Source: a virus. Taken from it: 48,993 nucleotides of DNA. This document shows positions 1 to 48,993 of the stretch, piece after piece. The number at the start of each line of letters is the position of its first letter. Within the stretch, counting starts at the first letter, position 1. The position numbers were made by a program, and so were the translations under genes. The stretch is from IMG/VR virus record IMGVR_UViG_3300036770_003171, positions 1 through 48,993 of that record. One strand, given 5' to 3'. The notes below the pieces were generated by a model that did no database searches, was not told the origin of the DNA, and saw only the letters and a list, made by a program, of their open reading frames with translations.

Positions 1-127
1 TCACAACAACCCTGGTCAAGGAGATCCGGTATTTCAGGTCGATCGGTCTCAGCCAGCGCAAGACCGCGGCTTTGCTGGGCATCCATAAATCCACGGTCGA
101 GAAGTATGAGAGTGACGAACGCATGGC
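1..127. repeat. Terminal direct repeat, left copy
   Basis: These 127 bases recur exactly at 48867-48993. A gene (48857 to 245) reads smoothly through the join, so the molecule is circular or circularly permuted. 127 is a common maximum assembly k-mer, which makes an assembly overlap likelier than a biological terminal repeat. Confidence 0.95.
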
Positions 128-245
128 GGCCTGGAAGCGCAAGGAACGCGCCCGGCACGCCCGGGAGCGGCTGAACCCCGACGTGGTCAACCGCAAGCGC
201 CGCGTCGCCAAAGAGCATGGCAGGTCGAAATGCGCAGACCAGTAA
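1..245 (+). CDS. Helix-turn-helix protein, 3' part of a gene crossing the contig join
   Basis: The start codon lies at 48857 near the other end; joined, the protein has 84 residues. A helix-turn-helix is visible at about residues 19-39 (GLSQRKTAALLGIHKSTVEK), followed by an Arg/Lys-rich tail that could contact DNA. It resembles the N-terminal part of the next gene (230-667), which it overlaps by 16 bases, so the two look like tandem paralogues. It is probably a small DNA-binding regulator of the early operon. Its target is not evident from the sequence. Confidence 0.8.
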   Translation, partial: TTTLVKEIRYFRSIGLSQRKTAALLGIHKSTVEKYESDERMAAWKRKERARHARERLNPDVVNRKRRVAKEHGRSKCADQ

Positions 246-667
246 TCACCGCCGTCCAGGTCGAAGAGATGCGAAGGCTGCGGGGAGACGGCCTGTCGTT
301 CCGCCAGATCGCGGCGATCGTCGGCGTCAGCCGCGAAACCGTGAAGAAGTACCAGTCCGACCAGAATGTCGAGCGCAAGCGCGTCGCCGACCGCCGGGCC
401 ACCCGGCGTCATGCGGAGCGGTCCCGACAGCACGGCGAGCCCAAGGGCATCCATACGATAAAGACCGCCAGCACGGTCGTCCGGGCGCTTCTGTTGGAAG
501 CCTGGCGCCAGCGCATCCCGCAGCAGGAACTGGCGAAACGCATCGGCGTCAGCCACTCGGTCGTCACGCTATGGAAGAAAGGCAAGGCCGGCCCGTCGAT
601 GTTATCGGTCGAAGCCATGGCCGACGTGCTGGGCTACGAGCTCGTTCTCCAGAAGCGGGATGTCTGA
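230..667 (+). CDS. Protein with two helix-turn-helix segments
   Basis: This protein has 145 residues. The first helix-turn-helix (about residues 21-41, GLSFRQIAAIVGVSRETVKK) is closely similar to that of the preceding gene. A second, Xre/Cro-like one lies near residues 101-135 (QQELAKRIGVSHSVVTLWKK). The segments are joined by a basic stretch. It is likely a phage transcription regulator or DNA-binding accessory protein of the early rightward operon. The start at 230 overlaps the upstream gene, as expected for coupled translation. Function beyond DNA binding is unknown. Confidence 0.8.
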   Translation: MRRPVITAVQVEEMRRLRGDGLSFRQIAAIVGVSRETVKKYQSDQNVERKRVADRRATRRHAERSRQHGEPKGIHTIKTASTVVRALLLEAWRQRIPQQELAKRIGVSHSVVTLWKKGKAGPSMLSVEAMADVLGYELVLQKRDV

Positions 668-806
668 TTTCGCTTCCCACAATGCCGGACAATAGCCTAC
701 AGTGTTTGTCTTACCAAAGACAAAGGCGGCGACCGTTTCCGATCACCGCCCTCACCGACAAGAACCCTTCACCGACTGAAGGCCCCCTTAGTTACAAGAG
801 GTATCT
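668..806. promoter_or_regulatory. Intergenic hairpins and dispersed motif
   Basis: A perfect 8-bp stem TTTGTCTT/AAGACAAA with a 4-base loop lies at 705-724. An imperfect GC-rich stem follows at 725-750. No T-run follows, so it may attenuate rather than terminate. The minus strand at 685-702 holds a copy of the dispersed motif TGTAGGYTRTTGTCYG. A good ribosome-binding site (AAGAGG) sits just before the gene at 807. Confidence 0.45.
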
Positions 807-1646
807 ATGTCTATCAGATCAGACAACGCCCTGCAACACGAAGCAGGGCAAAACGCAATATCTAGTATCAAAGCGATAGAAACAGTGTACCGGGGCTACA
901 AGTTCCGGTCGCGTCTCGAGGCGCGCTGGGCGGTCTATATGGACCTGTGCGATATCCAGTGGGAATATGAGCCCGAAGGCTACGAACTGCCGTCAGGCCG
1001 TTACCTGCCGGACTTCTACATTCCGGCCTACAAATCATTCCTTGAAGTCAAGCCGGCGAGCTTCACGATCGACCCGAAGTCGCGCGAGATCCGGCTGTTG
1101 GAAGAACTGGTCGAAGGGTCACTGCGGGGCGCTGTCCTCGTCGCTGGCGATCCTTGCGAGTTCAAAGTCTATGATACCGGGCCGGATCCTTACGTCGAAG
1201 CGGAGAACCAGATGCGGCAAGAGGTCAGGGACAGCCTAGACCCCTACGCGCATTGCAGCATGTTGGGCGTGCTGACTTGGGTCTTCGAGAAGGTGGTCGG
1301 CGATCTGAGCCTAGAGAGCTTTGATCGGGCCTTCTCGTCGCTGGATCACTACTACGAGGCTGCGCGCGACTTCCTGACGTCTCACGACTACGAAACTATC
1401 AACGACGGGGCGATGTGCAAGGCTCGTTGGACTGATGGCTATGAGAGCGGCGACGGGTTTCTCATTTACGAACAGTGGGTGCCTTTCGACGATCTCGGCG
1501 AGCCGCGCGAAGTCATGACGCGGTTGCTCACCGCATGGGCGGCGCGGCCTAGTTCCTTAAGCCGCGACCTGAAGAAGCAGCGGGAAACTCACGGCCTCAA
1601 AGCCCGCCAAGCGCGGTTTGAGCATGGGCAATCAGGTGCCGTATGA
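807..1646 (+). CDS. PD-(D/E)XK nuclease-like phage protein
   Basis: This protein has 279 residues. The N-terminal third has the pattern of a restriction-endonuclease-like fold: E38 in SRLEARWA, D69 in LPDFYIP and E80-V-K82 in FLEVKP, spaced like the PD-(D/E)XK metal site. The C-terminal two thirds are acidic and unrecognised. The gene follows a strong AAGAGG ribosome-binding site and overlaps the primase-helicase start (ATGA at 1643), so it is probably translated with it. A DNA-processing role in replication or host DNA breakdown is inferred; activity is not proven by motifs alone. Confidence 0.7.
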   Translation: MSIRSDNALQHEAGQNAISSIKAIETVYRGYKFRSRLEARWAVYMDLCDIQWEYEPEGYELPSGRYLPDFYIPAYKSFLEVKPASFTIDPKSREIRLLEELVEGSLRGAVLVAGDPCEFKVYDTGPDPYVEAENQMRQEVRDSLDPYAHCSMLGVLTWVFEKVVGDLSLESFDRAFSSLDHYYEAARDFLTSHDYETINDGAMCKARWTDGYESGDGFLIYEQWVPFDDLGEPREVMTRLLTAWAARPSSLSRDLKKQRETHGLKARQARFEHGQSGAV

Positions 1647-3889
1647 ACATGACAGCGACAAATCACTTCCTCAAGTTTCACGCGCTCGGCTATGAGCGAC
1701 TGTGCCCGATCGTTCCTGTTGACGCGAAGATATCGGACGGCTCGACGCTCAAGCTGCGCCTCAACACCCCAAAGGATCCGCGCGGCAAAGCGCCGGGCCT
1801 GCGGAACCGGCAGGGCGAATGGCATGGCTACGATTTCGTCAAATATGAAAACGACGAGTACGATCTGACACGCTGGAGCAATTGGGGGGCTGGCGTAGGG
1901 ATCAAGACCGGCCAAGGGCTCGTAATGATCGACGCGGACACCACAAACGCTGAGTGGGCCGAGGTCATTCGCGACGAGGTCGCAGCGATCATTCCGCTCT
2001 CGTCGGTGCGCGTGGGGCAATACCCGAAAGCCGGGTACATCGTCAGGACCGACCCCGACTTCATCTATTCGTCGATCGGCTTTGGCGAACGGGACGGCAA
2101 GAACCAGTTCATCCACCGCGTCGAGATCCTGGCCGAGGGTAAGCAGTTCGTTGCGCACGGCACTCACCCCAAGACGCTGAAGCCCTATACGTGGCCGAAA
2201 GGCATACCGGCCTATGCGGAATTGCCGTTCGTTTCAGGTGACGACCTGTTGGCCCTGCTCGCGCGCCTGGCGGCCAAACTGCCGGCATCCAGCCGCGTCA
2301 TCACAGAGGGCGGCGGTGACAGCACGATCGACCAGGAAAGCCTCAAGGGCGATCTGGAACTGGTGCGCAAGGCTGTCAGGGCCACGCCCAATACCGACGA
2401 GCTATTCCCTCGCCGCGAGGACTACCGTGACTTCGGCTATGCCATCAAAGCCGCCCTGCAAGATCACCGGGCAGAAGCCGAGGATCTGTTCAAGGAGTGG
2501 TGCGAAGGCTGGGTAGGTCCGAAAGGCGAGGTCAACGAAAAGAACATCATAGAAGCCGACTGGAAGCGCATGAAGCCTCCTTTCCGGCGCGGTGCCAAGT
2601 TCATTTTCGAAAAGGCCGAAGAGCTATCGCAAGGCAAGTTCTCTACGGCCGAGGTGTGGTTCGACGCCCTCCCTGATCCGGAAGTCGATCTAAACCCTTT
2701 TAAGGATCTGGAGCAGAAGCAGGCCGAAAAGCCGGCCAAGAAATTCGTATTCATGGATTTCGACGAAGTGGCCGCCGTCGCGCTCGAGCAGTCGAACCGG
2801 CCACTTGTTAAGGGTTTCATCGACCAGGGCACGATGTCGGTCATCTATGGCGACAGCAACGTCGGTAAGACCTTCGTCGCCATGGATCTAGCGTTCCATA
2901 TCGGCGCCGGCATCGACTACGCGGGTATGAAGACGACGCAGGGCCTGGTGGTCTATGTGGCGGCAGAGGGCGGCAATGGTGCCAAGCGGCGCGTCCTGGC
3001 CTTGAAAGAGAAGTACGGCGCGAAGGCGGATGGCGCGCAGTTCAAGCTGTTGCCGTCGCCGATAGACCTCCGTCGCCCGGATGCTGATCTAAACGCTTTT
3101 ATAGAAGCGCTCCGTGGCGTTGGAGCGCCGATCTCCCTGATCGTCGTCGATACCCTGTCGCGTGCGCTGGCGGGCGGCGACGAGAACTCGTCGGTCGATA
3201 TGGGCGCGATCGTCAAGCATTTCGACGTAATCCGCAACGCAACAGGCGCACACCTAATGATCGTGCACCACACAGGCAAGAACAAGGCGGCCGGTGCGCG
3301 TGGCCACTCCCTCTTGCGTGCGGCCACAGACACGGAAATCGAAGTGACCGAGGGTCAGATTGCCGTCACCAAGCAGCGCGACCTAGACAAGTCCTGGACG
3401 AGCGGATTTAGCCTTGAGGTGAAGACGCTCGGCATCGATGAGGATCTGGACCCTATCACCTCTTGCACGGTGCGCCTGTTGAGCCGCGAAGAGGTCGAAG
3501 CGGAAGAGCGCAAGGGAGAGCCCACGGTGGCGGAAGCGCGCGTGTTGCGCGGGCTGGCTTTCATCCTTGTCGGCTCGTCGTTGCGGGGGCAAGGGGTGAC
3601 ATTGGAGCAGTTAATGTCGAGCAGCGCGGATATTCTGACAGGCATGAATGCAGAATTGGTGCGCGCTCATCTGCGAAATCTGAAGGTCAAGGGTTACGTT
3701 ACGCAACCTAAGAGGGGCTTTTGGGGCTTGAAGGACGACACGGGCGTAACGCTCATTGAGGACAGCGTGTCCAAAAAACAGGGGTCCGAAAAGGAAGATT
3801 TGGCGTCTTCCGAATACAAATCCGAAGAGGTCGGCGCGGTCGAAGTGGAAGAAATCGGAAGAAAAAGGAAGGAAAGCGTTTTCGATTGA
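1643..3889 (+). CDS. Primase-polymerase/helicase replication protein
   Basis: This 748-residue protein is probably the phage's replication initiator or primase-helicase. The N-terminal part resembles bifunctional primase-polymerase domains: GVGIKTGQGLVMIDAD with paired Asp near residues 97-99, then HGTHPKT near 171. The C-terminal half is a RecA/DnaB/RepA-type ATPase with Walker A GDSNVGKT near residues 403-410 and a Walker B-like LIVVDTLSRA near 499. The last residues are SVFD, a form of the tail shared by many proteins here. It starts inside the stop of the upstream gene. A candidate origin lies directly downstream. Confidence 0.85.
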   Translation: MNMTATNHFLKFHALGYERLCPIVPVDAKISDGSTLKLRLNTPKDPRGKAPGLRNRQGEWHGYDFVKYENDEYDLTRWSNWGAGVGIKTGQGLVMIDADTTNAEWAEVIRDEVAAIIPLSSVRVGQYPKAGYIVRTDPDFIYSSIGFGERDGKNQFIHRVEILAEGKQFVAHGTHPKTLKPYTWPKGIPAYAELPFVSGDDLLALLARLAAKLPASSRVITEGGGDSTIDQESLKGDLELVRKAVRATPNTDELFPRREDYRDFGYAIKAALQDHRAEAEDLFKEWCEGWVGPKGEVNEKNIIEADWKRMKPPFRRGAKFIFEKAEELSQGKFSTAEVWFDALPDPEVDLNPFKDLEQKQAEKPAKKFVFMDFDEVAAVALEQSNRPLVKGFIDQGTMSVIYGDSNVGKTFVAMDLAFHIGAGIDYAGMKTTQGLVVYVAAEGGNGAKRRVLALKEKYGAKADGAQFKLLPSPIDLRRPDADLNAFIEALRGVGAPISLIVVDTLSRALAGGDENSSVDMGAIVKHFDVIRNATGAHLMIVHHTGKNKAAGARGHSLLRAATDTEIEVTEGQIAVTKQRDLDKSWTSGFSLEVKTLGIDEDLDPITSCTVRLLSREEVEAEERKGEPTVAEARVLRGLAFILVGSSLRGQGVTLEQLMSSSADILTGMNAELVRAHLRNLKVKGYVTQPKRGFWGLKDDTGVTLIEDSVSKKQGSEKEDLASSEYKSEEVGAVEVEEIGRKRKESVFD

Positions 3890-3894
3890 AAATC

Positions 3895-4085
3895 AATGAG
3901 TTGGCCTTATTCGGAAGATTTCGGAAGAAGTGGAAGATCGCGAAACCCAATTGCGATCTTCCGGAAGACCACCTTTATAGGTCTTCCGGATTGCGCAGGG
4001 CGGCATTTTGAAGTCTTCCGGAAGGTGGGGACAAGGCCAAAACAAAAGGGCCGCCTCTATGGCGACCCAAATCTTCGGAAGCAAT
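3895..4085. repeat. Inverted-repeat cluster, candidate replication origin
   Basis: The element CGGAAGA or its complement TCTTCCG recurs many times here. There is a perfect 10-bp stem at 3932-3941/3953-3962, a perfect 8-bp stem at 3963-3970/3980-3987 and two copies of the palindrome CTTCCGGAAG (3958-3967, 4015-4024). The cluster follows the primase-helicase gene directly, a usual place for an origin. It could instead be a bidirectional terminator between the rightward operon and the convergent leftward operon. Confidence 0.5.
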
Positions 4086-4164
4086 GCCGGACAATCCGTC
4101 CGACGATCAAGGCAGGGGCCGACAGTATGACGACAACCCCGCCGAACATGAGAAGCCAGATCAT
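4057..4164 (-). CDS. Small membrane protein, 35 residues
   Basis: The ATG overlaps the TGA of the upstream gene at 4161-4164. The product is 35 residues: one hydrophobic segment (about residues 2-22, WLLMFGGVVVILSAPALIV), then a basic end with HCFRRF. It is the last gene of the leftward operon and partly overlaps the repeat cluster. The coupled start and clear membrane segment support it. The function is unknown. Confidence 0.5.
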   Translation of the reverse strand: MIWLLMFGGVVVILSAPALIVGRIVRHCFRRFGSP

Positions 4165-4415
4165 TGTGCCATCCGTTTGGCCATGTCGGGCATGTAGGCG
4201 TTGCGAAGCAAGCACCGTCTTGCCCACTGAGTGTGAATGTTCCAGTCAACACGGCCGAATGGCCGCGCGCAGTGGTGGCGTAGATTAGGGTACGGGTAAG
4301 ACCGTTCCTCCTCGGCAAGCGGGGTGGCGAGGCGCTTGCGCCAGCTGCGACCATAAGCGGCTTTGGCCCATTCGATAGCGGCGCGTTCTTTCGGGTGTGC
4401 AAACCGAAGTGCCAT
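4161..4415 (-). CDS. Small basic hypothetical protein
   Basis: This protein has 84 residues and is rich in Arg, Trp and His (for example AKAAYGRSWRKRLATP). A very good ribosome-binding site (GGAGG) stands eight bases before the ATG. It lies four bases after the upstream gene and overlaps the next, so it is clearly part of the leftward operon. No family was recognised. Confidence 0.6.
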   Translation of the reverse strand: MALRFAHPKERAAIEWAKAAYGRSWRKRLATPLAEEERSYPYPNLRHHCARPFGRVDWNIHTQWARRCLLRNAYMPDMAKRMAQ

Positions 4416-4418
4416 AGC

Positions 4419-4910
4419 TCAACCCTCCGACAATTCGCGCAAGATGTCATCGATCACGTAATCAGCCACGATGGCTTGGCCGGTTGTGGTGCGAGCCCAG
4501 ACGGTCAGGCCGCAAAAGTCCTTGTCGACCTTTTCGCCACGCTTTGCCAGATGATCGGCCAGCCAGTCGGAAACGATCCAATGCTCGTAAACTTCGCGCT
4601 CGTATGGTTCCACCTCTGCGATCTCGCAAGCTTCCTCCCAGCTGTCGGCCGTCTCTGCGTCGCGGTCAGTCGGGTAGCGGATCAAGTGGCCAGCATCAGA
4701 GCGCTCAAAGCCAGCATCGCGAGCCGCGTCCTCGTAGTCGAGAATAGGCGCGGCGAGTTCCATGGCCTGATCGGCGAGCCGGTCAAGATCCTTCAAGGCC
4801 GGTTGGCGATAGACGTCAAAGCACGAATAGGTTCCGGCGAGTGTGGAGACGAGCGAAGAAACGCAATAGTGGACTTCGCGGGCGACGAGTTGTTCAGCGG
4901 TGATGGTCAT
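4419..4910 (-). CDS. Conserved hypothetical acidic protein
   Basis: This protein has 163 residues, is strongly acidic, and has a patterned C-terminal part (YEHWIVSDWLADHLAKRGEK, then VWARTTTGQAI). From memory, similar proteins are widespread on alphaproteobacterial phages and plasmids without known function. Strong acidity would suit a DNA-mimic or anti-host role, but that is only a guess. The start follows AAGGAA. A 39-base intercistronic repeat lies just upstream. Confidence 0.7.
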   Translation of the reverse strand: MTITAEQLVAREVHYCVSSLVSTLAGTYSCFDVYRQPALKDLDRLADQAMELAAPILDYEDAARDAGFERSDAGHLIRYPTDRDAETADSWEEACEIAEVEPYEREVYEHWIVSDWLADHLAKRGEKVDKDFCGLTVWARTTTGQAIVADYVIDDILRELSEG

Positions 4911-4915
4911 TTGTC

Positions 4916-4954
4916 GGGTTCCTTGTAGGTCGGTGAGGGTTGTCGGTCGTGAAA
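4916..4954. repeat. 39-base intercistronic repeat, copy 1
   Basis: This segment matches 5315-5353 at 37 of 39 positions. Each copy covers the ribosome-binding site (AAGGAACCC on the minus strand) and leader just before a leftward gene. It may be a duplicated translation leader or the mark of a gene duplication. Confidence 0.8.
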
Positions 4955-4967
4955 TCAGACTGTGGGG

Positions 4968-5309
4968 CTATGCGGTTTCGGCCAGATCCTGGCGAACGCA
5001 CTGTTTGACCTTTTCGGGCAGATCGGACCAACGGGCGTATTGGCGCTTGCAGCGATAGCGATAGGCCGCGCATTCATGAGCGCGAAACTCGCCATACATG
5101 CCCACGCCTTGCGGGTGGAACGGGTTTTCTGACATGGCGCGGTATCCGAGATACATATCGGCATACGCGGTCCCGGCGATTGGATCGGCGTAAATCACCG
5201 TGTAGCGGTCTGCCGTTTGGCCGCGATTGTCGAGGATGGCGAGAACGCCTTTCGGGCAATCAGCGTCAAGCCAACGGGAGGACTGGCGGCGGGGCTTGTA
5301 ATTACGCAT
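4968..5309 (-). CDS. Hypothetical protein of the leftward operon
   Basis: This protein has 113 residues. The N-terminal part (SRWLDADCPKGVLAILDNRG, then TVIYADP) looks like a beta-rich domain. The C-terminal part (EFRAHECAAYRYRCKRQYAR) is basic and probably helical. The start follows AAGGAACCC inside the second copy of the 39-base repeat. Similar small proteins occur in rhizobial mobile elements as far as I recall. The function is unknown. Confidence 0.65.
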   Translation of the reverse strand: MRNYKPRRQSSRWLDADCPKGVLAILDNRGQTADRYTVIYADPIAGTAYADMYLGYRAMSENPFHPQGVGMYGEFRAHECAAYRYRCKRQYARWSDLPEKVKQCVRQDLAETA

Positions 5310-5314
5310 GGTCT

Positions 5315-5353
5315 GGGTTCCTTGTAGGTAGGTGAGGATTGTCGGTCGTGAAA
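5315..5353. repeat. 39-base intercistronic repeat, copy 2
   Basis: Two substitutions separate this from the copy at 4916-4954. It contains the ribosome-binding site of the leftward gene ending at 4968. Confidence 0.8.
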
Positions 5354-5362
5354 ATGGACAAA

Positions 5363-5659
5363 TCAGGCAGGCAATTCACGGGCTGGGTGCCAACGCATAT
5401 CGAAGTTGGGGCCTGTTGTGCCGTAGCCGGTCAAGACCTCGTTGGCCTTGTTCATCGCGAGATACAGCGGCTTGTTGAACGGGTGAGCGGCGTAGAACGC
5501 CGCAAGGGCCTCAGAGCGGGTCGGGAAGGGGCCTACAATGGCCTTGCCGCGCTTTGCCCAATAGTGTGGGCCGGCAGGTGCAACGCCGCGCGCTTCATGA
5601 GCTGCAGCGTTATCGGGCATTTCGGATGTTGCGGGGGCGGGATGTATTATCTTCGACAT
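5363..5659 (-). CDS. Hypothetical protein of the leftward operon
   Basis: This protein has 98 residues. The centre (YWAKRGKAIVGPFPTRSEAL) resembles the short beta-beta-alpha modules that sense or bind small ligands in phage accessory proteins, but no family can be named. AAAGGA precedes the ATG. It sits in a run of similarly sized leftward genes that share one promoter near 6240. Confidence 0.6.
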   Translation of the reverse strand: MSKIIHPAPATSEMPDNAAAHEARGVAPAGPHYWAKRGKAIVGPFPTRSEALAAFYAAHPFNKPLYLAMNKANEVLTGYGTTGPNFDMRWHPARELPA

Positions 5660-5688
5660 GGGTTTGTCCTTTCGTGTCGTTCGGCAAA

Positions 5689-5994
5689 TCAGACAAGCGA
5701 GATCGTAACTTCTGCGAGATACCCGCTTGTGTCGACCTTTGCGGCGTCGGGAATACGATCCAAACGGATCTCACTGCCTACGTTGGCGAGCGTCAGTTGG
5801 CGGCGGATCAAATTGTCAAACAAATCGCTGTTTGCGTAAGCCCCGAATTTCGGGTGTGCGCGGAAAGCATTCATGTCGCAATGGCGGCGAGCGATCTTAG
5901 GCACCTTCACGAACTGCCAAGCGACGGTATCGTCCATGTTATAGACCGTCTCGACTTTTGCCTTGAAGGTGATGGTGGGTATTATCTGCGACAT
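5689..5994 (-). CDS. Hypothetical protein of the leftward operon
   Basis: This protein has 101 residues with a mixed alpha/beta look (ITFKAKVETVYNMDDTVAWQ, then RRQLTLANVGSEIRLDRIP). GGAG precedes the ATG by ten bases. No family was recognised. Its place in a block of small leftward early genes suggests a host-takeover or moron-type role, which is inference only. Confidence 0.6.
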   Translation of the reverse strand: MSQIIPTITFKAKVETVYNMDDTVAWQFVKVPKIARRHCDMNAFRAHPKFGAYANSDLFDNLIRRQLTLANVGSEIRLDRIPDAAKVDTSGYLAEVTISLV

Positions 5995-6025
5995 GGTCTT
6001 TACGCTCCAATTCGTTTGGGGTGGG

Positions 6026-6190
6026 TTATGCGGCGACTGCGAGGCGGTCGCGATGCTTGACGGCGCAACGCTCCAATTCGCGGCGGCTGATGTGGTTGCC
6101 GATTGCCGCGCCTTCGAAGCGGAGAACGTAGCGGCCGTGGCCGTTCAGGTGGATGGTGTAACGGGTGTCGTCCTTGATCGGGTAGAACAT
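6026..6190 (-). CDS. Small protein, first gene of the leftward operon
   Basis: The product is 54 residues, beginning MFYPIKDDTRYTIHLNGHGR and ending in a basic helix (RRELERCAVKHRDRLAVAA). GGAG stands seven bases before the ATG and the promoter at 6225-6253 is just upstream, so it is the first gene transcribed. Ordinary codon use and correct spacing support coding. No family was recognised. Confidence 0.65.
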   Translation of the reverse strand: MFYPIKDDTRYTIHLNGHGRYVLRFEGAAIGNHISRRELERCAVKHRDRLAVAA

Positions 6191-6224
6191 TGCTTGTCTC
6201 CATTACGTCGGTTGATGACTGATA

Positions 6225-6253
6225 ATGTATGTCACCTGTATGTCACCTGTCAA
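6225..6253 (-). promoter_or_regulatory. Leftward promoter with tandem operator
   Basis: On the minus strand there is TTGACA (6248-6253), a 17-base spacer and ATACAT (6225-6230). Two perfect 11-bp direct repeats (TGTATGTCACC on the plus strand, 6226-6236 and 6237-6247) fill the spacer and -10. The same arrangement occurs at 7065, 33265 and 47209, so a common regulator is likely. Confidence 0.7.
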
Positions 6254-6336
6254 CAGGCAAACGACAAATTATTTTTGCGGTTGGCGATTTTCGCGCTATG
6301 ATCTTGACAGTGTAAAGATTAACTGGATCTTGGTTA

Positions 6337-6810
6337 ATGCCCCGAAAAGGTGAACGATGGACGCCACAAGAGCGAGTTTTTGTGAACAATATGGCCAGAA
6401 CCGGCGATAAGGCCTATTCGGCCACCAAAGCGGGCTACAAGCACCCGGAAGTGAAAGCGCACGCCGTCCTTGCGAGGCCAGCCGTTCAGGCCGAAATTGC
6501 CAGGCAGCAACAGGAAATCCTGTTTCGCGAGGCTCTTCCTGCAGCGGTCAATTGCCTGATCGAGATTGCGACCGACGCGAAGGCAGCGGCCGGCGCGCGT
6601 GTCCAGGCGTCAAAGGTCATCCTTGACCGCACGCTAGGCGCCAGCGAAGCAATGGGCGGCAAGGAAGCCCACGAAATGACCGCCGAGGAGATCGCAAAGG
6701 CCATCGAGCAGCTGCAGCGCGTGGCGGCCGATCGGGCGAAGCCGGTAATAGAGCTCGATGCCTCGTCGATCGACGACGAAGAGGCCGAAAAGGGCGGTAT
6801 TTTCGATTGA
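6337..6810 (+). CDS. terS: Terminase small subunit
   Basis: This protein has 157 residues. The N-terminal half has the helix-turn-helix layout of small terminases that recognise the packaging site (TPQERVFVNNMARTGDKAYS, then AGYKHPEVKAHAVLARPAVQ). A helical middle follows, then an acidic C-terminus that would meet the large subunit. It ends GGIFD, the short tail shared with replication proteins in this genome. It lies 5.3 kb from the large terminase, an unusual separation. The GC-rich non-coding stretch immediately downstream is a candidate packaging site. Confidence 0.8.
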   Translation: MPRKGERWTPQERVFVNNMARTGDKAYSATKAGYKHPEVKAHAVLARPAVQAEIARQQQEILFREALPAAVNCLIEIATDAKAAAGARVQASKVILDRTLGASEAMGGKEAHEMTAEEIAKAIEQLQRVAADRAKPVIELDASSIDDEEAEKGGIFD

Positions 6811-7064
6811 TGTGCGCAAGTAGTGCGCAACGTTGACGCTGCAAGCCCTGCAAATAAGGGCTTCTAACTGTATGAGGAAGGGAGTTAGGGGCGGCGCCAA
6901 GCCGCTCGCCGGCCTCATAGGCCGGACCCGGCCCCCGGCGTCAGTCCGCGGCGCAACCCGGCGGCGTCGCCAGGCGCGCGGAGAAAAATTCGCCCGAAAA
7001 TTACTTTTGGACGCCCCGTCCGAACAGGCCTAGCCGCCCGATCAGCCCTTGTCGGCTGCATCGC
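6811..7064. other. GC-rich non-coding region, candidate packaging site
   Basis: I see no credible gene; the open frame here is Arg-rich with poor codon use. It contains a direct repeat of GTGCGCAA (about 6811-6830), a small stem AAGCCC/GGGCTT and a strong stem CCGGCC/GGCCGG (about 6910-6927). A GC-dense block is followed by an AT-richer stretch near 6985-7010. Being next to terS, it may hold cos or pac; the stems may also end the terS transcript. Confidence 0.4.
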
Positions 7065-7093
7065 TTGACAGCCGACAGACAAACGACATATTC
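7065..7093 (+). promoter_or_regulatory. Rightward promoter with operator-like repeats
   Basis: TTGACA (7065-7070), a 17-base spacer and ATATTC (7088-7093). The block is nearly identical to the promoter at 47209, with CCGACAGACAA and ACGACATATTC as 11-bp half-sites. It probably drives the Gp49/66-like gene and the tRNA. Confidence 0.65.
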
Positions 7094-7164
7094 TGCCAAC
7101 GCTACAGGCAAGGGACTTGAGTTTCTTAGCCACCACAATCCGCCATCCCGAAGAGGAAGATCAC

Positions 7165-7479
7165 ATGGTACGCGACGAAGACGCTATCGAGGCCGAGATC
7201 CAGGCCAAGAACCTGAACGCTCCCCGCCTCACTCCCCAGCACATCGATGACCAGATCATCGCCGAGAACTACCACGTTTTCCCGGGCTCCACGCTCACCG
7301 TTTGCGCGCTGACGCTCCGCAACGGCTTCCACGTCGTCGGCGAGAGCGCCGCGGCTTCGCCCGAGAATTTTGACGAAGGTTTGGGCCGCAAGATCGCCCG
7401 AGACAACGCCCGGAACAAGATCTGGGCGCTCGAGGGCTACGTCCTTCGGAGCAAGCTCGCCGAAGCGGCCCGACCGTAA
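7165..7479 (+). CDS. Phage Gp49/Gp66 (N4/Sf6) family protein
   Basis: This protein has 104 residues. It shows the pattern I associate with the N4 Gp49 / Sf6 gene 66 family: an N-terminal helix with AEIQAKNLNAPRLTPQHID, then ALTLRNGFHVVGESAAASPE and GRKIARDNARNKIWALEGY. Members are common in tailed phages and have no firmly known role. The start follows GAGGAAG. It has its own operator-type promoter about 70 bases upstream, and a tRNA follows it by six bases, so the two may be co-transcribed. Confidence 0.8.
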   Translation: MVRDEDAIEAEIQAKNLNAPRLTPQHIDDQIIAENYHVFPGSTLTVCALTLRNGFHVVGESAAASPENFDEGLGRKIARDNARNKIWALEGYVLRSKLAEAARP

Positions 7480-7485
7480 CTCAGA

Positions 7486-7563
7486 CTGGGTGTAGCTCAG
7501 TCAGGTCAGAGTACCGCACTTGGAATGCGGGGGCCGCTGGTTCAAATCCAGCCATCCAGACCA
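7486..7563 (+). tRNA. tRNA-Pro (anticodon TGG)
   Basis: The 7-bp acceptor CTGGGTG/CATCCAG closes with one G-T pair. The anticodon arm CCGCA/TGCGG has loop CTTGGAA, so anticodon TGG. The T arm GCTGG/CCAGC has loop TTCAAAT, and CCA is encoded at 7561-7563. Position 37 is A, whereas proline tRNAs nearly always have G there, so identity or decoding could be unusual. Confidence 0.85.
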
Positions 7564-7672
7564 ACCTCAAAATGTCGATTGACAACCCGACAGACTTAGA
7601 CCAACATCAACCTACAGATCGCGTTTCCTCCTTGTTTCCGCGGTCTGCCCTTCCTCCCTAAGACCCCGCCTT

Positions 7673-7711
7673 GGCCGCTGGATTTCCCCGATCCAGCGGC
7701 CCTTGTCTTTT
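7673..7711 (+). terminator. Rho-independent terminator
   Basis: A perfect 11-bp GC-rich stem (7673-7683 with 7691-7701), a 7-base loop and then CTTGTCTTTT. It closes the Gp49/66-tRNA unit just before the next transcription unit. Confidence 0.8.
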
Positions 7712-7733
7712 GTCGGGAATGTCTGTAGGTTGT
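7702..7733 (+). promoter_or_regulatory. Late-gene upstream motif, copy 1
   Basis: These 32 bases match 9897-9928 at 29 positions. Both copies contain TTTTGTCGG, ATGTC and TGTAGGTTGT and lie about 25-30 bases before a gene. It is probably a promoter or activator site; no sigma-70 spacing is seen. Confidence 0.5.
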
Positions 7734-7759
7734 CCGTCAGAAACGAACGGAGAGCCGAC

Positions 7760-8119
7760 ATGGGTGTCGTCAAAACGCTGTCAGGAACGGGCCTAACGCC
7801 GAGCGCGATTGCCGATGACGGCTCGTTCACGCGGGCCTTCCCGGCCGGCACCACGCTCGCGGAGTGGGCCGCCGTATCGGTCGAGACTTCGCAGATCGCG
7901 TTGAACGACAACGACGTCTGGACCTACCCGGATGTCGAGATTTCGGCCTCCGAGAGCGGTGTTCTGATCACCAACAAGTCCGGCACGACCTGGCCGGCGG
8001 CAACACGGGTGGCCTATTCGGCCCGGATCCCCGAATATTCGATCCGCTCCGTGAACCAGGACAATTTCGACGCGATCACCAAGGACGGCGAGACGATCTA
8101 TCTCGTTCCGGAGGCTTGA
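7760..8119 (+). CDS. Decoration-like virion protein, paralogue of 18196-18564
   Basis: This protein has 119 residues and is all beta in appearance. It shares a layout with the protein encoded just after the major capsid gene: ADDG(S/T)xTxA(F/Y)PxGT near the start, then (V)LITNKSGTTWPAATRVAYSA here against ITLTNRTGASWAAGTEIRVS there. This gene lies ahead of the tailspike rather than beside the capsid, so it may be a head-fibre or tail-accessory version of the same fold. The start follows GGAGAGCCGAC and the late motif at 7702. Confidence 0.6.
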   Translation: MGVVKTLSGTGLTPSAIADDGSFTRAFPAGTTLAEWAAVSVETSQIALNDNDVWTYPDVEISASESGVLITNKSGTTWPAATRVAYSARIPEYSIRSVNQDNFDAITKDGETIYLVPEA

Positions 8120-8120
8120 T

Positions 8121-8309
8121 ATGCCGCTTTCGCTCGGTGGAACAGCGGTTTCCGCGAAGCTGAAAGAGGCCGACGCATCGGTCTACCGGGGCGCCGCCCT
8201 AGTCAAGGGTGGTGGGGCTCCTCTAGGCTACATCCTGCTTACCAGCAAAGCGGGGGCGGCCCTAACTAACAAAGCTGGCTCCCTGAAACTTCTCGGAAAG
8301 GCGGCTTGA
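8121..8309 (+). CDS. Small hypothetical protein before the tailspike
   Basis: This protein has 62 residues, rich in Ala, Leu, Gly and Lys, with no clear membrane segment. It starts two bases after the decoration-like gene and its stop overlaps the tailspike start, so the three are probably one operon. The short Gly/Ala-rich repeats (KAGAALTNKAGSLKLLGKAA) suit a small virion linker, but no family was recognised. Confidence 0.55.
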   Translation: MPLSLGGTAVSAKLKEADASVYRGAALVKGGGAPLGYILLTSKAGAALTNKAGSLKLLGKAA

Positions 8310-9865
8310 CCATGGGCAAGCATACGGGGCCTGATGGCTATCTCGCAAACTACATCGCGGCTCTCACCTCAACCGAAAAGGATGAGGTGGCGACCGAACT
8401 CGCCTTAGTTCTTGCAGCGCAGTTCGGCCTTTACAGCGTCAAGTCGTTCGGCGCGAAAGGTGACGGAACCACCGACGACACGGCTGCTATTAACGCAGCT
8501 ATCGCGGCCATTCCCGAAGCGCCGAATTCATTTGACGGCGCGTACCCCGTCCTCTTTTTCCCGGAGGGCAGGTACATTACTCAGGGCGGGCACGTTATCC
8601 CGTCCGAAGTGAGGTGCATTGTCAAAGGCGCTGGCGTCTATTCGACAATCCTTTACAAAAAAGCAGCCGCAGCAGGCGATATTCTCACGGTCAATGGTGA
8701 TGCCTGCAGCGTTCAAGACATTGCTCTCGACGGTTACAAGTCGGGCGCGGCCACTGGCGACGGGCTTGTAATCAATGGTGCTGGGTGCTTGGTGCGAGAC
8801 ACCAACGTATTCAACTGCAGCGGCGACAACATTGCGCTCGGCAAGGCAGGTGGCAGCACGACGATCAACTCGTCTTTCTCGACAGTAACATCCCGCCTTT
8901 CTGGCGGGTTCGGCATCTTGGTCTATGCCGGGGCGCACACCGATATATCTTGGTACGACATCAACGTTGGCCTCTCCGGCAAGTCCGGCATGCGGATTAA
9001 CGCCCCGTCGCACAAGCTGACGGCTGTACATGCGTGGGGCAGCGGCATCGAAAGCACCACAGACAAGCACGGCATTGACCTCAACAGCGGCAATCACGTC
9101 TTGAACGGTTGCGTCTGTGAGACGAATACGGGCAACGGGATTTTCATCGGTCGCACCGGAACAGAAGGAAACTCGATCTCTGGCAGCACCATTTGGGGCA
9201 ACGTCGGCAATGGTATCGGGGGCTTCAACACCAACAAGCATGTCATTACCGGCAACATCATCAAAAACAATGGAGTTGCCAACACGGCGGGCAACTCTTC
9301 GGTCAACAACGCCGCTATCCAGTGCAACAACGGTCAAGAGTGGGTGGTTTCGGGCAACAGCGTTTTTGATGATGGCACCGCGATCTCCGCGCCCAGTTAC
9401 GGCACAGCCCCGCCCTATCCTTACCCCGGTCGAACCGCGCAGCTTACGCAGAGCATGCACTACGGCGAAATAAACGGGTCTAATCGGAATACGATTGTCG
9501 GAAACGGCATGTCGTCTGCTCGGTCAAGAACCGGGCTTACCATCGTTGCAGTTGGCAAGGACAATGTCATCCGAGACAACAATCTAGGTGCTGTGACGGT
9601 GCCAAGCGTGGCGTCGGCTGCAACGATTACCCTGCCTGCACTGATCGACTTCATCACAGTGACCGGCACGGTTGGCATCACGTCAATCACCGCCTCTTAT
9701 CCTGGCAGGGTGGTGACGCTCCAGTTCAGTAATGCTTCACCTGGTCAGGTGACGGACGGTAGCAACCTCAAGCTCAACGGAAACTTCGTCCCCACGACGG
9801 ATGACACCCTGACGCTGGTTTGCGACGGAACGAACTGGGTAGAAATAGCTCGCAGCGCGAACTGA
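8306..9865 (+). CDS. Tailspike, pectate-lyase-like beta-helix
   Basis: About 519 residues. The entry signature of right-handed beta-helix tailspikes is clear near residue 45 (VKSFGAKGDGTTDDTAAINA), followed by repeated coils rich in Gly, Asn and Val (GNGIFIGRTGTEGNSISGS, then IIKNNGVANTAG). It probably binds and may degrade a surface polysaccharide of the host. The TTG start at 8306 overlaps the upstream stop and has GGAAAG at good spacing; ATG at 8312 is the alternative. A second, unrelated fibre is encoded on the other strand at 45146-46312. Confidence 0.85.
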   Translation: MTMGKHTGPDGYLANYIAALTSTEKDEVATELALVLAAQFGLYSVKSFGAKGDGTTDDTAAINAAIAAIPEAPNSFDGAYPVLFFPEGRYITQGGHVIPSEVRCIVKGAGVYSTILYKKAAAAGDILTVNGDACSVQDIALDGYKSGAATGDGLVINGAGCLVRDTNVFNCSGDNIALGKAGGSTTINSSFSTVTSRLSGGFGILVYAGAHTDISWYDINVGLSGKSGMRINAPSHKLTAVHAWGSGIESTTDKHGIDLNSGNHVLNGCVCETNTGNGIFIGRTGTEGNSISGSTIWGNVGNGIGGFNTNKHVITGNIIKNNGVANTAGNSSVNNAAIQCNNGQEWVVSGNSVFDDGTAISAPSYGTAPPYPYPGRTAQLTQSMHYGEINGSNRNTIVGNGMSSARSRTGLTIVAVGKDNVIRDNNLGAVTVPSVASAATITLPALIDFITVTGTVGITSITASYPGRVVTLQFSNASPGQVTDGSNLKLNGNFVPTTDDTLTLVCDGTNWVEIARSAN

Positions 9866-9896
9866 CGCCCCACCACCCCAACCTAAAGTGTCCGTA

Positions 9897-9928
9897 CTTG
9901 CCTTTTGTCGGTCATGTCTGTAGGTTGT
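9897..9928 (+). promoter_or_regulatory. Late-gene upstream motif, copy 2
   Basis: This is the second copy of the 32-base motif (see 7702-7733). It stands 29 bases before the ATG at 9958, which was probably the original endolysin start before the HNH gene arrived. Confidence 0.5.
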
Positions 9929-9957
9929 AGGCCACTGTTCAACTGACGGCGGCCGAC

Positions 9958-9987
9958 ATGAGCGAATTTCAGCGATCACTGGCGAAA
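9958..9987 (+). repeat. Thirty-base captured endolysin 5' end
   Basis: These ten codons encode the same peptide as 10514-10543. Five codons differ, all at the third position (AGC/AGT, CAG/CAA, CGA/CGT, TCA/TCG, CTG/CTA); none changes an amino acid. Confidence 0.95.
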
Positions 9988-10521
9988 TGTACGCCTCTCG
10001 ATAGCGCGGTATTAAGCTGTTCTATCGACTATGCGCTGAAACGCCAGTCTGCGGCTTTGTACGTCGCAGCCGGCGGGCGCGAGGGCGCGGAACTTTGCAC
10101 GGTCTCAGGGTGCCCTAATGTGCGCCTCTCGCTCGGGTTCTGTAACGCGCACTACTTACGGGCAAAAGCCGGGCGCGACATGCTGGCTCCGTTGCAGCAC
10201 AGAAGCCGGAAGCTATCTTGCCAGGAGTGCAGCGCGCCAGTCGACGGCAAAGGCGGCTGGGGGTTGTGTAAACCGCACTACCGCAAGAAGCGCCGCGATA
10301 TCATCAAGCGGGAGTGCGTTAAGTTTCTAGGGGGCGCGTGCAGCGAATGTGGCGGTGTTTTCCCTCTGGCTGTCTATGACTTTCACCACGTTGACCCCGC
10401 AAGCAAAGACGGAGACCCGTCGACTTTGTTCGACAACGCGTCACTGGCCGTAGTCGCAGACGAAGTAGTGAAGTGTGAGCTTCTTTGCGCCAATTGTCAC
10501 AGGATCAAACACAATGAGTGA
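9958..10521 (+). CDS. HNH homing-type endonuclease inserted at the endolysin start
   Basis: This protein has 187 residues. Its first ten residues, MSEFQRSLAK, equal the endolysin N-terminus; the sequence then changes abruptly. Zinc-type clusters follow (CTVSGC with CNAH; CQEC with CKPH; CSEC with CANC) around the catalytic DFHHVDPASKDG and the final CANCHRIKH, typical of free-standing phage HNH enzymes. It uses the endolysin's leader and start codon, and ends at TGA 10519-10521 inside the rebuilt endolysin 5' end. It probably cuts endolysin genes of related phages that lack the insertion. Confidence 0.9.
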   Translation: MSEFQRSLAKCTPLDSAVLSCSIDYALKRQSAALYVAAGGREGAELCTVSGCPNVRLSLGFCNAHYLRAKAGRDMLAPLQHRSRKLSCQECSAPVDGKGGWGLCKPHYRKKRRDIIKRECVKFLGGACSECGGVFPLAVYDFHHVDPASKDGDPSTLFDNASLAVVADEVVKCELLCANCHRIKHNE

Positions 10522-11335
10522 ATTTCAACGTTCGCTAGCGAAAGTGCTCGTGCATGAGGGTGGTTTCGTTCATCACGCAAAAGATCCTGGGGGTGCCACC
10601 AACCAGGGCGTCATCCAGCGGACCTATGACGCCTTCCGGGACAATCTCGGTGTTCCGCGCCAGAGCGTGAAGCTCTTGTCCGCGCAAGAGCGCGACATGA
10701 TCTACCGCCAGCGCTACTGGAACCTGATCAAAGGCGACCAGCTTCCCGCCGGAGTGTCCTACGTGGTCTTCGACGGGGCCGTGAACTCCGGCGTATCGCA
10801 GTCCGTAAAATGGCTGCAGCGCGCTTTGGGCGTCAAGGCCGATGGTGTCGTCGGCCCCGCGACGATCGCCGCGGCGCAGAATTTCGGCGACCACGATCTG
10901 CTGATCGAGCGGATCATCGAACGCCGCTTCGCATTCCTGAAAGCCCTGAAGACATGGCCGACTTTCGGCCGCGGCTGGACGAGCCGCCTGAACGGCGTCA
11001 AGGCTATCGGCATGGCGTGGGCCAAAGGGGCCGACGCGCCGCAGTTCATCATGTCGGACGCCGGCAATGCCCGCGCGCTGCTGTCGGACGCCCGCAAACC
11101 CCCGTCGACCGCAGCCGGCGATACAGCCGCAGGTGCTGGTGGTATCAGCGCCCTGATCGCGCAGACCCAGGAGCAGCTGACACCCTATGTCGAGATCGGC
11201 TTCGTCGCCAAGGCCGCTGCGATCCTGACGATCGCCGGCATGATCGTCGCAGTCGGCGGTCTGGCTTATCGCCTGTGGGCCAAGCGGAAAGCCGCGAAAC
11301 TGGCTGACGCGCTCGATATCGGAACCGAGGCATGA
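10514..11335 (+). CDS. Endolysin, GH108-like with C-terminal membrane anchor
   Basis: This protein has 273 residues. The N-terminal domain has the GH108-type EGG motif with the presumed catalytic Glu at residue 15 (VLVHEGGFVHHAKDPGG). A peptidoglycan-binding segment follows (WLQRALGVKADGVVGPATI). The C-terminus holds a membrane span (about residues 235-253, AAAILTIAGMIVAVGGLAYR) and a basic end, unusual for a soluble endolysin. It would cleave peptidoglycan, perhaps from the inner membrane. Codons 1-10 are a synonymously recoded copy of those used by the HNH gene. The spanin gene starts in its stop codon. Confidence 0.88.
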   Translation: MSEFQRSLAKVLVHEGGFVHHAKDPGGATNQGVIQRTYDAFRDNLGVPRQSVKLLSAQERDMIYRQRYWNLIKGDQLPAGVSYVVFDGAVNSGVSQSVKWLQRALGVKADGVVGPATIAAAQNFGDHDLLIERIIERRFAFLKALKTWPTFGRGWTSRLNGVKAIGMAWAKGADAPQFIMSDAGNARALLSDARKPPSTAAGDTAAGAGGISALIAQTQEQLTPYVEIGFVAKAAAILTIAGMIVAVGGLAYRLWAKRKAAKLADALDIGTEA

Positions 11336-11586
11336 ACCCGTTCCTGATAAAGGTCGGTCTGGTCGCCATCATCGCATTCGGGTTGACCTATGTCGGCTAC
11401 CAGAAGGGCCGGTATGACGGCCGGATCGAGCAATTGGTCAACAGCGTCGAGGCGTACCAGGAACGAGGAAGGATCGACAATGAAACCCGGGATCTTGGTG
11501 CTTACGATCTGTGCCTTCGCATTGGCGGGATGCAGCCAGACTGCGAACAATTGCGCGGGGTGGTCGAAGCCCCCGAAGCCGAATAA
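11332..11586 (+). CDS. Rz: Inner-membrane spanin (Rz-like)
   Basis: This protein has 84 residues: one N-terminal membrane segment (about residues 6-22, IKVGLVAIIAFGLTYVG), then a polar, helical periplasmic part. Its position right after the endolysin, with a lipoprotein gene nested in another frame, is the classical Rz/Rz1 arrangement. With the lipoprotein it would bridge inner and outer membranes and fuse them at the last lysis step. It is shorter than enterobacterial Rz. The ATG overlaps the endolysin stop. Confidence 0.75.
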   Translation: MNPFLIKVGLVAIIAFGLTYVGYQKGRYDGRIEQLVNSVEAYQERGRIDNETRDLGAYDLCLRIGGMQPDCEQLRGVVEAPEAE

Positions 11587-11677
11587 CCCCGTCCGCATGG
11601 TGGTCGAGGAAGAACAACTCAGCCGCTGGATCGTGTCGACCGATGCGTTCGGTCAGGCACAGAACTGCTGGAAGTGA
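11480..11677 (+). CDS. Rz1: Outer-membrane lipoprotein spanin (Rz1-like), overlapping Rz
   Basis: This protein has 65 residues with a lipoprotein signal: MKPG, a hydrophobic run, then the lipobox ALAGC with the lipid-bearing Cys at residue 18. The mature part begins SQTANNC and contains a Pro-rich stretch (WSKPPKPNNP), as in Rz1. About half of the gene lies inside the Rz gene in a different frame. AAGGA precedes the ATG. It should span the periplasm together with Rz. Confidence 0.8.
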   Translation: MKPGILVLTICAFALAGCSQTANNCAGWSKPPKPNNPVRMVVEEEQLSRWIVSTDAFGQAQNCWK

Positions 11678-12102
11678 CCGAATTGCCGACAGCAGATCAG
11701 ATCTCAGCCCAACTTGCAGGCATTGAACGCACCCTCGGCAAACTGCTCAGTGAGAGCGAACGGGCCGACGAGGACCGGAAGCAGGCCAACGAACAGCGCG
11801 CCCGCGTCCATGAGCGCATCGACGAGCTCCGCGAGGAAATGCACGCCAAACTGGAACGTACGGAAGGCACGATCGTCATTACCGGCCAGATCGCCGCCCA
11901 GGCCCGCGATCAGGCCATGGCGCTCAAGACGCTGATCGACGACGACATCAAGCCGCAGACCGACGATTACCGGCGGATGCGGACCATGGGCAGCGGTTTC
12001 ATGGTAGCGGTCGCACTGGCCGCAGGCACGCTCGGCATCAAGTTCTCCGACGCCGTCACGGCATTCGTCGCAGGCGTCCGAAACGCGCTGACGGGGCACT
12101 GA
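11674..12102 (+). CDS. Coiled-coil protein with C-terminal membrane span, holin candidate
   Basis: This protein has 142 residues, with a GTG start overlapping the Rz1 stop. A long charged coiled coil (about residues 15-70, ESERADEDRKQANEQRARVH) is followed by one membrane segment (about 107-125, GSGFMVAVALAAGTLGIKF). It resembles rhizobial phage DUF1515-type proteins as I remember them. Closing a cassette with endolysin and spanins makes it the best holin candidate here, though holins usually lack so long a coiled coil. Confidence 0.6.
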   Translation: MTELPTADQISAQLAGIERTLGKLLSESERADEDRKQANEQRARVHERIDELREEMHAKLERTEGTIVITGQIAAQARDQAMALKTLIDDDIKPQTDDYRRMRTMGSGFMVAVALAAGTLGIKFSDAVTAFVAGVRNALTGH

Positions 12103-12103
12103 G

Positions 12104-13765
12104 ATGGCAAAGCGCGGCGTGAACCCCATGACCGGCAAACGGTATGAGTGGGAAGAACAGCAGGCCGCTCTGAAAGCGCAGCAGGTCGACATCGAGGCCG
12201 TAAACAAGCAGCTGTCGCTGCTGAAGCGCCAACAGAAAGCCCTTGAGGCACGCGACAAGTTCCTGCCGTTCATCAAATTCACCTCGCCGGACCCGGTCGA
12301 CCCGAACGACGTCGAGAAATCCTCCTACAAGGACGCGAAGCACCATCGCGCCGTTGCCAAGGTTATCGAGGCGATCATCAAGGGCGAGGTCGACTACACC
12401 TTCGTCATCCTGACGATGCCGCCTCGCCATGGGAAGTCCGAACAGGTGTCTCGCCGTCTGCCGGCTTGGTTGATCGGCAAATTTCCGGAGCAGCACGGCG
12501 TCGTCGCGACCTACAACGACGACTTCGCCGCCGACTTCGGCAAGGACGTACGCACGATCATCAAGTCGCCGCAGTTCAAACAGGTCTTTCCGAATGCGCA
12601 GCTGATCCGCGGCGGCGCCGCGTCCGACAAGCTGCAGACAACGAAGGGTGGTCGATGGGCGTTTGTCGGTCGTGGCGGCGGTCTGACAGGCCAGGGCGCG
12701 CATGTGCTGATCTGCGACGACTTGATCAAGGACGACAAGGAAGCGCAGAGCCAGGCAGTGCGCGATCAGGCGTGGAACTGGTTCACGAAGGTCGCCATGA
12801 CCCGAAGAATGGGCCGCAAGATCGTCATCCTGACCTTTACGCGCTGGCACAACGACGACCCGATCGGCCGCCTGACAGACCCGGAAAACCCGCACTACAA
12901 CCGGAAGCTCGCCGAGAAGATCAAGATCATCAACATCCCGGCGATCGCCGAGGACGACGACCCGCTTGGCCGTGCTCCGGGCGAACCGCTGTGGCCGGAT
13001 GGCCCGGATCGGTTCGATCTGGAGTTTCTGGAAGAACAGCGCAGCCTGGACCCACTCGGCTTTGCGGCGCTCTACCAGCAGCGGCCCTCGCTTCTGGACG
13101 GCGATCTGTTCAAGCGCGAGGCGATCCGCTTCTACACGCCCGACGAACTGCCCGAAGACCTGCGCATCTACTGCGCATCCGACCATGCGGTCGGCACGGG
13201 GCAGCGCAACGACCCGACCGTGCTTCTGAAGGTCGGCGTCGACACGCAGAACAACATCTATCTGCTGGAATGCGACTGGCGAAAGATGCCGACTGACGTC
13301 GCCACGGAAGCGATGTTGACCATGGCCGGCGGCAAGAACCGTCCGCTTCTGTGGTGGGCGGAAAAGGGGCACATCTCGAAGTCGATCGGGCCGTTCCTGC
13401 GCAAGCGAATGCTCGAGACAGGCACTTACATCAACATCCGGGAAGTGACGCCGGCATCCGACAAGGCCCAGCGCGCGCAGTCGATCGCCGCCCGTGTCGC
13501 CATGGGCAAGGTCTACTTCCCGAAGAACGCTTTCTGGACCGAAAAAGCGATCGCACAGATGATGGCCTTTCCGAACGGAACCCACGACGACTTTGTCGAT
13601 GCCTTGGCCTACATCGGGCTCGGCCTACAAAGCCAGTTCGCACCGAGCAGTTCTTCTGCTAAAAAGAAAGCCGACAAACCTGAATTTGGAACCCTGGCCT
13701 GGGTGAAACTGGCCGATCGATGGGCGAATGAACAGAAGGCCATCAAGCAGGCCGGAGGCTTTTGA
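12104..13765 (+). CDS. terL: Terminase large subunit
   Basis: This protein has 553 residues. It powers DNA packaging and cuts the concatemer. Walker A is MPPRHGKSE (about residues 104-112) and Walker B LICDDLIKDD (about 201). The C-terminal RNase H-like nuclease shows Asp in ASDHAVG (about 357) and DDFVDAL (about 494). The extra N-terminal coiled stretch may contact the small subunit. It starts two bases after the holin candidate and overlaps the portal start. The small subunit lies 5.3 kb away, beyond the tailspike and lysis genes. Confidence 0.95.
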   Translation: MAKRGVNPMTGKRYEWEEQQAALKAQQVDIEAVNKQLSLLKRQQKALEARDKFLPFIKFTSPDPVDPNDVEKSSYKDAKHHRAVAKVIEAIIKGEVDYTFVILTMPPRHGKSEQVSRRLPAWLIGKFPEQHGVVATYNDDFAADFGKDVRTIIKSPQFKQVFPNAQLIRGGAASDKLQTTKGGRWAFVGRGGGLTGQGAHVLICDDLIKDDKEAQSQAVRDQAWNWFTKVAMTRRMGRKIVILTFTRWHNDDPIGRLTDPENPHYNRKLAEKIKIINIPAIAEDDDPLGRAPGEPLWPDGPDRFDLEFLEEQRSLDPLGFAALYQQRPSLLDGDLFKREAIRFYTPDELPEDLRIYCASDHAVGTGQRNDPTVLLKVGVDTQNNIYLLECDWRKMPTDVATEAMLTMAGGKNRPLLWWAEKGHISKSIGPFLRKRMLETGTYINIREVTPASDKAQRAQSIAARVAMGKVYFPKNAFWTEKAIAQMMAFPNGTHDDFVDALAYIGLGLQSQFAPSSSSAKKKADKPEFGTLAWVKLADRWANEQKAIKQAGGF

Positions 13766-15969
13766 TGTATGATTTGACGGACGACACAAGCGGACTGCCA
13801 GACACTGCACCGGCCGGTGGCGTGACGGACGTCGACAACCCGGAAGTGGCCGAGCGCGATCGCAAGCTGGCGGAAGACATCAAGCGTCGCATCCGCCAGG
13901 ACAAGCAGCACCATGCGAAAGCCTTCAAGGCGATGCGCCGCGACATGCACGTCGCGATGCACGGCGCCGACGAAAGCTGGGGTGAGAACAACTACCGCGC
14001 CAACATCGTCGGCCGGCATGTGAAGATGAAGACTGCGGCGCTCTACGCGAAGAACCCGAAAGCTGTCGCACGTCGCCGCGAGACGATGGACTTCGCGGTT
14101 TGGGACGAGAACCCCGCGTCGCTGGAAATGGCCTTCATGACCATCCAGCAGGCGCAAATGGCGATGCAACAGGCCGAAGCCATGCAGACCATGGTTCCGC
14201 CGGATCCGATGACTGGATTGCCGCCGGCTGTGCAGCCGCAGTTGCCGCCCGGCTTTGAGCAGGCTCAGGCGATGATCGCCGACTTCCAGCAGGGCTTCCA
14301 GCGCCGGCAGATGCTGACGAAGTACGGCAAGACGCTGGAGATCCTGTTTGCCCAGGCGCTGCGTGAGCAGAAGCCGGTCGATTTCCGCCGCGGCATGAAG
14401 CAGCTGGTTCGCCGCGCCTGCACGACCGGCGTCGGCTACGTTGAGCTCGGCTTCCAGCGTGAGATGGGGCCGCGCCCCGGGATGCAGGAGAAGCTTGCGG
14501 ACGCACGCGCCCGGCTTGACCATCTGCGAAACCTGACCGAGCAGGTCGGCGAGGGCGAAATCCTCGAAGACGACGGCGAGATGGCCGAACTGCAGCACTC
14601 TATCGAGCAGTTGCAGAGCGAGCCGGAGATCGTGCTGCGCGAGGGCCTGATCATTGATTTTCCGCAATCGACGCGGGTCATCCCGGATCGGCTGACGAAG
14701 TACCTGGACGGCTTCATCGGAGCCCGGCACCTGACGATCGAATATTACTACTCGATCGAAGAGGTGAAGGAGATCTTCGGGATCGACCTGAAGGGCGCTT
14801 ACGCCAAGTACGACATTTCGAACGGTTCGACCCGGACCTTCGGCCCCGACGATGCGCTCGAGGACGACTATGAGTGGGCGCCGCCGGACAAGAAGAAGGA
14901 TGGTCTTGTCTGCGTGTGGAAGCACTACGACAAGCCTTCCGGCCTCGTCTACTACGTGGCTGACGGCTACAACGGCTTCTTGCGCAAGCCCGCCGCTCCT
15001 GACGTATTCGTCGAAGACTTCTGGCCCGTCTACGCGCTGACCTTCAACGCCGTCGAGAGCGAGAAGGAGCTCTTCCCGCCGTCCGACGTCGCTCTGTTGC
15101 TCGACATGCAGCGGGAATACAATCGCTCCCGTCAGGGCAAACGCGAGCATCGCGACGCGGCCCGGCCGCGCTATGTCTACGCCAACGGCGCTTTCGACGA
15201 GGAAGACGAGTTCTTCCTGCGCAATCTGCGGCCCTTCCAGATGGCCGCCCTCAACATGGACCCACAGTCGAAGATCGGCGACATCCTGCAGACCGTGCCG
15301 GTCCCGGGCGTCGACCCGAACCTCTATGACACGGGCGAGATCTTCAACGACATGCAGCTGGTCGGCGGCGCCCAGGAAGCGCAGTATGGCGGCGTCGCGA
15401 AAGCAACGGCCACCGAGAGCGCGATCGCGGCCGGTGCGACCAACGCTTCGGACGCTTCGTCGATCGACGATCTCGACAGCTTCCTGACGGTTCTTGCCCG
15501 GGCATCCGGCCAGATCCTGCAGAAGGAGATGTCGGAAGAAAAAGTCATGGAGATCGTCGGTCCTGGTGCCGTATGGCCGGACATGTCGCTCGCCGACATC
15601 GCTGGCGAAGTGTTCCTGGAAGTCGAGGCCGGATCGACCGGCAAGCCGAACCAGGCCATAGAAGTTGCCAACATGCAGCGGCTTCTACCGCTCATCATGC
15701 AGATCCCGGGCATCAGCCCGCCGTGGCTGGCGAAGGAAACCCTGCGCCGCATGGACGACCGTCTTGACCTCACGGAAGCGATGGCAGCCGGCCTGCCGTC
15801 CATCGCGTCCATGAACCAGCAGCAACAGATCACCTCGGCCAGCCCGCAGGACGACCCCAACAATCAGGGCGGGCAGGGGGCGAATAACGCGCCGAAACCT
15901 GCCCGTCAGGCAGGCTCAGACCCGGCGTTCGGATCGAACCAGACCGACCCGACGCCGTCTGCGATGTAG
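13765..15969 (+). CDS. Portal (head-tail connector) protein
   Basis: About 734 residues, within the size range of large podovirus portals such as that of P22. It lies directly after terL with overlapping TGATG, the usual order. Recognisable features are the helical N-terminus (DIKRRIRQDKQHHAKAFKAM), a Met/Gln-rich insertion around residues 130-180, and a helical C-terminal barrel region that ends in a Gln/Asn-rich tail (SMNQQQQITSASPQDDPNNQ). It would form the dodecameric ring through which DNA passes. Confidence 0.85.
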   Translation: MYDLTDDTSGLPDTAPAGGVTDVDNPEVAERDRKLAEDIKRRIRQDKQHHAKAFKAMRRDMHVAMHGADESWGENNYRANIVGRHVKMKTAALYAKNPKAVARRRETMDFAVWDENPASLEMAFMTIQQAQMAMQQAEAMQTMVPPDPMTGLPPAVQPQLPPGFEQAQAMIADFQQGFQRRQMLTKYGKTLEILFAQALREQKPVDFRRGMKQLVRRACTTGVGYVELGFQREMGPRPGMQEKLADARARLDHLRNLTEQVGEGEILEDDGEMAELQHSIEQLQSEPEIVLREGLIIDFPQSTRVIPDRLTKYLDGFIGARHLTIEYYYSIEEVKEIFGIDLKGAYAKYDISNGSTRTFGPDDALEDDYEWAPPDKKKDGLVCVWKHYDKPSGLVYYVADGYNGFLRKPAAPDVFVEDFWPVYALTFNAVESEKELFPPSDVALLLDMQREYNRSRQGKREHRDAARPRYVYANGAFDEEDEFFLRNLRPFQMAALNMDPQSKIGDILQTVPVPGVDPNLYDTGEIFNDMQLVGGAQEAQYGGVAKATATESAIAAGATNASDASSIDDLDSFLTVLARASGQILQKEMSEEKVMEIVGPGAVWPDMSLADIAGEVFLEVEAGSTGKPNQAIEVANMQRLLPLIMQIPGISPPWLAKETLRRMDDRLDLTEAMAAGLPSIASMNQQQQITSASPQDDPNNQGGQGANNAPKPARQAGSDPAFGSNQTDPTPSAM

Positions 15970-15980
15970 GCTATTGTCTG
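15963..15980 (+). promoter_or_regulatory. Dispersed motif before the scaffold-capsid genes
   Basis: GATGTAGGCTATTGTCTG, a copy of the dispersed motif. It overlaps the last codons of the portal gene and stands about 60 bases before the scaffold start, so it may give the capsid genes a promoter of their own. Confidence 0.45.
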
Positions 15981-16037
15981 GTTTGACTTGCTACAATGGC
16001 CGACATGAAGTATTTCTAACGCTGCAAAGGAGCGAAA

Positions 16038-17027
16038 ATGACCATTCTGGACGATCAAATCGAGGACACGAACTCGTCCAACGTGTCCGACCTGGACGAA
16101 ACGACTGCAGGCGCCGATCAGGTGCCGACAGCCGATGACGCGGCTTCGTCTCCCGCGACGGGCGAAACTGAGGACAAGGATCTGCTTTCCGTCGTTCGCG
16201 ACGTGGTCAAGGAGAGCCGCGAACCCTCTGAACCGGCCTCGCCAGCCGAAAATGTCGAAACAAAGGTCGATGACGAGCAGGGCGCCAAGAAGGAAGACGA
16301 CGAGGACTACTCGGACGTTCCCTTCAACAAGCACCCTCGGTTCCAGCAACTTCTTCGCAAGGCCAAGACCTACGAAGCGGACGCTGGCCGGTATCGCAAC
16401 GTTGAGACGTTCCTGACCAACAACAACCTCGGACCTGACGAGGCCGCCGACGTGCTGATTGCCGCCGCGCTCGCCAAGACGGATCCGGCGAAATGTTGGG
16501 AGCAGATCAAGCCGTGGGTCCAGCAGGTGCTGGTCGCAGCCGGCGAGGTTCTGCCGCAGGATCTTCAACAGCGTGTCGCTGCCGGCGAATTGAGCCGTGA
16601 AGCCGCGATGGAACTTAGCCGGACGAAAGCCCGTGCTCAGTCCTTCGAAGCACAGCAGTCATTCCGCGAACAGCAGGAACAGCGCCGCACACAGGAAGCG
16701 GCAGTTCAGGCGATCGTGGGCGCAGCGGAAGCCTGGCAGCAGGACCGCATCGCGAAAGACCCGAATTTCGCCAGCAAAGAAGCCGCCCTGCGGAAGGAGA
16801 TCCTTTTCCTTCAGCACCAGGAGGGACGTCCGAACACGCCTGAAGGCGTGCGGGACCAGCTGAACCGCGCATACAAGGCCGTCAATGACAGCCTGCCGCG
16901 CGCCACGCCGGCCCCGGCTCCGCGGAAGCCAGTCCAGCCTGTTCGTGGTGGCAACGTCGCAGGAAACCAGCAGCCGGAAAACATGTCGACGCTCGACATC
17001 ATACGCGCCAACCGGCGCTCCGGCTGA
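16038..17027 (+). CDS. Scaffolding protein
   Basis: This protein has 329 residues, very acidic in the first third (DEQGAKKEDDEDYSDVPFNK), then helical and Gln/Glu/Ala-rich (SFREQQEQRRTQEAAVQAIV), with a basic Pro-rich C-terminal part. This composition and the place between portal and major capsid protein fit a podovirus scaffold that guides procapsid assembly and is then removed. AAAGGAG precedes the ATG. The assignment rests mostly on context. Confidence 0.75.
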   Translation: MTILDDQIEDTNSSNVSDLDETTAGADQVPTADDAASSPATGETEDKDLLSVVRDVVKESREPSEPASPAENVETKVDDEQGAKKEDDEDYSDVPFNKHPRFQQLLRKAKTYEADAGRYRNVETFLTNNNLGPDEAADVLIAAALAKTDPAKCWEQIKPWVQQVLVAAGEVLPQDLQQRVAAGELSREAAMELSRTKARAQSFEAQQSFREQQEQRRTQEAAVQAIVGAAEAWQQDRIAKDPNFASKEAALRKEILFLQHQEGRPNTPEGVRDQLNRAYKAVNDSLPRATPAPAPRKPVQPVRGGNVAGNQQPENMSTLDIIRANRRSG

Positions 17028-17050
17028 CCACGAAGTAAAGGTCAAAGAGA

Positions 17051-18130
17051 ATGGCATTCACAGCCGAAGAACTTTCCAACATCAACAACTCGGCCCTCGA
17101 GCACTATATCCGCAAGGGCCGCGTTGAAATCCAGAACGTCGAAAACAAGCCGATGCTGAAGGCTTTCGACGCATCCGCAAAGACCTTCCCGGGCGGCAAG
17201 GAGTACGTCTCTGTCGGCGTCATGTCCGGTCAGGGCGGCCTCACCCTCCAGGGTTATACCGGCGACGATCAGGTGGCCTATGGCAACCCGACCGGCGTCA
17301 AGCGCGCACGCTACCCGTGGCGTGAGCACCACATCGGCATGGTCGTGACCCACACCGAACTGAAGAACGACGGTATCGACGTCGTCGAAGACGGTGCGGA
17401 TCAGGACACCCGCGAAATGAGCGGCCGCGAAGAGCACGTTCTGGCCGGCATTCTCGACACCAAGATGCAGATGCTTGGTGAAGACTACGCCGCGTCCATG
17501 GACAGCCTCATCCACGGCGACGGTTCCAGCGACGCCAAGGCGCTCGCCGGTATCCGCGCCTTCATCCTCGACGTCCCGGGCACCGGCACGACCGGCGGTC
17601 TCGGCCGTGCGACGAACTCCTGGTGGCGTAACCGCGCCGCAACGGCAGCCAACGGCTCCGCTGGCGGTCAGGGTGCGATCACCTCGGCAACCGCCAACGG
17701 CGGCGCGCTGATCGAGTTCCTGGAGAAGGAATGGCTGCAGCTGGCTCGCCGCGTGCAGGGTTCCCCGAACTGGAAGATCTTCGCCGGTTCGGACATCATC
17801 GCGGCCTACCAGAAGGAAATCCGGGCCAACGGTTCGTATTCGGACAAGGGCTTCCTGTCCGGCGTCGACGGTGGCATGGGTGCGGTGACGTTCAAGGGCA
17901 AGCCGATGGTCTACGACCCGACGCTCGACAACCTTGGCCTCTCCAAGCGCATGTACATCATCGACATGTCGCCGACCGGGATCCAGCTTTACTACATGCA
18001 GGGCAACCGCATGAAGAAGCACAACCCGGCCCGTCCTTACGACCGTTACGTGATGTATAACGGCATCACCACCACGGCCGTCATGGTCGCCTCGCGCCTC
18101 AACACGTCTGCGGTGTATGATATCGCGTAA
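17051..18130 (+). CDS. Major capsid protein
   Basis: This protein has 359 residues with the most regular, GC-rich, host-preferred codons in the window, as expected for an abundant protein. Features such as TFPGGKEYVSVGVMSGQGG, the conserved WREHHIGMVVTHTELKNDGI and the C-terminal YDRYVMYNGITTTAVM match HK97-fold coat proteins of podoviruses with a P22-like gene order. It follows the scaffold gene with an AAGAGA ribosome-binding site. A GC-rich hairpin directly after the stop may adjust expression of downstream genes. Confidence 0.85.
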   Translation: MAFTAEELSNINNSALEHYIRKGRVEIQNVENKPMLKAFDASAKTFPGGKEYVSVGVMSGQGGLTLQGYTGDDQVAYGNPTGVKRARYPWREHHIGMVVTHTELKNDGIDVVEDGADQDTREMSGREEHVLAGILDTKMQMLGEDYAASMDSLIHGDGSSDAKALAGIRAFILDVPGTGTTGGLGRATNSWWRNRAATAANGSAGGQGAITSATANGGALIEFLEKEWLQLARRVQGSPNWKIFAGSDIIAAYQKEIRANGSYSDKGFLSGVDGGMGAVTFKGKPMVYDPTLDNLGLSKRMYIIDMSPTGIQLYYMQGNRMKKHNPARPYDRYVMYNGITTTAVMVASRLNTSAVYDIA

Positions 18131-18140
18131 GACAACGGCA

Positions 18141-18162
18141 GACGGCGCTTAACGGCGCCGTC
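18141..18162 (+). terminator. Hairpin after the capsid gene
   Basis: Perfect 8-bp stem GACGGCGC/GCGCCGTC with a 6-base loop. No U-run follows, so a partial terminator or RNA-stabilising stem is more likely than a full stop. Confidence 0.55.
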
Positions 18163-18195
18163 GCTTTCGTCCGAACCAACTCAAGGAGCACCGCA

Positions 18196-18564
18196 ATGGG
18201 CGCTATCGCAAATGCAACCTTCACACTCGCATCGGCTGTTGCCGATGACGGCACTGTAACTCTCGCTTACCCGACCGGCACCAACCAGGCAGCCTTGCAG
18301 GACACCACAGGCGGCACGGTCATGGTCGGTCAGGACGGTCCTTACCGTCAGGGCGTAGCCGACAACGTCGACATCACCTTCGGCGCGTCGAACATCACCC
18401 TGACGAACCGCACCGGCGCGTCTTGGGCCGCCGGCACCGAGATCCGCGTAAGCTTCGGCCGCGTGGATATCAACGGTTCCTACAACCTGACCTACCCCAA
18501 GCAGGTCCAGGATCAGGTGGCCGACCTCGAAGACCGCGTCACCACGATCGAAGAAACGCCGTAA
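18196..18564 (+). CDS. Capsid decoration (cement) protein candidate
   Basis: This protein has 122 residues, beta-rich, with a C-terminal short coiled coil (VQDQVADLEDRVTTIEET) that could trimerise it. It lies directly after the major capsid gene with a GGAGCA ribosome-binding site and capsid-like codon use. The fold layout is shared with the product of 7760-8119 (ADDGTVTLAYPTGT; NITLTNRTGASWAAGTEIRV). Abundant small beta proteins in this position often stabilise the head. The role is inferred from context. Confidence 0.65.
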   Translation: MGAIANATFTLASAVADDGTVTLAYPTGTNQAALQDTTGGTVMVGQDGPYRQGVADNVDITFGASNITLTNRTGASWAAGTEIRVSFGRVDINGSYNLTYPKQVQDQVADLEDRVTTIEETP

Positions 18565-18568
18565 GGAT

Positions 18569-18584
18569 CGGGGCTTCGGCCCCG
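18569..18584 (+). terminator. UUCG-tetraloop hairpin
   Basis: A 6-bp GC stem with a TTCG loop, an exceptionally stable RNA hairpin, between the decoration and the next gene. Without a U-run it probably acts as a transcript-end or processing barrier. Confidence 0.55.
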
Positions 18585-18618
18585 CTCCATCCCCTCCGAC
18601 AATCAAAGGAAACTCCCA

Positions 18619-19179
18619 ATGCAGACCGCAACGATCCTTCTTGCTATCGGCGGCGACAGCGTCATGCAGGTTCCGAAGTTCGGCGTCACGCCGGCTGAAG
18701 CCATGCTGCTGCGTGCGATCCACGGCGACGAAGCCGTGACCGATATCGACATCAACGGTGACGAAGACCGCTCCAACCGCGAAGAGCGTGAGCGCCTGTT
18801 CAATCTCTACGCCAAGGCCCAGCCGAACGGCACCTTCGCGCTCCCCGTCCTCGACATGCTCTACCCCGGTGTCAGCGCCAAGCTGCCGACCAAGTTCTCG
18901 GAGCTTGAACTGGACGAAGTCTTCTACAAGGCGCAGTCGCGCAAGACGCCCGAAAAGGTCGATCCGCTCGACCATGATGGCGACGGCGAAAAGGGCGGCT
19001 CCGCTCCTTCGACCGAGGAAGGCTACAAGGCCATGACCGTTCCCGAGCTCAAGGCCCTCGCCGAAGAGCGCGCGATCGATCTCGGCGAAGCCACCAAGAA
19101 GGCCGACATCATCGCCAAGCTTGAAGAGGCCGATGCTGCGGCAGACGCCGACGAAGGCGAACAGAACCTCTTCCAGTAA
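18619..19179 (+). CDS. Virion protein with SAP/HeH-like end
   Basis: This protein has 186 residues. The C-terminal portion (about residues 138-172, MTVPELKALAEERAIDLG then KKADIIAKLEEA) is a SAP/HeH-type helix-extended-helix, a nucleic-acid-binding motif found in several podovirus head proteins. The N-terminal part (MQTATILLAIGGDSVMQVPK) is unrecognised and an acidic linker joins the two. Position after capsid and decoration genes suggests a head or head-completion protein that touches DNA. Confidence 0.65.
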   Translation: MQTATILLAIGGDSVMQVPKFGVTPAEAMLLRAIHGDEAVTDIDINGDEDRSNREERERLFNLYAKAQPNGTFALPVLDMLYPGVSAKLPTKFSELELDEVFYKAQSRKTPEKVDPLDHDGDGEKGGSAPSTEEGYKAMTVPELKALAEERAIDLGEATKKADIIAKLEEADAAADADEGEQNLFQ

Positions 19180-19191
19180 GGACATCGGCAA

Positions 19192-19908
19192 ATGGCCCGG
19201 AACACGACGCTCTCTCGGCTGCTCGACATGTACCGGGCCGAATGCCGGATGTCTCTCAACGTCGCCCACAACAACCAGGACCGCGATCGGCAGGTCAACC
19301 AACTGCAGATGACGCAGGAATGGCTTTGGGAGGACTTCGACTGGCCGCTCTTGCGCGTCGATCGTCAGGTCAGTCTGGCGGCCGGGCAGCGCTATTACGA
19401 GCCGCCGGAAGACCTTCACATCGACCGCATCGACAAGATCGAGGTGTTCCACGACAGCGCCTATCAGCGCCTGACGCCCGGCATCGAGGACGTCCACTAC
19501 ACCGCCTACAACAGCAATCTCGACGAACGGCAGTGGCCGCCGCAGCGCTGGCGCTTGTCCGAAGACGAGCAGATCGAAATCTGGCCGATCCCGGACGGCA
19601 ACGCGAACCTGACCACGCTGGAAGGCACGCTGCGTATCACCGGCATTCGCAAGCTGCGCCCGCTGGTCGATGACAGCGACCGCGCCGATCTGGACGACCA
19701 GCTGATCGTCTTGTGGGCGGCTGCCGAATACCTCGCCACAACCGGCGACAAGGCCGCGAACCTGAAGCTCGAAAAGGCCAAGACCCGTTACGCGAAGCTG
19801 CGCGGAGCGCAGATGCCGCGCAAGCGCATGACGCTGTTCGGCATTGAGGACATGAACCGGAACAACGAGCGACGCATCCCGATCGCCGTCTACAACAAGG
19901 CGACCTGA
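19192..19908 (+). CDS. Head-tail adaptor (tail tubular A-like) protein
   Basis: This protein has 238 residues. It begins with a helix (LSRLLDMYRAECRMSLNVAH) followed by a repeated beta region (VDRQVSLAAGQRYYEPPEDL, then RWRLSEDEQIEIWPIPDG). This is the pattern of podovirus adaptor proteins that sit under the portal, such as P22 gp4-type or T7 gp11-type. The next gene, for a large tail hub protein, starts three bases after its stop, as in those phages. The exact family is not certain. Confidence 0.65.
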   Translation: MARNTTLSRLLDMYRAECRMSLNVAHNNQDRDRQVNQLQMTQEWLWEDFDWPLLRVDRQVSLAAGQRYYEPPEDLHIDRIDKIEVFHDSAYQRLTPGIEDVHYTAYNSNLDERQWPPQRWRLSEDEQIEIWPIPDGNANLTTLEGTLRITGIRKLRPLVDDSDRADLDDQLIVLWAAAEYLATTGDKAANLKLEKAKTRYAKLRGAQMPRKRMTLFGIEDMNRNNERRIPIAVYNKAT

Positions 19909-19911
19909 TCC

Positions 19912-22014
19912 ATGGGCAAGGTGTGGATCCGCGAGCTTACAGGTGGCTTGGACACCCGGCGTATGCAGGAGACGACTGCCGGCGGCGTTCTGATCAAGGC
20001 CAGCAACGGTCATATCTCTCGCGGCGGTGAGTTCGAAAAGCGCGCAGCTTTCGTGCCAGAATACACGCTCCCCGCCGGCACGGTCGGCATGGCGGAAGGT
20101 GCGAACGGCATCTATGTGTTCGGCCACACGGCAGCACCCGGCGGCATCCCTGCTGGCGTCACGTATCAGCGCCTGCGGCACTCGGACGGCACAACGGCCC
20201 TTGCGCGCATCCTGGCGACCGATCTCTACGCCTCCAAACTCTATGTCGTCGGTGAATTCGCGGACGGCTCGATCTTCCATTTCTACGACGGCGTCCGGAT
20301 CACCAACTGGTACGATGGCCGAGCCCGCGCCTCCTTTCGGGTCACAGGCGGCGGCGTGAGCCCCGCTATTTCTGCGGTCGGCTCCTTCGATGTAACAGGC
20401 GGCACGAACGATCCGGCGAACACGATTACCGCCGTTTCGGTTTCCGGCGTTAATCTGATCAGCGCTCCGGTCCAGCACACCGGCAGCAACAACACGACCG
20501 CAACGGCCGTCGCCGCGGCAATCAACAGCCACACCTCCACCCCGGATTACACGGCGATCGCCAGCGGGGCGAAGGTCATAATTACTGCCGTCACGCCCGG
20601 CACGGCGGCGAATGGCCGCGTCGTCACGACGACCCGGACCGGCGACTTTGCGGTCGGCAACCTCGTTGACATGTCCGGCGGCGCCGCGTCCGTGACGTCG
20701 CAGCTTACCAATCTTCAAGTCGACGGCGTGTCGGTCATCAGTGCTCCCGTCCTTTGGGCGACGTCGAACGAGGACACGGCCGCAGCGATCGCGTCGGCGA
20801 TCAACAGCTACGCCTCGTCGCCCGAATACACCGCAACGTCGGTCGGCGACCGGGTCAACATCGTGGCCGGCATCACCGGAACCGCCGCAAACGGCCGCGC
20901 CGTCACCTTCACGCTGGCAAATGGCTTCACCGTCTCCCCGCCGTCCGGCCTCGCGATGGCAAACGGGGCCGTCACTCCTTCCGGCTCATATCAGCCCGGT
21001 TCGTCGGTCAAGACGGCCGGCTCAAAGATGTATTCGACGTCGGGATCGGTTCTGCACTTCTCCGGTGTCCAGCAGCCGACCAAGTGGACGACGGACAACG
21101 TCGGCGCCGGCTTCATCGACATGGCCGCCGAGACATCAGGTGCAGAGCAGCTTCAGGCTCTCGGCATCTACCAGAACAATCTGGCTGTCTTCGCTGAACG
21201 CGCCATCATCATTGAATACATCGATCCGGATCCGACGCTGAACCGCAAGATCCAGGTGCTGAACAATACCGGCACGCTCGCGCCGCGCAGCATCGCGCAG
21301 TTCGGCGACAACGACCTCTTCTATCTGGACGCAAGCGGCCTGCGATCGTTACGCGCCCGTGACAGTTCGAACGCGGCGGCCACAACCGATATCGGCGTTC
21401 CGGTCGACACGCTGGTCATCGCCAAGACCGCGGAACTGACCGCGACGGAACTACAGCGCGTGTTCGGCATCATCGAGCCGCGCGACGGCCGGTTCTGGCT
21501 GGTCATGAAGGACACGATCTTCGTGTTCTCGTTCTTCAACGGCGCCAAGGTCAGCGCCTGGTCGACTTACACCCCGAGCATTGTCGTCGATGATGAGGAT
21601 GTCCCATTTGATGTCGAGGAAGTGGCCGTCTATCGCCGCCGGGTTTACCTGCGCTCCGGAAACACGATCTACGTCTACGGCGGCCTTTCCGCCGACGTGG
21701 AATACGACACTTCCGAGGCCGAGGCGTGGCTTCCCTACCTCGACGCGAACGACCCTTCTCGGAACAAGACATTCACAGGCATCGATGCGGCGCTCGAAGG
21801 TGAATGGACCGTATCGGTGGCGCTCAGTCCAACGAACCCGGACGTCGAGGACGAAGTCGCTCGCGTTTCTGAAACGACGTTCAATCATCGCCGTATCCCA
21901 GGCATCGGGGAAGCGAGCCATCTGAGCCTGCGTTTCCGCAGCCGCTTCAACGGCCCGGCACGGCTGTCGTCGGCCGTCATCCACTACGAAGGATCGCAAA
22001 TTGAGGATAAGTAG
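19912..22014 (+). CDS. Tail hub/nozzle protein with internal repeat
   Basis: This protein has 700 residues. The N-terminus (ELTGGLDTRRMQETTAGGVL) and long beta-rich body resemble podovirus tail tube or stabilisation proteins. Between about residues 170 and 345 a segment of roughly 90 residues occurs twice in tandem: each copy has a short V-NLISAP or VSVISAP start, an AAAIxSxxSSP(D/E)YTA middle and a TPGTAANGRxVT end. The repeats may be surface Ig-like insertions. It probably forms the distal tail to which the fibres attach. Confidence 0.7.
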   Translation: MGKVWIRELTGGLDTRRMQETTAGGVLIKASNGHISRGGEFEKRAAFVPEYTLPAGTVGMAEGANGIYVFGHTAAPGGIPAGVTYQRLRHSDGTTALARILATDLYASKLYVVGEFADGSIFHFYDGVRITNWYDGRARASFRVTGGGVSPAISAVGSFDVTGGTNDPANTITAVSVSGVNLISAPVQHTGSNNTTATAVAAAINSHTSTPDYTAIASGAKVIITAVTPGTAANGRVVTTTRTGDFAVGNLVDMSGGAASVTSQLTNLQVDGVSVISAPVLWATSNEDTAAAIASAINSYASSPEYTATSVGDRVNIVAGITGTAANGRAVTFTLANGFTVSPPSGLAMANGAVTPSGSYQPGSSVKTAGSKMYSTSGSVLHFSGVQQPTKWTTDNVGAGFIDMAAETSGAEQLQALGIYQNNLAVFAERAIIIEYIDPDPTLNRKIQVLNNTGTLAPRSIAQFGDNDLFYLDASGLRSLRARDSSNAAATTDIGVPVDTLVIAKTAELTATELQRVFGIIEPRDGRFWLVMKDTIFVFSFFNGAKVSAWSTYTPSIVVDDEDVPFDVEEVAVYRRRVYLRSGNTIYVYGGLSADVEYDTSEAEAWLPYLDANDPSRNKTFTGIDAALEGEWTVSVALSPTNPDVEDEVARVSETTFNHRRIPGIGEASHLSLRFRSRFNGPARLSSAVIHYEGSQIEDK

Positions 22015-22501
22015 CCCGACGCCCGATCTCGTCCGTCAGGTGGCGCTGAACATGCGCGACCGCGACTACAAGGAGTTCTCGGCCGTCTCGTTCGCGCAGA
22101 ACCGCGAAGAACTGGCGGATGCAATGGCCGAACGCTACGGCGAGCGGCTGGACGTCATGGTCGGCTGCCTGGACGACATGACGCCGGTCTGTGTCGGCGC
22201 CGCGGTTATGGCCCGCCCGAATGTCGTGACGCTGCTCTTCTTCGCGACCAAGGACTTCAAGAAGATTGCCCTGCCGGCGACGCGCTTCATCAAGAAGCAG
22301 TTCTTGGCCCGGCTGGTCGCGACCGGCGTCCATAGGATCGAAGCGGTCAGTTTGGCGGGCTACAGCGAGGCCCACAAGTGGCTGGAAGCGCTCGGCCTGA
22401 AGCAGGAGACGCAGGCGATGCTGGACTATGGGAAAAACAGGGAAGCGTTTACGCAGTTCGCCTGGGTCCGCGAGCACGGCCGGTTCGGAGGTGAAGAATG
22501 A
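22001..22501 (+). CDS. GNAT-like phage protein (T7 gp13-type)
   Basis: This protein has 166 residues. The TTG start at 22001 overlaps the tail hub end and follows GAAGGA. The layout resembles GNAT-like internal virion proteins of T7-like phages: FVRQVALNMR-type start, DMTPVCVGAAVMAR core strand and HRIEAVSLAGYSEAHKWLEA helix. No acetyl-CoA pyrophosphate loop is evident, so it may be structural rather than catalytic. It is coupled to a clearer GNAT gene downstream. Confidence 0.55.
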   Translation: MRISSPTPDLVRQVALNMRDRDYKEFSAVSFAQNREELADAMAERYGERLDVMVGCLDDMTPVCVGAAVMARPNVVTLLFFATKDFKKIALPATRFIKKQFLARLVATGVHRIEAVSLAGYSEAHKWLEALGLKQETQAMLDYGKNREAFTQFAWVREHGRFGGEE

Positions 22502-22947
22502 TCGTCCGGCTCGCGCTCGAGGAAGACTTCCCGAAGATCGTTTCGATGGCGAAGCATAACATCGAGACGACGTGCCCCCACATCGGCTTTGATGAATACA
22601 CGGCCTACGAGACGCTGTTCTCTTATCTCGACACGGCCGAGCCGACAGTCTTCGTCGCCGAGGAAGGCCGCGAACTGGCCGGGTTCGTGCTGGCGTCGAT
22701 CGTCGGCTACCGGGCGTCCACTGGACATAAGGTGATCTGTGAAGTACTTTACACCGATCCCGCGTATCGTGGCAGTCGCGCCGCCACAAGCCTCGTAAGA
22801 CACGTCCTCAAATGGGCCGAAGGTATCGGCGCCAAGGAAGTGCTCGGAGGCGTAGACAACAACTTCCAACCTGAACGAACAGCCCGGTTTCTCGAATTGT
22901 GCGGGCTCAAACGTGTAGGTTACGCGATGATGCGGGAGCTCCAATAA
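22498..22947 (+). CDS. GNAT-family N-acetyltransferase
   Basis: This protein has 149 residues. It shows the GNAT pattern: IVRLALEEDFPKIVSMAKHN at the start, AGFVLASIVGYR, then the acetyl-CoA region VICEVLYTDPAYRGSRAATS and the helix HVLKWAEGIGAKEVL. It would transfer an acetyl group to an unknown amine, perhaps a virion or host protein. Stop and start codons overlap with both neighbours, so it is co-translated with tail and internal virion genes. Confidence 0.8.
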   Translation: MIVRLALEEDFPKIVSMAKHNIETTCPHIGFDEYTAYETLFSYLDTAEPTVFVAEEGRELAGFVLASIVGYRASTGHKVICEVLYTDPAYRGSRAATSLVRHVLKWAEGIGAKEVLGGVDNNFQPERTARFLELCGLKRVGYAMMRELQ

Positions 22948-23567
22948 TGGGCGGCGGAAAAGGTGGCGGCGGCGAAGCCGCAGCGGCACGCAAGGACGAG
23001 CAGGAACGCCAGGCGCGCATTCGCGCCGGCACGCAGCGCGTCAATTCGATCTTCGACAGCCAGTTCACGGATGACTATTTCAACAAGCGCCAGCAGTCCT
23101 TCCTGGACTATGCGTCGCCGCAGCTGGAAGACCAGTATGGAGACGCGCAGAAGGAACTGACCTTTGCGCTTGCTCGAGGCGGAAACCTGAACAGTTCTGT
23201 CCGCGCCGACAAGGCCGGTGAGCTTCAGCAGAAATACGACCTCAACAAGCAGCAGATCGCCGATCAGGCCCTGTCCTACGGCACCGAGGCGCGCAACGCT
23301 GTTGAAGACGCCCGGGCGAACCTTATCGCTACGCTTAACGCGACCGGCGATGCGCAGGGAGCCGCCAATTCGGCCATCTCGCGTGCATCCGTTCTGTCGA
23401 AGCCGCAGGCTTACAGCCCGCTCACGCAGCTGTTCGCCGACTTCACGGCGGGCCTTGGCACGCAGGCCGCGTTGGAAAAGGCGAACTACTATTCCGGAGG
23501 CCAGACAGGCGTGCGTTATAACACGGGTCTGTTCGCGCCGAGCAGCAACGCAGTGAAGGTGACGTGA
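22947..23567 (+). CDS. Internal virion protein candidate
   Basis: This protein has 206 residues. It begins with a Gly/Lys run (MGGGKGGGGEAAAARKDEQE), then is helical and Gln/Ala-rich with no membrane span. Such proteins between tail hub and large ejection proteins in podoviruses are usually small internal or ejected proteins. The start overlaps the GNAT stop (TAATG). An HNH gene interrupts the operon right after it. Confidence 0.6.
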   Translation: MGGGKGGGGEAAAARKDEQERQARIRAGTQRVNSIFDSQFTDDYFNKRQQSFLDYASPQLEDQYGDAQKELTFALARGGNLNSSVRADKAGELQQKYDLNKQQIADQALSYGTEARNAVEDARANLIATLNATGDAQGAANSAISRASVLSKPQAYSPLTQLFADFTAGLGTQAALEKANYYSGGQTGVRYNTGLFAPSSNAVKVT

Positions 23568-24220
23568 TGAAGATCTGCAGCAAGTGCGGGTCTGAGCATC
23601 CGCTGACCTACTTCAACAAGGATCGCACTCGGTCCGATGGGCTGTACCCGCAGTGCAAGGATTGCTTGCGCGCATCGTGTCGCAAGGTCTACCGCAAATA
23701 CGAGGACAAGCACAAAGCGCTGAAGCGTCGTTGGAAAGCTGACAACGCAGAGCGCAACCGAGAAATTAACCGCCAGTGGCAGCTAGATAACCCCGAAAAG
23801 GCACGGCAGTCGGCTTATCGCTGGCGCGAATTGAACCCTGAAAAAGCGCGTCAGTGGGCGAGAGACAATCCGGAGAGGCTTCGCGAGATCGATCGGCGGT
23901 GGAAGGCCGCGAACAAAGAAGTGATGCTTGAACGAGGCCGTCAGTACGCCAAGAAAAACCCGCACAAGATCCGGGCGAAATGCGCGCGTCGCAGGGCGTC
24001 GTTGTTGAGCGCCACGCCGGCCTGGGCCGACCATGAAATGCTGGCGCTCATCTATTCTGAGTGCCCGCCCGGCTACCATGTCGACCACATCTATCCGCTT
24101 AGAGGTCGCAATAGCTGCGGTCTGCACGTTCCGTTGAACTTGCAGTACCTGCCAGCATCGGAAAATTGCAAGAAGTCAAACAAACCGCCGGTTGTGCAGG
24201 AGGCCTGGTACAATTTGTGA
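23567..24220 (+). CDS. HNH endonuclease within the internal virion genes
   Basis: This protein has 217 residues. The N-terminus has a zinc-type pair CSKCGSEHPLTYFNKDRTRS then CKDC. A basic middle holds several short repeats around DNPEKAR/LNPEKAR/DNPERLR. The C-terminal part has HVDHIYPLRGRNSCGLHVPL then LQYLPASENCKKSN, the HNH core with HVDHIYPL and an Asn in LNLQ. It is a free-standing homing-type enzyme set between two co-transcribed virion genes without breaking either. The start overlaps the upstream stop (TGATG). The target is unknown. Confidence 0.85.
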   Translation: MKICSKCGSEHPLTYFNKDRTRSDGLYPQCKDCLRASCRKVYRKYEDKHKALKRRWKADNAERNREINRQWQLDNPEKARQSAYRWRELNPEKARQWARDNPERLREIDRRWKAANKEVMLERGRQYAKKNPHKIRAKCARRRASLLSATPAWADHEMLALIYSECPPGYHVDHIYPLRGRNSCGLHVPLNLQYLPASENCKKSNKPPVVQEAWYNL

Positions 24221-24224
24221 TCCA

Positions 24225-24872
24225 ATGACGATCAGTGGGGTGGTTTTGTCGGCAGCCTCCGCGGCCGTAAACGCTTCTGCTCAAGCCAAGGTCCAGCGCG
24301 CCCGCGACGACGCGATGGCCGCTGAACGCATCCGTCAGAACAGCCTCGACAAGGAGGCCGACGCGCTGAACCTGAAGTCGCAGGACAACTATCAGGACTT
24401 CGAGGGCAAGCAGGACGAGACGTCCGCGAAGCTGGCGGATTATTTCACCGGCCAGCAGGTCGCCGAGCCGACGCCCGAAGTGGCGCTTCCGACGACCTCG
24501 TCGAACATCACCGTTCAGGAAGAAGCCAAGCAGCGCGCCCAAGCGAAGGATTTCACCGATCGTACCGGCACGGCGCTCGGCGAGCTTCGTTCGTTCGGGG
24601 ATCTTCTCGGCCAGAACAGCCGCTTGCAGGCCCGCACCGGCATGGAGATCGGCCAGATCGGCGGCTACAAGCGCGGCTCGTCGAACGTGCTGTCCTATGA
24701 ACTCGACGCCGCGAACTCCAAGGGTCAGGGTCTGCGGACCTTCGGCGATATCCTTGGCGGTATCGGCGGCATCGCCACGAATGCCGGTCTTTCATCCACG
24801 GCGCCCGGCGTGCCGCGGGCAGGGACATTGATCCCGGTTCCGACCGCGCGCCCGACGCTTTCTCCGTTCTGA
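24225..24872 (+). CDS. Internal virion protein candidate
   Basis: This protein has 215 residues, helical in the first half (AQAKVQRARDDAMAAERIRQ) and Gly/Ser-rich at the end (FGDILGGIGGIATNAGLSST). The upstream ribosome-binding site is weak, perhaps because the HNH gene inserted just before it. By place and composition it belongs to the small internal proteins that precede the large ejection proteins. No family can be named. Confidence 0.6.
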   Translation: MTISGVVLSAASAAVNASAQAKVQRARDDAMAAERIRQNSLDKEADALNLKSQDNYQDFEGKQDETSAKLADYFTGQQVAEPTPEVALPTTSSNITVQEEAKQRAQAKDFTDRTGTALGELRSFGDLLGQNSRLQARTGMEIGQIGGYKRGSSNVLSYELDAANSKGQGLRTFGDILGGIGGIATNAGLSSTAPGVPRAGTLIPVPTARPTLSPF

Positions 24873-24881
24873 GGATCGAAC

Positions 24882-26306
24882 ATGCCCGTCCAGACGAACC
24901 GCTACTATAACGATCCTGCTCTCGGAGCCGCTTTTTCGAACCTCGCCGGTATGTTCGCCCCGCCGAGCGGCGGCGATCTCGCGGGCTACGCAACGGCCGC
25001 GGCGAAGAAGGAAGAGGCCGCCCGTCTGGCGGAACTGTTCAACTACGCCAAGGATCCGGCTGTCCAGCAGGAGGTCTTCGACCGTCTCGGTCAGGCAACC
25101 GGCCAGTGGACGCCCGCACAGGGCTACTATGGCGTCAATGTCGGGGCGCAGACGTCCCGAGCGAACAACGCCGCCGACAATACGCGGATGCTTCAGACGA
25201 ACGCAGCCGACAACGAGCGCGCGCTTCGCGCCGCCGCGATGGAGAACCAGCGTAGCGCCATCACCTCGCTCTATGGCTCGCTCGCACCCGGCGAGATCGC
25301 TCCGGCGGTTCCGGAGGACGTCGCGGGGCTCGTTGGCCTGCCGGCGATCGACCAGCGCGCCGGCCTCGCGAAGCCGCTATCGGAAACCGAGTTGAAGGCC
25401 GCCATCCTCGGAGAACTGCCGGAAAACGAGCAGCGCGCGGCCGCGCTCGGTTCGACGCCGGTCACGAACGTCGTCACTCCGGAAGGACCGCGCATTCAGT
25501 TCCAGGCCGATGCGATTGGGCAGGAGCCGTACATCAACAAGGGCGCCGAGGCCAAGCCGGTGAACTACCAGACGCCGGATGGACGACGCGGCACTGCGTC
25601 TGTCGGCCCGACCGGCGCGCTCGTCGACACGCAGACCAATCAGCCCGTCCCGGAAGGTTCCGTCACGTTCGGCACGAACATTCAGGGCTCCGAGGCCGAT
25701 ACTGGCATGTCGACCAAGACGAACCAGACCCGCGCCGTGCAGATCCGCGGCGATGTCACCAACATGAACGGTCTTGTCACGGAGCTTGAAACGCTGATCC
25801 GGGAGAACCCGGCTGTGACGGGTGCCGCGGGCAACATTCTGTCGTTCGCGCAAGACGCAAAGCAGGTGCTGAATGAGTTCGGCCAGAAGTTCGGCAATGG
25901 CGATCCCAACGCGCCAGTGTCGATCAACGACGTGCGCGAACTCACCAACTCGCTCCTGCCGGAGACAGGGCCGTATAATCCGGTCTATCGCAAGGCTGCC
26001 GCGATGGTCTTCGAACTGGCCTACGCGAACGCCAAGCTGAACAACCCCGGCGGCGAAGTTTCCCGCTTCGCTCTTGAGCGCGAGCTTGAACAACTCGGCC
26101 AGGGCATGACCGGCAACGACGAAGCGCTGAAGGCCGTCCTCGATGTCTCGAAGAGCCGTATGCGTCGCGCTCTCAGCCAAGCCGACGTTCTCGCCGGCAA
26201 CTCGGCGGGCGTCACCGCGGACCAGATCGGCTCGGCACCCGCGCCGGCTCCTGCTGGCGGTTCGACGCGCATCCGCTTTGACGCAAATGGAAACCAGATC
26301 CAATGA
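24882..26306 (+). CDS. Internal/ejection protein
   Basis: This protein has 474 residues, Ala/Asn/Gln-rich. The N-terminal coiled stretch (ARLAELFNYAKDPAVQQEVF) is followed by a variable middle and a helical C-terminal half (LETLIRENPAVTGAAGNILS). It has no enzyme motif and no signal peptide. In this gene order it is probably one of the proteins injected with the DNA to form a channel across the host envelope. Its stop overlaps the next start. Confidence 0.6.
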   Translation: MPVQTNRYYNDPALGAAFSNLAGMFAPPSGGDLAGYATAAAKKEEAARLAELFNYAKDPAVQQEVFDRLGQATGQWTPAQGYYGVNVGAQTSRANNAADNTRMLQTNAADNERALRAAAMENQRSAITSLYGSLAPGEIAPAVPEDVAGLVGLPAIDQRAGLAKPLSETELKAAILGELPENEQRAAALGSTPVTNVVTPEGPRIQFQADAIGQEPYINKGAEAKPVNYQTPDGRRGTASVGPTGALVDTQTNQPVPEGSVTFGTNIQGSEADTGMSTKTNQTRAVQIRGDVTNMNGLVTELETLIRENPAVTGAAGNILSFAQDAKQVLNEFGQKFGNGDPNAPVSINDVRELTNSLLPETGPYNPVYRKAAAMVFELAYANAKLNNPGGEVSRFALERELEQLGQGMTGNDEALKAVLDVSKSRMRRALSQADVLAGNSAGVTADQIGSAPAPAPAGGSTRIRFDANGNQIQ

Positions 26307-29266
26307 GCTCTATCGAAGCTGAACTGTTTGACGGCACGGTGCTGGAGTTCCCGGAAGGGACTGATCCGGCCGTCATTCAGCGCGTCGTCAAGGAACAGAC
26401 CGCCGCAAAGCGCGGCTCATCGATGGGCACAACGGCGGCCCCGTCAAATACCGCGCCCTCGCTTCAGCAGCGTGTCGAGGACGTGATCGGCGGTCCTTCG
26501 CCGATGGCGGATCCGGCAGCAGCCGACACTCCGGAGATGCGCGACGCGAGTGGCGGTCTGACGCTAGAAGACGTGATCATGGGCCTCGGCGGCGTCGTCG
26601 ACCAGGGCGTGCGCGGCGTCGCCGAAGGCGTGACGAACATCGTCGGTCTGCCACAGGCCGTCGCGACGCTGCAGCGCAACGTCGGCAAATGGGGTATGGA
26701 GCAGATGGGCGCGCCTGAAGCGGCCGTCGACGTGCTCGACTATATTACGCCGCTCGCCGACATTGCGCCCAGCGCCGAAGGGATGCAGGCCGGGATCGAC
26801 GCTGCGAACAACGCCACTGCCGACGCGCTCGGCGTGGAGCGTCCGCGTGCAGCGCCTGAAAACATGCCCGAGCGCTTTGCGAACCGCGTCGGCGAAGAGC
26901 TCGGCGCGATGCTGATCCCCGGCGCCGTCGTCGCCAACCGCATGAAGAATGCAGGACGCGGCATCGCCGCTATCGACCCCGGCGCGTTCTGGAGCAAGGA
27001 AGCGACTGTCGCTACAGGCGCCGGCACGGGCGCTGCGATCGCCAATGAAGTCGCGCCTGACAGCCCGATCGCCGATCTGTTCGGCGCGCTCGCAGGCGCC
27101 GGCACGGTCGCAGTCGGCGGCCCGCTTGTTCGCAGCGTGGCCGATGTCGGCAGCGCCATCTTCCAGCGCGATAACTTCGTCGACCAGGTCGTCAACGATG
27201 CCGTCGTCGATCGCATCGGCAAGGCCGCAAACCTGCCGGGCGCCGACACGCCTGAAGCTATCTTCGACACCAAGACGCTGGTCGACGCTATGGACGATCC
27301 GGCTCGCCGCCGGCCGTCCGATCTCATCCCGGGTTACCGGGAAACTCTGTCCGACCGTACCGGGAATGCCGGTATTGCGTCGCTCGAATACGGTCGGGCA
27401 GCCGGCGTCAACGCTGGTCAGTACAACGATCTTCGGATGCGCAACAACGAGGCCGTCGATGCGGCGATGCGCGGTATCGAGCCGCAGGAAACGCCCGGTA
27501 CGTTCCGCGACGCCGTTTCTACACAGCGCGACCAGCAGCTTCTGGACCTCATCATGGGGCAGGAGATGGCCGCCCGTCAGGCAGAGGAGGCGACCCGCGC
27601 GATCACCCCGACCACCACCCCGGCACAGCGCGGCGGCACGGTGCGCGAAGGACTGGAGACGGCCCGGGACGCAGCGCGCGCTCGCACCGAGGAAGCCTAC
27701 AATCAAGTTAACATCGCAGGCCGTCAGGTCGATCCGGCGCCGCTGAAGCAGGGCCTCGACGAGGCTGTCAACAGCCTGACGGAAGTCGAGCGCGGCCTCG
27801 TCCCGCAGGGCGTGATCGACCGAGTGCGCAAGTTGGGCACTCCGCTGGAAGACGGCCCGCAGAACACCGGCATCCTGGACGCTTCCGGCAACCCGATCAC
27901 TCGGCCCCCGCAGGGTCCGGCGCCGGTTTCGCTCAAGGAAGCCACCGATCTCAAGTCCGAGCTTCAGCGCCTGCAGCGCGCAGCACAGGCCACGCCTCGC
28001 GAAGAGCGCGGCGGCCGCAACGCGGCCCGCGTGATCGGCCAGATGATCGACACGGTCGACGGCTTCATCTCCTCCAATCTCGACGAGGCGGATCGGGCGG
28101 CGCTGGATGCTGCTCGAGGCACGAAGTTCGACGAAGCGGAACGCTTCACCCGCCAGGGCGACCCGGTTGCCCGCGCGCTCGGCCGCTATGAAGGCGGTCA
28201 GCCGCAGGTCGCCGATGATCGCGTCGCGGGCCTGTTCGTCAATCCGCAGGCCATGGACCGCCTCTTCGCGCAGGCCGACACACCCGACGTCCGGGCGGCG
28301 ATCCGTGACGAAGTGCTCTCCAAGGGCGACACGTCCAAGGCCGACCGGATCACAAATTTCCTCGACAGCTACGGCGAGCAGATCGACCGCTTCCCGGGTC
28401 TGCGTGATGAGATAACCCGGGCCGCGGAAGCCCGCGGCGCAGAAGCCGCAGCGACGACCAGCCGTCAGACCTTCGAGAAGATCTACGGCACGCCGGGCAA
28501 CGAGCGCGGAACGGGCACGGTCGGCAAATATCTGCAGTTCGGTGACGAACAGTCGGAGCGCGCGATCAGCCAGGTTCTGTCCTCGAAGGATCCGGCAAAG
28601 GCTGCAGACGAGCTTGTCAACTTTGTCGGCAACAACCCGCGAGCCCTTGAGGGCGCACGCTCGGCCTTCTGGCAGAAGCTGAAGACGGAAAGCCAGAGCA
28701 CCGATAATGCGCAGCGCTCGATGAGCGGCAAGCGTCAGTGGCGCGGCGACTGGCTGAAGTCGTGGCTGGACGATCCGTCGACCGCGGCGGTCGCCGAGCG
28801 GCTTTACAAGGACAAGCCGGAAGACCTGGAGAAGCTGCGGGCCTACGCGGATGTTCTCGACAACGCCGATCTGCGCGTGCGCGGCAAGGCGTCCGGAACG
28901 TCCGGCACCAGCCAGGGCGTCAGCAACATCATGACGCCGGAAACAATCCAGAGCCGAACCTATGCCTGGATGCGCGGGCAGATCAGCGGCACCTATCTGG
29001 CGACGTCGATGGCCGCCGTCTTTGCCCGTCGCGCCGTTCGTGGCGCCCGGGCCGATGCGATCGAGCGGCTGACGGATAAGGTTCTGCTGAACCCGGAACT
29101 CGCCAAGGAACTGCTGAAGGACAACAACCCGGCGAACCGGGCGGCTCTCGCTCGCAAGGCGAAGGGCTGGCTCGGCAATCAGGCCGCGACGACGTTGGAG
29201 ATCCTGAACGAGGACGACAGCGAAGACGGCGAGATGAAGAGCACGATCATGCGGGAGAAGAACTGA
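26303..29266 (+). CDS. Large internal/ejection protein
   Basis: This protein has 987 residues, the largest gene here. The N-terminus has the short motif FDGTVLEFPEGTDPAVIQRV, which I have seen at the start of many phage ejection proteins. Gly/Ala-rich hydrophobic segments lie near residues 90-110 and 230-275 (GAGTGAAIANEV, then GALAGAGTVAVGGPLV). Long coiled coils fill the rest. It is probably the main DNA-ejection channel protein, comparable in position to T7 gp15/gp16. No lytic domain is seen; that function is in the next gene. Confidence 0.65.
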   Translation: MSSIEAELFDGTVLEFPEGTDPAVIQRVVKEQTAAKRGSSMGTTAAPSNTAPSLQQRVEDVIGGPSPMADPAAADTPEMRDASGGLTLEDVIMGLGGVVDQGVRGVAEGVTNIVGLPQAVATLQRNVGKWGMEQMGAPEAAVDVLDYITPLADIAPSAEGMQAGIDAANNATADALGVERPRAAPENMPERFANRVGEELGAMLIPGAVVANRMKNAGRGIAAIDPGAFWSKEATVATGAGTGAAIANEVAPDSPIADLFGALAGAGTVAVGGPLVRSVADVGSAIFQRDNFVDQVVNDAVVDRIGKAANLPGADTPEAIFDTKTLVDAMDDPARRRPSDLIPGYRETLSDRTGNAGIASLEYGRAAGVNAGQYNDLRMRNNEAVDAAMRGIEPQETPGTFRDAVSTQRDQQLLDLIMGQEMAARQAEEATRAITPTTTPAQRGGTVREGLETARDAARARTEEAYNQVNIAGRQVDPAPLKQGLDEAVNSLTEVERGLVPQGVIDRVRKLGTPLEDGPQNTGILDASGNPITRPPQGPAPVSLKEATDLKSELQRLQRAAQATPREERGGRNAARVIGQMIDTVDGFISSNLDEADRAALDAARGTKFDEAERFTRQGDPVARALGRYEGGQPQVADDRVAGLFVNPQAMDRLFAQADTPDVRAAIRDEVLSKGDTSKADRITNFLDSYGEQIDRFPGLRDEITRAAEARGAEAAATTSRQTFEKIYGTPGNERGTGTVGKYLQFGDEQSERAISQVLSSKDPAKAADELVNFVGNNPRALEGARSAFWQKLKTESQSTDNAQRSMSGKRQWRGDWLKSWLDDPSTAAVAERLYKDKPEDLEKLRAYADVLDNADLRVRGKASGTSGTSQGVSNIMTPETIQSRTYAWMRGQISGTYLATSMAAVFARRAVRGARADAIERLTDKVLLNPELAKELLKDNNPANRAALARKAKGWLGNQAATTLEILNEDDSEDGEMKSTIMREKN

Positions 29267-30057
29267 TGGCCTTCGACTGGATCAAATACGCCAATCAGCG
29301 CGCCACCCGCAGCCTTCCGCTGAACGACCAGCTGACGCAGGCCATGGGCTTTCTGCCCGAGATGAGCGTGACGATGGAAGTCTTCTCCGGCGGCCAACCG
29401 GCGAAGGGTTCCAGCGGCCCGCGCGTCGGCTCGGTGCGCCACGACCACGGCAACGCCGCGGACGTGTTCTTCTACAAGGATGGCCGTCGCCTCGACTGGT
29501 CGAACCCGCAGGACTTGCCGATCTATCAGGACATTGTACGCCGGGCGAAGCAGGCCGGTCTGACAGGCTTCGGCGCCGGCCCCGGTTACATGCAGCCCGG
29601 CTCCATGCACATCGGCTATGGCAGCCCCGGCGTATGGGGCGCTGGCGGATCGAGCCGCAACGCGCCTTCGTGGCTGGTCGAGGCTTACGGCGGCGCACCG
29701 GCCGGAAAGCCCATGCCGAGCTTCGCGCAGGCCACCGCCGAGAAGACGGTCGCCCCGACGATGGCGAATATGCAGAACAAGAGCTTCGACCCGGTGGGCG
29801 AGGTTATGGGCATGGCAGCCCCGACTGCAGCCCCGCAGGGCTTGGCGTCGATGTTCACGCCAGCAGGCCCGGCCATGCCCGGCGCCGAGGTCGCAGGCGC
29901 GCCCGTTCCGCCGACACTCGGCGCGCTGGCGGCGCTGTTTGCCCAGCAACAGTCGAAGCGGAATGAAGAACGGGCCGCAGAAGCGGAAGCCGAGCAGATG
30001 CGCCGCGCGGCGCTATTCAGCCAGGATAGTCTGGCCGGGTTGTTCGGGGCTGCCTGA
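29266..30057 (+). CDS. Virion-associated M15-like peptidase
   Basis: This protein has 263 residues. The N-terminal half has the metal-site pattern of D-Ala-D-Ala carboxypeptidase/M15 enzymes: His and Asp in SVRHDHGNAADVFF (about residues 57-70) and His in GSMHIGYG (about 111). The C-terminal half is an Ala/Pro-rich tail for virion attachment. It would open a local hole in peptidoglycan during DNA entry, complementing the lysis endolysin. It is the last gene of the late operon and its 3' end overlaps a convergent small gene by 45 bases. Confidence 0.75.
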   Translation: MAFDWIKYANQRATRSLPLNDQLTQAMGFLPEMSVTMEVFSGGQPAKGSSGPRVGSVRHDHGNAADVFFYKDGRRLDWSNPQDLPIYQDIVRRAKQAGLTGFGAGPGYMQPGSMHIGYGSPGVWGAGGSSRNAPSWLVEAYGGAPAGKPMPSFAQATAEKTVAPTMANMQNKSFDPVGEVMGMAAPTAAPQGLASMFTPAGPAMPGAEVAGAPVPPTLGALAALFAQQQSKRNEERAAEAEAEQMRRAALFSQDSLAGLFGAA

Positions 30058-30195
30058 CGGCTTGTCTTTAAGGGCGCGAATGGCAAAAGCGCACAAAGTC
30101 AGCATCTCCCGCATGTCTTTCGTGAAACGCCGTTTTGCCATGGCTTCAGCCACTCTGGCGGCCTCTTCAAGCGCCGCTTCTCTAGCATCGCTCAT
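30013..30195 (-). CDS. Small helical protein between late genes and attP
   Basis: This protein has 60 residues (MSDAREAALEEAARVAEAMA, then KRRFTKDMREMLTLCAFAIR). It is predicted to be almost all helix. The ATG overlaps the stop of the next upstream gene, so it is coupled. Its end runs 45 bases into the antisense of the virion peptidase gene. With its two upstream neighbours it sits next to attP, a typical site for prophage-expressed extras. The function is unknown. Confidence 0.5.
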   Translation of the reverse strand: MSDAREAALEEAARVAEAMAKRRFTKDMREMLTLCAFAIRALKDKPSGSPEQPGQTILAE

Positions 30196-30356
30196 CGCGC
30201 GTTCTCCAGCCAAGGCCGCAGGAACGTGACGATCTCCTCGCCGAAGAAGTACCAGATCGGCACGACGATGATGGCCGCCCCGATCAGGGGCGGGAAGTAA
30301 CCCTTGAAGAACTCGGGCCAGAACGGAGGGGTTTTGTCAGCCATGGTCGGCAGCAT
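30192..30356 (-). CDS. Small membrane protein near attP
   Basis: This protein has 54 residues and one clear membrane segment (about residues 20-38, PLIGAAIIVVPIWYFFG). I chose the ATG at 30356 because GGAG precedes it at six bases; a later in-frame ATG at 30344 has no such site. It could be a superinfection-exclusion or holin-like protein; position next to attP favours prophage expression. This is a guess. Confidence 0.5.
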   Translation of the reverse strand: MLPTMADKTPPFWPEFFKGYFPPLIGAAIIVVPIWYFFGEEIVTFLRPWLENAR

Positions 30357-30376
30357 CGGTCTCTCCATCGGTTTTG

Positions 30377-30637
30377 TCAATCAGCGCTGACGAAGATGCG
30401 GTCCTGCCCGGCCACGTTGCCTTGCTGCTTGATCTCGCGGATCTCGCCGAGTTCCACGAGCCGGTCTACGCAGGCGAGCATGTGCCAGCTATCGCCGCAC
30501 GAACCCTTGACGGCTTCTTCCAGCCGAACAGCGCCCGAAACGCCAAGCAGCTTCTTCACGCGATCGCGGATTTCAAGAAACAGAACTTGGCCGTCTTCGG
30601 TGAAGATGGCGGCGCGGTTGTCTTCGTACTTGTACAT
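30377..30637 (-). CDS. Small hypothetical protein near attP
   Basis: This protein has 86 residues (MYKYEDNRAAIFTEDGQVLF, then a helical part with DSWHMLACVDRLVELGEIRE). The C-terminal half looks like a small winged-helix. AAGGAG stands seven bases before this ATG. A longer reading frame would extend through the tRNA-like attP core and is rejected. First of three leftward genes beside attP. Confidence 0.6.
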   Translation of the reverse strand: MYKYEDNRAAIFTEDGQVLFLEIRDRVKKLLGVSGAVRLEEAVKGSCGDSWHMLACVDRLVELGEIREIKQQGNVAGQDRIFVSAD

Positions 30638-30700
30638 GTCATTTCTCCTTGAGTGCGCAAAATAGTGCCCAAAATGCTGTATGTCGGGCAGTTGGCTCGA

Positions 30701-30890
30701 TGTAGGCCAACCGCGAAGTAACTGAGAAATAAGGGAGAATGGTGGTGCTGCTAGAGAGATTTGAACTCTCGGCCTCTCCCTTACCAATACAGTTGTAGGT
30801 CATTTGTAGGTTGTTGTCTGGCCTGCATTTTTCTTGTTTTGCAGCGGTTTGGCAAGATCTATGTAGGTCAGTGTCGGTTGCTGTAGGTCA
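30701..30890. promoter_or_regulatory. Repeated 9-mers flanking attP, candidate integrase arm sites
   Basis: TGTAGGTCA occurs exactly at 30794-30802, 30862-30870 and 30882-30890. Near copies are TGTAGGTTG (30805-30813) and, on the other side of the core, TGTAGGCCA (30701-30709). Tyrosine integrases bind such arm-type repeats. The copy at 30805 also belongs to the dispersed TGTAGGYTRTTGTCYG motif. Confidence 0.55.
30743..30787 (-). other. attP core: 3' half of tRNA-Thr(GGT)
   Basis: Read on the minus strand these 45 bases run from the anticodon loop (TTGGTAA, anticodon GGT) through the variable loop, T arm (GAGAG, TTCAAAT, CTCTC), acceptor strand TAGCAGC and discriminator A to CCA. No 5' half is present, so it is not a tRNA gene. 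It is the part that would restore a host tRNA-Thr gene after integration. Confidence 0.85.
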
Positions 30891-30919
30891 AAATCAGTGC
30901 CCAAATCGGGCACAAGCGC

Positions 30920-31171
30920 TCAGTCGGAGTGCCCCAACTTTTCCAGTTCGGAGCCATACCAGAAGGCGTTGAAAGCTTCCGGCGTGGCAGCGTCGAATGC
31001 CTGCGCGCAGCGCACCAGCGCGTCTCGGATCTTCTCAAATTCGGCGACGATCATCTGCGCCTCCTCGACCGTCTCCGTCTTCACGGCCCAATCCGCGTTG
31101 ACCGGCGTTACCATCGGCATGTTGAATGTCAGAAGGCCGGGGTAGCGTTCATCAACGTATTTTTCTCTCAT
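30920..31171 (-). CDS. Small acidic protein downstream of integrase
   Basis: This protein has 83 residues. A short beta start (YPGLLTFNMPMVTPVNADWA) is followed by helices (TVEEAQMIVAEFEKIRDALV). GGAG precedes the ATG. It is separated by 80 bases from the next leftward gene and is probably the end of the integrase transcript. No family was recognised. Confidence 0.6.
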   Translation of the reverse strand: MREKYVDERYPGLLTFNMPMVTPVNADWAVKTETVEEAQMIVAEFEKIRDALVRCAQAFDAATPEAFNAFWYGSELEKLGHSD

Positions 31172-31251
31172 GATGCTTGCTCCAATACGCCTGAAGAAAT
31201 CGAGTTCACAGCAGCCCGCAGGCGATCCGGGCAGTGCTTCGAATTGAAGGC

Positions 31252-31560
31252 TTAACGACGGCCCAACCGGGCCAGTCTGATGTCGTGGTCTGGGTCTTTG
31301 TAGCGGCGCTCCCCGGTGTCCTCATGCCGGCGAAACGTGACCGTGCCTTTCATCTCGTTGACGTCGAACGAGTGCGTGTAGGCCGAACCGACGATGTTGC
31401 CAAGGACGCGATCAGCAGGCGTGAACAGCGCGTCATTGTGCTCAAACGACCCTACCTGTCGAAGATCGCGCATGTGGATCTCAAAGCATTCGCCGGGTTT
31501 CATTGAGGCCACCTGCTGGCACACGTAGCCGAGGTAGGTTGAGGGGTCTGCAGTGATCAT
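31252..31560 (-). CDS. Hypothetical protein coupled to integrase
   Basis: This protein has 102 residues, beta-rich (GECFEIHMRDLRQVGSFEHN, then MKGTVTFRRHEDTGERRYKD). The ATG overlaps the integrase TGA, so it is translated together with it. Similar proteins sit near integrases in other alphaproteobacterial phages as far as I recall. The function is unknown. Confidence 0.6.
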   Translation of the reverse strand: MITADPSTYLGYVCQQVASMKPGECFEIHMRDLRQVGSFEHNDALFTPADRVLGNIVGSAYTHSFDVNEMKGTVTFRRHEDTGERRYKDPDHDIRLARLGRR

Positions 31561-32672
31561 CGTACTGTCTCCATTGTTCCTGTGATTGAGTTGACTGCTG
31601 CTCGAAGGCTCTCCTTCGAATGTTTGGCGTAGACACGCTCAACCATCACTAGCGAATTACCTAAAATCCCCGCAATGTGATACAGCGGCACGCCGCGCCG
31701 GGCCATCTGCGTCGCGGCAGTGTGCCGGAACGTGTGCGGCGAGATGCCCGTCCGCTTTGGCTTCTCGCCCGAAACGACGGTCTGCTTCGGCGCCAACCCA
31801 GCGCGCATGACGATCGACTGAACGGTGGCCCACACTTCGCCGCCGTGATCCATGACGTAGTCGTTGATCCGTTCTTCGTGCATCCGCTTCAGCACCGGCA
31901 GCAGCGCCCGCGAGATCGGCACCGAGGGCCGACGCTTCTTCGTCTCTTTCCGATCCGGCACGGCGAAGTGGATCACGCCGACTTCGAAGTCGACACGGTC
32001 CCACGTCAGGTCCAGGATCGCGCGCTTGCGAGCGGCCGTCTCCAGAGCCAGCCACAGGAACCGCTCACCGCGGGACATGCGAGGCTCGCCAGGATGCATC
32101 TCAGCGGCGGCCTTGAGCACGCGCTCAATCTCGGCCATCGTCAGCCAGCGATCGCGCGGGCCGCTCTCTTCGGGCAGGACATAGGCGGGCAGGTCTTTCG
32201 CCTCGAGCAAGCGGCGCTTGCCGCGCTCTGGCGAGGCGTGCCAGTTCAGGCAAGCCCGCAGCGCCACCAGTTCCTTGCGTACCGTCGAGGGCTTCGCGAC
32301 GCGGCCGATCTCGCCGTCGACGCGCTTCTCCTCGTATTCGTCGACGACGTCCTGGTCGATTGCATCAACCCTCAGATCGCCGAAATGCTCCTTCAGGTTC
32401 TTCCAGGCGAACTCGATCGACGCCGGCGCCGCCGTTTCCTTCTGGACGTGCTTCTCGTCGTAGACGCTCCAGAGCTCGGCGACCGTCAGCGCGATCCGGC
32501 CTTCTTCGGAGACTTCGCCTTTGTGGCCGCCGAAGAGGAGCCACTGCGCGAACCGTCCTTCCGCAACAGCGTGGTCTTTAGTGCCCATGCTCTTGCGCTT
32601 TGAACGTCGGCCTTCTGACCAGACGGCATACCATGTGCCGTTGTCGGCTGTCCGGAGGATTGGGGTCGGCAT
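31557..32672 (-). CDS. int: Tyrosine integrase
   Basis: About 371 residues. The core-binding N-terminal domain is followed by the catalytic domain with Arg in TAARKRAILDLTWDRVDF, Lys in DRKETKKRR, HxFRH in SPHTFRHTAATQMA and the nucleophile Tyr in VERVYAKHSKES. The usual LGH is LGN here (AGILGNSLVMVE). It would recombine attP (30743-30787) with a host tRNA-Thr gene. The start at 32672 has GGAG at eight bases; an ATG at 32681 is the alternative. It overlaps the excisionase gene. Confidence 0.93.
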   Translation of the reverse strand: MPTPILRTADNGTWYAVWSEGRRSKRKSMGTKDHAVAEGRFAQWLLFGGHKGEVSEEGRIALTVAELWSVYDEKHVQKETAAPASIEFAWKNLKEHFGDLRVDAIDQDVVDEYEEKRVDGEIGRVAKPSTVRKELVALRACLNWHASPERGKRRLLEAKDLPAYVLPEESGPRDRWLTMAEIERVLKAAAEMHPGEPRMSRGERFLWLALETAARKRAILDLTWDRVDFEVGVIHFAVPDRKETKKRRPSVPISRALLPVLKRMHEERINDYVMDHGGEVWATVQSIVMRAGLAPKQTVVSGEKPKRTGISPHTFRHTAATQMARRGVPLYHIAGILGNSLVMVERVYAKHSKESLRAAVNSITGTMETVR

Positions 32673-32833
32673 TTCATACACTCCAAATAAGCATCAACGT
32701 CGGATTTCGCTATGAGGACCGGGCGGCCCGGCACGTAGGGGAGTTTCCCCGACAACCGGAGCCGCTTCACCTTCTGACGTTCGCAGCGCATCAGCGCCGC
32801 GACCTCACTTTCCAGCAACCACGGGCTTGTCAT
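32486..32833 (-). CDS. xis: Excisionase-like MerR-type DNA-binding protein
   Basis: This protein has 115 residues. The N-terminal part (about residues 4-52) is a MerR/AlpA-type winged helix typical of excisionases and directionality factors: WLLESEVAALMRCERQKVKR, then GRPVLIAKSDVDAYLE. The C-terminal half overlaps the integrase gene in another frame and may be non-conserved. The start overlaps the repressor's 3' end by 29 bases. It probably bends attL/attR and steers the integrase toward excision. Confidence 0.7.
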   Translation of the reverse strand: MTSPWLLESEVAALMRCERQKVKRLRLSGKLPYVPGRPVLIAKSDVDAYLECMKCRPQSSGQPTTAHGMPSGQKADVQSARAWALKTTLLRKDGSRSGSSSAATKAKSPKKAGSR

Positions 32834-33239
32834 CGGCAAGGATCTTCGCGATCTGGTTGGCCGTCTCCAGCGTGACATAGCGGTTGACCCGCAGCCAGGC
32901 GATGTGCGGCGCGTTGGGGCTGACCTTCATTTCGAAGGCCGGCGTATCATTATCGATTGCACTTTCGACGTGATTAGGAAATAATTCCTCGGCAGGCACG
33001 TTGAGAGCGTCAGCGAGCTTGGCGAGGCTCTGGGGTGTCGGGAGGGATTTGCCGCGGATGTAAACGGAAATGCTGTCACGCGGGAGATCCGCCGCCCGGG
33101 CCAGATCGCTCTGGCGCCAGCCGCGCTCCATCATCAGCCGGTACAGCCGCTTACCGAACTCCTGTTTGGTCAGGTGCTTCGGCGCAAGACCCGATCCCGG
33201 AGTGTCGCCTGTGAGGTGTGTCCGAACTGTGTTTGTCAT
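32805..33239 (-). CDS. Xre-family prophage repressor
   Basis: This protein has 144 residues. A Cro/CI-type helix-turn-helix lies near residues 27-80 (LMMERGWRQSDLARAADLPR, SISVYIRGKSLPTPQSLAKL). A short C-terminal domain (AFEMKVSPNAPHIAWLRVNR) follows. There is no LexA-type self-cleavage domain, so induction probably differs from the lambda model. I chose the ATG at 33239; one at 33275 would lie inside its own -10. The tandem operator upstream suggests autoregulation. Confidence 0.8.
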   Translation of the reverse strand: MTNTVRTHLTGDTPGSGLAPKHLTKQEFGKRLYRLMMERGWRQSDLARAADLPRDSISVYIRGKSLPTPQSLAKLADALNVPAEELFPNHVESAIDNDTPAFEMKVSPNAPHIAWLRVNRYVTLETANQIAKILADDKPVVAGK

Positions 33240-33264
33240 AGGTTGTAGCCCTAAGGTTGTATTC

Positions 33265-33303
33265 GTGTAAGTCACTTGTATGTCACCCCGAAAGACATGT
33301 CAA
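33265..33303 (-). promoter_or_regulatory. Repressor promoter with tandem operator
   Basis: On the minus strand: TTGACA (33298-33303), a 16-base spacer and ATACAA (33276-33281). Direct repeats GTGTAAGTCAC (33265-33275) and TTGTATGTCAC (33276-33286), each 11 bases, match the operators at 6226, 7071 and 47216. Confidence 0.65.
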
Positions 33304-33360
33304 CATTTATTGCGCTACAATCTGACCCAAAGAAAATCGGACAGCCTGTCCAAATGTCTG

Positions 33361-33389
33361 TTGACATAACCTACAACGCCGGACTAGCT
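33361..33389 (+). promoter_or_regulatory. Rightward lytic promoter candidate
   Basis: TTGACA (33361-33366), a 17-base spacer and CTAGCT (33384-33389), 30 bases before the first rightward gene. The -10 is weak, consistent with a regulated promoter diverging from the repressor. Confidence 0.5.
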
Positions 33390-33418
33390 TGTGAGCATAT
33401 TCAGACAAAGGATCGCTG

Positions 33419-33667
33419 ATGTTTGACTGCCTCCGCTTCCTCGACGACCACTTCGGCAATGCCGACGCTGTGATCGGCCTGGCGAACCAGTTCAACGTAG
33501 ACGTGCCCGCGAAGGACACGCTGCGCAAGTGGTTCGAGCGCGGTTCAATCCCGGCCGACTGGTGGCCGGTCGTTCTGGCTTTGCTGGAGATGGAAGGCGG
33601 AAAGCCCGTCAGCATGTTGAGTTACGTGGGTAAGGGACAGGAAAATGATAACAGCATCTTTGGTTGA
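33419..33667 (+). CDS. Cro-position small regulator candidate
   Basis: This protein has 82 residues. It is the first rightward gene after the switch region, where Cro is usually found. The central part (VPAKDTLRKWFERGSIPADW) could be a helix-turn-helix, but the match is loose. It ends DNSIFG, the shared short tail. The last 23 bases overlap the next gene. A lytic switch or early regulator role is inferred from position. Confidence 0.6.
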   Translation: MFDCLRFLDDHFGNADAVIGLANQFNVDVPAKDTLRKWFERGSIPADWWPVVLALLEMEGGKPVSMLSYVGKGQENDNSIFG

Positions 33668-33890
33668 TACGCTCTCGCTCGTCGAATGTGAGGCGATCTC
33701 GCTCTGGAACATTTCGGTCGAGCTTCAGCGGATAAAGCGCTGTTACGTGCGATCCGGGACCGGCGCCGACGAACTCCGCGACGAACTGGACATGATCGCT
33801 GAACTGACGGAGAGCCCGGCCATCGCAACCCGCGCGCGCCGGCTGATCGCCGACATTGACAGACAATGGCCGCATATGGCGGTCGCATGA
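33645..33890 (+). CDS. Small helical hypothetical protein
   Basis: This protein has 81 residues, all helical in appearance (VECEAISLWNISVELQRIKR, then ELRDELDMIAELTESPAIAT). Its ATG lies inside the upstream gene; CAGGAAA stands before it. The stop overlaps the RusA start (ATGA at 33887). No family was recognised. Confidence 0.55.
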   Translation: MITASLVDTLSLVECEAISLWNISVELQRIKRCYVRSGTGADELRDELDMIAELTESPAIATRARRLIADIDRQWPHMAVA

Positions 33891-34339
33891 TCGAGATCGT
33901 TTTGTTGGGCGCCCCGCGCGGAAAGGAACGCCCTCGGCTGACAAAATCGGGCCACGTATACACCCCTCAAAAAACACGGGATTTTGAAGCGGCCCTGAAA
34001 TACGCCGCCAAGGAAGCAATGGGCGACAGACCGCCGCTCGAGGGGCCGCTTGAAATGCACATGAGCGTTGTGGTGCCAATCGCCCAATCGTGGCCGAAGA
34101 AGCGCCAGCAGGCCGCCCGCGAGGGCAGGGAGCTTCCGACGAAGAAGCCGGACCTGGATAACTTCATGAAGACGATCGACGCCTGCAATCTGATCGTATG
34201 GCTGGATGACAGCCAGATCGTGAAGACCTCGATCGAAAAGAGGTACGGCGACAAGCCCGGCATGACTATTCGCGTGTGGGCGCTGTCCGAAACGACGAAC
34301 GACAAGACCGATCAACCGACAGAAGGGATATTCGGATGA
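33887..34339 (+). CDS. rusA: RusA-type Holliday junction resolvase
   Basis: This protein has 150 residues. GAPRGKERPRLTKSGHVYTP at the N-terminus and the catalytic set Asp89, Asp91 (KKPDLDN), Asp98 and Asp107-Asp108 (VWLDDSQIVK) identify RusA. It cuts four-way DNA junctions made in replication and recombination so that packaging is not blocked. The C-terminal extension SETTNDKT and the end GIFG are not part of the RusA fold; nearly the same extension occurs on two other proteins here (40931, 42241). Confidence 0.92.
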   Translation: MIEIVLLGAPRGKERPRLTKSGHVYTPQKTRDFEAALKYAAKEAMGDRPPLEGPLEMHMSVVVPIAQSWPKKRQQAAREGRELPTKKPDLDNFMKTIDACNLIVWLDDSQIVKTSIEKRYGDKPGMTIRVWALSETTNDKTDQPTEGIFG

Positions 34340-34881
34340 CACTGCAGCTTGAAGAAGGGAAGTTCTACCGTGACGGGGAAGGGCATAGACGTGGCCCGAT
34401 GCGGCGCGGTAGGCGGAGCGAAAACTTCTGGGAGGTGGGGTACGGCCAAAGCCACGACCCAGAATGGCACTCGGACGGCAAGAACCTGAAGAGCCCGGAC
34501 TTGGCGTCGGCGCCAGACATCATTGCTGAGTGGACCGAATCCGGTCCCGGCGAAGTTATCGAGGTGCCGAAAGGCGCGGACGCCAGCGGCCCCTACGTCG
34601 CGCTTCGGCAGGTGCTGGACGCCGCTTACGAGCAGTCGGCCGAAGGCAAGGGCAAGGAGCGCCACGCCAATGAGCGACCCTTCACCGAGCAACCGATCAT
34701 GGTCATCGGCCGTTCTGTCGGCGTCGGTTTTGCAGCCGGCCAGGTCCAGAAGAAGATCGGCGAGGCGGTCGGCATGTCTGATCGCGGCGAACACGACGCT
34801 GCGTACCGAGAAGCCCTCGGCGCCATCGTCTACGCAGCGGCCGCCGCACTTCTTTTCCTCGAGAAGAAAAAATCCGATTGA
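34336..34881 (+). CDS. Two-part hypothetical protein
   Basis: This protein has 181 residues. The N-terminal part (QLEEGKFYRDGEGHRRGPMR, then WEVGYGQSHDPEWHSDGKNL) is a short beta module common at the front of early phage proteins. The C-terminal half (VIGRSVGVGFAAGQVQKKIG, then AYREALGAIVYAAAAALLFL) is helical. The ATG overlaps the RusA stop. A perfect inverted repeat follows the stop directly. The function is unknown. Confidence 0.6.
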   Translation: MTLQLEEGKFYRDGEGHRRGPMRRGRRSENFWEVGYGQSHDPEWHSDGKNLKSPDLASAPDIIAEWTESGPGEVIEVPKGADASGPYVALRQVLDAAYEQSAEGKGKERHANERPFTEQPIMVIGRSVGVGFAAGQVQKKIGEAVGMSDRGEHDAAYREALGAIVYAAAAALLFLEKKKSD

Positions 34882-34887
34882 CTTTCT

Positions 34888-34926
34888 GTCCGTCGTTGTA
34901 TGTTACGGCGACATACAACGACGGAC
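34888..34926. promoter_or_regulatory. Perfect 15-bp inverted repeat
   Basis: GTCCGTCGTTGTATG (34888-34902) pairs exactly with 34912-34926 across a 9-base spacer. TTGACT (34878-34883) with TATGTT in the left arm could be a promoter. The right arm contains CGACATACAA, like the operator half-site. It may be an operator, a terminator between operons, or both. Confidence 0.6.
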
Positions 34927-34972
34927 GATGATCCGCCCTTTATGGCTTTGTGGACTTTGAGGACTTGCAGGA

Positions 34973-36328
34973 ATGACCGTCATGATACCCTTCCCTCATC
35001 AGATTGTCGGTGCGCAATTCCTTGCGCAGAGAACATCAGCTTTGCTAGCCGATGAACCCAGATGTGGAAAAACAGGCGCCGCCATCATGGCCGCCGACAT
35101 GAACCTTGAAGAAAAAGTCCTCGTCATCACGACCGCATCGGGCCGCCCGGTCTGGCAGCGCGCCTTCAAGCAGTGGTCGCCGTTCAACCGTGACGTCCAG
35201 GTCATAGCCAAGGCCACCGACCAGCTGAAAGCCGCAGTGGCGATCGTCGGCTGGGGCGGCATCACCAACCCGCAGATACGCTCGATGCTGCTGCGCCGGA
35301 AGTGGGACCGGATCATCTCCGATGAGGACCACTTCGGAAAGTCCTTCGAGGCGGCCCGCACTCGCGCCGTCTATGGCGAGCCTCACGAAGACGGCTCCCT
35401 GATCAATACGAGCTCGGCCCTCATACGGGCGGGCGACGACAAGGTCTGGTGCCTGACCGGCACACCGCAGCCAAGCGATCCGCGTGACTGGTATCCGCGC
35501 CTCCGGTCGCTGCGCCCCGGCGCGCTGCAGGCCACGGGTGATTTCCCCGACGTCACCAAGTTCTCCCATTTTATGCACCGCTACGGCGAATATCGTTTCA
35601 AAAAGCTGAACAATTGGAAGAAGGTTCCGGTCTTCATCAAAGGCAAGAACCTGGCCGAGTTGAACGCCCGGATCGGCGATTTCATGCTGCTTCGCACGCA
35701 GCAGGACGTCGGCATCCGTGAGCCGATCTACGATATCCTGCCGCTCGCCGTATCGCCGGCCATCCGCCGCGAAGTCGAAGGCGACTTGAAAGCCGAACAG
35801 ATCCTGGCCGCAGCAGAGGCGGGCGACACCCGCGCGCTCGACATGCACCTCGGCCCTCTGCGCCGCCTGACCGGCGAGATCAAGGCAAGGGCCGTCGTCG
35901 AGGCCGTGAAGGACGAATTCGCCTGCGGGCTCGACAAGATCGTGCTGGCGTACTGGCACAAGGACGTCGGGCAGGTCCTGAAAGACGGCCTTTCGACGTT
36001 TGGCGTTGTCGGGATTGACGGCGCGACGTCGCACAACATCCGCGAACAGGCCGAGCAGCGCTTTCTGCACGATCCCTCCATCCGCGTCTTCCTCGGGCAG
36101 ATCCAGGCTGCCGGCGAGGCGATCGATCTCTCATCAGCGGCGAACCTCTGGTTCGTCGAAACCAGCTTCACGCCGAAGGACATGAAACAGATGTCGCTCC
36201 GGGTGACGAACCACACGCAGGCCCGCCAAGTCCTCGTCCGGGTGTGCGTGATGGAAGGCTCCATCGACGAGGCACTTCAAGAGATCCTTCTTCGGAAGTG
36301 GTCCGCAATTAGGGAAGTACTGGCATGA
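34973..36328 (+). CDS. SNF2-like DNA helicase/translocase
   Basis: This protein has 451 residues. It contains a superfamily 2 motor: Walker A DEPRCGKT (about residues 27-34), DEDH in place of DEAH (about 116), LTGTP motif III (about 160), and C-terminal motifs with GIDGATSHNIREQAEQRF and the end MKQMSLRVTNHTQARQV. Small phage helicases of this type act in replication restart or recombination with RusA and ssDNA-binding protein. An ATG at 34982 is an alternative start. It overlaps the next gene. Confidence 0.85.
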   Translation: MTVMIPFPHQIVGAQFLAQRTSALLADEPRCGKTGAAIMAADMNLEEKVLVITTASGRPVWQRAFKQWSPFNRDVQVIAKATDQLKAAVAIVGWGGITNPQIRSMLLRRKWDRIISDEDHFGKSFEAARTRAVYGEPHEDGSLINTSSALIRAGDDKVWCLTGTPQPSDPRDWYPRLRSLRPGALQATGDFPDVTKFSHFMHRYGEYRFKKLNNWKKVPVFIKGKNLAELNARIGDFMLLRTQQDVGIREPIYDILPLAVSPAIRREVEGDLKAEQILAAAEAGDTRALDMHLGPLRRLTGEIKARAVVEAVKDEFACGLDKIVLAYWHKDVGQVLKDGLSTFGVVGIDGATSHNIREQAEQRFLHDPSIRVFLGQIQAAGEAIDLSSAANLWFVETSFTPKDMKQMSLRVTNHTQARQVLVRVCVMEGSIDEALQEILLRKWSAIREVLA

Positions 36329-37011
36329 ACATCAACTTTGACACCGGCTACATGTCCAAGGAGGAGGCCACCGGCCTTCGCGCACTCCTGGACGCGATCA
36401 ACGGCACTTTGCCGACCGCAGCTGAACTGCGCGAAAAGAAGGACCAGATGTACGCCTCTGCGGCTTATATCGGTTCGCCGTCGAAGACGGTCCTCGGCCC
36501 CGCAGCGTCGGCCCCGTATTCGGGCGAGGCGGTCGAAGCGATCAAGGCGCAGGCCGAAGCCGTTTCTGACGAGCCGAAGCGAGAACGCGGCAAGCCCGCC
36601 CCGGGCAAACAGCGCCGCACCAAGGAAGAGATCGCCGAGGACGAAGCGACCGAGAAGTCCGAGGCGCAGGCCATCTCGACCGGCGGCGAGCGTGTCGGCC
36701 CCGAAGACGACGAGGAAACGGCGGCACAGGACAAGGCCGATGAACAGGCCGAAGTGGAAGCCGCGCGCAAGCCGGAAGCTCCGCTGACCGCCGACGACGT
36801 CCGCAACGCGGTCGGTCTGTACGTCAACAAGTTCGGCATGGAAGCCGCGACCGCAGATGGCCCGGGCCTGTTCGTCTCCGTGCTGGGCGATCCGCCGGCA
36901 GGCAATCCGTTCTGGAAGATGTCGATCCTGCCGGACGACCAGAAGAAGCTGAAGGCGTGCGTCGATGCGTGGCGGACTGCCGCTGCGTCTGACACTCGTT
37001 ACGGTGCGTGA
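36325..37011 (+). CDS. Hypothetical protein with charged linker
   Basis: This protein has 228 residues. The N-terminal helix (GYMSKEEATGLRALLDAING) and a compact C-terminal domain (TADDVRNAVGLYVNKFGMEA) are joined by a long acidic and Lys/Arg-rich linker (about residues 75-150). It overlaps both neighbours and so belongs to the replication-recombination operon. No family was recognised; an adaptor role is only a guess. Confidence 0.6.
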   Translation: MNINFDTGYMSKEEATGLRALLDAINGTLPTAAELREKKDQMYASAAYIGSPSKTVLGPAASAPYSGEAVEAIKAQAEAVSDEPKRERGKPAPGKQRRTKEEIAEDEATEKSEAQAISTGGERVGPEDDEETAAQDKADEQAEVEAARKPEAPLTADDVRNAVGLYVNKFGMEAATADGPGLFVSVLGDPPAGNPFWKMSILPDDQKKLKACVDAWRTAAASDTRYGA

Positions 37012-38288
37012 TGGTCGACCACGCCGCCCGCGAGCACGCCGTATGGTCGGCCAGTTCCACAGAAAGGAACTGGAATTGCCCGGGCGCGCTCGCGCTCACC
37101 AAGGACTTGCCGGAGACGACGAGTGATGCGGCTGATTGGGGCACAAGTTGTCATCAGTTGGCTGAGAAGTGCATCCGGCAGGGCAAGCAGGCCGATGAGT
37201 TTATCGGCACGACGGAGAAGGGGAAGAAATTCTCCTTTGAGGTCGACGAGGAGATGGCCGAGACGGCGCAGATGTATGTGGACTACGTCCGTCAGCGTGC
37301 GATCGAAGCGGCTCCGAAGAAGACCAACCCTGCCGATCTGCTGCAGATCGAACAGCGGTTCTCCCTGCAAAAACTCAACCCGCCTTTCGAGGCGGGCGGG
37401 ACGGGCGACGCCGTCATCTACTTCCCGGCCGAAAAGCTCCTCGAGATCGTGGACTTGAAAGGCGGGCGCGGCGTCGTGGTCGAGGTTGAAGGCAACAAAC
37501 AGGGCCGCAGCTACGGCCTCGGTGCGATGCTGGCAAACCCTGACCTCAAGGTGGAGCGAGTACGCGTGACGATTGTCCAGCCGCGCGCACCGCACAAAGA
37601 CGGTCGCATCAGATCCGAAACCTTCCATGTGGCCGACCTGGTCGAGTGGACGGGTGATCTGATGAGCGCCATGCACAAGGCCAAGCAAGCCCTCGACGAG
37701 CTACCGGGCACTCCGATGGCTGCCTGGGCCGAGAAGCATCTCGCCGCTGGCTCATGGTGTAAATTTTGCAAAGCGGCCGGTACATGCCCGGCCTTGGAGC
37801 AAAAAGCGTTCGACGCCGCTGGTGTCTGGTTTGACGACCTCGACCAGCCGCGTCTGACCAACATGCCCGATGTGGACGATCCCGCAAAGATCGCCCGCGA
37901 CCTCGACGCCCTCGACATGATCGAGGACTGGATCAAGGCCCGCCGTGCCCGCGCGCACGAACTGGCCGAGCAGGGCGTCGAGATACCGAACTACATCCTG
38001 GTTCCGAAGACGGGCCGGGAGAAGTGGGCGGAAGACGCAGAAGCCAAGGCAGCGGCCATCGCGAAGAAGGCCGGGATCCCGGATGAGAAAGTGTTCAACG
38101 CACCGAAAATCCGCACGCCCAAACAGGTCCGCGACGCGCTCGCCAAAGCCAAGGCCGACGCGGCACTGCGCGAGATCAAGGAACTGTCCTTCACTCCGGA
38201 GAATGGGTCCAATCTCGTCAGAGCGACCAAGACAACGCGGTCGGCAATCGCGCCGGCAGCACATCAGCATTTCGACATTCTGGAGTAG
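37011..38288 (+). CDS. DUF2800-type RecB/Cas4-like nuclease
   Basis: This protein has 425 residues. The PD-(D/E)XK core is seen as GGTGDAVIYF, then EIVDLKGG (Asp-x-Lys), then NKQGRSYGLGAM. A Cys cluster (WCKFCKAAGTCPA) suggests an iron-sulphur site like Cas4/AddB. It probably acts as a DNA end nuclease with the helicase and ssDNA-binding protein in phage recombination. The ATG overlaps the upstream stop (TGATG); GTG at 37008 is the alternative. A stem with 8 bp (CCAGTTCC/GGAACTGG) lies in its 5' coding part. Confidence 0.8.
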   Translation: MVDHAAREHAVWSASSTERNWNCPGALALTKDLPETTSDAADWGTSCHQLAEKCIRQGKQADEFIGTTEKGKKFSFEVDEEMAETAQMYVDYVRQRAIEAAPKKTNPADLLQIEQRFSLQKLNPPFEAGGTGDAVIYFPAEKLLEIVDLKGGRGVVVEVEGNKQGRSYGLGAMLANPDLKVERVRVTIVQPRAPHKDGRIRSETFHVADLVEWTGDLMSAMHKAKQALDELPGTPMAAWAEKHLAAGSWCKFCKAAGTCPALEQKAFDAAGVWFDDLDQPRLTNMPDVDDPAKIARDLDALDMIEDWIKARRARAHELAEQGVEIPNYILVPKTGREKWAEDAEAKAAAIAKKAGIPDEKVFNAPKIRTPKQVRDALAKAKADAALREIKELSFTPENGSNLVRATKTTRSAIAPAAHQHFDILE

Positions 38289-38293
38289 CCGAC

Positions 38294-38652
38294 ATGTCGG
38301 AAGAAATCGACTGGACTGCAGCCTCGAGCCGGTGGCTCGAACAGAAACGCGAACAGGAGCGGGCAGCCTTGGAGACGCCCGAACCCTTCGGCGCGGAAGA
38401 GCACTCGGAGTTGGCTTGCGCCCGCGCCGAACTCTACTCGGCCTTGGGCGACTGCGTCGACCTCGGGTATCTGCGCGGCTCGCATCGCCGGGCGTTTCTG
38501 GCGCGCAGGCTGCAGATCAAGCAGAAGAGGCCGAGATCAAGCGCTTCGACCTGGAGAGATGCGAGAAGGCGCTTGTCCATGTGTACGCCTTCCTCGACCG
38601 AAAACTGGCCGTCGACAACCTATTGCCGCCGGCAGACGAAGATCAGAAATAA
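38294..38652 (+). pseudogene. Small early gene with apparent frameshift
   Basis: The N-terminal part begins MSEEIDWTAASSRWLEQKRE with GGAG before it and has normal composition to about 38510. It then turns Arg/Ser-rich in that frame, while the -1 frame becomes protein-like (EEAEIKRFDLERCEKALVHV) and stops at 38652, just before the next gene. Joining them gives about 119 residues. No clear slippery heptamer is visible near the shift, so a one-base deletion or a sequence error is likelier than programmed recoding. Confidence 0.6.
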
Positions 38653-38674
38653 CCGCCATCGAAAGGAAAACATC

Positions 38675-39292
38675 ATGGCAGACGTAAAGACCCCTGAAGC
38701 AACGATCATGTTCTCGAAGGATCTCTTCGAGCTCAACGAGCGCGAAAACGGCTCGAAGAACTATGGCTGCACGCTGGCCTTCAAGAAGGGAACCGACCTG
38801 TCGGCCCTCCACAAGGTTGTGCTGGACTGCATCAAGGAAGCCTGGCCGGGCAAGCCCGTCGAGGAGTGGATCAAGGACGGGACGATCAAGAACCCCTTCC
38901 TCGACGGTGACGGCAAGCAGGGCAAGGATAGCGAAGGCAATCCGAAGCCCGGCTATGCCGGCACGACCTTCATCCGCTGCACATCGGGCGAAAAGTTCAA
39001 GCCGAAGGTCTTCGACCGCGCCCGTAATCCGGTCTTCGAAATGGCCGAAGTTCCCAGCGGCTCGAAGGTGCTGGCCGTGGTCAACCCCTACGCATGGGAC
39101 AACCCCAAGAACGGCAAGGGCGTCAGCTTCGGCATATCTCTCGTTCAGGTCGTGAAGAAGGCTTCCGGCGAAGAGATCCTTGGCGGCGGTGGCGGTCCTG
39201 ACCCGGACAAGTTCTTCGAGAAGATCGAAGACGAGGGCGACGCGCCCGCCGAGACGAAGGGCGGCGCAGGCGCTGCCGGTCTTTTCGGCTGA
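38675..39292 (+). CDS. DUF2815-type single-stranded DNA-binding protein
   Basis: This protein has 205 residues. Pattern KDLFELNERENGSKNYGCTL, AFKKGTDLSALHKVV and VLAVVNPYAWDNPKNGKGVS match the DUF2815 ssDNA-binding family. The acidic, Gly-rich C-terminus ends AAGLFG, a variant of the common tail here. In SSB proteins the C-terminus recruits partners, which is relevant to that tail. It follows a good AAAGGAA site and ends at a strong hairpin. Confidence 0.82.
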   Translation: MADVKTPEATIMFSKDLFELNERENGSKNYGCTLAFKKGTDLSALHKVVLDCIKEAWPGKPVEEWIKDGTIKNPFLDGDGKQGKDSEGNPKPGYAGTTFIRCTSGEKFKPKVFDRARNPVFEMAEVPSGSKVLAVVNPYAWDNPKNGKGVSFGISLVQVVKKASGEEILGGGGGPDPDKFFEKIEDEGDAPAETKGGAGAAGLFG

Positions 39293-39314
39293 TCGTTGTA
39301 GGTTATGACGAACG

Positions 39315-39338
39315 ACACCGGCCAACAACGGCCGGTGT
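39315..39338 (+). terminator. Hairpin after the ssDNA-binding gene
   Basis: Perfect 9-bp GC-rich stem (39315-39323 with 39330-39338), a 6-base loop and a short T run. A terminator or partial terminator between the recombination genes and the following group. A TGTAGGTTAT element (about 39298) lies just ahead. Confidence 0.65.
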
Positions 39339-39365
39339 TTCAACCCTCAGACAAGGAACACTGAC

Positions 39366-39647
39366 ATGAAAGTGATTGTGCATGACCTGAAGACCGAAGG
39401 GCGGTACTACGACGCCGTCGCTGATGGTCGAAAGACCTTCGAGGTCCGGTTGAACGACCGGGCGTTCCAGACCGGCGATATCGTCCGCCTGCGTCGTGTC
39501 AACGACCGCGGCTTCTATGATCGCTACGACCACTACATCATCGACCGCAAGATCACGTTCATCTTGCAAGGCGGCCAGTTCGGCATCGAGCCGCGCTATT
39601 GCGTGCTCGGCCTCGGACCTGTGGACGAGGAGAAGGCCAATGGCTGA
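39366..39647 (+). CDS. ASCH/DUF3850-like protein
   Basis: This protein has 93 residues. HDLKTEGRYYDAVADGRKTF followed by EVRLNDRAFQTGDIVRLR is the signature of the DUF3850/ASCH (PUA-like) fold, thought to bind RNA or modified nucleotides. The family is common in phages. It overlaps the acyl carrier protein start by eight bases. Its partner and substrate are unknown. Confidence 0.8.
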   Translation: MKVIVHDLKTEGRYYDAVADGRKTFEVRLNDRAFQTGDIVRLRRVNDRGFYDRYDHYIIDRKITFILQGGQFGIEPRYCVLGLGPVDEEKANG

Positions 39648-39879
39648 CCGCACGATCAAAGAGCGCGTCCTCGACGTGCTCAAGGAACAGACCGGCAAGG
39701 AGACGATCAACCTGACCGACACCTTCCGGGGAGACCTCAAGTTCGACAGCCTGGACGCGATGGAGTGCGTCCTAATGCTCGAAACCGAGTTCGGCTACGA
39801 CCTGGACGACGACACGGTCGCGCAGTTCAGCAACGTCGGCGAGCTAGTCAAGCACATGGAGGGCCGGGTCAATGGCTGA
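39640..39879 (+). CDS. Acyl carrier protein
   Basis: This protein has 79 residues, the usual length of bacterial ACP. The helix-2 motif FDSLDAMECVLMLETEFGYD carries Ser37 in DSL, the site for 4'-phosphopantetheine. The flanking acidic residues that partner enzymes bind are present. AGGAG stands before the ATG. The gene is between an ASCH protein and a GapR-like protein; no acyl-chain enzyme is encoded nearby, so it probably works with host enzymes. Confidence 0.85.
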   Translation: MADRTIKERVLDVLKEQTGKETINLTDTFRGDLKFDSLDAMECVLMLETEFGYDLDDDTVAQFSNVGELVKHMEGRVNG

Positions 39880-40183
39880 AGAGTTCAACCCCATGGAAGT
39901 CAGCAAGCCAGCGAAGGCCCCGACGTCTGATGGCCGGCCCCGCCCGGCGAACGATCTCGGGCGTGACGTCCTGAACTACGTCGAGCGCATCGAGCGCTTG
40001 GAGGCCGAGAAGCAGACGATCGCTGACGACATCAAATCGGTCAAGGAAGAGTACGCCTCCAAGGGCTACGACAAGAAGATCCTGGCCGAGATGTTGAAGC
40101 TCCGGAAGATGGACGCCGATGCGCGCAAGGAGTGGGAAGATCTCCGCGACACATACGGCCACGCTATCGGGATCTTCGGCTGA
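39872..40183 (+). CDS. gapR: GapR-like DNA-structuring protein (DUF2312)
   Basis: This protein has 103 residues. LNYVERIERLEAEKQTIADD followed by DIKSVKEEYASKGYDKKILA and LKLRKMDADARKEWEDL is the coiled-coil pattern of GapR, the alphaproteobacterial protein that clamps overtwisted DNA ahead of forks. A phage copy may support replication or displace the host one. It ends AIGIFG, the shared tail, which host GapR lacks as far as I recall. Overlaps both neighbours. Confidence 0.85.
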   Translation: MAEEFNPMEVSKPAKAPTSDGRPRPANDLGRDVLNYVERIERLEAEKQTIADDIKSVKEEYASKGYDKKILAEMLKLRKMDADARKEWEDLRDTYGHAIGIFG

Positions 40184-40719
40184 TGAGCGCGGTAGATGAA
40201 ACGGAAATCTGGAAGCCCGTGGTGGGCTTCCAGGGTTACGAGGTGAGTTCGCTGGGTCGGGTTCGCAGCTTGACCCGCTACGTTAAAGGCAAAGTCAGTC
40301 CACGCATAAACCACGGCCGAGTTATGAAGCTGGCCTCGGTGGGGCGATATTTGGCTGTGTCCCTTAGCACCGAGAGCGAGAAGGTTACGCGGTCCGTCCA
40401 CGTGCTCGTCGCAGAAGCATTCATCGGGCCGCGGCCACCTGGCTACCACGTATGCCATAACGACGGCGATAGTCTGAATAACCGGTTGTCCAACCTGCGG
40501 TACGACACCCCGGCCAACAACTGCGCAGATATGGAGCAGCACGGTCGGCGCTGCAGGGGCGAACGTGTTCCTTGGTCGCGGCTTACCGAGACGGAGGTTC
40601 GCGAAATGCGCAGACTTCACAGATCGGGTTTCGGCGTTCGTGAACTCAGCGATACTTTCAATGTAGCCTGCGGCACGGCCCGTAAAGCAATCAAGGGGCT
40701 GTCATGGCGGCACGTATAG
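40183..40719 (+). CDS. NUMOD4-HNH homing endonuclease
   Basis: This protein has 178 residues. EIWKPVVGFQGYEVSSLGRV is the NUMOD4 DNA-binding module; VHVLVAEAFIGPRPPGYHVC, HNDGDSLNNRLSNLRY is the HNH core (His, Asn, Asn). The C-terminus (LTETEVREMRRLHRSGFGVR) is a helix-turn-helix for target binding. It starts in the stop of the GapR-like gene (TGATG) and overlaps the next gene, inserted without harming either. Third HNH gene in the genome. Confidence 0.9.
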   Translation: MSAVDETEIWKPVVGFQGYEVSSLGRVRSLTRYVKGKVSPRINHGRVMKLASVGRYLAVSLSTESEKVTRSVHVLVAEAFIGPRPPGYHVCHNDGDSLNNRLSNLRYDTPANNCADMEQHGRRCRGERVPWSRLTETEVREMRRLHRSGFGVRELSDTFNVACGTARKAIKGLSWRHV

Positions 40720-40931
40720 ACGAGCTTTTGAGCGAGGCGGCCCCTTGGTTGAAGGGGCTGACCTTATGGAAGACACAAGATGGCTGGCAGGCCAACACAT
40801 CGCGCGACGGGCAGTCCTGGCGCTGCGAGACGCACGCCGATCCGGTGGTCGCCGTGAAGGCCGCGTTGGGCGTGAGAGCCGTGTCTGAAATGACGAACGA
40901 CAACACCATCCTCGGAGATATCTTCGGATGA
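40704..40931 (+). CDS. Small early protein with repeated tail
   Basis: This protein has 75 residues. The N-terminal body (WLKGLTLWKTQDGWQANTSR) is a compact beta module seen in other phages without known role. The last 20 residues or so, RAVSEMTNDNTILGDIFG, repeat the extension on RusA and the methyltransferase. The end also serves as ribosome-binding site for the next gene (GGAG nine bases before ATG 40928). Confidence 0.65.
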   Translation: MAARIDELLSEAAPWLKGLTLWKTQDGWQANTSRDGQSWRCETHADPVVAVKAALGVRAVSEMTNDNTILGDIFG

Positions 40932-42241
40932 CGAAACCATGGGCGCTCTACAATGAAATCGACCCCTTCGCAGCCGCTTGGCTCGAGCAGCTTATTGCCT
41001 CTGGACACATTGCGCCTGGCGTTGTCGATCGACGAAGCATCGACGACCTCAGAGCCGATGACCTTAGAGGATTTCGACAAGTACATTTCTTCGCTGGCAT
41101 CGGAGTTTGGTCTTACGCCCTCCGTCGCGCTGGCGTGCCGGATGACGCTGAAGTTTGGACCGGGTCGTGTCCCTGCCAACCTTTCTCCGCGGCAGGCAAG
41201 GGAGGCGGGATGGATGACGAGCGGCATCTATGGCCGTCCTTCATCCATCTCATCCGAGAGTGCCGTCCTCGCCTCGTCTTTGGTGAGCAGGTTGCAAGCA
41301 AGGACGGCCTCGCTTGGCTCGACCTTGTTCAAACTGACCTGGAAGGAGCGCGCTACGCCGCAGGGGCGGTCGATCTCTGCACTGCGGGCGTCGGCGCGCC
41401 CCATATCAGACAACGGCTCTGGTGGTTCGCGGAAAGCCTGGAACACTCCCAGAGCGACGGACGGGTCGAATGGCGGGCCGAACCAAGCGGGCGGGGCACT
41501 GCCAGCGGATGCGGCCCTGTCGGGCTGGCCGACGCCGCACACGAACTCGACGACAGGTCCGGGGTCGGAGGGGCGGGCCGGGGGCCTGAATATTCAAACG
41601 GCAGCGCAGTTGGCCGGGTGGGTGACGACGACGACGAGGGACTGGAAGGACAGCGGAGCGGACATCAAGCCGAGGGCGGATGGATCGGAGAGGTTCGATC
41701 AGTTGCCGAGGCAGGCCAACTTGGCGGGCTGGGGAACGCCAGCAGTGTCGGACGACAACCACAGCCGCCGCAGCTACGAGAGCATGGAGACGGAATGGAA
41801 CCGGGAGGGCGGGAGCAAGTCGTGCGTCTCGAAACAGGCCGTGATGTTTCTATCGGGCTGGCCGACACCGTCCTTACAGAACGACAGGACGGGCAACCCA
41901 GAGAGCGCGCTGAACATGCAGCGCGAAGATGGGACGAAGGTTCAGCAGAGACTGCAGGACTTTGCGGCGATCGCGGAACCGGCCCGACTAACGGTCACTG
42001 GCGAGATGCTGACTGGCTCTTCTGCCGGGATGGAAAGTGGCGGCCAGTTGAACCCGGCACATTCCCGCTGGCTCATGGGGCTGCCGCCCGCGTGGGACGA
42101 CTGCGCGGCTACGGCAATGCAATCGTTGCCCAAGCGGCGCAAACCTTCATCGAAGCGTATCTCGACACCGTCGATCTTCGACTGACTGCCGTGTCTGAAA
42201 TGACGAACGACAAAACCTTGCAGGGGAGTATTTTCGAATGA
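40928..42241 (+). CDS. Cytosine-5 DNA methyltransferase
   Basis: This protein has 437 residues. C5-methyltransferase motifs are clear: I (VHFFAGIGVWSYALRRAG), IV with the catalytic Cys (GSCPCQPFSAAG, about residue 82), VIII (GAPHIRQRLWWF) and X (RGYGNAIVAQAAQTFIEAY, about 393-410). The middle is rich in LADT/LADA/LGNA units. It would methylate cytosine and may protect phage DNA. It ends EMTNDKTLQGSIFE, the repeated extension. Most of it overlaps another long reading frame. Confidence 0.88.
   Translation: MTKPWALYNEIDPFAAAWLEQLIASGHIAPGVVDRRSIDDLRADDLRGFRQVHFFAGIGVWSYALRRAGVPDDAEVWTGSCPCQPFSAAGKGGGMDDERHLWPSFIHLIRECRPRLVFGEQVASKDGLAWLDLVQTDLEGARYAAGAVDLCTAGVGAPHIRQRLWWFAESLEHSQSDGRVEWRAEPSGRGTASGCGPVGLADAAHELDDRSGVGGAGRGPEYSNGSAVGRVGDDDDEGLEGQRSGHQAEGGWIGEVRSVAEAGQLGGLGNASSVGRQPQPPQLREHGDGMEPGGREQVVRLETGRDVSIGLADTVLTERQDGQPRERAEHAARRWDEGSAETAGLCGDRGTGPTNGHWRDADWLFCRDGKWRPVEPGTFPLAHGAAARVGRLRGYGNAIVAQAAQTFIEAYLDTVDLRLTAVSEMTNDKTLQGSIFE
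40953..42185 (+). CDS. WPTP-repeat protein in an alternative frame of the methyltransferase
   Basis: This protein has 410 residues, wholly inside the methyltransferase gene in a different frame. It has its own recognisable pattern: LFKLTWKERATPQGRSISAL, five GW-[PVG]-T-[PT]-like units ending in Asp or Asn, RLTVTGEMLTGSSAGMESGG and LNPAHSRWLMGLPPAWDDCA. I recall stand-alone phage proteins with these features, described as methyltransferase-associated. It ends STPSIFD, the common tail. The start is uncertain; ATG at 41058 is an alternative. Confidence 0.65.
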   Translation: MKSTPSQPLGSSSLLPLDTLRLALSIDEASTTSEPMTLEDFDKYISSLASEFGLTPSVALACRMTLKFGPGRVPANLSPRQAREAGWMTSGIYGRPSSISSESAVLASSLVSRLQARTASLGSTLFKLTWKERATPQGRSISALRASARPISDNGSGGSRKAWNTPRATDGSNGGPNQAGGALPADAALSGWPTPHTNSTTGPGSEGRAGGLNIQTAAQLAGWVTTTTRDWKDSGADIKPRADGSERFDQLPRQANLAGWGTPAVSDDNHSRRSYESMETEWNREGGSKSCVSKQAVMFLSGWPTPSLQNDRTGNPESALNMQREDGTKVQQRLQDFAAIAEPARLTVTGEMLTGSSAGMESGGQLNPAHSRWLMGLPPAWDDCAATAMQSLPKRRKPSSKRISTPSIFD

Positions 42242-42330
42242 CGTTTTTCCGCGGACTGCTTATCGCCCTTCCTGCCGGCATCGCCATGTGGTGCGCGATC
42301 GGCTTCATCGCCTGGCTGGTGGTGTCATGA
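42238..42330 (+). CDS. Tiny membrane protein, 30 residues
   Basis: The ATG overlaps the stop of the methyltransferase; AGGGGAG is nine bases before. Product: MTFFRGLLIALPAGIAMWCA then IGFIAWLVVS, almost one membrane span. The stop overlaps the polymerase start (ATGA at 42327). Its role could be pure coupling of two genes or a small membrane peptide. Confidence 0.5.
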   Translation: MTFFRGLLIALPAGIAMWCAIGFIAWLVVS

Positions 42331-44540
42331 AGGTTTCCTGTGACTTCGAAAGCAGAAGCCCCGTCGATCTGAAGAAGCACGGCGCCCATGTCTATTGGGC
42401 CAATTCGGAGACGGAAGCGCTGATGTGCGCCTACCGGATTGACGACGGCGAGTTGAAGATCTGGACCTTCGACCAGCCCGATCCGGACGACTTGCTGCAG
42501 GCCATCTACGACGGCGCGGAGATCCACGCCTGGAACGCTCAATTCGAGATGCTGGGCTTTGAGGCTCTGAGCGCGCGTAAAAGCTGGCCTGCTCCCGCGA
42601 TCGAACAATACGTCGACACCATGGCCGCCGCTGCGGCGATGTCCTTGCCCCGCGCGCTTGGCGACGCAGCGGCGGCTCTCGGCCTGGATGTTCAAAAGGA
42701 CCGCGAGGGCCAACGCCTGATCCGCAAATTCTCCGTACCGAAGCGGGGCGGCGGGTTCAACGATCCCTTGGCTCCGGAGAACGCCGAGGACTGGCAGAAA
42801 TTCATTGATTATTGCCGGCGAGACGTCGAGGTCGAAGAGGCCATCGCGCGTCGCATCGTACCACTCTCCGACGCCGAACAGGCCCTCTGGACGCTGAACG
42901 CGAAGATCAATCAGCGCGGCATCCGCGTTGATCGTAATTCCGCCCGGCACGCGATCGTCATTGCGGAGAAGGCCAAGGCGCAGTTTGACCAGCAGATGCG
43001 CGAGATTACCGGTGGCGCAGTGCGCAAATGCTCCGAGCCCGGTAAGCTCGTTGCCTGGGTTCAAGATCAGGGAATAGAACTGAACTCCGCGGCCAAATCC
43101 GAAATCACCGATCTGCTGGCCTACGACGATCTGCCCGACAACGTGCGCAAGGCGCTGGAGATCCGGCAGGAAGCCGCGAAGACATCGGTGGCGAAGCTTC
43201 AGGCCATGCTGGACCGCGCCAGCGCTGACGGGCGAGTGCGCGGAACGTCGATGTATCATGGCGCCGGCACGGGGCGTTTTCAGAGCCAAGGCGTCAATAC
43301 GAGCAATCTGCCGCGCCCCCGGCGCATTTTCGAAGAACAGCATCCGCGCACGGACGTGCTGTTCGACGCCTTCCGCAGCGAAGACCCCGACTGGTTGGCC
43401 TTCCTGTACGGCGACGAGCTCGGCCGTCCTCTGCACCTGATCTCCGACGCGATCCGCGGCTTCATATGGGCGGGTCCGGGCAAGGAGTTCGTACAGGCCG
43501 ACTATTCGAACATCGAAGGCAACGTCATCGCCTGGACAGCGAATGAAGAATGGAAGCTGAAAGCGATCCGCGAACTCAACGTCGATCCGTCCCTGCCGGA
43601 CATGTACCGGCGCACGGCTGCCGCCATTCTCGGCCTGACGACCGACGAGATCACCAAGAAGCATTGGGCGCGTCAGGCGGTAGGCAAGCCAGCGGAATTG
43701 GGCCTGGCTTATGGTGGCGGCGTGATGGCGTTTGTCACCTTCGCGCGCGGCTATGGCGTCAACCTCGAAGGGATTGCAAAGCAGATCCTGGAACAGGCCG
43801 ATCGGGAGCGGCTGGAAAAGGCCCGCAAGCGATACGAAGGTCAGGCGAAGCGCGGGCTGTCCGGCACGCAGATCCTGTCGCAGGATGCGTGGGTCGCCTG
43901 CGAAGTCGTCAAGCTGGGCTGGCGGGCGCAGAACTCGGCCATTGCCAAGTCGTGGCGCGACCTCGAGGCCGCCGTGCGCGATGCGGTCGCCAATCCCGGC
44001 ACGATCACATCGGCGGCCATGGTCAGCTACATCTTCAGGAACGGCTTCCTGTGGGCGCGGCTGCCTTCCGGCCGTTGCTTGGCTTACGGCGCGCCACGCC
44101 TGAAAGCGCAGGTATGGGCCAAAGTTCTGCTGCCTGACGGCACCTGGTCGGACAGCGAGGTCATGGATCGCGAAGCCGCGCAGGCCGGTGAGCGCAAGGG
44201 AACTGTGCGGATCGAAGGCGAAACGTCCGACAAGGTTACAGTGCTCGGCGTCAACTCGGTGACACGGAAATGGGAGCGCTACGCCCTATACTCGGGCATA
44301 ATCGCTGAGAACAATACGCAGGCAATTGCGCGCGATATTCTCGCCAACGGCATGTTCAAGGCCGAAAGCAAGGGCTACGAAATCGTCGCGACCGTCTACG
44401 ATGAAATCCTGGCCGAAGTGCCGCGCGGCTATGGCGACGTGCGGGAGTTCGAAAAGCTTATCTGCGAACTCCCGGCCTGGGCGGATGGTCTGCCGTTGAC
44501 GGCGGGCGGCTTCAGGGCGAAGCGGTACAAGAAGGACTGA
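42327..44540 (+). CDS. Family A DNA polymerase
   Basis: This protein has 737 residues. N-terminal 3'-5' exonuclease domain (CDFESRSPVD, Asp6 and Glu8). Polymerase motif A QADYSNIEGNV (about residue 390), motif B RQAVGKPAELGLAYGG (about 449-464), motif C VYDEILAEV (about 689, Tyr in place of the usual His). It copies the phage genome with the primase-helicase (1643-3889), ssDNA-binding protein and helicase. It has no IF-type tail. It closes the replication operon, convergent to the tail fibre operon. Confidence 0.93.
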   Translation: MKVSCDFESRSPVDLKKHGAHVYWANSETEALMCAYRIDDGELKIWTFDQPDPDDLLQAIYDGAEIHAWNAQFEMLGFEALSARKSWPAPAIEQYVDTMAAAAAMSLPRALGDAAAALGLDVQKDREGQRLIRKFSVPKRGGGFNDPLAPENAEDWQKFIDYCRRDVEVEEAIARRIVPLSDAEQALWTLNAKINQRGIRVDRNSARHAIVIAEKAKAQFDQQMREITGGAVRKCSEPGKLVAWVQDQGIELNSAAKSEITDLLAYDDLPDNVRKALEIRQEAAKTSVAKLQAMLDRASADGRVRGTSMYHGAGTGRFQSQGVNTSNLPRPRRIFEEQHPRTDVLFDAFRSEDPDWLAFLYGDELGRPLHLISDAIRGFIWAGPGKEFVQADYSNIEGNVIAWTANEEWKLKAIRELNVDPSLPDMYRRTAAAILGLTTDEITKKHWARQAVGKPAELGLAYGGGVMAFVTFARGYGVNLEGIAKQILEQADRERLEKARKRYEGQAKRGLSGTQILSQDAWVACEVVKLGWRAQNSAIAKSWRDLEAAVRDAVANPGTITSAAMVSYIFRNGFLWARLPSGRCLAYGAPRLKAQVWAKVLLPDGTWSDSEVMDREAAQAGERKGTVRIEGETSDKVTVLGVNSVTRKWERYALYSGIIAENNTQAIARDILANGMFKAESKGYEIVATVYDEILAEVPRGYGDVREFEKLICELPAWADGLPLTAGGFRAKRYKKD

Positions 44541-44625
44541 ACCGACAAGTCAAAAACTTCCGGCTAGGGGCGGTAGGCCAGGAGTTGACCACTGGTTGCG
44601 GCCGCGAAAAACGGCACCGGAAGGG

Positions 44626-45135
44626 TTAAAGCATCGACGCGCGCCGCCAGAGATCGTCAATCTGCTCAGACGTCATGCCGTACATCGTGCCAAATGCGTT
44701 GGTGAGCGGATGATCTCGTCGAAACACCGTGGCTCCCTCGAGTAACATCCTGGCGCTGAAGCGCTCACTCTCGGGGAGAGAAGCAATAAGCGCCTCGAAT
44801 GCCGCCGGGGCATCGCCGGTTTTCACGGCGGTAAGAGCTTCGGCTTCCGTGATCAGGCCGTCGAGTGCCAGGGTATGGAAGAACTGGCGGTCGCTGATCT
44901 CGGGCGGGACGTATGGCACTGGCTCCTCGGTCGGCGGCTGCTCTGGCTCTTCAACAGGAGAGTAGCCCCATGCCCCACTGACGAAGCGAAGAACAAACCC
45001 TTCCTGCTGTTCCGGCGGCGCGATCTCGGTCGCGTGCGCCGGGACCAGGAACACACCCTTCTCCAGCGGGCTTTCATCAGCGGCAGAGCTCCCGATCAGG
45101 ACATTTGTTTCCGGATGGTAGTTGTAGACTTGCAT
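44626..45135 (-). CDS. Tail fibre assembly protein candidate
   Basis: This protein has 169 residues. Start chosen at MQVYNYHPETNVLIGSSAAD; it resembles the N-termini of tail-fibre assembly chaperones. A Pro/Glu-rich linker (VEEPEQPPTEEPVPYVPPEI) leads to a helical domain (ISDRQFFHTLALDGLITEAE) found in similar phage proteins. It lies ten bases after the fibre gene, as chaperones usually do. Longer upstream start rejected. Confidence 0.7.
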   Translation of the reverse strand: MQVYNYHPETNVLIGSSAADESPLEKGVFLVPAHATEIAPPEQQEGFVLRFVSGAWGYSPVEEPEQPPTEEPVPYVPPEISDRQFFHTLALDGLITEAEALTAVKTGDAPAAFEALIASLPESERFSARMLLEGATVFRRDHPLTNAFGTMYGMTSEQIDDLWRRASML

Positions 45136-45145
45136 AGTGGGTGCC

Positions 45146-46312
45146 TCAGAACTTGATGCAGAAGAGCAGTGCACGGTTGCGCGGTCGGGTTTCAGCGCCA
45201 GTACGAGCACCGGGGGAGCTAGCACTGTCGAAGGTGACGTTGCCGTTTAGACCAGTGTTGGCGCCTGAGCCGGCGCTCAGCGCCGCGTCATTGCCCGAAG
45301 GCGTTCCGAATACGCCGGAGCCACCCGAAAACATCACTCGGTTGCTTCCCACACGCGAGAGCGTGCCGGTTAGTTGCTGCATCTGATCTAACTGAGACGA
45401 ACCGAAAGTTCGCCCACTATCAACGCCGCGTCCGTCATCCCATCCACGGACGAATTCACCGCGCAGATCCGGGAGGTTGAACGTGGAGGAACCGTTGCCT
45501 GCGCCGAAGGTCGTACCAATGGCCGAGAACAATGCAGAGTAGACTGTGCGTGAAACCGCCGCCCCGTTCGCCTTCAGCCAGCCGGTCGGGGCCGTGGCCA
45601 TGGCAAAAGCGGAAACTGCCCCGACAGGAGCGGCTGTCGATATCTGCGTCTGTAGCGCCGCTTCAAGCTTTGCCGCGTTCACATACCCGTCCGCCATTTT
45701 GGCCCGGCCGGGGTCGTCAGCCGACAAGGCACCGTCCGCAATGTCGGAAGTGGCAACCGCGCCATCCGCAATCTTGCCCGAGGTAACGGCGCCATCCGCG
45801 ATCTTCGCCGTTGATACGGAGCCGTCATCCGGGATCACGGCGCCGTAGTGATTGGATCGATTAAAAGCATCGCCGACAACGCTTGTCGGGTCGTAGGTCG
45901 CTGCGGACATGGCGCCCGCAAGATCATCAACGGCAAACAGGTAGGTCCAGGTTGCCGGATCCAGGTCGGGACGATTGCTGTCTGTCGCCGTGTGGGAGAC
46001 GGTGGCCCGGTAAAAGCCGGGGCCGTAGATGACACTATCCGCCGTCACGTAGTTATCGCCCGACACCCACTGACCGCGCAGCACGAACCCCGGGGAGATG
46101 CCTGACGACAGGCTGTCGAGCGTGACGATACCGTTCGCCAGCTTGCCATCCGACCGGCGAACGTCCTTGAGTGCATCAATGCACTCACCAATTGACGTCT
46201 CGATGTTCGCCATGTCCTGATCGACCTTGTTGCCGGGCAGGGGCTTGGTCGGGTTGCTGGTCTGCCAGTCCGTGAACGAATAGCCGGGGGTGAAGGGCGT
46301 GGGATCGGCCAT
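45146..46312 (-). CDS. Tail fibre with collar domain
   Basis: This protein has 388 residues. N-terminus TPFTPGYSFTDWQTSNPTKP is a virion-binding domain of the podovirus kind. The middle has KIADGAV-type repeats (GSVSTAKIADGAVTSGKIAD), a fibrous stretch. The C-terminus is a collar-type tip (PTGWLKANGAAVSRTVYSAL, NLPDLRGEFVRGWDDGRGVD, ending RNRALLFCIKF). It would recognise the host surface. Coded against the surrounding early genes and far from the tailspike at 8306. Confidence 0.88.
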   Translation of the reverse strand: MADPTPFTPGYSFTDWQTSNPTKPLPGNKVDQDMANIETSIGECIDALKDVRRSDGKLANGIVTLDSLSSGISPGFVLRGQWVSGDNYVTADSVIYGPGFYRATVSHTATDSNRPDLDPATWTYLFAVDDLAGAMSAATYDPTSVVGDAFNRSNHYGAVIPDDGSVSTAKIADGAVTSGKIADGAVATSDIADGALSADDPGRAKMADGYVNAAKLEAALQTQISTAAPVGAVSAFAMATAPTGWLKANGAAVSRTVYSALFSAIGTTFGAGNGSSTFNLPDLRGEFVRGWDDGRGVDSGRTFGSSQLDQMQQLTGTLSRVGSNRVMFSGGSGVFGTPSGNDAALSAGSGANTGLNGNVTFDSASSPGARTGAETRPRNRALLFCIKF

Positions 46313-46336
46313 GCAGGTCTCCGTCGAAAGTTGCGA

Positions 46337-46362
46337 CAGACAATAACCTACATGGCCGACAA
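46337..46362 (-). promoter_or_regulatory. Dispersed motif upstream of the tail fibre
   Basis: On the minus strand TTGTCGGCC is followed by ATGTAGGTTATTGTCTG. It lies 24 bases before the fibre start, like the motif copies ahead of other late genes. Confidence 0.5.
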
Positions 46363-46375
46363 TGACAACGTGCGG

Positions 46376-46597
46376 CTACCGCTCGCTATCATCGTAGAGA
46401 TTGAAGTATTCGGGGCGGCCGCATTCCTCGCAAACACAGTACGAACGGTAGCCGCGGACGGCCTTGTCGCGCTGGCGCACCAGCTGTTCGCGAGACGTCT
46501 CGCGCCATTTGTGCTTGTGGCCTTTGTGACGAAGCCAAGCGCCCCACATGATGACCGCCGCAACGGCCCAAATGAAAAGTGCATCCCCGATGGTCAT
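46376..46597 (-). CDS. Small membrane protein with zinc-type cysteines
   Basis: This protein has 73 residues. Start at MTIGDALFIWAVAAVIMWGA with GGAG before; the first 20 residues are one membrane span. The rest is basic (HKGHKHKWRETSREQLVRQR) with CVCEECGRPEYF, a possible zinc site. Start overlaps the upstream stop. The function is unknown. Confidence 0.6.
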   Translation of the reverse strand: MTIGDALFIWAVAAVIMWGAWLRHKGHKHKWRETSREQLVRQRDKAVRGYRSYCVCEECGRPEYFNLYDDSER

Positions 46598-46824
46598 GTT
46601 ATCTCCATGCAAGGCGACCGCTTCGGCTTAGGAGGCAGCCAGTCCAATGATTTGAGTTCCGTCTTCGTCGGGCGGTAGTAGAGAACCGCCCGGCAGCTGG
46701 TGCAGTATGTCTTGCCGGGCACCGTGGGCTGGCCGCAGACCAACATGTCGGGGCCTGGCGGGTTATGAGCCATGACCAGGGGCGTTCGGCAGTGGTTGGG
46801 CCCAGTGTCGATGAAAGGTATCAT
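46594..46824 (-). CDS. GcrA-like zinc protein
   Basis: This protein has 76 residues. NHCRTPLVMAHNPPGPDMLV then CGQPTVPGKTYCTSCRAVLY resembles the C-terminal part of GcrA, the alphaproteobacterial cell-cycle regulator that works with sigma-70 at methylated GANTC sites. The N-terminal helix-turn-helix of GcrA is missing. It might compete with host GcrA; this is inference. Overlaps both neighbours. Confidence 0.6.
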   Translation of the reverse strand: MIPFIDTGPNHCRTPLVMAHNPPGPDMLVCGQPTVPGKTYCTSCRAVLYYRPTKTELKSLDWLPPKPKRSPCMEIT

Positions 46825-47171
46825 TGCAGTGTCGCCAGCGAGAACGGGTTTGACCGCTCTGCCTGTTCGCCGCGCTTGATCCTTTGCGCCGTCTCCAGGT
46901 TCTCCTTCGCGCTGTCGTGCGAGGCTGCGGCGTGCTGCATCTGCCTCTGCTTGCGGATGATGTAGCTGTCAAGAGCGAGATCTTTGGTCGGATAGGCATA
47001 GCGCTTGCGCGCGTCCTTCAGGACGTACCGGGCGCGGCCGTACTCGTCGAGCACCACGCATTTCGGCGTCTCGCGGACGACCGGGATCTCGTAGCACCAC
47101 GGCTCATCGCCGACAGTCCACGGATCAATGTAGCGGTACCAGACTATTCGCGGCTGATGCTCTTCGGTCAT
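46821..47171 (-). CDS. Hypothetical protein, first of a leftward trio
   Basis: This protein has 116 residues. N-terminal beta part (RIVWYRYIDPWTVGDEPWCY) and a basic helical C-terminal part (SYIIRKQRQMQHAAASHDSA). I chose the ATG at 47171; a longer reading starts across the early promoter and is unlikely. First gene of the trio. No family was recognised. Confidence 0.6.
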   Translation of the reverse strand: MTEEHQPRIVWYRYIDPWTVGDEPWCYEIPVVRETPKCVVLDEYGRARYVLKDARKRYAYPTKDLALDSYIIRKQRQMQHAAASHDSAKENLETAQRIKRGEQAERSNPFSLATLQ

Positions 47172-47208
47172 GTCAGTCTTCCTTGTCGGTTGATTTGTCG
47201 ATTGCTGC

Positions 47209-47237
47209 TTGACAGCCGACATACAACTGACATACAA
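47209..47237 (+). promoter_or_regulatory. Early rightward promoter with tandem operator
   Basis: TTGACA (47209-47214), a 17-base spacer and ATACAA (47232-47237). The 11-bp repeats CCGACATACAA (47216-47226) and CTGACATACAA (47227-47237) are the clearest form of the shared operator. Confidence 0.7.
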
Positions 47238-47271
47238 AACTGACGAACGCAAGCGAAAAAGGAGCGTCCAC

Positions 47272-47493
47272 ATGGCCCCGGGGCCGAACACAGCCATAAC
47301 CACGATGCGCCTGCCGAACGTCCTGATGAAGATGCTCGACCGGCGTGCCAGCAAACTCAAGATATCCCGCACCCGGCTCGTCGAGTGGGTGCTGCGGGAC
47401 TACTGCGCCAAGTCCGATGCGGAGATCCGCGACATCGTGACCGCGCCTGCGAAGGAGTTGCCCGATGAAAACCAGCTTGACATCTTTGGATGA
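47272..47493 (+). CDS. Ribbon-helix-helix protein
   Basis: This protein has 73 residues. ITTMRLPNVLMKMLDRRASK, then LKISRTRLVEWVLRDYC, is an Arc/CopG ribbon-helix-helix. AAAGGAG precedes the ATG. It is the first gene after the early operator-promoter, so it is probably an early regulator. The end DENQLDIFG contains QLDIF, a near-perfect bacterial sliding clamp-binding pentapeptide and the best example of the shared tail. Confidence 0.8.
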   Translation: MAPGPNTAITTMRLPNVLMKMLDRRASKLKISRTRLVEWVLRDYCAKSDAEIRDIVTAPAKELPDENQLDIFG

Positions 47494-47689
47494 GGCCCGG
47501 GCAGCGAACCCTGAACTTTCGATGACCGTCTACGCCTATCGAGGTGAACTCGTTACATTAGAGATCATCACTCCCGACGAGCAGACCTACCAGTTCAAGG
47601 GGCCGACCGAGGCCGCCGTGCTGGCTGCGGCATTTCCGGGCGATGTCCGGGATGAAGACCAACAAGAACCGGCATCAATCTTCGACTGA
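47465..47689 (+). CDS. Small early protein ending SIFD
   Basis: This protein has 74 residues, beta-rich core (SMTVYAYRGELVTLEIITPD). It overlaps the upstream gene by 29 bases. It ends QQEPASIFD. The function is unknown. No ribosome-binding site is obvious, so translation is probably coupled. Confidence 0.6.
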   Translation: MKTSLTSLDEARAANPELSMTVYAYRGELVTLEIITPDEQTYQFKGPTEAAVLAAAFPGDVRDEDQQEPASIFD

Positions 47690-47702
47690 AAGGAACACCG
47701 AC

Positions 47703-48050
47703 ATGAGCATGGAAAAAGATCGGGTGGGCTACGAGCTCCCGTCCGATGTCGTCGACAGCCTGCTTGCTATCGGCGTGGTGGAATGGGGCGTGTCGCTGAC
47801 GCAGCCCGACGAGAAGCACGCTTCCGACCTGCTGGACACTCTGCGCATCACGCGAGAGCATTTCGGCATTGCCGACGAAGAGACCGCAATTCACGGCGTC
47901 TACATTGGGGGCACCGGAACTGTTGTCGCCCATACTGGAATGAGCCCGAACAGCCCGCAGCACGCGCGCATCCTGGTCGGCGCTTGGAACCAACTTGTCG
48001 AAATCGCCAAAGCGCAGCGAGCCCGCGCCAAGGTGGTGCGGCATGGTTGA
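47703..48050 (+). CDS. Hypothetical early protein
   Basis: This protein has 115 residues. Start chosen at MSMEKDRVGYELPSDVVDSL with AAAGGAA before. Middle (TREHFGIADEETAIHGVYIG) and helical C-terminus (HARILVGAWNQLVEIAKAQR). No family was recognised. Confidence 0.6.
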   Translation: MSMEKDRVGYELPSDVVDSLLAIGVVEWGVSLTQPDEKHASDLLDTLRITREHFGIADEETAIHGVYIGGTGTVVAHTGMSPNSPQHARILVGAWNQLVEIAKAQRARAKVVRHG

Positions 48051-48195
48051 CCACCCTCTCATCAAATCGGCTGTCACCCTCTTCGCTGCAGCCGCCCTCG
48101 CCATTCTGTTAGCGGTGCTCGACCGCCGCACCGAACAGCCCGCCATTGACACGGCCGAACTGACCGGCTGGTTCAAGCTGGAGGGACGGAATTGA
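48043..48195 (+). CDS. Small membrane protein, 50 residues
   Basis: One membrane segment (about residues 8-25, SAVTLFAAAALAILLAVL) then a polar end (QPAIDTAELTGWFKLEGRN). Start overlaps the upstream stop; stop overlaps the next start. Confidence 0.55.
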   Translation: MVDHPLIKSAVTLFAAAALAILLAVLDRRTEQPAIDTAELTGWFKLEGRN

Positions 48196-48293
48196 AGCCC
48201 CTCATAGAACCCAAGGACTGCCGGATCGCGAAGAACATCGCGGCCCTGGTCATCGTGGCCGTCTACTCGGCCTTTCTGCTGCACATCATGTAA
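48192..48293 (+). CDS. Tiny membrane protein, 33 residues, TTG start
   Basis: The TTG overlaps the TGA of the upstream gene (TTGA), and GGAGGGACGGA gives a good binding site. Product has a polar start (KPLIEPKDCRIAKN) and one span (IAALVIVAVYSAFLLHIM). Confidence 0.5.
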   Translation: MKPLIEPKDCRIAKNIAALVIVAVYSAFLLHIM

Positions 48294-48305
48294 AGGATCA
48301 GAACC

Positions 48306-48464
48306 ATGTTACAGTATAACAAGCGTCTGGTTTTGCGACCGACGTTGACGGACACGATCGTCGCCGCGCTCTGCTTGAGCGTCATATTCGCCCTCGGCGG
48401 CGCCCTCATATCGGCCGATGCGCACTACAAGCGCGAAGCCCTGATCTGCCAGGAGGGGTGCTGA
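48306..48464 (+). CDS. Small membrane protein, 52 residues
   Basis: AAAGGA before the ATG. Basic N-terminus, one membrane segment (about residues 17-34, TIVAALCLSVIFALGGAL), then HYKREALICQEGC. The two terminal Cys residues may pair. Stop overlaps the next start (TGATG). Confidence 0.55.
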   Translation: MLQYNKRLVLRPTLTDTIVAALCLSVIFALGGALISADAHYKREALICQEGC

Positions 48465-48571
48465 TGTCTGACCTCATCTGGATGATCCCGAGCGTGCTGG
48501 CCTTTGTCATCGGCATCTACGTCCTCGTCTGTGACGAAATCGATGGAGGCCCCGGTGACTGGATGCACTAA
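48464..48571 (+). CDS. Tiny membrane protein, 35 residues
   Basis: AGGAGGGG stands before the ATG. One membrane segment (LIWMIPSVLAFVIGIYVLVC), then an acidic end (DEIDGGPGDWMH). Overlaps the next gene's GTG start region. Fourth tiny membrane protein in a row. Confidence 0.5.
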   Translation: MSDLIWMIPSVLAFVIGIYVLVCDEIDGGPGDWMH

Positions 48572-48860
48572 GCCCCTGTCCGCGCCTATGCGCCAATCCG
48601 AAACCCTGCAGCCGTGGCAGCAGGTGATCGAACTCTTCCAGCGAAACGGATTGCCCGAACCGCAGGTTCGCCTCCGCGATGAAATCGTCAACGCCCTATG
48701 CTGGGCTTGGTACGCGCAGGAGGCAAAGGAAGCCCTCAAGAAGATCGCCGCCTATGACGACGCGGCTGCCAGCGCTTACCTGCGGGCAACCGGCTCCTAT
48801 GCCAGCTTCGACGAGCCGAAGTCGGTCGAGATCGCCCGGACGGCATTGGAGGGCAAATGA
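48555..48860 (+). CDS. Hypothetical helical protein
   Basis: This protein has 101 residues. GTG at 48555 has GGAGG before it; ATG at 48588 is possible. Helical (LQPWQQVIELFQRNGLPEPQ, then AWYAQEAKEALKKIAAYDDA). Its stop overlaps the helix-turn-helix gene that crosses the join. The function is unknown. Confidence 0.55.
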   Translation: MTGCTKPLSAPMRQSETLQPWQQVIELFQRNGLPEPQVRLRDEIVNALCWAWYAQEAKEALKKIAAYDDAAASAYLRATGSYASFDEPKSVEIARTALEGK

Positions 48861-48993
48861 CCGTCGTCACAACAACCCTGGTCAAGGAGATCCGGTATTT
48901 CAGGTCGATCGGTCTCAGCCAGCGCAAGACCGCGGCTTTGCTGGGCATCCATAAATCCACGGTCGAGAAGTATGAGAGTGACGAACGCATGGC
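48857..48993 (+). CDS. Helix-turn-helix protein, 5' part of the gene crossing the join
   Basis: ATG at 48857 overlaps the upstream stop (ATGA). The gene continues at position 128 (after the duplicated 127 bases) and stops at 245, giving 84 residues. See the entry at 1-245. Confidence 0.8.
   Translation, partial: MTVVTTTLVKEIRYFRSIGLSQRKTAALLGIHKSTVEKYESDERM
48867..48993. repeat. Terminal direct repeat, right copy
   Basis: Exact copy of bases 1-127. One copy should be removed to obtain the circular genome of about 48,866 bp. Confidence 0.95.

Follow-up and report, generated by a model that had tools for sequence, protein, structure and literature searches.

The window, by which we mean the whole 48,993-nucleotide stretch that was analysed (IMG/VR virus record IMGVR_UViG_3300036770_003171), belongs to a virus related to Rhizobium phage RHph_N65, with 72% nucleotide identity in the matched parts of the endolysin-to-portal region. 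It contains an HNH endonuclease gene whose end overlaps the start of an endolysin gene, and the features of this locus are listed below.

9897..9957, plus strand: apparent original lysis-gene leader, which now serves the HNH gene (comparison with the L094 and L261 leaders)
9958..10521, plus strand: HNH endonuclease coding sequence, 187 aa (matches to PF01844 and phrog_3106)
9958..9987, plus strand: endolysin start captured as codons 1-10, which now encode the HNH N-terminus (repeat of 10514-10543)
9988..10513, plus strand: inserted HNH body, from the captured start to the rebuilt start (HNH-less relatives have no counterpart)
10501..10504, plus strand: candidate Shine-Dalgarno sequence AGGA of the endolysin, within the HNH coding sequence (sequence reading; putative function)
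10514..10521, plus strand: overlap of HNH and endolysin genes, in which the last HNH residues and the stop come from the endolysin start codons (sequence)
10514..10543, plus strand: apparently rebuilt endolysin start, synonymous with 9958-9987 (codon-usage P=0.0002)
10514..10597, plus strand: 5' stretch of the endolysin gene with atypical (AT-ending) codons (GC3 by 14-codon bins)
10514..11335, plus strand: GH108 endolysin with N-acetylmuramidase and PG_binding_3 domains and a C-terminal membrane segment (PF05838, PF09374, phrog_315)

The downstream gene begins at the ATG at 10514 and shares its first 8 nt with the end of the HNH gene. It is a GH108 endolysin, having both a Glyco_hydro_108 domain (PF05838, E 1.1e-24) and a peptidoglycan-binding domain (PF09374, E 6.1e-10), and it also matches phrog_315. 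By its motifs the 187-aa product of the upstream gene is a predicted HNH/zinc-ribbon nuclease. It matches PF01844 (23 bits against a cut-off of 21.4) and phrog_3106 (E 1.4e-21), and the DFHH and LLCANCHR..H (HNH/zinc-ribbon) residues are invariant across 17 relatives. Comparison with the closest sister HNH, in L261, gave a dN of 0.19 and a dS of 1.44, showing that the ORF is under purifying selection. The predicted structure has a mean pLDDT of 84.8 with few low-confidence stretches, one of which is the captured N-terminus (mean 58 over residues 1-10); in the family alignment these ten residues reach beyond the N-terminus of most members. Foldseek comparison with the PDB returned HNH matches, all of them weak. 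The HNH family is present in L261 and has no member in near relatives of the phage or in Rhizobium phage N65, and the inserted body (9988..10513) is without counterpart in HNH-less relatives. A free-standing ORF with this presence/absence polymorphism beside a conserved gene points to an intronless homing gene. Only four weak matches to the family occurred in 397 Hyphomicrobiales genomes, and thus no prophage source was found.

The HNH gene opens with the first ten codons of the endolysin. The upstream copy (9958-9987) reads ATG AGC GAA TTT CAG CGA TCA CTG GCG AAA and the downstream copy (10514-10543) ATG AGT GAA TTT CAA CGT TCG CTA GCG AAA. Both encode MSEFQRSLAK (10/10 aa and 25/30 nt identical), and the five differences (AGC/AGT, CAG/CAA, CGA/CGT, TCA/TCG and CTG/CTA) all fall at synonymous third positions. 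The change from AGC to AGT gives rise to the TGA that closes the HNH frame (AAT GAG TGA). The original prediction had described this repeated opening with the endolysin restarting at 10514, which matches base for base, as well as the restriction of the differences to five third positions and the source of the HNH stop, both of which were confirmed. Chance can be excluded as the origin of the repeat, because the window has a start-agreement score of 9 and scores of at least 5 are reached by only about 0.06% of mismatched pairs of HNH starts and downstream genes. An assembly artefact is unlikely since unrelated contigs have the same architecture, among them L291 and L295, two haplotypes from different samples that are 94.6% identical over 3.27 kb. 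As HNH residues 1-10 are endolysin sequence, the locus also carries a warning for annotation.

Two independent draws from the codon usage of this phage most often differ at 5/10 codons, so the two copies are no more alike than unrelated encodings of the same peptide would be. The downstream copy has improbable codons under this usage (P=0.0002), and the upstream copy is closer to it (P=0.04). Codons 7-8 of the upstream copy (TCA CTG) are found in distant HNH-less relatives such as phage 7-7-1, L184 and L187. On both counts the downstream copy looks to be the one that changed. To that extent the proposal that the endolysin was rebuilt is upheld, but the codon anomaly, described below, outruns the ten repeated codons. 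An uninterrupted version of this endolysin was also expected in relatives lacking the HNH gene, and none was found; the nearest endolysins are 69% and 66% identical in amino acids. A degenerate pattern for the intact start had no match in IMG/VR, a search with the leader motif matched only in the contig of L094, and blastn in phage records gave no close HNH-less relatives of the other HNH-bearing endolysins. The state of the gene before insertion therefore rests on distant relatives.

Over 61 bp the leader of the HNH gene has 93% identity with that of L094, a phage with a terminase 88% identical to that of the window; in L094 a different (GH19-type) endolysin begins at the same point. In L261 this leader continues directly into the ATG of the HNH gene, which has the same position, and homology picks up again past the diverged first codons of the HNH gene. 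Because the leader is common to an HNH-less and an HNH-bearing phage and ends at the same ATG, the comparison supports placing the HNH gene on the original lysis-gene start and leader. That the HNH gene uses the leader of the endolysin, as had been proposed, is borne out.

The window has two copies of a 32-bp motif (including GTCGGTCATGTCTGTAGGTTGTAGG or a close variant), at 7702-7733 and 9897-9928, with 91% identity. The second copy precedes the HNH start, and the motif also precedes the L094 lysis gene and the L261 HNH gene; it is possibly a phage promoter. Among phages with terminases that are 57-88% identical, GH19 and GH108 types replace each other as the lysis gene upstream of the terminase (L094:4139-5125, L063, L067, L075, L082 and L090). 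RHph_N65 has a different HNH-type gene directly before its terminase start (L045:4067-4630), which was rejected as a parallel case: it has no captured terminase codons and is unmatched by the HNH profile of the window.

Intron ORFs are commonly of the HNH type and in frame with the upstream exon, and the upstream ten codons could in principle be exon 1 of a group I intron encoding the HNH protein. This is very improbable here. Rfam scans of the window and of 17 related loci matched neither a group I nor a group II intron, and the downstream gene is complete alone and repeats the supposed exon 1; an intron or intein was rejected on these grounds. The earlier description of a homing element needing neither intron nor intein stands as regards the missing intron RNA and the occupied original start and leader, although such homing is already an established class (PMC2988022).

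HNH profile searches of IMG/VR yielded 126 distinct family members. A GH108 endolysin start is overlapped by 21 of them, and another 21 are located where a 5'-3' exonuclease gene (phrog_107) begins. The nested arrangement recurs in at least 21 other phage sequences, and every HNH/GH108 pair overlaps (21/21). At many loci the endolysin ATG lies within the final HNH codons, and the HNH stop comes from endolysin codons in another reading frame. Capture is in most members confined to the leader and start codon, and ten-codon capture is a rarer outcome. The leader and start codon of L299 match those of the HNH-less L003, and those of L273 match the HNH-less L003, L010 and L032, in each case with few or no further codons in common, while L261 has no visible codon capture. 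The starts of L262, L273 and L294 (MKEN, MKDN and MKAN) may be captured codons or, since they align with the native HNH N-terminus, part of the HNH gene itself. With the leader and start taken from the target and the stop from endolysin codons, the element appears to lack a start region of its own and often a stop of its own.

Captures of at least six codons were found in two more independent cases, making three with the window. In L291/L295, 19-21 codons were captured, and L291 (21 codons) has 9 synonymous and 2 non-synonymous differences. In L053, an exonuclease locus, codons 1-6 were captured and codons 2-6 are all synonymously changed; codons 4-6 of its upstream copy (CTC ATA GAT) are those of the start in an HNH-less Vibrio phage, and the downstream copy differs. 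Judged from these alignments, the element in the window, in L291/L295 and in L053 carries a replacement gene end, diverged in DNA and conserved in protein, at the 5' end.

Divergence of the repeats in 3/3 of these captures could reflect stability only. A 30-bp direct repeat flanks the HNH gene in the window, and identical copies around a 526-bp insert would be deletion-prone, so that lineages with diverged repeats alone would keep the insert and the recoding would be unrelated to the nuclease target; engineered drives likewise guard against recombination between rescue and native sequences (PMC7968924). We regard this as unlikely to be the explanation. The codon anomaly is also present in HNH-bearing endolysins with little or no repeated start, and repeat avoidance is therefore not its sole cause.

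Taken in 14-codon bins, GC3 of the window endolysin starts at 0.43 and 0.36 and then rises to 0.93, the unusual codons extending to about codon 28 (10514-10597) and stopping abruptly there. The GC3 deficit, defined as GC3 of codons 2-14 minus GC3 of the gene body, averages -0.25 in HNH-bearing endolysins (18 clusters) and -0.067 in HNH-less ones (n=169; P=2e-7, or P=6e-7 with the window omitted), and it wanes over about 25 codons. Other genes that overlap an upstream gene have a mean of -0.049 (n=122; P=6e-7 against HNH-bearing endolysins), so gene overlap alone is insufficient to produce the deficit, and this control rules out translation coupling as the sole cause of the codon bias. The same 122 genes, which have no such codon shift, weigh against the idea that the early codons of an endolysin must be AT-ending and weakly structured when its start lies within another gene upstream. 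Predicted folding over 65 nt does favour that idea (-9.1 kcal/mol for the rebuilt start and -17.9 kcal/mol for the original), but the difference is explicable by the differing sequence upstream of the ATG alone, and tuning of translation seems to us a distinctly improbable account.

The GC3 of the HNH genes themselves averages 0.39, and the deficit is compatible both with a rebuilt start under selection for difference from the target and with a 5' piece brought along by the AT-richer HNH gene. Under the latter, the HNH gene and about 84 bp of endolysin 5' end would have come from a diverged phage, the upstream ten codons would be a leftover of the recipient, and the synonymous differences would have built up as donor and recipient diverged in the ordinary way, without selection for immunity. 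The anomaly running to codon 28, beyond the repeat, and a tract GC3 similar to that of the HNH gene are what such an origin would leave, and mitochondrial homing ORFs do carry foreign gene ends, with DNA 64-81% identical to the native end and nearly identical proteins (PMC3630166). Among HNH-less endolysins, however, whose N-terminus is variable, ten identical residues never coincide with five or more synonymous differences: at least 5 such differences were seen in 0/59 identical-residue pairs, and ten identical residues were shared by 0/193 pairs with at least 5 differences, these pairs being non-independent. Nor do close HNH genes go with a clearly greater similarity of endolysin 5' ends than of endolysin bodies. 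A donor-borne start is thus a possible but somewhat doubtful explanation by itself, and donor divergence and selected immunity may both apply.

The interpretation that we favour, and hold to be reasonably probable, is that a free-standing homing HNH gene takes the start of its target and supplies a diverged replacement. Members of the HNH family would settle on the 5' ends of GH108 endolysin and 5'-3' exonuclease genes, bringing little beyond the coding body and borrowing the leader, ribosome-binding region and start codon of the target; in the window nine further codons would have been taken besides the start codon. The element would end within a second target-gene start that overlaps its own last codons. 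With a rebuilt start encoding the same protein in different DNA, an intact allele would remain cuttable and convertible and the occupied allele functional, the latter being probably a poor target, and the two starts would no longer recombine efficiently. From the arrangement and codon pattern we infer that the HNH protein would cut near the 5' end of the endolysin gene, that its gene would be inherited with a bias and that the rebuilt start would be immune; the sequence divergence is consistent with such resistance, which the original prediction had also proposed. Counted against this interpretation are the weak matches to solved structures, the reliance on distant relatives for the state before insertion, the rarity of ten-codon capture, which is not visible in L261, and the low-GC3 tract, which resembles the base composition of the HNH gene (GC3 0.39) as a donor-borne start would.

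The closest precedent appears to be the mitochondrial homing genes with diverged host-gene 3' ends, the fungal mORFs such as those of Allomyces atp6 and Glomus atp6/atp9/cox2/nad3 (PMC3630166). In these, as in the window, a homing gene lies at the end of an essential gene, and a second version of this end, with diverged DNA and a nearly identical protein sequence, completes the gene. The mORFs duplicate the 3' end and leave the native end downstream, partly unexpressed, whereas in the window it is the 5' end that is duplicated, the native start is still used, as the endonuclease start, and the host is a phage. The T4 Seg and Mob enzymes resemble the window in lacking an intron or intein, in their patchy distribution among relatives and in lying beside a functionally critical phage gene, but they either sit between genes, their cleavage sites being hundreds or thousands of bp distant, or interrupt a gene, and the available part of PMC2988022 describes no captured and rebuilt gene start for T4-type enzymes. 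In T4 mobA/gene 60 an HNH homing gene lies inside an essential phage gene, as here, and a nearby sequence change is thought to protect from cleavage while translation still yields the right protein (PMC5009743, PMC3014915); the protection there is a 50-nt translationally bypassed insert instead of a synonymous change, and the host gene is split. HomeR (PMC7968924) shares with the window a nuclease element inserted in an essential gene alongside a recoded segment of that gene that restores function, but it is engineered, Cas9-based, recoded in the 3' part and used in insects. A keyword search of open-access papers returned no report of captured and rebuilt phage gene starts.

On this comparison we judge the window to be a natural analogue of engineered home-and-rescue drives. 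In the fuller form of this analogy, which we put forward tentatively as a little short of an even chance, the element would act as a natural home-and-rescue drive with a conserved 5' coding target, a captured native start and a replacement recoded by selection to escape the nuclease; the exonuclease loci would perhaps have an alternative escape through a CTTTAG insert and in-frame stop-hopping. The locus bears on how free-standing homing genes can enter essential coding sequence and yet leave the host gene functional: here a whole phage family seems to invade by taking over the native start and providing a diverged replacement, the logic of an engineered rescue drive. The testable prediction is that the original start would be cut and the rebuilt start spared, and the sequence signature can be used for finding further cases.

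At least 11 HNH-bearing exonuclease loci from about six lineages (L266, L268, L270, L274 (2225-2290), L275, L276, L279, L325, L046, L264 and L272) have, in the exonuclease gene, an invariant in-frame CTT TAG CTN directly after a conserved DADF/DADI motif, where their relatives read DADIL-VYR. TAG is apparently not reassigned, because it also terminates the same exonuclease gene in some phages. We read it as a probable 6-nt insert that is skipped by in-frame stop-hopping from CTT to CTN, with readthrough as the alternative; no natural case of in-frame stop-hopping was known to a 2016 review (PMC5009743).

Elsewhere in the window, a membrane protein ORF lies at 11332-11586, and a lipoprotein-like ORF with a LAGC lipobox (11480-11677) starts inside it in another frame; the two are likely a spanin pair of the Rz/Rz1 kind. 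A tRNA gene (67.9 bits) lies at 7486-7560, a few kb upstream of the tail fibre gene.
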